Below are positions 1-34,452 of a stretch of DNA of 34,452 nucleotides, piece after piece; within the stretch, counting starts at the first letter, position 1, and each line of letters starts with the position of its first letter. Made by a program: the position numbers and the translations under genes. The stretch is from positions 1-34,452 of the IMG/VR virus record IMGVR_UViG_3300020564_000008, one strand, 5' to 3'. The notes below the pieces were generated by a model. The model was not told where the DNA came from, ran no database searches, and was given only the letters and a program-made list of their open reading frames with translations. This DNA comes from a virus.

Positions 1-1
1 T

Positions 2-388
2 TGGTCAAAAGATCCATCCACTCAAGTTGGAGCAGTAATAGTAGATGATAAAAATAGAATAGTTTCATTGGGGTTTAATGGTTTTCCCAAAAATATTAAA
101 GATGACATTAGGTTAGATAACAGGCAAATGAAGTATAATATAGTAGTTCACGCAGAGTGTAACGCTATTATGTTTGCTAACAAAAATCTAGAAAATTGCA
201 CAATATATACGCACCCATTTCAGCCATGCTCAAAGTGTGCTGGAATGATCATTCAGTCTGGAATCAAAAGGGTGGTCACTCTGCCACTATCTAAAGAACA
301 TTCAAGATGGTCAGAAGACTTTGATATAGCTAAAAATCTATTATTGGAATCTAACACTGAGTTAACATACATAACACAACATGGATGA
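2..388 (+). CDS. dCMP deaminase, 5' end cut by window edge
   Basis: Zinc-dependent deoxycytidylate deaminase, which converts dCMP to dUMP for thymidylate synthesis in the cytoplasm. The open frame runs off the left edge, so the true start is missing. The visible N-terminal part reads WSKDPSTQVGAVIVDD, then a GFNGFP segment, both typical of the family. The zinc and catalytic motif HAECNA (His codon at 149-151) and the second zinc motif PCSKC follow, then the family-like GIKRVV. The stop overlaps the ATG of the next small gene, so the two are probably translationally coupled. With the ribonucleotide reductase and dUTPase further right it fits a phage nucleotide-supply set. The family call is firm; substrate (dCMP rather than free cytidine) is inferred from family resemblance. 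Confidence 0.9.
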   Translation, partial: WSKDPSTQVGAVIVDDKNRIVSLGFNGFPKNIKDDIRLDNRQMKYNIVVHAECNAIMFANKNLENCTIYTHPFQPCSKCAGMIIQSGIKRVVTLPLSKEHSRWSEDFDIAKNLLLESNTELTYITQHG

Positions 389-575
389 CAATAAAGAAAA
401 TATTCGTATGCTTGTTGAGGAAGCTATTAAATATCACAAGATTGATTTCTTAGTGACATTAATAGCAAAGTTTCAATCCGAATATATAGACATAGCAAAG
501 TTAGCTACTGAAGATCAGTACCAAATAAGCTGGACACACAAACAGGTTTTAGATTTTATCACTTACGAAATGTAG
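381..575 (+). CDS. small hypothetical protein (64 aa)
   Basis: I do not recognise this protein. It is 64 residues, charged and probably helical, with no signal peptide, membrane segment or metal motif. Its ATG lies inside the last codons of the deaminase gene (8-base overlap) and there is no good Shine-Dalgarno site, so translation is probably coupled to the upstream gene. The tight overlap and phage-like spacing are the main reasons to accept it as real. Confidence 0.6.
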   Translation: MDDNKENIRMLVEEAIKYHKIDFLVTLIAKFQSEYIDIAKLATEDQYQISWTHKQVLDFITYEM

Positions 576-578
576 GCA

Positions 579-607
579 TTGCAAGTTTTTCTAACGCGGG
601 CTATAAT
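579..607 (+). promoter_or_regulatory. sigma-70-type promoter before the 622 gene
   Basis: TTGCAA (579-584) and a perfect TATAAT (602-607) are separated by 17 bases. The expected transcription start at about 613-615 falls inside the AAGGAG ribosome site (611-616) of the next gene. A transcript from here would therefore have almost no leader for that gene and may mainly serve the genes after it. Confidence 0.55.
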
Positions 608-621
608 AAAAAGGAGACTAT

Positions 622-798
622 ATGACAGTTTTGGAAATGGCAGAGGCTCACCTTAACACGGTAGCTAAAGCAATTGTTGATTTGCAAAATCAAAAGAATG
701 CTATTGAACAAGAGATCAATAAGCTAAATGAATATCTACAGTTAGGTCGAGATGAAGTTACTAAAGCTAGATCTAATGTAGTAAAATCGGTCGAGTAA
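622..798 (+). CDS. small coiled-coil hypothetical protein (58 aa)
   Basis: A 58-residue open frame preceded by a strong AAGGAG site six bases before the ATG. The sequence starts MTVLEMAEAHLNTVAKAIVD and continues as an uninterrupted Glu/Lys/Gln-rich helix with leucines or isoleucines at heptad-like spacing, so a short coiled coil is likely over residues 15-45. No family is recognised. It sits between a promoter and the 826 gene, in line with the small genes before ssb. Such proteins often act as adaptors or oligomerising subunits, but nothing here shows which. Confidence 0.7.
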   Translation: MTVLEMAEAHLNTVAKAIVDLQNQKNAIEQEINKLNEYLQLGRDEVTKARSNVVKSVE

Positions 799-825
799 AA
801 GAAATCATTTTTAGGAGATTAAGCC

Positions 826-1146
826 ATGAAGTTTAGTGAATTTTACAATCGTTTGGACAACATTGCCTTTGCATACCATTGGAATGTTGATAATCATAAT
901 AGGCTGGTAGCCACAATTCAAAGTGGCCCAGCGAGAGGTTTTACTCTAAATCCAATTACAGCACTTGCTCACAAGTCTGGGTTGGGCTTCTTTAGAAACA
1001 CTAGAGAAGATACAGAGTTTGCTGCAAGCCTTCTTGGAATTTCAAGAAAGCTAGCAAGAAATATTTATAGTGCCACGCTTGGCACATATAATCGTGGAAA
1101 TACGCAGGTTGTTCGTGGTAGAATTCGTAACGCACTGGAGGTATGA
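826..1146 (+). CDS. hypothetical protein upstream of ssb (106 aa)
   Basis: Unrecognised 106-residue basic protein with a good AGGAG site (813-817) before its ATG. The N-terminal half (KFSEFYNRLDNIAFAYHW) is aromatic-rich. The C-terminal half contains a short segment, FAASLLGISRKLARNIYSA, that could form a helix-turn-helix. The C-terminal end is arginine-rich (VVRGRIRNALEV). It precedes ssb by four bases and the ssb ribosome site lies inside its last codons, so the two genes are probably co-expressed and perhaps functionally linked in DNA handling. That link is inference from position and charge only. Confidence 0.7.
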   Translation: MKFSEFYNRLDNIAFAYHWNVDNHNRLVATIQSGPARGFTLNPITALAHKSGLGFFRNTREDTEFAASLLGISRKLARNIYSATLGTYNRGNTQVVRGRIRNALEV

Positions 1147-1150
1147 TAGC

Positions 1151-1492
1151 ATGAATATTAATACTTGGCTAGGATGTGGAAGACTAACAAAGGATGCAGA
1201 ATTTAGCGTAACACAGAAGGGTACTTCTATGGCTAAGTTTCGCATGGCTGTTAATGATCGACGTAATGATGACACCCTATATCTCAACGTTCTTTGTTTC
1301 GGCAAGATGGCTGAAGCACTTAAGGACCATTTGAGCAAGGGTAGACTAGTTGGTGTACAAGGTAAGATCAAGATTGATGATTACCAAGATAAGGAAGGCA
1401 ATCAAAGGAATTCTGTCTGCGTAATGGCTGATGAAATTTCTCTTGGGCCGTCTGGTGGCACTACACAGGACATTAAAGAAACAGTTGCCTGA
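1151..1492 (+). CDS. ssb: single-stranded DNA-binding protein
   Basis: Bacterial-type OB-fold SSB, which coats single-stranded DNA during replication and recombination. The 113-residue protein starts MNINTWLGCGRLTKDAE, matching the usual first strand and the GRLTKDPE-like motif. It continues with TSMAKFRMAVN, TLYLNVLCFGKMAEALKDHLSKGRLVGVQGKI and a DKEGNQRNSV segment, all in family order. The C-terminal tail is short and lacks the acidic DDDIPF-like tip used by bacterial SSBs to recruit partners. I chose the ATG at 1151 because GGAGGT (1137-1142) sits eight bases upstream; the open frame extends left to a non-ATG codon but that part has no SSB similarity. A strong terminator follows. Confidence 0.93.
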   Translation: MNINTWLGCGRLTKDAEFSVTQKGTSMAKFRMAVNDRRNDDTLYLNVLCFGKMAEALKDHLSKGRLVGVQGKIKIDDYQDKEGNQRNSVCVMADEISLGPSGGTTQDIKETVA

Positions 1493-1516
1493 ATCTGACT
1501 AGTTACCTTTCAATTG

Positions 1517-1559
1517 AAGTGGCCCGATAAGCAATTTGGCGTATCGGGCCATTTCTTTT
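1517..1559 (+). terminator. rho-independent terminator after ssb
   Basis: TGGCCCGATA (1520-1529) pairs perfectly with TATCGGGCCA (1542-1551) around a 12-base loop. Three further weak pairs extend the stem, and TTTCTTTT follows. This is the clearest terminator in the window. It separates the ssb unit from the next promoter. Confidence 0.85.
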
Positions 1560-1571
1560 GAAGTCTACGCC

Positions 1572-1599
1572 TTGACTAAGACGATAACAGTGGTATAAT
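1572..1599 (+). promoter_or_regulatory. sigma-70-type promoter before the 1620 gene
   Basis: TTGACT (1572-1577) and TATAAT (1594-1599) are 16 bases apart, directly downstream of the ssb terminator, which is a convincing promoter position. The predicted start, about 1606, coincides with the first base of the AAAGGAG ribosome site (1606-1612) of the 1620 gene. Confidence 0.7.
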
Positions 1600-1619
1600 G
1601 AACGTAAAGGAGATAAGCT

Positions 1620-1997
1620 ATGAATCCACAACCGTCAGAAACCGCTGGTGCAGTTTGGGCAATTATTTTTGTGCTTGGTATCGCATTCTTTGCACTCAAA
1701 GCTTTTCTTGAAGGTGAGAAGCACACAGTTCCTAACGATTTATTTACATTGGGTTATATCGAAAACAATACACCAACTCCAACTATTTATAACACAACAA
1801 ATAATACTAACAATGTCCATAAAACTATCAACACAACAAAAAACAATACAATTACAAAGTTGCAGTTAGATTGTATTGATACCCTTGTTGCAGTTGGATA
1901 TAAAAAGACTATTGCTAGGAAAATGGTACTTGATTATTTCAAGAATAATACAGCTAAAAGTGTACACGAATTCATATCGGACATTATGAAGAAATGA
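1620..1997 (+). CDS. membrane-anchored protein with Asn/Thr-rich linker and small C-terminal helical domain
   Basis: A 125-residue protein with three clear parts. Residues 11-30 (VWAIIFVLGIAFFALKAF) form a single membrane helix. Residues about 48-80 are a low-complexity linker rich in Asn and Thr with many N-x-T triplets. Residues about 82-125 form a compact helical unit containing DTLVAVGYKKTIARKMVLDYF, which resembles the three-helix UBA-like fold of the RuvA C-terminal domain. It is preceded by a promoter and AAAGGAG. Its stop overlaps the next start (ATGA). Function is unknown; the arrangement suggests a peripheral domain tethered to the inner membrane by a flexible linker. The domain resemblance is by eye only. 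Confidence 0.75.
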   Translation: MNPQPSETAGAVWAIIFVLGIAFFALKAFLEGEKHTVPNDLFTLGYIENNTPTPTIYNTTNNTNNVHKTINTTKNNTITKLQLDCIDTLVAVGYKKTIARKMVLDYFKNNTAKSVHEFISDIMKK

Positions 1998-2401
1998 ACA
2001 TTATAGACCAATCATTTGACATAGCGTTATCTTTACTACCAAAAGCTAAACAGGCTAGAAGTACAAAAAATAAATTCTTTCACTTTGCCTTTGGATTCAG
2101 AAAGAACAAGCTATTAGCTATAGGGCAAAACAATCCAGAAAAAACTCATACTCAAGCGTTGCTGTTGTCTAAAAGATTCAATCTTGATACAGATTATCCA
2201 TATTTCCACGCAGAGACAGATTTGATATCTAGGCTGTGGGGAAAGTATTATATAGATGGCAGCATGAAAATGGTAATAGTAAGGCTTAATAAGAGGGGCC
2301 AATTGCGTTGTAGTAAACCGTGCGAAAAGTGTGATCAAATTATTAGATCTTTAGGCATTAACAAGGTTTGGTGGAGTATAGATAATGGATTCAATCAATA
2401 A
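1994..2401 (+). CDS. cytidine-deaminase-fold protein (second, divergent deaminase)
   Basis: A 135-residue protein with the two zinc motifs of the cytidine deaminase superfamily: FHAETD (His72, Glu74) and KPCEKCDQII (Cys110, Cys113). The region between them (KMVIVRLNKRGQLRCSKPC) matches the usual strand leading to the second zinc site, and SLGINKVWWS follows like the GIkrV strand of dCMP deaminases. The N-terminal part is unlike the dCMP deaminase at the left edge, so this is a separate gene and not a recent duplicate. The substrate cannot be read from sequence: a free base, nucleotide or RNA base are all possible. It overlaps both neighbours and precedes the deoxyribosyltransferase-like gene, so it may act in nucleotide salvage or modification. 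Confidence 0.8.
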   Translation: MNIIDQSFDIALSLLPKAKQARSTKNKFFHFAFGFRKNKLLAIGQNNPEKTHTQALLLSKRFNLDTDYPYFHAETDLISRLWGKYYIDGSMKMVIVRLNKRGQLRCSKPCEKCDQIIRSLGINKVWWSIDNGFNQ

Positions 2402-2927
2402 TCTTAAAGGTATGCGTACCTATCTCATAGGAGCTATGGACAGGGTTAAAGACGGTGGGATACAGTGGAGGCAAAGAATTACTCCACATCTTAAGCAAAT
2501 GAACATAAAAGTTCTTGATCCATGCGATCAACCAATTCATTCAACCAAACAGGAAGAGGAATCTAGACAGTGGATAGACCACTATAAAGAAACGGGCCAA
2601 TATAGCAAAATAAGAAAAACGTATGGATCAATACGTAATGCGGACTTGCGATGCGTAGACGTTTCAGATTTCTTAATAGCACACATTGATCTAGATGTTC
2701 ATGCCTGTGGAACATACGAAGAGATAGTAACTGCTAATGGGCAAAAGAAGCCAATACTAATATGGTGCGAACAAGGCAAGAACAAAGCTCCTAATTGGTT
2801 ATTTTTCATGTTAGATCATGAACAAATATTTGGATCAATGCAAGAAATTATTGACTATTTGCAACATATCAACACCGTTGAGGACAAGACAAAACTAAAG
2901 AGATGGTTCTTTTTTAAGGAATTATGA
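2385..2927 (+). CDS. nucleoside 2-deoxyribosyltransferase-like protein
   Basis: A 180-residue protein resembling the phage branch of the nucleoside 2-deoxyribosyltransferase superfamily. The N-terminal RTYLIGAMDRVKDGG is the Rossmann-like first strand with the GAM/GPM turn. DVSDFLIAHIDLDVHACGTYEEI carries the expected aspartates and a glutamate pair (Glu112/Glu113) in the place of the catalytic Glu, and KKPILIW is the following strand. Known members exchange bases on deoxyribose or hydrolyse deoxynucleotides; which applies here is unknown. The ATG at 2385 has GGAG (2373-2376) eight bases upstream; an internal ATG at 2412 is possible but has poor spacing. It overlaps the deaminase-fold gene by 17 bases, which supports joint action on nucleotides. 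Confidence 0.75.
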   Translation: MDSINNLKGMRTYLIGAMDRVKDGGIQWRQRITPHLKQMNIKVLDPCDQPIHSTKQEEESRQWIDHYKETGQYSKIRKTYGSIRNADLRCVDVSDFLIAHIDLDVHACGTYEEIVTANGQKKPILIWCEQGKNKAPNWLFFMLDHEQIFGSMQEIIDYLQHINTVEDKTKLKRWFFFKEL

Positions 2928-3640
2928 TGCATTTTAATAACGTAACGCTAGTAACCGTATTGGGATTGCCAGAACACGCATACCAAACAGCAGTGGCTTT
3001 AAAAAGATGTCTAAGTCAAGCCAGCTTTCAGGATGTCAAGATTATTTCATGTATAGACATACCACAATGCGACATCCCGATTATTAAAATACCAACAACA
3101 ACTAGAGAATCTTACAGTGAATTTTTAGTTCATGGCCTGAAAGATTATATTGATACTGAGTTTTGTTTAACTTTTCAACAGGACGGTTTTATAATCAATA
3201 CTCAATTCTGGACAGATGAATTTTTAAACTATGACTATATTGGTGCGCCTTGGTTAATGTCAGGATTTGATTTGCAAAATATGAAGCAGAACAAGCCATT
3301 CAATTTAGTTGGTAATGGTGGATTTTCCCTAAGAAGCAAAAAATACTTGCAAGATGCATCAACTATTAAGTATAATCCTAGAGTAAAATTCCAAACACAT
3401 ATAGAAGCTGGAGAATTAGCGACTCCAGAGGATTGGTTTATTTGCTCATATAATTATGTTAAGACTTTGGAAATGGGAATTAAGTACCCAAGCGTAAAGC
3501 TTGCTTATAGATTTTCCATTGAGCATCCATCTGTAAGTAAACCTTTTGATAGAAATAAACTAGAAACTTATCAATCTTTTGGCTTTCACGGATCTTTTAA
3601 TGTCGCAGCCATGAAAACGCTAGAAAAGGAATTAAAATGA
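2924..3640 (+). CDS. DUF5672-type putative glycosyltransferase
   Basis: A 238-residue cytoplasmic protein matching the DUF5672 family, which is regarded as glycosyltransferase-like and is common in large phages and in bacterial glycan clusters. Diagnostic segments in order are CLTFQQDGFI (about 81-90), YDYIGAPW (103-110) and VGNGGFSLRSKKYL (129-142), then EDWFICSY and FSIEHP near the C-terminus. The start overlaps the previous stop (ATGA), with a second ATG immediately after. The next gene is a GT-B type glycosyltransferase, joined by another ATGA overlap, so the two probably act on the same sugar chain. Donor and acceptor are unknown; candidates are virion proteins, modified DNA bases or the host surface. 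Confidence 0.82.
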   Translation: MMHFNNVTLVTVLGLPEHAYQTAVALKRCLSQASFQDVKIISCIDIPQCDIPIIKIPTTTRESYSEFLVHGLKDYIDTEFCLTFQQDGFIINTQFWTDEFLNYDYIGAPWLMSGFDLQNMKQNKPFNLVGNGGFSLRSKKYLQDASTIKYNPRVKFQTHIEAGELATPEDWFICSYNYVKTLEMGIKYPSVKLAYRFSIEHPSVSKPFDRNKLETYQSFGFHGSFNVAAMKTLEKELK

Positions 3641-4698
3641 ACATAGTTGCTCCAATAAATCAATTAGGATATGGCGTTGCATCTCTAAATATTGTAAAGC
3701 ACATGGCAGCTAAAAGAAAAACATCTTTATGGTGCTTGGGACAGCCACAAGTAACAAACCAAGAAGATGCCAATATTATATCTCAGTGCCTTAAGAATGC
3801 AAGCTTTCTGGATTTTAACGCTCCTTGTATTAAGATATGGCACCAACATGATATGTCTCAGTTCGCAGGCAAAGGACGTAGAATTGGGTTTCCAATCTTT
3901 GAATTAGATGAGTTTAGCGAACTAGAAAAACATCATCTAAATTCCCTAGATAGTCTCTTTGTGTGTTCACAGTGGGCTAAAAATGTAGCTATTAATAACT
4001 TAAAGTTATCCCCAGAGAACATTCATATTATACCGCTTGGTGTTGACAATGAAATTTTTACAGCCCAAAATAACCAACAATCTAACAAAACCATATTCTT
4101 TAACTGTGGCAAGTGGGAAATTAGGAAGGGTCATGACGTTATACCGGAGATATTCTCTAGTGCTTTTAATGAAGATGACGATGTAGAATTATGGATGATG
4201 TGCCAAAACCCATTCTTAAAGCCAGAAGAAGAAACCGCTTGGAGAAATCTATATCTAAAAACCAAGCTAGGTAGTAAAATTAGGTTTATAGACAGAGTTA
4301 ATACCCAAAAAGAAGTGTATAATATAATGTGCCAAACCGATTGCGGGCTATTTCCAGCAAGAGCAGAGGGATGGAATCTGGAGTTATTGGAAATGATGGC
4401 TTGCGGAAAATATACAATAGCCACAAATTGTGCTGCTCATACAGAGTTTTGTAACGACGCAAATTGTCGCCTAATAGATATTAATAGTTACGAAACGGCA
4501 TATGATGGGCAGTGGTTTCATGGTACTCATGGGAAATGGGCAAAGCTTGGCAAAGATCAAATAGACCAAGCCGTAGAGCATTGTAGAGCTATCCATTCGC
4601 TTAAACAGGGCGGTTTAGATCAAAACAAGGCTGGAATTGAAACGGCGAAAACCTTTACTTGGGATAACTCCACAAACCACATACTATCACATGTTTGA
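3637..4698 (+). CDS. GT-B glycosyltransferase (GT4-like)
   Basis: A 353-residue glycosyltransferase of the retaining GT4 type, a two-domain Rossmann enzyme that uses a nucleotide sugar. The N-terminal domain has LFVCSQWAKN. The linker has the common IIPLGVDNEIF (131-141). The C-terminal domain opens with FFNCGKWEIRKGHDVI, the typical strand of the donor domain, and includes ARAEGWNLELLEMMACGKY with the E-x7-E pair (Glu244, Glu252) that contacts the sugar nucleotide. Length is normal for the family. It overlaps both neighbours and forms a pair with the DUF5672 gene. The acceptor is unknown. It could decorate the Thr-rich fibre linkers encoded downstream, which is inference. Confidence 0.88.
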   Translation: MNIVAPINQLGYGVASLNIVKHMAAKRKTSLWCLGQPQVTNQEDANIISQCLKNASFLDFNAPCIKIWHQHDMSQFAGKGRRIGFPIFELDEFSELEKHHLNSLDSLFVCSQWAKNVAINNLKLSPENIHIIPLGVDNEIFTAQNNQQSNKTIFFNCGKWEIRKGHDVIPEIFSSAFNEDDDVELWMMCQNPFLKPEEETAWRNLYLKTKLGSKIRFIDRVNTQKEVYNIMCQTDCGLFPARAEGWNLELLEMMACGKYTIATNCAAHTEFCNDANCRLIDINSYETAYDGQWFHGTHGKWAKLGKDQIDQAVEHCRAIHSLKQGGLDQNKAGIETAKTFTWDNSTNHILSHV

Positions 4699-5077
4699 TT
4701 TTCTATTCAAAAAAAATATTCCAGCAATATCTGAAGAGCCACAAGAACAAGAAATTGATAGCAATGTTCTTGCATCTATCACATATCATATTTTAGACGA
4801 TGAGCATAGAACACCAATGATAGACATTGGCTTAAGTGACTACGATTCAAAATCTATCAATGCGCTATGTAAAATACTAGATATATTAAGCCAAGATTCC
4901 AGCTATTTAGAAACCATAGAGATGGTAAAAAATGGCCTTATAAAAGAGGGCCAAGAAGAAGCACTAATCAAAATTTTTACACATATTAGTGAACAGGCTG
5001 GTAAAAAAATAATACGCAGTAGTAAGGAGAGTATGAAGGACGAACCTTGTATCAAGCCTTCCGATATGCTAAGATAG
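4691..5077 (+). CDS. hypothetical acidic protein (128 aa)
   Basis: Unrecognised soluble protein that starts MFDFLFKKNIPAISEEPQEQE, overlapping the glycosyltransferase end by eight bases. The frame extends left to a TTG at 4637 but that section lies wholly inside the glycosyltransferase gene, so I prefer ATG 4691 even though no good ribosome site is visible. The body is helical and acidic, with an even spacing of Leu and Ile (NALCKILDILSQDSSYLETIEMVKNGL). No metal, nucleotide or membrane motif is seen. Similar short acidic proteins often precede phage virion genes, but no role can be assigned. Confidence 0.6.
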   Translation: MFDFLFKKNIPAISEEPQEQEIDSNVLASITYHILDDEHRTPMIDIGLSDYDSKSINALCKILDILSQDSSYLETIEMVKNGLIKEGQEEALIKIFTHISEQAGKKIIRSSKESMKDEPCIKPSDMLR

Positions 5078-5091
5078 CAAAGGAGTCTGCT

Positions 5092-5550
5092 GTGAAGAAA
5101 AAACTGAAGATTGGCTGGCAAAAGTACGAAGATCTTATAGAGCAACAGATGTCATCTCCATTGATTGGAACATTAATGGAAAACATTATGAGCCAAATGA
5201 TGGAAGCTATACCAATAGATGAAAGTGAAGATGAAGATGAAGATGAAGTAGGAAAAGTTCAAGTTCCAATGCCAGCACCGATGATGATACCAATGTCTCA
5301 ACAGTTAATAGAGGATATCTCAATGTTATCCAATTATGACTGCTGGATTGGTCATACTAATTTCGACATTACCAATAGAATCAAAGAAACCCTTAATTCA
5401 ATTGATGGTGTTGAGATACTAAAAATCTGTAGCAGATATAGGTTTTTTATAGGTATTGGTCAGATGTTTAATTTTGCGGAAGTAAGGAAAAGTATTGAAA
5501 ACGAACTAATTAGTAAAAAGGAAACACAAAATGATAGAGGAAAAGATTGA
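5092..5550 (+). CDS. hypothetical protein with acidic Asp/Glu run (152 aa), GTG start
   Basis: Unrecognised. I choose the GTG at 5092 because a strong AAAGGAG (5079-5085) sits six bases before it; the frame continues left to a TTG at 5047 inside the previous gene but without such a site. The protein has a basic N-terminus (MKKKLKIGWQKYEDL), a run of Asp/Glu residues (DESEDEDEDE) encoded by near-perfect GATGAA repeats, a Met/Pro-rich stretch (VPMPAPMMIPMSQQ) and a folded-looking C-terminus (YDCWIGHTNFDITNRIKETL and CSRYRFFIGIGQMF). The stop overlaps the sigma-like gene by 20 bases, so the two are probably made together. An anti-sigma or partner role is conceivable but unsupported. Confidence 0.65.
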   Translation: MKKKLKIGWQKYEDLIEQQMSSPLIGTLMENIMSQMMEAIPIDESEDEDEDEVGKVQVPMPAPMMIPMSQQLIEDISMLSNYDCWIGHTNFDITNRIKETLNSIDGVEILKICSRYRFFIGIGQMFNFAEVRKSIENELISKKETQNDRGKD

Positions 5551-6010
5551 TGTTAAGATTGAAAAGGCTCTACAGAACAAAGACATAACTAACATTATGC
5601 ACAAGGCGGCTAAGAGGTTTAGAAACCAATTAGATAAGGACACAATATATACTTGTCAAATCAATGCTTTGTGGAAGGCTTTTCTCAATTTTAAGCCAGA
5701 AAAGAACACTAAATTCACAACCTATTTGTTCAACGGGGTGTTTATTGAGTGCCTTAAAGAGATCAAATTCAAGAATAAGTCAAACAGGTGCAAGCACAAG
5801 TTGCATGACAATATTGCTGAAAATAATGAGCGATATTTGATGGTAGATATTCTTGATGAAATCACTAATGAAGAAGATAGGCAGCTATTATTGGATAAGA
5901 TTAGTAATATGACCATCCAAGAAATGGCAAACAAAAGGAACATTAGCAGAGAAACTGTAAGGAAGAAGCTGAAAAAGTTGACCAAAAACTTCCAGCGAAA
6001 ATTCCTTTAA
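5531..6010 (+). CDS. sigma-factor-like transcription protein
   Basis: A 159-residue protein with the look of a minimal sigma factor. Residues about 28-84 resemble sigma region 2: NALWKAFLNFKPEKNTKFTT is close to the usual aLwkAv.kFdp.kg.kFsTYl, followed by a basic helix (CLKEIKFKNKSNR) where region 2.4 would contact the -10 element. Residues 117-152 form a C-terminal helix-turn-helix like region 4 (MTIQEMANKRNISRETVRKKLKKL). Compared with a full sigma-70 it lacks regions 1 and 3. Phage T4 gp55 is a comparable small late sigma, though I cannot claim orthology. Placement immediately before the virion and lysis genes fits a late-gene regulator. AAAAGGA lies just before the ATG. Confidence 0.75.
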   Translation: MIEEKIDVKIEKALQNKDITNIMHKAAKRFRNQLDKDTIYTCQINALWKAFLNFKPEKNTKFTTYLFNGVFIECLKEIKFKNKSNRCKHKLHDNIAENNERYLMVDILDEITNEEDRQLLLDKISNMTIQEMANKRNISRETVRKKLKKLTKNFQRKFL

Positions 6011-6014
6011 AGTG

Positions 6015-6020
6015 TATAAT
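6015..6020 (+). promoter_or_regulatory. possible -10-only promoter before the 6089 gene
   Basis: A perfect TATAAT stands in the 78-base gap between the sigma-like gene and the next gene. No acceptable -35 hexamer lies 16-18 bases upstream. It could be recognised by the phage sigma-like protein alone, or be chance in AT-rich DNA. The downstream gene also has its own ribosome site, ACGGAGAAG. Confidence 0.3.
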
Positions 6021-6088
6021 TTATTAGGACTAGGACTTTTTACAGGATGCGGACTAACCATTTCAATTAATTTTACGGAGAAGATATA

Positions 6089-6724
6089 ATGGCAAGTACA
6101 ACTGTAAACGGTTCTGGAACAAGAAACAACGGTGGAACAATAGTCAATGCTGGCAATGTAGCCCTCAACGGTCCCGTTACAAAAGTAATCGGTTTAAATG
6201 AGCTTCACGCCAATGCAGACTATGGTTCTAAAGTCGTAGCTAATGATGGTACTGGTGGCTCCACAAGTGATCCTTGGGGCGTTACTAAGGCTCTTTCAAG
6301 TGGCACTTTGGCCTATTTTCCAAATGCCGCTGCTGGCGAAAGAAACTTCATTGTGAAGTGCGCTGGTGACAGTGCAGCTAAGATTAACAATGTAGCAACA
6401 GATATGCTCAACGTTCCCGGTGCTGAGTATGACGGTGTTGATCGTTCTTCTATTCACAAGCTAGTTAAGACTCGTAGAATTGGCTCTTACGCCGATACTG
6501 CGATTAATATGCTAGCAAGACCATCCACACAGGTCGTTCCCGGCAGAACAAAGGGTACTGGCGCTGGAAGTGCAAGCAATTTCGTTCAGATGGACGGCTC
6601 AACAGCCGCATCAGATGACGCTGCTACACCAACCAGATCAGTTCCCGGTGAGCTTACATACATGTTTGGATCAGTTGTTCCACTCAATGTTGATTATAAG
6701 GCCAGAGACAGCTACGAAGCTTAA
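6089..6724 (+). CDS. hypothetical protein, possibly a virion protein (211 aa)
   Basis: Not recognised. The protein is 211 residues, rich in Gly, Ala, Ser, Thr and Asn and low in Lys and Glu, a composition usual for phage structural proteins. It begins MASTTVNGSGTRNNGGTIVN and has no signal peptide or membrane helix. It follows the sigma-like gene, has ACGGAGAAG before its ATG, and is closed by a hairpin (6747-6774), so it may be a single highly expressed unit. Codon use looks more even and the DNA less AT-rich than in neighbouring genes (for example GTTCCCGG repeated), which also suggests high expression. Candidates are a minor capsid, head-decoration or tail protein. No motif settles this. 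Confidence 0.75.
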   Translation: MASTTVNGSGTRNNGGTIVNAGNVALNGPVTKVIGLNELHANADYGSKVVANDGTGGSTSDPWGVTKALSSGTLAYFPNAAAGERNFIVKCAGDSAAKINNVATDMLNVPGAEYDGVDRSSIHKLVKTRRIGSYADTAINMLARPSTQVVPGRTKGTGAGSASNFVQMDGSTAASDDAATPTRSVPGELTYMFGSVVPLNVDYKARDSYEA

Positions 6725-6746
6725 TTTTCAATTAGCACTTATTTGG

Positions 6747-6774
6747 GATAGACGCTCTATTCGGGGCGTCTATC
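6747..6774 (+). terminator. hairpin after the 6089 gene (possible terminator)
   Basis: GATAGACGC (6747-6755) pairs perfectly with GCGTCTATC (6766-6774) around a 10-base loop, with two possible G-U pairs beyond. The following TTCAAA is a poor U-tract, so termination may be partial or the hairpin may protect the upstream mRNA end. The AAGGAG of the next gene lies 13 bases after it. Confidence 0.5.
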
Positions 6775-6798
6775 TTCAAATATCACAAGGAGTCAAGA

Positions 6799-7401
6799 AT
6801 GCTAGATCGCTTGCTAAAAGTAGATCCAGAATTGTTAACGTTTCTTGTTAGTATTTTGGGTGCTGTTGGAACATTTCTAAGCTTAGTGTGGGTGAAATTA
6901 ATAAAACCCGTAATAAAAGTAGTACATACGCACGAACAAGTTGTGCATTCTATGGATGTTATTCGTAAAGAATTAACAACCAATGGTGGCAACAGCATAA
7001 AAGACGCAATAATTGATTTACGAACCACATGTCACAGGATGGAAACACGCCAAAAAGTAATAGAACAACGCACAAAAGCATCATTACACTATAGTCAAGC
7101 CGCCCTATTTGAAACAGACAACGAGGGGCGTTTGGTATGGAGCAATGTTAACTTTTGTGAATTTATGAAAGATATATCCTCAAATTTAGAGGGTTACGAT
7201 TGGTTGAATTGTATAGACGAAGAAGACAGAGAAGATCTTTTACAAGAATTCAAATCTTGCCTACATCTTAATCGCAAATTCGTCAGAATAACCAAAATGC
7301 AGAACGGTACGGTGATAAGGATGACAGGATATCCATATAGGATAAATGAAGAAAAGCAAGATGGGTTTTTAGTTAGCGTTTCAGAACAAAAAGAGGTATA
7401 A
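6799..7401 (+). CDS. membrane-anchored PAS-domain protein
   Basis: A 200-residue protein with three parts. Residues 12-34 (LLTFLVSILGAVGTFLSLVWV) form one membrane helix. Residues about 40-98 are a helical linker containing TTNGGNSIKDAI and a coiled-coil-like RTTCHRMETRQKVIEQR. Residues 98-197 form a PAS domain: QAALFETDNEGRLVWSNVNF, then WLNCIDEEDREDLLQEF, FVRITKMQNGTVIRMTGYP and GFLVSVSEQ, in the expected strand-helix order. PAS domains sense small ligands, redox state or light, or mediate protein contacts. There is no kinase, cyclase or DNA-binding output, so it probably acts through its membrane or partner. AAGGAG precedes the ATG. The next two genes are a holin-like protein and a peptidase, so a role in lysis timing is possible but inferred from position. 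Confidence 0.85.
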   Translation: MLDRLLKVDPELLTFLVSILGAVGTFLSLVWVKLIKPVIKVVHTHEQVVHSMDVIRKELTTNGGNSIKDAIIDLRTTCHRMETRQKVIEQRTKASLHYSQAALFETDNEGRLVWSNVNFCEFMKDISSNLEGYDWLNCIDEEDREDLLQEFKSCLHLNRKFVRITKMQNGTVIRMTGYPYRINEEKQDGFLVSVSEQKEV

Positions 7402-7403
7402 CT

Positions 7404-7619
7404 ATGTCAGCCAATTATTCGCTAGATAAGAAAGATGTTCTTAATTTAGTAAAGAATGCAGTTTTAGTCGGTGTAGCAGCTATTCTCACCTATGTTGGTG
7501 AAAATTTATCTTCACTAGATTTAGGTGCTAATGGTGTGCTATTAGTTCCTGTCGTTTCAATTGTTATCGACAGTGTAGTTAAGTGGGCTAGGGGCAATGT
7601 AACACAGGAAGTAATGTAA
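7404..7619 (+). CDS. small two-helix membrane protein, putative holin
   Basis: A 71-residue protein with two hydrophobic segments: residues about 15-31 (LVKNAVLVGVAAILTYV) and 43-60 (NGVLLVPVVSIVIDSVVK). A short charged N-terminus and a positively charged tail (KWARGNVTQ) flank them. Size and topology fit a class II holin, which forms inner-membrane holes at the end of infection. No holin family signature can be confirmed by eye. It follows the PAS gene by two bases and overlaps the peptidase start (TAATG), which supports a lysis cassette. It could instead be another small membrane protein. Confidence 0.65.
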   Translation: MSANYSLDKKDVLNLVKNAVLVGVAAILTYVGENLSSLDLGANGVLLVPVVSIVIDSVVKWARGNVTQEVM

Positions 7620-8536
7620 TGTTTAAGACACCCAATGAGCTATTAAAAGCTTACAAAGACGGTTTCAATGGCTCTTGGTGCGATCCAGAGGATGTGGCAA
7701 AACTCTTAGGGGAATTGCCACATCCATTATTTGGAGCCGCAGCATATGGGCTATTTGGTACTGGTGAGGGTAAAGTCGCCCTTCCATTCAAAAATCTATT
7801 AAAATTCGACCCAAAGTTTGGACCCTCAGAACGACAAGTTCAGGGGGATTGTGTTTCCCATGCAACACGTAATAGTGTAGACGTTACACGTAGTTGCGAA
7901 ATAGTCGGTGGTCAGCGAGAAGATTTCGTTGCCCGTGGAGCAACAGAAGCAATTTATGGTTCTCGCGGACACGGCGGCGAAGGTATGAGTTGCTCTGGTG
8001 CTGCTAGGTTTGTTCATCAAACCGGTGGTATTTTACTACGTAAGCAATACAATAAGTACGATTTATCAGAATATAGTGCTATTGGTGGGTCTTGGGGTAG
8101 GGGTGGAGTTCCAGACGATTTAGTAAAAGAAGCCGCAAAGCACCAAGTTAAAACCATCAGTTTAATTAACACTGTTGCTCAAGCAAGAGATGCTTTGGCG
8201 AATGGTTATGCTATTAGTGTGTGTAGTAATGCTGGGTTTAGTTCTCGCAGAGATAAATATGGCATAGCAAAAAGAAGCGGATCTTGGGGCCATGCGATGG
8301 CTTGGGTGGGAATGGACGATTCTCACGAAGTACATAATGAAACACTATTTTTGGTCCAAAATTCTTGGGGCATGTGGAATGGCGGTGAAAAACGCCTTGA
8401 CCAACCAGATGGAAGTTTTTGGATTAGACAAAGCGATGCTGAAGATATGCTCTCGCAAAATGGTTCATGGGTATTTAGTGATGTGGATGGATTCCCACCA
8501 CGAAAGGTTGATTGGACCATTGACGAGGTATTTTAA
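7619..8536 (+). CDS. papain-like (C1-type) cysteine peptidase
   Basis: A 305-residue protein with the papain catalytic triad in order: Cys78 in QVQGDCVSHATRNSV, His225 in SWGHAMAWVGMDD and Asn248 in FLVQNSWG. A Gln just before Cys78 (Gln73 or Gln75) would form the oxyanion hole. GSFWIRQSDAEDM near the end is like the strand before the C-terminus of C1 enzymes. There is no signal peptide or pro-region, so it is made in the cytoplasm in mature form. It directly follows the holin-like gene and precedes the fibre genes. It may therefore be a lytic endopeptidase released through the holin, a virion enzyme that digests surface protein, or a maturation protease. The enzymatic family is well supported; the role is not. 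Confidence 0.88.
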   Translation: MFKTPNELLKAYKDGFNGSWCDPEDVAKLLGELPHPLFGAAAYGLFGTGEGKVALPFKNLLKFDPKFGPSERQVQGDCVSHATRNSVDVTRSCEIVGGQREDFVARGATEAIYGSRGHGGEGMSCSGAARFVHQTGGILLRKQYNKYDLSEYSAIGGSWGRGGVPDDLVKEAAKHQVKTISLINTVAQARDALANGYAISVCSNAGFSSRRDKYGIAKRSGSWGHAMAWVGMDDSHEVHNETLFLVQNSWGMWNGGEKRLDQPDGSFWIRQSDAEDMLSQNGSWVFSDVDGFPPRKVDWTIDEVF

Positions 8537-11500
8537 GTGGCATCACATTATCAGAGTATGTTATTAAGGAGAGGCGAGCTAGCAGAACTAGACGCTTCTA
8601 ATCCTATTCTGGCTTCTGGTGAGCCAGCGTTTGCTGTAGACACAAACACATTAAAAATTGGCAATGGATCAGACGCATGGCAAGATTTAGATAAATTTCT
8701 AACAAGTAGAGATGTTAAAAAATCTATAGTCAACGTAACCGTCCCAAGCATTGCCATAAATCAATCAGTTACACTAATTGTTGATTTTGATGGTGTTAAT
8801 CTAAATGATAAATACGCCGTCTTTGTTTCTCCAGACCAAGAACTACCTAGTGGCTTAGTTATTGGTTATGCTTTCATTAGCAGCGAAAACGAAGTATCTA
8901 TTCAAATAAGAAATACTTCAATAGATTATGTTGACGGTGGACCTAACGATAATTCTGGAAATGCGCAAACATCTTCGCCACTTAGCAATGTGAAGTTCTA
9001 TATCGTTGCGCACCTTGTAGCGTCCACCACCACGACCACAACTACAACAACAACTCTCCCGCCAGTATCAAATTCGGTCTTTGGTTTTGGTTACAATGAA
9101 TTTGGTCAACTGGGCATCAATAATAACATTAGCAAAAATGAGCCAGAACAAATTTATGGAAATCATATTTGGAAAAACTTATCTGCTGGACATTACCACA
9201 GTTTAGGCGTCGATATTGATGATGATCTATATGCTTTTGGTTACAACTATTACGGTCAACTTGGTCTTGGGAATTCTGGAGCAAGTACCAATAGAATAAT
9301 ACCAACTAAAGTATCAATTAACTATATAGGAAACAATGTATGCAGTTCTGGAGCAAAGTGGACAAAAGTTTCTGCTGGTGCATATCATTCTTTAGGAATA
9401 GATTCTGGAAACAAACTTTTCGCTTTTGGTTCCAACGCTTATGGTAGCTTGGGTCTTGGTGATTTAAACGCTCGCATAAAACCAATTATGGTTGGTGAAG
9501 ATATAAATTATTTACGATTATCCAGTGATGAATTCTTTGAAAATAATTGGAATACCCATGCTGATATGTCTATCATAAATGGAGATTATGTTTTATCTGG
9601 CATAAAAAAAGATTACACTGGCGATTCTAAATACGTACTACCAAAAGGAAAATATGTAATTAATGGTATAACACAGGACCACCCCATTGCAATACTTAAC
9701 ACTGATTTATCTAATGTAGCCGCCCCAATATTCAAAAATAATTTAATAGCTTATTCTGGGGATTATTTTGCTGCATCATCTATAGTACTTGGAACAGCCG
9801 GAGATGGTACGTATGATTTTTATTATGGATCTATTTACATAGATGTTAGTGGAGATTATGGCAGTGTAAGCTGGTATGCTTTGCATAGACATCCAGATAT
9901 AATAACTCCTGTATATTTCTCTGGATCATACATGGGCGGTGAAAATTCTTTGAATTATAAAGACCCAAATGCTGGCTGGCAAGATATTTCTGCTGGTAAT
10001 TATCACTCATTGGGTATTAAAAATGGAGAACTATACTCTTTCGGCCACAACACATTTGGTCAATTAGGCAATAGCAGCAATGAGCATAGTGTATCGCCAG
10101 TAAAAGTTGGCACTAAGTCAGATTGGGTAAAAGTTAAGGCTGGCAACTATCATTCATTAGCGCTGGATAGTTCTGGAGCTTTGTGGTCATTTGGCGCTAA
10201 TAATTATGGACAACTTGGGCTTGGCGACAATATTAATCGCAACATCCCAACCAAAGTTAGTGGAGTATGGCAAGCTTTTGAAGATTTTAATTTTAGCAAC
10301 TTATCATCTTCAAGCTCTGTAGGATTTGATGACGAGAAATTCGTTTTCAACTATTCAGCAAATAAACAATACAATTATGAGGATAGATATTTACTATCTA
10401 ATGGTACATATGTCATTAGCGGAGTACCTAGCGGATTGCCAATTGCTATATTAAATGATGGAAAACAAAACCTTATAAGTTACTCTGGCATAAATTATCA
10501 CGGCTCAAAAACAGTAACAGGCACCACAAATAATGGAACATATAATTTTTATTGGGGTAACGTTACTGTAAAAGTTAGCGGGGATTTTGAAAAAGTTAGC
10601 ACATACACCTATAACAGTGGATATATGGGTGGAGAAAATGTATTCTATTACAATAGAACATTAAATTCTTGGAGTGACATGTCTGCCGGTGTAGACTATT
10701 CCATAGCTCTTGATTCAAGTAATAAACTGTGGGCGTTTGGCAAAAATGATCACGGGCAGTTGGGGCTTGGTGACGATTCTCCACGTAGACTCCCAGCAAA
10801 ATTACCACTATCTAATTGGCAAAGCGTAGATGCTGGCGCACATCATGCTCTAGTTGTTAATTCAAGTAAAGAGCTTTGGTCATTTGGTAAAAATAATAAT
10901 GGTCAGCTAGGACTAGGTGATAATGCAGATAGATATGAACCAACAAAAGTAAATAGCGAAATACGCTGGGCTACACCAATTGCTGGTGGTAATCATTCTT
11001 TAGTCACAGTATTTTCATATTATCCATCATCCCCAACAAACATTGTGGTTAAAAATGGCTCCCAAGTTTCAGCCGCAGGATCAAACGAAATAGAAGTATC
11101 TTGGACTCTTAATACGTCTGAAGAAGAAGGCGTTTTAAACTATGTCATAGAATTTTCAACAAATGGCGGCTTAACTTGGAACACAGTAACAAAGCCGACA
11201 TCTATTAATAAGTCATATGTTGTCAAAAACCTAGTTAATAACACCACTAACTATATTTTCAGGGTTGCTGCCATTAATTACATTGGTAGAGGGGCATTTA
11301 GTGTTAATAGTAATACCATTACTGCTGTAGAAGTTGTGGACAACGATTTCTGTAATGTGGTATTCATGTCGCACTTTGATGGAAATAATGATTCTCTATC
11401 ATTCTCTGACTTGTCAAAATATAATTGGACACCAACGAGAGAAGGAATGGTAAAAATATCTACTAATGAAAGTCAATTTGGTGGAGCGAGTGCGGTATTC

Positions 11501-12031
11501 AATGGTATTGCAGGATTAACATTTGGAAGTGGCGTTGAATTTAATATGTCTGGAAATTTCACAATAGAATGCTTCTTTAGGCCCACATCATACAACTTTG
11601 TTAATCCTCAAGCCCTATTGCATGGCGATAAACTATTATCTACAAATAATGCAGAAAATGGCTGGGGGATCTATTCAGACAAGGGAGTGATTAGCGTTAC
11701 CCATAAAGTTAATGGAGCAACCGCAGAAATATTAAGATCCAATATTACTCTCCCGCTACACAGTTGGAGCCATGTTGCTTGGGTGAGAAGTGGCCTTACG
11801 AACTCTCTATATATTAATGGAACTAGACGTTCTCAATCTACATCGTCCAACCCAGCCCCAACATATCACGATACCAAGCTAGATATTGGAACAAGAATTA
11901 GTACGCTTAGTCTAGACCATAGAAATATTTATGGGTATATAGATGAGGCTAGAGTCAGCAAGGTGGCTAGATACACTACCACAAATTACGTTGTACCAAC
12001 CAGATCATTTGGTGTAAATACTTGTAGTTAA
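8537..12031 (+). CDS. fibre/adhesin with seven RCC1 repeats, fibronectin III and LamG-like domains
   Basis: A 1164-residue structural protein with a GTG start right after the peptidase stop. Residues 1-55 (LLRRGELAELDASNP and ASGEPAFAVDTNTLKIGNG) resemble the N-terminal trimer domain of phage Mtd/tail-fibre proteins. A poly-Thr linker follows near residue 164. Residues about 180-820 hold seven RCC1 repeats of the form AG.yHSLgiD ... lyaFG.N.yGQLGlGd, enough for a full seven-bladed propeller. Two related domains are inserted: residues about 324-474 (between repeats 3 and 4) and 578-708 (between repeats 5 and 6). A fibronectin III domain (about 828-934, ending YIFRVAAINYIGRG) and a LamG-like domain (about 942-1164, HSWSHVAWVRSG, LYINGTRR, GYIDEARVSKVARY) complete it. 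Probably a tail fibre or spike that binds host surface glycans or proteins. Confidence 0.85.
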   Translation: MASHYQSMLLRRGELAELDASNPILASGEPAFAVDTNTLKIGNGSDAWQDLDKFLTSRDVKKSIVNVTVPSIAINQSVTLIVDFDGVNLNDKYAVFVSPDQELPSGLVIGYAFISSENEVSIQIRNTSIDYVDGGPNDNSGNAQTSSPLSNVKFYIVAHLVASTTTTTTTTTTLPPVSNSVFGFGYNEFGQLGINNNISKNEPEQIYGNHIWKNLSAGHYHSLGVDIDDDLYAFGYNYYGQLGLGNSGASTNRIIPTKVSINYIGNNVCSSGAKWTKVSAGAYHSLGIDSGNKLFAFGSNAYGSLGLGDLNARIKPIMVGEDINYLRLSSDEFFENNWNTHADMSIINGDYVLSGIKKDYTGDSKYVLPKGKYVINGITQDHPIAILNTDLSNVAAPIFKNNLIAYSGDYFAASSIVLGTAGDGTYDFYYGSIYIDVSGDYGSVSWYALHRHPDIITPVYFSGSYMGGENSLNYKDPNAGWQDISAGNYHSLGIKNGELYSFGHNTFGQLGNSSNEHSVSPVKVGTKSDWVKVKAGNYHSLALDSSGALWSFGANNYGQLGLGDNINRNIPTKVSGVWQAFEDFNFSNLSSSSSVGFDDEKFVFNYSANKQYNYEDRYLLSNGTYVISGVPSGLPIAILNDGKQNLISYSGINYHGSKTVTGTTNNGTYNFYWGNVTVKVSGDFEKVSTYTYNSGYMGGENVFYYNRTLNSWSDMSAGVDYSIALDSSNKLWAFGKNDHGQLGLGDDSPRRLPAKLPLSNWQSVDAGAHHALVVNSSKELWSFGKNNNGQLGLGDNADRYEPTKVNSEIRWATPIAGGNHSLVTVFSYYPSSPTNIVVKNGSQVSAAGSNEIEVSWTLNTSEEEGVLNYVIEFSTNGGLTWNTVTKPTSINKSYVVKNLVNNTTNYIFRVAAINYIGRGAFSVNSNTITAVEVVDNDFCNVVFMSHFDGNNDSLSFSDLSKYNWTPTREGMVKISTNESQFGGASAVFNGIAGLTFGSGVEFNMSGNFTIECFFRPTSYNFVNPQALLHGDKLLSTNNAENGWGIYSDKGVISVTHKVNGATAEILRSNITLPLHSWSHVAWVRSGLTNSLYINGTRRSQSTSSNPAPTYHDTKLDIGTRISTLSLDHRNIYGYIDEARVSKVARYTTTNYVVPTRSFGVNTCS
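9028..9063 (+). repeat. poly-Thr linker tract (ACN repeats), first of nine
   Basis: Near-uninterrupted ACC/ACA/ACG/ACT codons give about ten Thr followed by LPP. It joins the N-terminal attachment part of the fibre to the RCC1 propeller. Confidence 0.85.
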
Positions 12032-12054
12032 CACCCACATATTAGGAGCTTGAA

Positions 12055-12375
12055 ATGAGTAGCGCAAAATACCCCAAAATACAATTTAGACGCGCCACAG
12101 AAGCTGAATTTATGTCAGCCGGAACAGTTTTAGCATCTGGCGAACCCGGATGGGCCACAGATTCTAAAGTGCTAAAAGTTGGAAATGGCACATCAACTTG
12201 GGCGTCATTAAGTGGCGTTGGTAGTGCTGGTGGCACCACGGCAAACATGGTACTAAGTACAACAGCTAACATTGCTGGAGCTTCCGGCATAACAAACATC
12301 GTTCAAATAAGCCAAGCTAATTTTAATGCTCTTGGGTCATACAGTCCAAACACCGCATATCTAATTGTAGGTTAA
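12055..12375 (+). CDS. small fibre/attachment protein with Mtd-like N-terminal domain
   Basis: A 106-residue protein. Residues 5-55 (KIQFRRATEAEFMSAG, LASGEPGWATDSKVLKVGNG, STWASLSGVG) are clearly related to the first 55 residues of the 1164-residue fibre, both carrying the RR.t.ae....np.LasGEp.w.tDs..lKvGnG pattern of phage fibre attachment domains. The C-terminal end, NFNALGSYSPNTAYLIVG, looks like a strand pair seen in fibre tips and adaptors. AGGAG (12044-12048) precedes the ATG, and the stop is followed one base later by the next fibre gene. It may be a fibre adaptor or a short fibre; no enzymatic motif is present. Confidence 0.75.
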   Translation: MSSAKYPKIQFRRATEAEFMSAGTVLASGEPGWATDSKVLKVGNGTSTWASLSGVGSAGGTTANMVLSTTANIAGASGITNIVQISQANFNALGSYSPNTAYLIVG

Positions 12376-12376
12376 A

Positions 12377-15300
12377 ATGCCCATTAAATTTGGAAATGTT
12401 GGCATTAGCGGTATAGTTTGCACTAATGCTAGCTCTATTCTGGCAGATATTTCTGGCGTTGCTATTACAAATAGCCTTGGTCAGCTTGTAGGAACTATTA
12501 CCTTACCCAGAAATTTCACTAAACTAAAGTCAGAAGGTTCCAGAATTGTTGGTTTTAATATCACTGGTATTAGAGACGATTTACTAGTACCTTTTACTAA
12601 AAGTACATCTGGCGAAGATCTAACGTTTAATAGATCAGACATTATTGATTTTGTCTCTTACGAACCAGACGGATTAGTGATTGAGAGCAACGAGTATTCA
12701 ATAGATTTAGATTCTAATGAGCCAGTTAATTTTAAGTTCTACTATCCGTTCAATCAAGACAAATTTGCTCCAGATAAAACACTAATCGCTTCTAACATTT
12801 CCTCACTGCTATATTTCCTACAGCAACAAGACGCAGATGCATCTTCCACAATACAAAACGCTTTCAACTTCAATATTAATGATTTTATTAGCCCAAGCGG
12901 CGATGATATTTCTATAGCATCTGGATCAGTCACTCAAGCTATAGAAGCTAGTAAAAGAATTTCTGTTCTTGTTCAAGCAACGACTTCTTCAGTTCAGGGC
13001 GTTAGCGAGCTAGATTGTTTTCAGGCTTTAGCTACCAACGTTGCATCAGAAACAACAGCTAGGTCTGGCGTTCAAACATTCTTTGAAGAAAAATCATCTG
13101 GCATTATTCTTTCTACTATAGCAAGTGCATCTGGCCTAGCTAGTATAGATGAACTACCGCAGGAAATTATTAATCAGACAATTAACCTTGCAGATAACAT
13201 TAACTATATATCTAACAAAGATATTGAAAACTACGATAGAGGAAATGAAATTTCTTCATTGGTTTTAGTACAAAATTTACTACAACAGGGCATTGATCTA
13301 AAAGATAGTAACACGACGGTCGCAAGCACCATTAGTCAACAGGTTGAAACTATAGCTAGTGGCATACTTGGCGAAAATTATGTGCAGAGTTGTGACATAG
13401 TAATTTCTGATGGTAATTCTACCACAACTACAACATCGACTACCACTAGCACAACGACAACAGAGCCAACAACAACCACCACAACGACTGCTGAACCAAC
13501 TACCACAACTACCACAGAAGCTCCAACGACCACAACCACCACAACAACCACCACAACAACAACAACAACAGCCGAACCGACAACCACCACAACGACTGCC
13601 GCTCCCGCGACAATCAATGAAGTTGTAATAACAAGTGTGCCAGCTAGTTTTAGCAACGTTATGGGCTATCCATCAGAATATTCTTTGGTAGGCCAGCATT
13701 TTTGCAGAACGAATAATTCGAATAATTGGTTTAACAGAGGAGTTATAGCACTGATGAATCCTCCTTGGTTTGGAGATGCCTGCACATGCGGCGATAATCC
13801 TAATGATTGTATATTCAGTGGAGAACATAGTTTTGTTTTTACGTCGTGGCCGCACTGGCAGACCGGAGAACCAGACTCGTGGACTGGCTGGCTTTTTTAT
13901 CTCGGCAACGCTCCCGTTGTGTTCAATAACAGTCAAGACTCGACAAACGTGCCGACAACCGGTTGGAAAGATAGTTCTGATGGGATTGGAAATCCAAATG
14001 CAAGTGCGTCCTCTTTTAGTTTGACGGCATCGGGAAGTCCGACAACCACCACAACAACCGCCGCCCCGACAACCACAACCACAACCACCACAACAACCGC
14101 TGAACCAACAACCACTACTACAACAACTGCCGCTCCCGGAGGAGAAACACTCACAGTAAGCGGACTAACAGGAGAACAGTCTGGAGCTAATGGAGTTTAT
14201 GTACAAGCGGGAACATATAATGGAAAGCCGTATTATGCGAAGGGCAGTTATGTTCAAACAACATATGAGCCTTTTGTGAATGGCGAGTATATTATCATTT
14301 GGGGAGCCTTCGGGCCATTGTGGAACTGGTACAACAATGAAACAGGATCTCCAATCGCAACAAATACGAGTAATACCTCAACCCCACCAACAACAGACAA
14401 TCCCGGAACGGATTATTGGTGTTGCCCAGATGGAGATCTTATTGTTACCTCTGGTGGTAGCGCAACAACAACTACCACAACAACAACGGCAGAGCCAACT
14501 ACCACCACCACAACAGTCGCCCCCACAACCACCACCACTACCACAACTACAACAGCAGAACCAACAACCACAACAACTACAACAACAACAGCTTCTCCCG
14601 GTGAAGATCCATATTATCAAAAAGTTGAGCTATTAGCGCATTTTGATTCTGATAATATGAATGGAAGCAATCCAAAAGATAATTCTATTGCTAATAGACA
14701 AATATACATGAACAAAGGCATTATTACAACGTCAGATCATAGCCCAATAGATCCAAATGGTAGCGTCTATTATACTTATGGTGGTAGTTCTCCATTCCCA
14801 TTAATGGCTTATGGAGCCGGTCTTAATGCTGGAACTGGAGATTATACTCTTGAATTCTGGTGGAAGATTATAGATGGAGCAGGATTTCTAACCCACAAAA
14901 CAGAAGGAAATGCTCCGGGAGATCATTGGTTACGAGTTGTAAATAATATAAATGGATCTAAAGCTATTAGTTGCCAATATTTAAATCCATCACCATACCA
15001 ACTAGATACTATTTGGTCTGTATCTATACAGTCTATTGTTAATCAATGGGCGCATGTTGCCATTAGTAGAACATCTGGTCAAACAAAAGTTTTCATTAAT
15101 GGCCAACAGGCTACTCTTGGTATAAGTAATTCAGAAAACCCATTCAGCTTAACGGCGTCTTCTGCGACAGACTCATCTGTAATGGATTTTCCATCAACTA
15201 ATTATGGTGGCAATGATCACATTGCAATGGTTTTCTTTATTGAAGACGGATCTACTCCTATACAGGCTTATGTTGATGATTTAAGATATACTGTTGGAAT

Positions 15301-16414
15301 TGGTAGATATAATGATAGTTTTACAGCGCCAACATTGCCTTTTGCAAATAGTGGACCAATCATTGCTCCAAATGCACCAACTAATTTATCAGCAACCGCT
15401 GGAAATCAACAAGTTTCACTTTCTTGGACTGCCCCATTAAGAAATGGTGGAGCTAGCATAACAGATTATGCAGTTCAATACTCAAGTGATAATGGTAACA
15501 CATGGACAACATTTAGTGATGGAACTAGTTCAAGTACTTCAGCTACAGTTACTGGATTAACAAATGCTACAGCTTACAAGTTCAGGGTAGCAGCAATTAA
15601 TTCTGCCGGAACTGGTCAATATACATCCGCAGTAGATGCTGTGCCAAATGAAGCAATAACAATTACAACTCAACCACTAAATGATTATGGAACAACTGGT
15701 AGTCAGAATGTAACCCTAAGTGTTACAGCGTCTGGTGGCGGTGGAAGCTTGGTATATCAATGGCAGTATTTCGGACCAAATTACGACATTGGCGAATACG
15801 ACTACCTCTGGCGCAACATCCCCGGAGCAACCTCGTCTTCGTACACGACCAATGGCAACACAATGTCAGGCTCCAATTTGCTCAGTTATGATTTTTATTA
15901 CGCTGGAAGTGCAAAACTTCGTTGCGCTATTTCTCCAGCTAGCGGTGGCTCGCCAACATACACAGATATTGTACGCTTTCTTCAGTTGGACATTCTTCAC
16001 TCTCCATATATTTACTGGGAAGGCAATCAGGGCAATTATCCCAATTATGGACAACCACAGACATTTGTCCCTGCTAGCGGAGAAAATCTGATACTCAACT
16101 TATCCGATTACGGAATGTCAAGTCCAGACGTATCTTGGTACACAGGCAATGATAAAACCATTAAAGTACAAGTTGCTACCACTGGACATACAGACAGTGC
16201 CGATTGGACTGATTTGTACACAGTTGACCAACGCCAGTATTTATACTTATATGGTCATGCAATTACGCCATCCACAGGCACAAAATATTACCGTGCCATC
16301 GTCGTTCATAAATGGCCCTACACGGTCAACAACAGCACACAATCCGCTACATACGCAACGCCATATACTTGGCCGCGTTATGCGTATGATGTAGTACAAG
16401 TTACATGGCCATAA
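12377..16414 (+). CDS. giant modular fibre/adhesin (1345 aa) with LamG-like, fibronectin III and Ig-like domains
   Basis: The largest protein in the window. Residues about 1-345 form an N-terminal part not related to the other fibres (starts MPIKFGNVGISGIVCTNASS) with long helical stretches. Three poly-Thr linkers (13420-13612, 14035-14140, 14461-14600) separate two small beta-rich modules: one with many Trp and Cys (13620-14030) and one of the NGvY...W type (14146-14455). Then come a LamG-like domain (about 14610-15350, YTLEFWWKI, WAHVAISRTSGQTKVFINGQ, AYVDDLRYTVGIGRY), a fibronectin III domain (about 15370-15650, APTNLSATAGNQQVSLSW) and an Ig-like domain (about 15655-15990, LVYQWQYFG). The C-terminal 140 residues are unassigned and Tyr/Trp-rich. 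Likely a host-binding fibre. The middle and end are GC-richer than the start. Confidence 0.82.
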   Translation: MPIKFGNVGISGIVCTNASSILADISGVAITNSLGQLVGTITLPRNFTKLKSEGSRIVGFNITGIRDDLLVPFTKSTSGEDLTFNRSDIIDFVSYEPDGLVIESNEYSIDLDSNEPVNFKFYYPFNQDKFAPDKTLIASNISSLLYFLQQQDADASSTIQNAFNFNINDFISPSGDDISIASGSVTQAIEASKRISVLVQATTSSVQGVSELDCFQALATNVASETTARSGVQTFFEEKSSGIILSTIASASGLASIDELPQEIINQTINLADNINYISNKDIENYDRGNEISSLVLVQNLLQQGIDLKDSNTTVASTISQQVETIASGILGENYVQSCDIVISDGNSTTTTTSTTTSTTTTEPTTTTTTTAEPTTTTTTEAPTTTTTTTTTTTTTTTAEPTTTTTTAAPATINEVVITSVPASFSNVMGYPSEYSLVGQHFCRTNNSNNWFNRGVIALMNPPWFGDACTCGDNPNDCIFSGEHSFVFTSWPHWQTGEPDSWTGWLFYLGNAPVVFNNSQDSTNVPTTGWKDSSDGIGNPNASASSFSLTASGSPTTTTTTAAPTTTTTTTTTTAEPTTTTTTTAAPGGETLTVSGLTGEQSGANGVYVQAGTYNGKPYYAKGSYVQTTYEPFVNGEYIIIWGAFGPLWNWYNNETGSPIATNTSNTSTPPTTDNPGTDYWCCPDGDLIVTSGGSATTTTTTTTAEPTTTTTTVAPTTTTTTTTTTAEPTTTTTTTTTASPGEDPYYQKVELLAHFDSDNMNGSNPKDNSIANRQIYMNKGIITTSDHSPIDPNGSVYYTYGGSSPFPLMAYGAGLNAGTGDYTLEFWWKIIDGAGFLTHKTEGNAPGDHWLRVVNNINGSKAISCQYLNPSPYQLDTIWSVSIQSIVNQWAHVAISRTSGQTKVFINGQQATLGISNSENPFSLTASSATDSSVMDFPSTNYGGNDHIAMVFFIEDGSTPIQAYVDDLRYTVGIGRYNDSFTAPTLPFANSGPIIAPNAPTNLSATAGNQQVSLSWTAPLRNGGASITDYAVQYSSDNGNTWTTFSDGTSSSTSATVTGLTNATAYKFRVAAINSAGTGQYTSAVDAVPNEAITITTQPLNDYGTTGSQNVTLSVTASGGGGSLVYQWQYFGPNYDIGEYDYLWRNIPGATSSSYTTNGNTMSGSNLLSYDFYYAGSAKLRCAISPASGGSPTYTDIVRFLQLDILHSPYIYWEGNQGNYPNYGQPQTFVPASGENLILNLSDYGMSSPDVSWYTGNDKTIKVQVATTGHTDSADWTDLYTVDQRQYLYLYGHAITPSTGTKYYRAIVVHKWPYTVNNSTQSATYATPYTWPRYAYDVVQVTWP
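13420..13612 (+). repeat. poly-Thr linker tract
   Basis: About 190 bases of ACN codons broken by Glu-Pro, Ala-Pro and Ser, for example TAEPTTTT and TEAPTTTT. It is the longest of the nine tracts. The complementary strand gives a poly-Val open frame that is an artefact. Confidence 0.9.
14035..14140 (+). repeat. poly-Thr linker tract
   Basis: ACN codons with AAP and AEP interruptions link the Trp/Cys-rich module to the NGvY-type module of the 1345-residue fibre. Confidence 0.88.
14461..14600 (+). repeat. poly-Thr linker tract
   Basis: ACN codons with AEP, VAP and ASP interruptions lie directly before the LamG-like domain of the 1345-residue fibre. Confidence 0.88.
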
Positions 16415-16428
16415 ACAAGGAATAAAAC

Positions 16429-16692
16429 ATGACATTAAATACTCCACTAACATTGACAATAAACAACGAACAAATCGAAGTATCAAGCCTAGACGTTCTA
16501 ATCATGGATCATGAATCTAAAAAAATAGCTTTGGCTAGATTGGGTCCAGCTTTTATGCCACTAATTTTATGGCGTGGCGATGATTATGATGCCGCTGGCG
16601 ATTATACTCAAGCTCAAGTAGAAACAAGAATACTAGAATTATTGGGAAATAACCCGCAAGAAAAACTACAATCTTTAGTTATACAAGGATAA
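16429..16692 (+). CDS. small protein between fibre genes (87 aa)
   Basis: Unrecognised 87-residue acidic protein, MTLNTPLTLTINNEQIEVSS at the N-terminus, followed by LDVLIMDHESKKIALARLGP and a C-terminal helix (QVETRILELLGNNPQEKLQSL). No secretion signal or membrane helix. It has AAGGA (16417-16421) before the ATG and is preceded and followed by giant fibre genes with very short gaps. Size and position fit a fibre assembly chaperone, or a connector, of the kind that often accompanies large phage fibres. That role is inferred from context only. Confidence 0.7.
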   Translation: MTLNTPLTLTINNEQIEVSSLDVLIMDHESKKIALARLGPAFMPLILWRGDDYDAAGDYTQAQVETRILELLGNNPQEKLQSLVIQG

Positions 16693-16696
16693 AACA

Positions 16697-18985
<2,289 letters not shown>

Positions 18986-19003
18986 CTCATTAAGAAATAA
19001 AAC

Positions 19004-21934
19004 ATGTCAACATCAGACGTAGTAATAAATATAGTCCCAAATAAAGATGAAGTTGCTAATAACAACGTTGTGGTAACTTGTCAAAAAACTGGTGCTTATA
19101 AAACCGTAGACAATACGGCCAATAAGAAGCCAGAAACAGTGCGGGCTATAGAATTAGATTATACTGACCGTTTTAATAAGAAACGTCCAAGTTTTGGTAT
19201 AGTGCCAACAGTGGCCGCTTTACCAACAACAACAACCACAACCACAACAACTACCACAACAACGCCGGAACCAAACTGTGCTAATTCAATTGCCAGCGTT
19301 AGAATGATGGGATGGTATGCTGGTGATCGAATTCTTTCTCCCATTGGATATGCTCCATATGGACGAGAAACTTATGTCTATGGAGACGAAGTGGTTCGAT
19401 ATGAAACAGGTGTGTGGCTTTATATTAATGCTGGGGCAGAGATTGTTAGAGCATATAGTGATGCAGAACGGCCTTGGTTAGTAGATTGGCCTTCTCCTTA
19501 TGCTGCTGAGAAAATTTGTGATCCTACGGTAACAACAACAACCACTACCACTACAACTACTACCCTTCCACCAAATCCATTTCTTTATGGCCTAGATGTT
19601 GATGGGAGCATATTCGAAATTGACGTAGTAAATAAATCATTTAATATGATAGATAGATCTCCAACTGAAACACGATTACCTTATAGACAATTAAATTCTA
19701 ATGGTATATCGTATGACCCAGTAAGAGATCACATATTTTACTTTTCTAAAGTTACGGACGCCACTGGCGCAATTGATCCACTCTACACAGCTTTTTACCA
19801 TGTAGACAACAAAGGCGTTAAGAGCTTGATGTTATCAACAACAAAATACGCAGGATCAATACCTCAATGTGCCGCTTATTACAATAATGCTCTATGGATA
19901 TTTGATCCAACAAATCCCGGAATAATACACAAGTGGAATTTAAACTATTCAAGAGAAATTCCATTTTTGGGAAATGCAGATTTAACAGAGTACACCATAA
20001 ATGTCAACTTTACATCAGAGATCAACCCGGAAGGCGAAAATCTATTAAATGAAGTAAACGACGTAGCTATCGATTTTAATACAGGCATAATGTATGGCGT
20101 TACAGTAGCTGTGAATGGTGGAATATTTTTCTCAATTAATCTTAACAATCCATCAAATACATTTACCGTTATACGAGAGTTTGACGGGCCTTCTAGTGAA
20201 ACATTTTCCCCCGGTGGATATACTATTCCTCAATTAGCATTTAACACAAATTATAGCACACTATATTTTCACGTATATGACACTGGTGTGTGGTTCACAA
20301 TAGACAAAACAAATGGAAATATAACACCTTTAAACTTTACTTCAATGCTTAGTTCAAGGCTTGGTAATAAAGGTTTTATAGATATAGCTGGAGCCAGACC
20401 ATTATCAAGAATACCATCTGGTAGTTATACTTTACAGCCTTGGGAACTCACAGTAGAAACAACTAGCATAAATCAAAACTTTAGTCTTGGTTTCATTGGA
20501 ACTGACATTGATATGAATATAGATTGGGGAGATGGTGTGGTAGAGCGATCTAAATTTGTTTTTTTTCAAAATAACCAGCGTAGAACTATAGGAGCGAGTC
20601 ATACATACGCCAATGCTGGAACTTATACAGTTAAAATCAAAGGCAATCTTGGAACTGATGGGACGATTTTAGTAAGTGGTACTAACCAAGCTAAAGCAAG
20701 ACTTAAATCAGTTGGGGTTATACCAATAATCCCCGGTTTATCAAACTTTAGGGAAATGTTCCGAGGATGTACCGGTTTAACAAATCTTCCAGAAAATCTA
20801 TTTGTAAACTATCCAGATCTAAATAAAAACGTGTTTGATAGCACATTTGCTAGCTGCTCTGGTCTTACATCCATTCCTGCAAATCTATTTAAAAACCAGA
20901 TTAATCTTGGCAAGTCTGCTTTTTATGCAACGTTTAATAATTGCACGGGCTTAACAAGCATCCCAGAAAATCTATTTAGATATAACACATCTGTTGGATC
21001 AGCATCTTTCAATTCTACTTTTTCAGGATGCACATCTTTAAGTAGTATTCCAGCAGACATTTTTAGATATAACACGGGCGTAGATAGCTTATCATTCGTT
21101 GGAGTGTTTGATAAAGTAACAATTCCAACATCTACATATAATGGCATATTGGCATCATTAAATACATATCTTGGATCAAAAACTGGTATGAAATTTAATG
21201 CTGGTAATTCAAAAAGTAGCGGAAGCGGAACTACCGCTAGAGACGCCTTGGTATCAAACAGGTGGACAATTCTAGATGGTTCAGACTTGGTGTTACATTT
21301 AGATTCACAAAACTCAAATAGCTATGCAGGGTCTGGCATAGTGTGGAATGACCTCAGTGGATTCAACAACAACGCCAAGCTAATTAATGGTGCATACTAT
21401 AATGGTCAACACATGATATTCGATGGCAGCAATGATTATGCAGAAGTTTTACACAATGCTTACCTTAATGACTGCTTGAATTCAAATTTTACATTTGATA
21501 TATGGGTATTTATGAATAATCCACAAATAAGACCGTTTGGTAAAATTATTTCTAAAGGGGGATATTTTGCTCCCGGTTTTAATGGTATCAGCTTGGCAAC
21601 AAATAACAGTGTTGTTTCAGCATTTTGGCAATACAGAACTTCAACCGGTTCAGTTTCTACGCTGCTTGGAACAAGCTTGACTTCTAATGGTTGGACCAAC
21701 CTTGTTTACACAAGATCAAATGGCGTGTTGTCGCTATATAAAAACGGACAATTTGTTAGTTCCGTCAATAATACGTATGATTTAAGATCTAACTATAACT
21801 TGAGAATAGGATCAAATTATCAACCCGACAATCAATCAAAACAAAAAGTTGCAGTTTTAAAACAATATAGAACAAGTCTTACATCATCAGAAATATTGGC
21901 AAACTATAATGCGCTCTCAAGCAGATTCGTGTAA
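19004..21934 (+). CDS. modular fibre/adhesin (976 aa) with propeller-like, PKD-like, BspA-like and LamG-like domains
   Basis: A 976-residue fibre-like protein. Residues 1-65 (SDVVINIVPNKDEVANN, CQKTGAYKTVDNTANK, ELDYTDRF) match the separate 72-residue protein just downstream. Two poly-Thr linkers (19209-19264, 19530-19566) flank a small Trp/Tyr-rich module. Then comes a region of about 280 residues rich in repeated strands (LYGLDVDGSIFEIDVV, VAIDFNTGIMYGVT) that looks like a propeller. A PKD-like domain has IDWGDG and SHTYANAGTYTVKIKG. About four BspA-like leucine-rich repeats follow, of the form F..CtgLtsIPenLF (20740-21110). A C-terminal LamG-like domain has VWNDLSG, MIFDGSNDYAEV and LSLYKNGQFVSSV. 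The upstream ribosome site is weak (AAGAAATAAAAC). Likely host-surface binding. Confidence 0.82.
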   Translation: MSTSDVVINIVPNKDEVANNNVVVTCQKTGAYKTVDNTANKKPETVRAIELDYTDRFNKKRPSFGIVPTVAALPTTTTTTTTTTTTTPEPNCANSIASVRMMGWYAGDRILSPIGYAPYGRETYVYGDEVVRYETGVWLYINAGAEIVRAYSDAERPWLVDWPSPYAAEKICDPTVTTTTTTTTTTTLPPNPFLYGLDVDGSIFEIDVVNKSFNMIDRSPTETRLPYRQLNSNGISYDPVRDHIFYFSKVTDATGAIDPLYTAFYHVDNKGVKSLMLSTTKYAGSIPQCAAYYNNALWIFDPTNPGIIHKWNLNYSREIPFLGNADLTEYTINVNFTSEINPEGENLLNEVNDVAIDFNTGIMYGVTVAVNGGIFFSINLNNPSNTFTVIREFDGPSSETFSPGGYTIPQLAFNTNYSTLYFHVYDTGVWFTIDKTNGNITPLNFTSMLSSRLGNKGFIDIAGARPLSRIPSGSYTLQPWELTVETTSINQNFSLGFIGTDIDMNIDWGDGVVERSKFVFFQNNQRRTIGASHTYANAGTYTVKIKGNLGTDGTILVSGTNQAKARLKSVGVIPIIPGLSNFREMFRGCTGLTNLPENLFVNYPDLNKNVFDSTFASCSGLTSIPANLFKNQINLGKSAFYATFNNCTGLTSIPENLFRYNTSVGSASFNSTFSGCTSLSSIPADIFRYNTGVDSLSFVGVFDKVTIPTSTYNGILASLNTYLGSKTGMKFNAGNSKSSGSGTTARDALVSNRWTILDGSDLVLHLDSQNSNSYAGSGIVWNDLSGFNNNAKLINGAYYNGQHMIFDGSNDYAEVLHNAYLNDCLNSNFTFDIWVFMNNPQIRPFGKIISKGGYFAPGFNGISLATNNSVVSAFWQYRTSTGSVSTLLGTSLTSNGWTNLVYTRSNGVLSLYKNGQFVSSVNNTYDLRSNYNLRIGSNYQPDNQSKQKVAVLKQYRTSLTSSEILANYNALSSRFV
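19209..19264 (+). repeat. poly-Thr linker tract
   Basis: About 13 Thr codons after LP and before PEP separate the N-terminal attachment module from a small Trp-rich module. Confidence 0.88.
19530..19566 (+). repeat. poly-Thr linker tract, last of nine
   Basis: About 12 Thr codons followed by LPP, directly before the propeller-like part of the 976-residue fibre. The LPP end resembles that of the first tract in the RCC1 fibre. Confidence 0.88.
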
Positions 21935-21940
21935 TCTAGT

Positions 21941-21969
21941 TTGCGGTTGCTGTGGTATGCTAGTATAAT
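21941..21969 (+). promoter_or_regulatory. sigma-70-type promoter after the fibre genes
   Basis: TTGCGG (21941-21946) and TATAAT (21964-21969) are 17 bases apart in the short gap after the last giant fibre. As at the two promoters near the left end, the ribosome site AAAGGAG (21974-21980) begins where transcription would start. Confidence 0.6.
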
Positions 21970-21987
21970 ACTTAAAGGAGTCCCAAA

Positions 21988-22206
21988 ATGGCAGTAACAA
22001 CAGTCGATGTGGTCACTAATGTAGTGCCAAGTAATGAAACAATTAAAAACGCAACAACTGTAGTCAATTGCTACAGAACGGGCGCATATAATATATCTGA
22101 TGCAACATATCAAAAATCCGTAACATACAACGCTATGGAAACAAAGTACACATCTAGGTTTGATGATCTTGGATTTTATAACTCTGTAGACGGCGGGAAC
22201 CCATGA
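21988..22206 (+). CDS. small protein related to the N-terminus of the upstream fibre (72 aa)
   Basis: A 72-residue protein whose whole length aligns with the first 65 residues of the 976-residue fibre: both have a DVV.N.VP segment, N..TVV.C..TGAY, a D.T..K segment and E..YT.RFD. It therefore looks like a free copy of that fibre's attachment or capping module. It may compete for the same site, serve as an adaptor, or be the remnant of a fibre that lost its distal part. AAAGGAG lies eight bases before the ATG and a promoter lies just upstream. Its stop overlaps the lipoprotein start (ATGA). Confidence 0.78.
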   Translation: MAVTTVDVVTNVVPSNETIKNATTVVNCYRTGAYNISDATYQKSVTYNAMETKYTSRFDDLGFYNSVDGGNP

Positions 22207-22559
22207 AATATTTAATGTGTTTGCTTTTATTGGTCGCTTTAACAGGATGTGCCGCAACAAACTGTTGTTATCTGCCAACAGCGGATATCACAGAAATGTA
22301 CGCTCAATATATTGACGAATGGAAGAGTCAAGCAAAAACTGCATTCGAAGAAGCTGAAACAAAAGTCTTCGTGGTTGCTCCAAAACCAGACGTTGTTGTG
22401 GGGCCAGACGAAGATCCAGCTAAATGCGTATGCAAAGGAACTGGAGTAATTATACATGGAGATGGACATAAAACACCATGCCCATTCCATAGCAAAAGTA
22501 CTTCAAAAACAAAATCGGTATTAGAATCAAAAGGCTTGATAATTCAACAATCAAATTAG
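22203..22559 (+). CDS. lipoprotein with CxCxGxG...CPxH motif
   Basis: A 118-residue lipoprotein. The N-terminus MKYLMCLLLLVALTGC is a signal peptide with a lipobox (Leu13-Thr14-Gly15-Cys16), so Cys16 should be lipidated after export. A helical segment follows (TEMYAQYIDEWKSQAKTAFEEAE). The C-terminal part has CVCKGTGVIIHGDGHKTPCPFH, a spacing that resembles half of a DnaJ-type zinc finger and could bind one metal ion. Phage lipoproteins include outer spanins and superinfection-exclusion proteins; this one is not Pro-rich like most spanins and the zinc-like motif is unusual. It is followed by two membrane-anchored proteins that could be partners. Export is well supported; the function is not known. 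Confidence 0.8.
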   Translation: MKYLMCLLLLVALTGCAATNCCYLPTADITEMYAQYIDEWKSQAKTAFEEAETKVFVVAPKPDVVVGPDEDPAKCVCKGTGVIIHGDGHKTPCPFHSKSTSKTKSVLESKGLIIQQSN

Positions 22560-22574
22560 TTACTGGAGAAAAAG

Positions 22575-22868
22575 ATGCAAATTGAAACTATTCTAAAGAT
22601 AGCGGCTCTATCTATTGGCGCTCTTATTATTTTGTCAAACTTTGTGCGTGTTGATAGCTTGCTAGCTAGAATACTACCAAAGAAAAAGGTAAAGCCACTA
22701 GCAGAAGTCACAGTGGACACCAAAGAAGATGAAAAATTTCTACACATCATCAACTTGTGGTATCAACTAAAAGATAATTGTCACTCATACGGTTTACAAC
22801 TAGCCGTTGAAAAACTTGACGAAGTATTCCCACTGCTAAATAAGGCTGAGGAGAAAACAAATGGCTAA
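22575..22868 (+). CDS. single-helix membrane protein (97 aa)
   Basis: Unrecognised. Residues 6-24 (ILKIAALSIGALIILSNFV) form one N-terminal membrane helix, then a basic patch (LPKKKVKP) and a soluble helical tail of about 55 residues (DEKFLHIINLWYQLKDNC, LAVEKLDEVFPLL). The positive patch after the helix suggests the tail is cytoplasmic. GGAG lies before the ATG. The end overlaps the next start by eight bases. Its place between a lipoprotein and another membrane protein suggests an envelope-associated group, with lysis or exclusion as options. Confidence 0.72.
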   Translation: MQIETILKIAALSIGALIILSNFVRVDSLLARILPKKKVKPLAEVTVDTKEDEKFLHIINLWYQLKDNCHSYGLQLAVEKLDEVFPLLNKAEEKTNG

Positions 22869-23328
22869 AAACGCTATCGCCGTGCTGTTAATTATGTACG
22901 GCATATTTGGTAATAGTTTATTTACTCCAAATAAGCCAGTTGTTCCAACGCCACCATCACCGCCACCAATATCAATTCTGAACATTGACAAGCCAACCGA
23001 TGCGGTTTTGTCTAAGGTGCAGAAGTTTTCAGATGTAGTTACAGACCCAACAGATAGAGCTAAGTTAGCTATATTTAATCATCAGTTTGCCAAGAATGTC
23101 CTTGGTTATGAAGCGCACTTACAACAAGTTAATGACGTTTATACCTTGGCTGGTAAAAGCTTTTTCAAAGATTCTATGCGTGGCAAGTATAAAGAATTGC
23201 CCGACATGATCATTGGACTAATTCAAGATACCACCACAGACGAAAACCACGTTCTAACATCAAGTGAAAAAAACCAAATTAGTGAAAACTTTATGGGAGT
23301 TGCTTGGGTTCTTATTCAGAAAAAGTAA
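22861..23328 (+). CDS. membrane- or export-associated hypothetical protein with Pro-rich hinge (155 aa)
   Basis: Unrecognised. The N-terminus MAKNAIAVLLIMYGIFGNSLF is a short hydrophobic segment that could be a membrane anchor or uncleaved signal. It is followed by a proline-rich hinge (VVPTPPSPPPISIL) and a helical domain of about 110 residues with no Cys (LAIFNHQFAKNVLGYEAHL, FKDSMRGKYKELPDMIIGL). GAGGAG precedes the ATG with good spacing. The anchor-hinge-domain plan is common in phage envelope proteins, but no family match can be claimed. Confidence 0.7.
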   Translation: MAKNAIAVLLIMYGIFGNSLFTPNKPVVPTPPSPPPISILNIDKPTDAVLSKVQKFSDVVTDPTDRAKLAIFNHQFAKNVLGYEAHLQQVNDVYTLAGKSFFKDSMRGKYKELPDMIIGLIQDTTTDENHVLTSSEKNQISENFMGVAWVLIQKK

Positions 23329-23330
23329 TT

Positions 23331-24053
23331 ATGACACAAGTTGCACTAGTATGTATTGCTAAAAATGAAGATAAGTACATAGATGAATGGATACGTTACA
23401 ATTTCAAGCTCGGATTTAACAGTATCTATATTTATGCGAATGATTGGGAATTTTCTTACGACCACCCAAATGTAACAACATTCCGCATATCTGGAATCCA
23501 ACAGCAAGTCCCAGCATACAACCATTTTATTGACCAATTTAATTGGAAGTATGATTGGGCTGCTTTTTTTGATGTTGACGAATTTCTAGTTTTGAAAAAG
23601 CACAAAAATATTCAAGAGCTTTTATCAGACTATACTGACCACCCCGCATTGGGAATCAATTGGTATTTTTTTGGCAGTAATGGTCACGAAAAAATATCTG
23701 ATGACCACTCCGTAATAAATAGATTTACCAAAAGGCAAAGTGTACCAAATAAACACATCAAAACAATAGCAAAACTACCATGCTCACACATGGTCGATGT
23801 TCATAATTTAATGCACTGCGATTGGGTTGATACGAATAAAAACCCACACCGTGGCCCGTTTAATGAAGACTTGGTTGTAGATGTTGCCCACATCAATCAT
23901 TATTTTACAAAAAGCAAAGAAGAATTCACACACAAGGTAAATCGCGGAAGAGCGGACACAAACTATAAACGAGACATGTCTGAATATGATGACGAAAAAA
24001 ACTGGAATGAAGTAGAAGATTTAAGTGCGTATAATTTTTACCACAACTTATAG
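23331..24053 (+). CDS. glycosyltransferase, GT2/GT92-like
   Basis: A 240-residue GT-A type glycosyltransferase. It starts MTQVALVCIAKNEDKYIDEW, the KNE..yi.EW segment shared by GT92-like and related GT2 enzymes, then LGFNSIYIYANDWE. The metal-binding DxD motif is present as FFDVDEFL (Asp81, Asp83). Later INHYFTKSKEEFTHKVNRGRAD matches the Y..KS.EEf..K..rG segment typical of these enzymes. I chose the ATG at 23331; the frame runs on to a TTG at 23304 but that lies within the previous gene. This is the third glycosyltransferase gene in the window and sits directly after the fibre region. Its acceptor is unknown. Confidence 0.86.
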   Translation: MTQVALVCIAKNEDKYIDEWIRYNFKLGFNSIYIYANDWEFSYDHPNVTTFRISGIQQQVPAYNHFIDQFNWKYDWAAFFDVDEFLVLKKHKNIQELLSDYTDHPALGINWYFFGSNGHEKISDDHSVINRFTKRQSVPNKHIKTIAKLPCSHMVDVHNLMHCDWVDTNKNPHRGPFNEDLVVDVAHINHYFTKSKEEFTHKVNRGRADTNYKRDMSEYDDEKNWNEVEDLSAYNFYHNL

Positions 24054-24061
24054 GTGTTATT

Positions 24062-24697
24062 ATGATAGATCTTACTCAAATAGAAACAATGTTGAATAGC
24101 ATATTCAATGATGGATTTGATCTTAACGGAACAAAGGTTGCTTGCAAGTCGCCAGCACAAATTACTGTTAGCTCAGTTGATGCTGACTATATCACAATAG
24201 ATTTTAACAACAATTTACCAAGAGCAACAGTTAAAAAGATTATTTCATTAAGCTTAGACATTGAGGGTGTAATATTTAAGAAAGACTCTGGAACAATAAG
24301 ACTAAGGCATTTTCCAGATATCAACTTTGATTATGTCAAAGAAAGCAAAGCGGTAGGGGCTTACGAGATTGATAGTGTTGATTTTGCAGATATTGAGGCA
24401 GAAATAGGCCAGCAGTACGATGACGAGAACAGAAAAAAGTTAGCAGACAAGTGCTTGCAATACGCTAAAGAATGGGCTACAATAGCTAACTACGGAGGCG
24501 TCTCTTTCAAGGATTGCAATTTTGCTGAACAGCAAAGCATGAAGAGACAGTGCCAAAGCTTCGTCAAAGAAAGCTTAATGAACGATGAAGAGATAAAGTA
24601 TGGATCTATAATTCTCACGTTCATATTGCTTCAAATCATATTGCCAATTATTATCAAATGGATTGTTGAAAGAGTTTTCAAAAGACTCTTTAATTGA
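24062..24697 (+). CDS. hypothetical protein with C-terminal membrane anchor (211 aa)
   Basis: Unrecognised. Residues 1-175 are soluble and mixed alpha/beta (DADYITIDFNNNLPRATVKKIISLSLDIEGV), with a basic-acidic helical middle. Residues about 182-201 (SIILTFILLQIILPIIIKWI) form a C-terminal membrane helix followed by a basic tail (ERVFKRLFN), so the protein is a tail-anchored type with its body in the cytoplasm. AGGTG precedes the ATG. It lies between a glycosyltransferase and the ribonucleotide reductase genes. No functional clue beyond membrane attachment. Confidence 0.75.
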   Translation: MIDLTQIETMLNSIFNDGFDLNGTKVACKSPAQITVSSVDADYITIDFNNNLPRATVKKIISLSLDIEGVIFKKDSGTIRLRHFPDINFDYVKESKAVGAYEIDSVDFADIEAEIGQQYDDENRKKLADKCLQYAKEWATIANYGGVSFKDCNFAEQQSMKRQCQSFVKESLMNDEEIKYGSIILTFILLQIILPIIIKWIVERVFKRLFN

Positions 24698-24740
24698 ACA
24701 TAATACAAGTCACCCCTGAAATACTACAAGGAAAATATTC

Positions 24741-26969
24741 ATGCGCGTAACCAAGAGGAATGGTAATTCAGAGCATTATAACGTAGAAAAGATACACAAG
24801 GTTGTAGAGTGGGCGATAAAGGATATAAACAACGTATCTCTTTCTAATATAGAAATGAATGCTAACCTTTCTCTTCATGACGGCATAACGACTAAAGAAA
24901 TACATCAGATCTTAATCAAGTCGGCTAATGATCTAACGTCAACGTCGCACCCCAACTATCAATATGTTGCATCTAGATTGCTAAATATGTCTCTCAGAAA
25001 AGATTTGTGGGAGAGGTATGACAGCCCACCATCTTTGACTAAGCATATTAAGTCAAACATTGATAAGGGTGTATATGACCCAGCTTTATTTGAAAAATGG
25101 TCAAAGGAAGATATCAAAGAGATAGAATCCTGCATCGATCACGACAGAGATTATCTATATACATATGCTGGTTTGCAGCAAATGATAGATAAGTATTTGG
25201 TAAAGAATAGGGCAACGGGAGAGATGTATGAAACTCCACAGTTTGCCTACATGGCTATAGCTATGGCCTTATTTAATGTAGTTGATGAAGTAAAGGATGC
25301 CTATGAGTGCTTCTCTACATTTAAAATCAATCTACCAACCCCAATCATGGCTGGAGTCAGAACTAAAATCAAACAATTTGCCAGTTGCGTACTGGTTGAT
25401 GTTGATGACGATCTAGCCTCTATCTTCTCAAGCGTACATGCCGTTGGTAAATATACGGCCCGCCGTGCCGGAATAGGATTAAACATTGGTCGCATTCGTC
25501 CAATTAATTCAAGTATTCGTGGTGGCGAGGTTATTCATACTGGTATAATTCCTTATCTCAAAATCTTTGAATCAACCGTTAAGGCCACAAGTCAGAATGG
25601 CATACGTGGCGGCTCTGCTACAGTGCATGTGCCATTTTGGCATTATGAGATTGAAGACATCGTTTGCTTAAAGAATAATGCTGGAACTGACGATAACAGA
25701 GTAAGGAAACTAGATTATTCAGTTCAATTCTGTAAGCTTTTTTATGAACGACTAATTAAAAACGAAGACATTACTCTGTTTAGTCCAGACGAGGCAGAGG
25801 GTCTATATGAAGTTTTCGGAAACAATGAACAATTCAACAAGCTATACGAGAAATACGAAAAGTCTCGCAATTTGAAGTTCAAGAAAAAAATTAATGCCAG
25901 AAAGCTAGCAGAAATCTTTACCAAGGAAAGACTTGAAACTGGCCGCATTTATGTTATGAATATTGATAATGCAAATGAGCATGGGTCTTGGGATGTTCCA
26001 GTATACATGAGCAATCTCTGTCAAGAAATTATTCACCCAACAAAGCCCATTTCTTCAATAGAGGATAAAGAGGCAGAGATCGGTATTTGCATTTTGTCAG
26101 CACTAAATCTAACAGAACTAGATAATGATGATGATATAGCAAACGCTTGCAGAATAGCGGTTAGAACTCTAGAGTCTGTTATTGATTATCAAGACTATCC
26201 GGTAGCCGCAGGAGAGAACTTCACTAAAAACAGAAGATCTTTAGGAATTGGGATCACAAACCTTGCAGGATTTTTAGCTAAGAATAAGCTAAAGTACGAC
26301 GATCCAGAAACCCTAAAGCTTGTACATTCCACTATGGAGAAAATACAGTGGAATTTGCTCAATGAATCTTGCAGGCTAGCAGCGGAGCTTGGCCCATGCT
26401 CAAAATTCAATGAAACAAAATATGCAAATGGTTTACTACCAGTTGATTGGTACAAAAACGCTGTTGACGAACTGGTTAAGCCAGAGTATACTATGGATTG
26501 GGAGGGTCTTCGTGCCAGAATTAAACAGTACGGACTAAGACACTCAACGCTGACGGCTATAATGCCCTGTGAGTCCTCTAGCGTCATTCAGAACAGTACA
26601 AACGGGGTTGAACCTGTCAGAAGCCTACTTTCCTACAAGAAGGCTAAGAATGGCGTTTTGAAGCAACTGGTGCCAAATTACGCCTCTAGAAAGAACTATT
26701 ACACTTTGGCTTGGGATATGCGTGACAACAAAGCAATTTTGAATATTTGTGCAATACTGCAAAAATTTGTTGATATGAGCATAAGCGTGAATCTTTACTA
26801 TAATTATGCACATTTTCCAGAGGGAAATATTCCTCTAAGTGTGTTGATTAAAGATCAGATTTACGGGTATAAATATGGCATAAAGAACTTCTATTACTGC
26901 AATACGCCAGATGGAGATGGACAAACTGAAAAATCGTCAGGATGTGAATCTGGCTCATGCTCAATATAA
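24741..26969 (+). CDS. nrdA: ribonucleoside-diphosphate reductase, class Ia large subunit
   Basis: Catalytic subunit that reduces ribonucleoside diphosphates to deoxyribonucleotides. An N-terminal ATP-cone (RVTKRNGNSEHYNVEKIHKV) suggests allosteric overall-activity control. All catalytic landmarks are present: the redox pair Cys216 (SCVLVDV) and Cys450 (CILSALNL), the active-site Asn425/Cys427/Glu429 in SNLCQEI, the radical-relay Tyr718-Tyr719 in NFYYCNTPDG, and the C-terminal shuttle pair Cys735/Cys740 in CESGSCSI. Length (742) is normal for the family. AAGGA lies before the ATG. It is followed at once by nrdB, and with dut and the dCMP deaminase it supplies DNA precursors during infection. 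It appears intact, with no intein or intron. Confidence 0.97.
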   Translation: MRVTKRNGNSEHYNVEKIHKVVEWAIKDINNVSLSNIEMNANLSLHDGITTKEIHQILIKSANDLTSTSHPNYQYVASRLLNMSLRKDLWERYDSPPSLTKHIKSNIDKGVYDPALFEKWSKEDIKEIESCIDHDRDYLYTYAGLQQMIDKYLVKNRATGEMYETPQFAYMAIAMALFNVVDEVKDAYECFSTFKINLPTPIMAGVRTKIKQFASCVLVDVDDDLASIFSSVHAVGKYTARRAGIGLNIGRIRPINSSIRGGEVIHTGIIPYLKIFESTVKATSQNGIRGGSATVHVPFWHYEIEDIVCLKNNAGTDDNRVRKLDYSVQFCKLFYERLIKNEDITLFSPDEAEGLYEVFGNNEQFNKLYEKYEKSRNLKFKKKINARKLAEIFTKERLETGRIYVMNIDNANEHGSWDVPVYMSNLCQEIIHPTKPISSIEDKEAEIGICILSALNLTELDNDDDIANACRIAVRTLESVIDYQDYPVAAGENFTKNRRSLGIGITNLAGFLAKNKLKYDDPETLKLVHSTMEKIQWNLLNESCRLAAELGPCSKFNETKYANGLLPVDWYKNAVDELVKPEYTMDWEGLRARIKQYGLRHSTLTAIMPCESSSVIQNSTNGVEPVRSLLSYKKAKNGVLKQLVPNYASRKNYYTLAWDMRDNKAILNICAILQKFVDMSISVNLYYNYAHFPEGNIPLSVLIKDQIYGYKYGIKNFYYCNTPDGDGQTEKSSGCESGSCSI

Positions 26970-26985
26970 ATATAAAGGCAAAACA

Positions 26986-28062
26986 ATGAAAACGATACTA
27001 AATAAAAACAATGTAGACTACATGGCCCAGCCGCTATTCCTAGGTGAAGATCTTTCTCTTCAAAGGTACGACAAATTTAAGTATCCTGTTTTCTTTGATC
27101 TTTACAAAAAGCAGCTTGAATTTTTCTGGCGACCAGAAGAGATTGAGCTAAAGAAGGATAGAAATGATTTTAAGAATGACGATGTAATGTCAGAAAATGA
27201 GAGATTTATCTTTACATCTAATCTGAAATATCAGACTATGATGGATAGTGTAATCTGTCGCGGCGTACCAACTCTACTGGAGCATGTTTCTAATCCAGAG
27301 CTAGAAGCCTGTATGAATGTGTGGCAATTTTTTGAGCAAATTCATAGCTATAGCTACACTTATATTATCAAGAATGTGTACAATAATCCAAGCGAAATTT
27401 TGGATAGTTGCCTTACTGACAAGGAAATTCTCAAGAGAGCAAATGTGGCAATTAAGGAATATAACGCCCTTAGAGAAATCGGAAATTCTACGACCAAAGA
27501 CATAAAAAAACAAATATATCTGACGCTAATTAGTGTAAACATATTAGAAGCGGTGCGTTTTTACGTGTCGTTTATATGTGCCTTCGCTTTTGCGGAGAAC
27601 AAGAAGATGATCGGTAATGCAGATATAATCAAGCTCATTAAACGCGACGAAGCTTTGCATCTATACAATACGCAAGAAATTATTAAGATTTTACGCACGG
27701 TGCCAGAAGAGGGCTTCGTCAAAATTGCATCAGAATGCGAAGAAGATGCTGTGAAAATGTTTGAGTCAGCCGCAGCAGAAGAAAAGGCTTGGGCTGAATA
27801 TCTATTTAAAGATGGCTCCATTATCGGCCTCAACGAAAGAGTAATGTCTGAATACGTTGATTGGCTTTGTATGAGTCGAAGAAAAAACATAGGGTTGCCC
27901 TATGATAAAGGTTGCAAAAATCCAATTGCAGGATGGACTGATCCTTGGATGAATAGCGAAGCTGTTCAAGTTGCTCCACAGGAGCATGAGATTACTTCGT
28001 ATAAAATTGGGGCCAGTAAGAATGATCTTGAGGATACAGACTTTGGAGGATTTGATCTATGA
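26986..28062 (+). CDS. nrdB: ribonucleoside-diphosphate reductase, class Ia small subunit
   Basis: Diiron radical subunit, 358 residues. Metal and radical residues are seen: Asp58 in KKDRNDF, Glu117 and His120 in WQFFEQIHSYSY, the tyrosyl radical Tyr124 (SYT), and the later DEALHLYNTQE with Glu and His ligands. FFWRPEEIELKKD and FTSNLKYQTMMDS are typical of the family. I chose ATG 26986 because AAAGG (26974-26978) lies seven bases upstream and the NrdB similarity begins there; the frame itself stays open leftward into nrdA. The stop overlaps the dut start (ATGA). Together with NrdA it forms the active alpha-beta enzyme. A TATAAATA octamer at 26965-26972 lies at the end of nrdA. Confidence 0.96.
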   Translation: MKTILNKNNVDYMAQPLFLGEDLSLQRYDKFKYPVFFDLYKKQLEFFWRPEEIELKKDRNDFKNDDVMSENERFIFTSNLKYQTMMDSVICRGVPTLLEHVSNPELEACMNVWQFFEQIHSYSYTYIIKNVYNNPSEILDSCLTDKEILKRANVAIKEYNALREIGNSTTKDIKKQIYLTLISVNILEAVRFYVSFICAFAFAENKKMIGNADIIKLIKRDEALHLYNTQEIIKILRTVPEEGFVKIASECEEDAVKMFESAAAEEKAWAEYLFKDGSIIGLNERVMSEYVDWLCMSRRKNIGLPYDKGCKNPIAGWTDPWMNSEAVQVAPQEHEITSYKIGASKNDLEDTDFGGFDL

Positions 28063-28484
28063 ATAACGTTAACGTAAAATTACTTGACGCAACTGCAACA
28101 ATTCCTACTAAAGCTAATGCCAGTGACGCCGGTTGGGATTTATATTCAACTGTAGATATCGTCATTCCATCCAAACAACGTAATACTGTCAAGACGGGGA
28201 TAGCACTTGAGATACCAGAACATATGGCTGGTTTAATTTGGCCGCGTTCTGGATTATCTGTAAAAAAAGGGATAGACGTACTAGCTGGAGTAATAGACTC
28301 TGGTTATAGAGGAGAAATCATGGTTTGTTTATACAACACTTCTGATGAAGATGTATCAATAAAACGTGGGGATAGAATCGCTCAGATTATATTCCAAGAG
28401 GTTCCTTGCGTCATGATGCTTCATCAAGAAGGGCTAGGTTCCTCGCAACGAGGAGACAACGGCTTTGGCAGCAGCGGCACATAA
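28059..28484 (+). CDS. dut: deoxyuridine 5'-triphosphate nucleotidohydrolase (dUTPase)
   Basis: Trimeric dUTPase that hydrolyses dUTP to dUMP, preventing uracil entry into DNA and feeding thymidylate synthesis. All five family motifs are present in 141 residues: ASDAGWDLYS (1), PRSGLS (2), GVIDSGYRGEIMVCLYN (3), GDRIAQIIF (4) and RGDNGFGSSGT at the C-terminus (5). The length is typical. GGAGGA lies eight bases before the ATG, which overlaps the nrdB stop. The end overlaps the start of phoH by 20 bases. No odd features. Confidence 0.96.
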   Translation: MNNVNVKLLDATATIPTKANASDAGWDLYSTVDIVIPSKQRNTVKTGIALEIPEHMAGLIWPRSGLSVKKGIDVLAGVIDSGYRGEIMVCLYNTSDEDVSIKRGDRIAQIIFQEVPCVMMLHQEGLGSSQRGDNGFGSSGT

Positions 28485-29160
28485 TAATACCGGCAGAAAT
28501 AACAACAAAAAATCTAAAAAAGACAAACAGACACCAAAACCAAATGTATTAGAAGCTAAAACAGAAAACCAAAGAAATTACATCAGATCTATCATAGAGA
28601 ATGATGTAACTTTTTGCACCGGACCATCCGGTACTGGAAAATCTTTTATTGCTGCTGGCATTGCGGCGTCTAAACTGCTAAAGGACGAAGTTGATACAAT
28701 TATAGTAACTAGACCTCTAGTTTGCACAGGTAAAGACATAGGATCATTACCCGGAGAATTGAATGATAAAATCAAACCATATCTTGCCCCTATGGAAGAA
28801 AATCTCAAATATTTCTTAGGTAGAGATAAATTTGGTTTGTATTTTAACACCAGAAGAATAAGATTTGAACCTCTTGAAACCATGAGAGGGGCAACGTTCC
28901 ATAATTCTTACATGATTCTTGATGAAGCACAAAATTGCACAATGGAACAGATTAAAATGTTTATCACAAGAATGGGCGAACATTCTAAGGTGATAATCAA
29001 CGGAGATACAAAGCAGACAGACCTATATAGAGATAGTGGTTTATATTACTGCTTAGAGAAACTTAATAATCTCCAAGGTGTTGGTATTTGCTCTTTGGGC
29101 TATAATGACATACAGAGAAACGGTATTCTTGGAAGGATTTTGAACGCCCTAGAATCATAG
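28465..29160 (+). CDS. phoH: PhoH-like P-loop ATPase, probable TTG start
   Basis: A 231-residue PhoH-family ATPase common in large phages. It has Walker A at residues 53-60 (GPSGTGKS) and Walker B at about 149-156 (YMILDEAQ), plus the family segments VTRPLVCTGKDIGSLPG and INGDTKQTDL. No ATG precedes the conserved domain. TTG 28465 has GAGGAG (28450-28455) nine bases upstream and is the likely start; it overlaps dut by 20 bases. The first 30 residues are basic and Asn/Lys-rich, probably disordered. Cellular PhoH relatives are linked to phosphate stress and RNA metabolism; the phage role is not settled. Confidence 0.92.
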   Translation: MAAAAHNNTGRNNNKKSKKDKQTPKPNVLEAKTENQRNYIRSIIENDVTFCTGPSGTGKSFIAAGIAASKLLKDEVDTIIVTRPLVCTGKDIGSLPGELNDKIKPYLAPMEENLKYFLGRDKFGLYFNTRRIRFEPLETMRGATFHNSYMILDEAQNCTMEQIKMFITRMGEHSKVIINGDTKQTDLYRDSGLYYCLEKLNNLQGVGICSLGYNDIQRNGILGRILNALES

Positions 29161-29167
29161 GAATTTT

Positions 29168-29527
29168 ATGTTATATGATTATGTTTGTGCAGAATGTCAT
29201 CACGAAATGACTGATGTTTACCAATCTATTAAAGACGATGCTCTGGTATCTTGCCCAGAGTGTGGTCAAAATGCTCTACAGAGGGTAGTATATGGTGGAC
29301 TCGGAGCTTTTGTGAAGGACATAAAGACCATCGGACAGCTAGCGGACAGCAATTGGAATAAGCTAGGACATTACAGGCGGTCTGAAGAAGAAGAAACAGC
29401 CAAACAGAAAAGGCAGGAGCAGGAAGGTTCTTCTGTCTTTTCTGCGTTTGGTTCTGCTTCTAAAAAAGATATTGTCAAAATGACTCCAGAGCAACAAAAG
29501 AAATATATCATCACAGGTGAAAAATGA
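29168..29527 (+). CDS. FmdB-type zinc-ribbon protein
   Basis: A 119-residue protein with an N-terminal FmdB-like zinc ribbon: YDYVCAECHHEM (Cys7, Cys10) and VSCPECGQNALQRVVYGG (Cys29, Cys32). The C-terminal part is a charged helix (EEEETAKQKRQEQEG) and a basic end. FmdB-family proteins are putative regulators, and such ribbons in phages are often assigned to transcription or DNA-related roles. The ATG at 29168 follows AGGA by five bases. It is followed by three small overlapping genes. The zinc site is well supported, the function is not. Confidence 0.85.
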   Translation: MLYDYVCAECHHEMTDVYQSIKDDALVSCPECGQNALQRVVYGGLGAFVKDIKTIGQLADSNWNKLGHYRRSEEEETAKQKRQEQEGSSVFSAFGSASKKDIVKMTPEQQKKYIITGEK

Positions 29528-29865
29528 AGTTTGTAGAATCATTCTCAAAAGAAGATTTTGTATTGAAGTCCAACGAAGAGCTTTTTAATAAGCTTGGTGA
29601 AACACCATCTGGCGAAAAGGATAGAGTGTTTGCGAAGTTTACCAAGGTTGAACTTGGAAATGGCGATGTGCAAAAGAAGTATTTCATTACAACCTATAAT
29701 AATATTCCATATGACCCATCTGGAATTGATAGTCATAGAGAATCAACACTAGATCTAAAACTTAAGAGCGTATCTCAGAAAACATTTGATGTATATGTTC
29801 TATACCTAAAGACCAAAAATCCAATCCACATGACAAAAGCTCAAAGGAATTTTATCAATGGTTAA
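29524..29865 (+). CDS. hypothetical protein (113 aa)
   Basis: Unrecognised soluble protein with no Cys, signal or membrane helix. The middle part (VFAKFTKVELGNGDVQKKYF and FDVYVLYLKTKNPIHM) looks like alternating strands. AGGTG lies shortly before the ATG, and ATGA-type overlap links it to the zinc-ribbon gene. Its own end overlaps the next gene by eight bases. It belongs to the same run of small genes leading to recA. Confidence 0.65.
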   Translation: MKFVESFSKEDFVLKSNEELFNKLGETPSGEKDRVFAKFTKVELGNGDVQKKYFITTYNNIPYDPSGIDSHRESTLDLKLKSVSQKTFDVYVLYLKTKNPIHMTKAQRNFING

Positions 29866-30163
29866 AAAAGGACCGATAGGAAAAGTAGAATCTTTCTACA
29901 TAGAACAGAACTATAAGAACATGGAAATTGCAGAGATTGCAACAGACTTGAATAGACCAATTACTTCTGTTGAGAACTATATTAAGAAACATATCGTCAA
30001 GGCAACACAAACATCAGCAACACCGTCTGGATTAAAGGCTGGTGATCAGTTTGTGAGAAAAGACGGTATAACTATTATGACAGAAAATGCGTCTACACTT
30101 GGAGATGTTAAGAAACCACGTTCATTAAAAAATAGCACTTGCATCACAAAAATTAAACCATGA
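29858..30163 (+). CDS. small putative helix-turn-helix protein (101 aa)
   Basis: A 101-residue basic protein. Residues about 14-45 (YIEQNYKNMEIAEIATDLNR and PITSVENYIKKH) look like a helix-turn-helix: an N-x-x-IAEIA-x-DL first helix, a turn, and a VENYI recognition-like helix. The C-terminal half is Thr/Lys-rich and probably flexible. It could be a DNA-binding regulator of phage genes or a small structural DNA binder. AAAGGAA sits before the ATG. The call rests on pattern only. Confidence 0.65.
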   Translation: MVKKGPIGKVESFYIEQNYKNMEIAEIATDLNRPITSVENYIKKHIVKATQTSATPSGLKAGDQFVRKDGITIMTENASTLGDVKKPRSLKNSTCITKIKP

Positions 30164-30606
30164 GCTATATATTTGGAATTGATAATTGGCGTAAGCATTA
30201 TGCCACATGTGATGACACAAAGAAAATCTGGATAGTTGTAGAAACGTCAGACAATGTTTCTGCATATCTAGAAAAGTATGATCAGTGGCTCACTTTTAAA
30301 GATTATTGCAAGACCAACAACCTAAAAATCAATAGCGTTGGGTTGCAATATCGATCAAACGTTGTTACAACTGATACGAAGAACGCAGATGCCGTTTATG
30401 TTATACGATCTGTAAAAGGGCAAATGGGCGGCACAAGCCGCGATTGCTATACAATTGGCGTAATAAACGGCGATACCGCTAAAAAGACGATGTGGTTGAC
30501 TCCAGAATTAATTGAAGACAGTTCTTACGAAGACGATCTACAAAGTTGCTTTGAGGAAGCGTTGATTTACAATGACAGAAGAACAGAAAAGACCAGAGCT
30601 ATTTAA
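30160..30606 (+). CDS. hypothetical protein (148 aa)
   Basis: Unrecognised soluble protein with Trp- and Tyr-rich strands (IFGIDNWRKHYATC, KIWIVVETSDNVSAYLEKY, DAVYVIRSVKGQMGGTSRD). No metal motif or transmembrane helix is seen. The ATG overlaps the previous stop (ATGA) and has no ribosome site of its own, so translation is coupled. Its last 35 bases overlap the next gene. Position in the run to recA suggests an accessory role in replication or recombination, but nothing in the sequence confirms it. Confidence 0.65.
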   Translation: MSYIFGIDNWRKHYATCDDTKKIWIVVETSDNVSAYLEKYDQWLTFKDYCKTNNLKINSVGLQYRSNVVTTDTKNADAVYVIRSVKGQMGGTSRDCYTIGVINGDTAKKTMWLTPELIEDSSYEDDLQSCFEEALIYNDRRTEKTRAI

Positions 30607-31093
30607 CCACGACTATCAGAAGCAGTGGTCTGAAACCCACAAGTACAAGCATATCCACACTGGAGAACACTGTACTTTTGAGGCTTATGTTGCCGAATAC
30701 ATAGTTATTCGCAGATCAGAGAAGTTGAATCTTGGAAAGCCATCATATAAATTTTGGACCAAGGGAGATCCTCTTCATTGGATCTGGAAGAAGCAGCACG
30801 GGGCAGCATTGCAGCTTAAGAAAAAATATAGCGAAGAAGCCATATTGGCAGCTATAAAATCAAAAGAGTTTGACAGCCTACTTGTGCTTGGAATCCAAAA
30901 TGGCAGAGGCTACAAAATTAACCCCCTTGCGGAAAAGGTTGTAGCCCTGTATCATAGGAAGATAGAGGAAGCTAAGAACCAAACAGTGGTAAACTACGAT
31001 GTTGAACCGCCACCAAAAGAAGAAGTTCAGACCAGAAAAACACAATCATACTCTAAGAAGAAAACAACTATTAATCAATTGAGGAATCTATGA
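30572..31093 (+). CDS. hypothetical protein with basic C-terminal tail (173 aa)
   Basis: Unrecognised. Residues 1-130 are rich in aromatic and basic residues (LFNHDYQKQWSETHKYKHIH, KPSYKFWTKGDPLHWIWKKQ), with a C-terminal helix of family-like ALYHRKIEEAKNQ. The tail is Lys/Thr-rich and probably flexible (KTQSYSKKKTTIN). It overlaps its neighbour on the left by 35 bases and the RecA-like gene on the right by four bases, so it is probably co-translated with recA. Basic character and location favour a nucleic-acid-related role. Confidence 0.68.
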   Translation: MTEEQKRPELFNHDYQKQWSETHKYKHIHTGEHCTFEAYVAEYIVIRRSEKLNLGKPSYKFWTKGDPLHWIWKKQHGAALQLKKKYSEEAILAAIKSKEFDSLLVLGIQNGRGYKINPLAEKVVALYHRKIEEAKNQTVVNYDVEPPPKEEVQTRKTQSYSKKKTTINQLRNL

Positions 31094-32193
31094 GCAAAGT
31101 CAAAAAGGCAAGCAAGTTTACAACGGATTTGGTAAGCAACAATATTGTTAATAAGTATGGCGATGTTGTTAGGAGTGGTACGGAGGTTTTAGAGAACATC
31201 AATAATCTTAATGTGATTGGAGTATCTCCAGCATTAGATATTGCCTTGGGTGGCGGTCTACGCGAAGGCTCTGTGGTTGTAATGACGGGAGATCCAAAGA
31301 GTGGCAAAACAACTACCGCCCTTCATTTTGCAGCAAAGTGCCAACAAAAGAGCAAGAGGGTTATCTACGTTAACACAGAGGGTAGACTGTCTAAACAAAA
31401 CTTTGTTGGTATTAAGGGATTAAACTCCGACAATATTCTCATTATTGAATCAACAGATGAAAGAGTTTTGTCGGCAGAAGACTTCCTCAATATCATTGAA
31501 AGCTATATTAACAATGATCCCGGCTGCTTGATTATAGCCGACTCTTTATCTAATATGGTTCCAGCGGTTGAGCTTGAGGGCGAAGTGCGAACTGGCGTTA
31601 GAAACGCTCTGCCGCGTCTGCTATCAATGTTCTTTAAAAGAATCAGTGGAACGCTCATGAAGAATAAAACCATTCTTGTTTGCATTACGCATAATATTGC
31701 TAATACTGGCGGCTCTCCCTATGCCCCACAAAAGATGGCAGACTGTGGAAACATGTTGCAATATCAAGCTGGAACAAATATGGTAATTACTCACAGGGGT
31801 AAGTGGCAAGTTCCTAAAGATACAGGCCCACACGTTGGACAGATTGCAAATTGGTCTATTAAGACTTCGTGTGCTGGTGGCCGACCAAATAGCACAGCGG
31901 AAAGCTGGATTAAGTATGGCATTGGAATTGACGAAGTTCAAGAGATTATCCACATTGCTTGTGAATTTAGATTGATCAAGGCCGCTGGAGCATGGTATAC
32001 TATTCAGTGTGCCGTTGATGACTTAAGCAATACTATGGTTAATGAAATCTTGGAAGAAAACAAGGTTCAGAAGACTCCAGAAGATATTGAAAGATTCTTC
32101 AAGTTCCAAGGCGTAAATGCCGTTGCCGACTTCTTAAATGGTAATCCCAAGATGGCATCCTTTGTTTATGAAAAGATTAAGGAGTTGCATTGA
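31090..32193 (+). CDS. uvsX: RecA/UvsX-type recombinase
   Basis: A 367-residue strand-exchange ATPase of the RecA/UvsX group. It has Walker A GDPKSGKTT (residues 67-75), the catalytic glutamate in NTEGRL (Glu97), Walker B CLIIADSLSNMVP (Asp151), and the switch region THNIANTGGSPYAPQKMADCGN. The N-terminal part (SPALDIALGGGLREGSVV) is the usual RecA core start. It is close in length to RecA and T4 UvsX; I use the phage symbol because it sits in a phage replication group, not from a measured alignment. GAGGAA precedes the ATG. It promotes homologous recombination and recombination-dependent replication with SSB. Confidence 0.92.
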   Translation: MSKVKKASKFTTDLVSNNIVNKYGDVVRSGTEVLENINNLNVIGVSPALDIALGGGLREGSVVVMTGDPKSGKTTTALHFAAKCQQKSKRVIYVNTEGRLSKQNFVGIKGLNSDNILIIESTDERVLSAEDFLNIIESYINNDPGCLIIADSLSNMVPAVELEGEVRTGVRNALPRLLSMFFKRISGTLMKNKTILVCITHNIANTGGSPYAPQKMADCGNMLQYQAGTNMVITHRGKWQVPKDTGPHVGQIANWSIKTSCAGGRPNSTAESWIKYGIGIDEVQEIIHIACEFRLIKAAGAWYTIQCAVDDLSNTMVNEILEENKVQKTPEDIERFFKFQGVNAVADFLNGNPKMASFVYEKIKELH

Positions 32194-32612
32194 AAGTTAA
32201 AGGCATAAATGGGAAAGAGTACGTTTGGAATCTTACTAAGTACGATATATTTTATGACGATACTCGCAAGAGATCTAAATATCATCTTCGTGCCAGAAGT
32301 TTACTGAAAGAAATTTTCCATAGCTATAGAATACTTGAGGAAGTAAAGCTACCGGGAAGTACTGCTCTGAATAGAAAATCCGTTCTCTACCTTGACTTCT
32401 ACATTCCGTCGATTAAGATGGCATTTGAAGTTCACGGCGAACAGCATTATGAATACTGTCCATTTTTTCACAAGAGCAAGGCAGATTTCCTAAAGGCAAA
32501 AGCCCGCGACGAAGATAAAATAGAGTGGTGCCGAATCAACGATATACAAATCATAGTACTACATTTTAAGGAAAACGACGATGAGTGGCGAAAACACATT
32601 AAAGGCATCTGA
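32190..32612 (+). CDS. PD-(D/E)XK-type endonuclease, TTG start
   Basis: A 140-residue nuclease-like protein. The core is EVKLPGSTALNRKSVLYLDF with Asp69, then KMAFEVHGEQHYEY with Glu80, and KARDEDKIEWC before the helix and strand IQIIVLHF. This order (Glu51, Asp69, Glu80-x-His) resembles the Vsr/DUF559-like branch of the PD-(D/E)XK nucleases, where a metal ion cuts DNA. A TTG at 32190 overlaps the recA stop and has AAGGAG (32179-32184) five bases upstream; no ATG alternative lies before the conserved part. Neighbours recA and a helicase favour a role in recombination or repair. Specificity is unknown. Confidence 0.8.
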   Translation: MKVKGINGKEYVWNLTKYDIFYDDTRKRSKYHLRARSLLKEIFHSYRILEEVKLPGSTALNRKSVLYLDFYIPSIKMAFEVHGEQHYEYCPFFHKSKADFLKAKARDEDKIEWCRINDIQIIVLHFKENDDEWRKHIKGI

Positions 32613-33057
32613 AAAGCTATCAGAACATTTAAATCTAATTAACGCATATATTGATCTTGGTAATACAAAATTCTCCTCATTTAGAGAAGAGTATTTGCTA
32701 GTTGCTAATCTTTCGTCTGATGAACTTAAAAAGTTAACTCAACAGGAAACGTTTGATACAGCATATTTATTGTATGGTTATGCAACCTACATACAGGATG
32801 AAATAAATAAAAATAAGATCGCTCTTAACTGGTGTAATGATCAATTGGAAAAACTTGTCGTTGCTCATAATGATGAATTCGGCCAGTATACCAAGCACGA
32901 AGTTAAGAGGCAGATCATAATCAAAGACAATAACTATGCGGCATCCGTAGATAAAATGCGTGAAGTTGCAGAAGCCAGACTTCAAGCATTAGATGGCAAA
33001 GTTTATGAACTGAAACGCAAGGCTGACATTCTATTAGAAAAAGCTAAGAGGTCATGA
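32581..33057 (+). CDS. coiled-coil protein in replication group (158 aa)
   Basis: A 158-residue almost wholly helical protein (KASEKLSEHLNLINAYIDLG, TAYLLYGYATYIQDEINKNK, VAEARLQALDGKVYELKRKA). The C-terminal third has the heptad spacing of a coiled coil. No enzymatic motif. It overlaps the nuclease by 32 bases and the following zinc protein by four, so it belongs to the same unit. An adaptor or helicase-loader role fits the position between a nuclease and DnaB, but this is inference. Confidence 0.7.
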   Translation: MSGENTLKASEKLSEHLNLINAYIDLGNTKFSSFREEYLLVANLSSDELKKLTQQETFDTAYLLYGYATYIQDEINKNKIALNWCNDQLEKLVVAHNDEFGQYTKHEVKRQIIIKDNNYAASVDKMREVAEARLQALDGKVYELKRKADILLEKAKRS

Positions 33058-33476
33058 TGGACTTAAATAATTTTCTCAATTCTCTTACGGATGAGCAAAA
33101 GCTACAATTGGCTAATGCTCTAATAAGCTCAACTCCTGAAGCTAAAAAGCCAGAGAGTAAAGTGGAAGAATTCACAGTTAAAACAACACAGTCACCCAAA
33201 AAGCCTGCCTCTGTTGGGGAAGACTTCATTGTTAAAAAGGCAGAATCACATCCAGCTAGGAGAAAAGAATCCGTGAAAGCCAAAAGAAACCAGTGGGAAG
33301 ACACTGGAGAGTTTAAAGACATACACACCCCAGAGGTTGAGCGAACCCCTCGACGCAGAGAAGCTCCGCGTAAAGAGGATGTAGAATGTCACGTTTGTGG
33401 AAAGTCATTTAAGATTGATCCACGTTTTAGCTATGGCGAATACTATCGATGCAACAGGTGTACAGGTAAAAAATAA
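33054..33476 (+). CDS. protein with C-terminal zinc ribbon (140 aa)
   Basis: Residues 1-25 form a helix (NNFLNSLTDEQKLQLANALI). Residues 30-105 are disordered, Lys/Glu/Pro-rich and include two similar short segments (EEFTVKTTQSPKKP and EDFIVKKAESHP). The C-terminal CHVC (112-115) and CNRC (133-136) form a zinc ribbon. A second ATG at 33057 has better spacing from AAGAGG than the first at 33054, so the protein may be one residue shorter. It ends one base into the helicase start. The plan of a short helix, flexible linker and zinc ribbon suits a tethered nucleic-acid binder or loader. Confidence 0.72.
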   Translation: MMDLNNFLNSLTDEQKLQLANALISSTPEAKKPESKVEEFTVKTTQSPKKPASVGEDFIVKKAESHPARRKESVKAKRNQWEDTGEFKDIHTPEVERTPRRREAPRKEDVECHVCGKSFKIDPRFSYGEYYRCNRCTGKK

Positions 33477-34452
33477 TGGAAGATAAACTAGTAGATATCG
33501 GTGCCGAAAGAGCGGTGCTAGCTGGACTATTGCAGCATGGCATTGATGGCTACGTTACAGTTGCTGACCTTATTAGCAGTGAAACGTTTGGTAATTCCAA
33601 CAATCAAGTTCTGTTTAAGTGTATAGAAAAGATTATTGGTAATGATCAAACCGTTGACATTGCTTCAATATTATCATCAGCAAACCAGTTGGGTTTCTCA
33701 GACATAATTAATACCAACCAAGAGTTGAAGTATATAAAGTCACTCTTTGATTTCCCGGTGAATAAAGAGAATATTCTTAGCTTTGCTGTTCAGATGAAAA
33801 AGTTTGAATTTGCAAGAAAGATTAAGAAGCTTACATCTAAAGTCCACAAAGATATTGATGATGTTACTGGCTCAGAAACCATCAATGAAATCATACAGAT
33901 CCTAGAGAATCCAGTAACAGATTTTCTAAGAGAAGACGATGGCGGCGACGTTCCTCAAAAAATAGGAAGCGGAGTTGGCGACTATGTGCAATTCTTGGGC
34001 GAAAATAAATGTGACATTATTGGTATTCCAACAGGGTTCGCAAAGTACGACCAAGCAATTGGTGGCGGTCTTAGAAGAAAATGCGTTGACCTTGTTTCTG
34101 CAAGACCAAAGGTTGGTAAATCAGTATTCGCTGACAATGTGGCTTTAAATGTGTCTTCCCTAAACATTCCAGTTCTTGTATTAGATACTGAAATGTCTAA
34201 GGAAGATCATCTCAATAGACTAATAGCAAACATTAGTGGCGTTCCAATAAATGATATTGCTACTGGCAGATTTGTGGATGATGAAGAAAAGCACGAAAAG
34301 GTTCTAGACGCAGTAAAGAAGCTAGAGTCAATTCCTTATAGCTATATCAGCGTTGCCGGTAAGCCATTTGAACAGATACTAAATCTTATTAAACGATGGA
34401 TAGTTCAGGAAGTTAAGTACGATGATACTGGTAAAACAAATGATTGTCTTGT
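33476..34452 (+). CDS. dnaB: DnaB-like replicative helicase, 3' end cut by window edge
   Basis: The first 325 codons of a DnaB-family helicase, which unwinds DNA at the fork and recruits primase. The N-terminal domain (AERAVLAGLLQHGIDGYVTV, then FGNSNNQVLFKCIEKI) is of the DnaB N type. The linker is followed by the RecA-like domain: GIPTGFAKYDQAIGGGLR, Walker A ARPKVGKS (residues 209-216) where DnaB usually has GRPSMGKT, and LDTEMSKEDHLNRLIANISG. The frame is open to the last base, so Walker B and the C-terminus lie outside the window. The start overlaps the previous stop by one base (TAATG). The helicase call is firm; whether it is closer to DnaB or T4 gp41 is not decided. Confidence 0.88.
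   Translation, partial: MEDKLVDIGAERAVLAGLLQHGIDGYVTVADLISSETFGNSNNQVLFKCIEKIIGNDQTVDIASILSSANQLGFSDIINTNQELKYIKSLFDFPVNKENILSFAVQMKKFEFARKIKKLTSKVHKDIDDVTGSETINEIIQILENPVTDFLREDDGGDVPQKIGSGVGDYVQFLGENKCDIIGIPTGFAKYDQAIGGGLRRKCVDLVSARPKVGKSVFADNVALNVSSLNIPVLVLDTEMSKEDHLNRLIANISGVPINDIATGRFVDDEEKHEKVLDAVKKLESIPYSYISVAGKPFEQILNLIKRWIVQEVKYDDTGKTNDCL

Follow-up and report, generated by a model that had tools for sequence, protein, structure and literature searches.

A predicted seven-bladed RCC1 propeller carrying two related, probably cupredoxin-like inserts in a putative phage tail fibre

The window analysed here is a viral contig of 34,452 bases, from which end repeats are absent. Its genes include those for a sigma factor-like protein, a glycosyltransferase, ribonucleotide reductase, dUTPase, PhoH, a UvsX-like recombinase and a DnaB-like helicase, a set that fits a T4-like aquatic phage. 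On the plus strand, a papain-like (C1) cysteine peptidase gene (7619–8536), assigned from conserved motifs, synteny and a PF00112 match just below the cut-off (E = 9e-4), is followed directly by the gene of interest (8537–12031), a single frame with a GTG start that encodes a tail-fibre-like protein of 1164 amino acids. The protein begins with an Mtd_N domain (PF18454, residues 10–46, 8564–8674, E = 4.7e-10), the N-terminal domain of Mtd_N phage receptor-binding proteins, and a run of ten threonines (9026–9055) links this N-terminal region to a central block of RCC1 repeats. The earlier note had the feature end at 11030; the frame in fact continues to 12031 through a fibronectin type III (fn3) domain (residues 843–926, 11063–11314, PF00041 E = 1.2e-7) and a LamG/concanavalin-like lectin domain (residues 994–1145, 11516–11971, PF13385 E = 2.9e-14). 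PHROGs matches of the N terminus are to proteins of the tail spike, tail fibre and minor tail classes, and those of the central part are to three phage RCC1 families. The Mtd_N domain and the tail PHROGs point to the fibre being a virion protein.

Seven matches to the RCC1 profile PF00415 lie in the window, starting at 9074, 9218, 9413, 10022, 10172, 10724 and 10871, with E values from 7e-15 to 6e-5; each lies within about 12 bases of a repeat proposed in the earlier note. Six of the seven matches are above the curated cut-off, and the one at 9413–9484 falls below it because insert A cuts that repeat. In order, the repeats span 9077–9229 (repeat 1; PF00415 at 9074–9205, E = 2.7e-10), 9230–9418 (repeat 2, with a longer loop at the site equivalent to that of the inserts; E = 1.3e-12), 9419–10033 (repeat 3, interrupted by insert A; E = 5.8e-5), 10034–10183 (repeat 4; E = 6.6e-15), 10184–10729 (repeat 5, interrupted by insert B; PF00415 at 10172–10264, E = 4.6e-12), 10730–10876 (repeat 6; E = 2.2e-12) and 10877–11020 (repeat 7, delimited from PF00415 and the predicted structure, in which its last strands would close the ring with repeat 1). 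Over the whole protein, the scores are far beyond chance (PF00415, E = 5.5e-71; PF25390, the RCC1-like domain, E = 2e-79). The AG..HSL-type segments with which the repeats were said to be paired are also seven in number, at residues 216, 279, 485, 534, 716, 765 and 815.

A structure was predicted with AlphaFold2 for residues 178–830, using ten sequences. The model has a mean pLDDT of 82.5 and a pTM of 0.73. In most stretches of the propeller pLDDT exceeds 90; confidence is poor for insert A (pLDDT ∼40–85) and better for insert B (∼55–93). Foldseek matched the model to RCC1-like structures with E = 3e-29, and superposition gave Z scores of 53 for HERC2 RLD2 (rmsd 1.5 Å, 352 of 370 residues), 49.5 for UVR8 and 47 for human RCC1. 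Across these three superpositions 336–356 residues were aligned, beginning with the first residues of the model and reaching almost to its end. Since the superposition covers whole RCC1 domains of seven blades, the predicted ring closes. The order of strands fits closure between the first (model residues 4–8 and 23–28) and the last (632–639 and 643–651), in line with the earlier suggestion that the final segment pairs with the first repeat. Thus, the prediction supports a fibre that carries a closed seven-bladed RCC1 propeller from which two inserted domains project. The fibre shares with human RCC1, UVR8 and HERC2 RLD2 (PF00415/PF25390) the seven repeats, the closed ring and ∼27% identity over 350 aligned residues; unlike them, it has additional domains of 130–150 residues in repeats 3 and 5 and stands in the context of a phage fibre, for which the eukaryotic partners of RCC1 (Ran, nucleosomes) are not expected.

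The earlier note described RCC1 repeats as best known from eukaryotic and some bacterial proteins, and their use as a phage receptor-binding platform as unusual. That the repeats themselves are unusual in phages is not supported. They occur in three PHROGs families (7220, 16766 and 4219), in isolate phages including those of Clostridioides, Brevibacillus and Synechococcus, and in dozens of viral contigs in one scan, often as exactly seven repeats; that scan yielded many proteins with seven repeats, besides some arrays of great length. The jumbo phage phAPEC6 encodes eleven RCC1-like proteins (PMC7247149). RCC1 propellers are therefore common in phages, and the unusual part here is the pairing of one with two related domains, probably cupredoxin-like, at fixed sites; none of the other viral RCC1 loci that we read has such inserts or the N-terminal region of the fibre. 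A keyword search of titles and abstracts, with few subscription journals or preprints covered, found neither RCC1 receptor-binding proteins of phages nor a description of cupredoxin domains in phage tails. One candidate for a further RCC1 protein with insertions, L147, was set aside, as its gaps appear to be divergent repeats. Other RCC1 arrays noticed are two single frames of more than 5500 residues (L116, 1–16815; L133, 1–16599) with 64–65 RCC1 repeats, stretches of which resemble the fn3/LamG part of the fibre, and one viral contig (L087, 3521–12200) with about nine consecutive RCC1-repeat ORFs, several of them with seven repeats.

PHROGs names these families 'regulator of chromosome condensation' and lists them under DNA, RNA and nucleotide metabolism, and a DNA-ordering function has been proposed for phAPEC6 (PMC7247149), so that the protein might be thought to work inside the cell or on phage DNA. 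The present protein, however, starts with Mtd_N and ends with fn3 and lectin-like domains, and more LamG/fn3 genes lie downstream of it; we consider an intracellular or DNA-related role very improbable in this case.

The two interruptions, noted earlier as gaps of about 130–150 residues, are inserts of ∼153 residues (insert A, residues 326–478, 9512–9970) and 130 residues (insert B, residues 580–709, 10274–10663). The two are homologues of one another (39% identity, E = 1e-16), and neither matches any Pfam entry, even when matches up to E = 10 are admitted. Both this homology and the probable cupredoxin-like nature of the inserts had been missed in the earlier note. Repeats 3 and 5 are interrupted at the same point, after the P.KV strand and before the W..vsAG strand, and the same site carries a longer loop in repeat 2 and, in the related loci L009, L010 and L081, also in repeat 4. 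By general propeller topology, such a loop runs from a blade's outer strand to the inner strand of the blade that follows, and both inserts should therefore leave from one face, two blades or ∼103 degrees apart.

A search of the viral contigs with the single fibre protein gave no relatives, and alignments were needed: a scan with a two-sequence alignment of the inserts, then iterated profile searches on the loci so obtained and the window, gave 99 copies in 70 viral loci. The majority are in other proteins that lack RCC1 repeats; some of these proteins also match LamG, the crAss muzzle C-terminal domain or, weakly, DUF2460. The family has one conserved histidine and, near its end, the motif C-x2-H-x2-M. 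On these sequence profiles it is a widespread phage domain without a Pfam entry. Searching isolate phages by tblastn with either insert or a canonical copy found none, and two conserved patterns found no relative in bacterial genome contigs, although cellular copies may exist.

The fold of the family was examined with a model of the canonical copy L049, built from 47 sequences (pLDDT 95.2, pTM 0.88). Foldseek against the PDB gave no single significant match (best E = 0.08), but the leading matches are mostly copper proteins (CueO, laccases, nitrite and nitrous oxide reductases, amicyanin), the remainder being mainly antibody-type sandwiches. In VIA-align, nitrite reductase, laccase and rusticyanin scored Z = 6.0–6.7, and the SO1698 protein shared the top score; values below 8 may reflect merely a common arrangement. 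Matches among viral structures include H6WFV3 of S-TIM5 and proteins of MED4-213 and P-SSM2, and some are annotated as YHYH proteins. YHYH (PF14240), a domain of marine phage tail proteins that was predicted to be a metal-dependent hydrolase (PMC7824862), is often joined to lectin-like domains in tail proteins of aquatic phages (PMC7824862, PMC7029224); the putative receptor-binding proteins of pelagimyophages and cyanomyophages are reported to include YHYH domains as well as domains of the concanavalin and major-tropism-determinant types (PMC7029224). The YHYH profile itself gave no match to the inserts, even at E = 10.

A bridge to known copper proteins is provided by the cyanophages. The sequence profile of the family singled out, weakly (E = 0.03), an S-TIM5 ORF that equals H6WFV3 in length (486 codons including the stop) and in which the domain reads HPI...YYYCVNHSLMGG. 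This domain matched the insert profile with E = 2.7e-5, with HPI and C..H..MGG in register, a value to be read in the light of the comparison of the insert profile with a three-sequence cyanophage set, which aligned the C..H..M segment alone (probability 7.6). The counterparts in large ORFs of P-SSM2 and MED4-213 have Copper-bind matches that are just under the cut-off or weak. Plastocyanin-like domains with H...C-x2-H-x2-M lie inside these large ORFs (L160, P-SSM2 record positions 225520–225720; L159, MED4-213 record positions 18472–18564), and separate short ORFs of P-SSM2 and S-TIM5 give strong Copper-bind matches. A profile of the three cyanophage domains found plastocyanin, auracyanin, rusticyanin and amicyanin among PDB sequences, whereas the insert-family profile, like a single cyanophage domain, gave only chance matches there. 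The plastocyanin-like domains of these structural proteins share with the insert family HP, C-x2-H-x2-M and a similar predicted fold; the insert family differs from them as a separate branch ending in HGYMGGEN, whose propeller-borne copies have mostly lost the ligands. As the PDB matches are individually weak, the assignment rests on the agreement of matches, motif and cyanophage bridge. The insert domains are thus likely to be cupredoxin-like, which no one test settles.

A type-1 copper site has the ligand set H, C, H, M, and at these positions insert A of the window has H-A-G-M and insert B L-T-S-M. Of 54 distinct free-standing copies, 45 keep all four positions, as do three of the ten second inserts known (those of L009, L010 and L079), but none of the ten first inserts does, for which reason the copies in the window are probably without metal. 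The spacing in the intact copies is that of amicyanin-type sites, and these copies would be the basis for seeing the inserts as metal sites that take part in entry, the fibre having them as redox or metal-dependent lobes. With the set so seldom kept on propellers and gone from both inserts of the window, we consider that improbable as an account of this protein.

In a tree whose root is not fixed, all A copies are split from all B copies (support 92/91), and a recent duplication of a blade with its insert was accordingly rejected. The B copies group with the free-standing copies; given this and the split, two acquisitions and one old duplication are both possible.

Phage homologues with the same two insertions were sought and found. 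The layout is common to ten phages (the window, L008, L009, L010, L011, L025, L029, L040, L079 and L081), in all of which the order is Mtd_N, a linker that is threonine-rich in most (the run is lost in L025), the propeller with its two inserts at unchanged sites, fn3 and the LamG-like domain. Identity to the window is 35–74% over the full length (seven of the nine others) and 37–77% over the propeller with its inserts (all nine). A profile of the N-terminal region matches these ten loci only, and among the loci compared there is no relative with a matching N terminus but without the inserts. Mean pairwise identity is lowest for insert A (0.30) and LamG (0.31), compared with 0.44 for insert B and 0.43–0.53 for most blades.

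We favour, with a probability of roughly 0.7, the reading that this is a receptor-binding tail-fibre or baseplate protein of an aquatic T4-like phage that uses the RCC1 wheel as a platform. The Mtd_N region would anchor the fibre to the virion and be followed by the threonine-rich linker; the closed seven-bladed wheel would form a rigid platform; the two homologous cupredoxin-like sandwiches would project on one face from the inter-blade loops of repeats 3 and 5; and the fn3 and LamG-like domains would continue from the point of ring closure. Insert A and the LamG tip, which change fast, would contact the host surface, their geometry being fixed by the wheel; host binding by the fibre is inferred. 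With the type-1 ligand set lost, the inserts of the window would act as binding scaffolds instead of copper sites.

The conservation of insert B, however, is close to that of the propeller, the domain occurs also in the other phage proteins mentioned above (some with crAss muzzle C-terminal, weak DUF2460 or LamG matches), and YMGGEN-type residues are often retained where the ligands are gone. These observations would suit inserts that are structural or assembly domains, serving in trimerisation or in packing on neighbouring fibre or baseplate proteins, with the LamG tip alone binding the host. The quicker change of insert A could, moreover, be relaxed constraint and not host-driven selection. 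Against a structural role stand the rank of insert A among the fastest-changing parts and the attachment of both inserts at loops of a complete propeller, and we judge this the less likely account, although one to be taken seriously.

Going beyond the receptor-binding platform that we prefer, the protein may belong to a previously undescribed receptor-binding class, in which an RCC1 wheel bears two cupredoxin-like lobes derived from copper-binding tail domains of aquatic phages, with a complete type-1 site kept in L009, L010 and L079 and a metal-free binding surface in others; we offer this fuller picture tentatively, as possible but open to considerable doubt. A fibre of this kind would show how an adhesin of aquatic phages can arise when members of one mobile domain family are grafted into a closed propeller and the ring stays unbroken. 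For a widespread phage domain missing from Pfam, the analysis also gives a sequence-level definition and a probable link to the copper-protein fold. It makes testable the existence of functional copper sites on phage fibres, and whether phage RCC1 proteins are adhesins or have the DNA-related roles that their database names imply.

The surroundings of the fibre gene are unevenly conserved. Upstream, gene order is identical in all ten phages, and the peptidase gene abuts or overlaps the fibre start in each; its product is far more conserved than the fibre (69–95% identical), with the motifs GDCVSH, HAM and NSWG conserved wherever read, and might act in fibre maturation, lysis or entry. The downstream genes are far more variable. 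Immediately after the fibre, a 106-residue ORF (12055–12375) with its own Mtd_N and a Phage_tail_C motif resembles the fibre N terminus, and pieces of it recur in related loci. It is followed by an adhesin-like ORF (12377–16414) with several long threonine runs, the first 344 residues of which are 84% identical in L078 while the remainder differs, a pattern that suggests tip swapping. Two more large ORFs with LamG-like domains (16697–21934) are likewise 84–85% identical to L078 over their first ∼70 residues, with more variable remainders.
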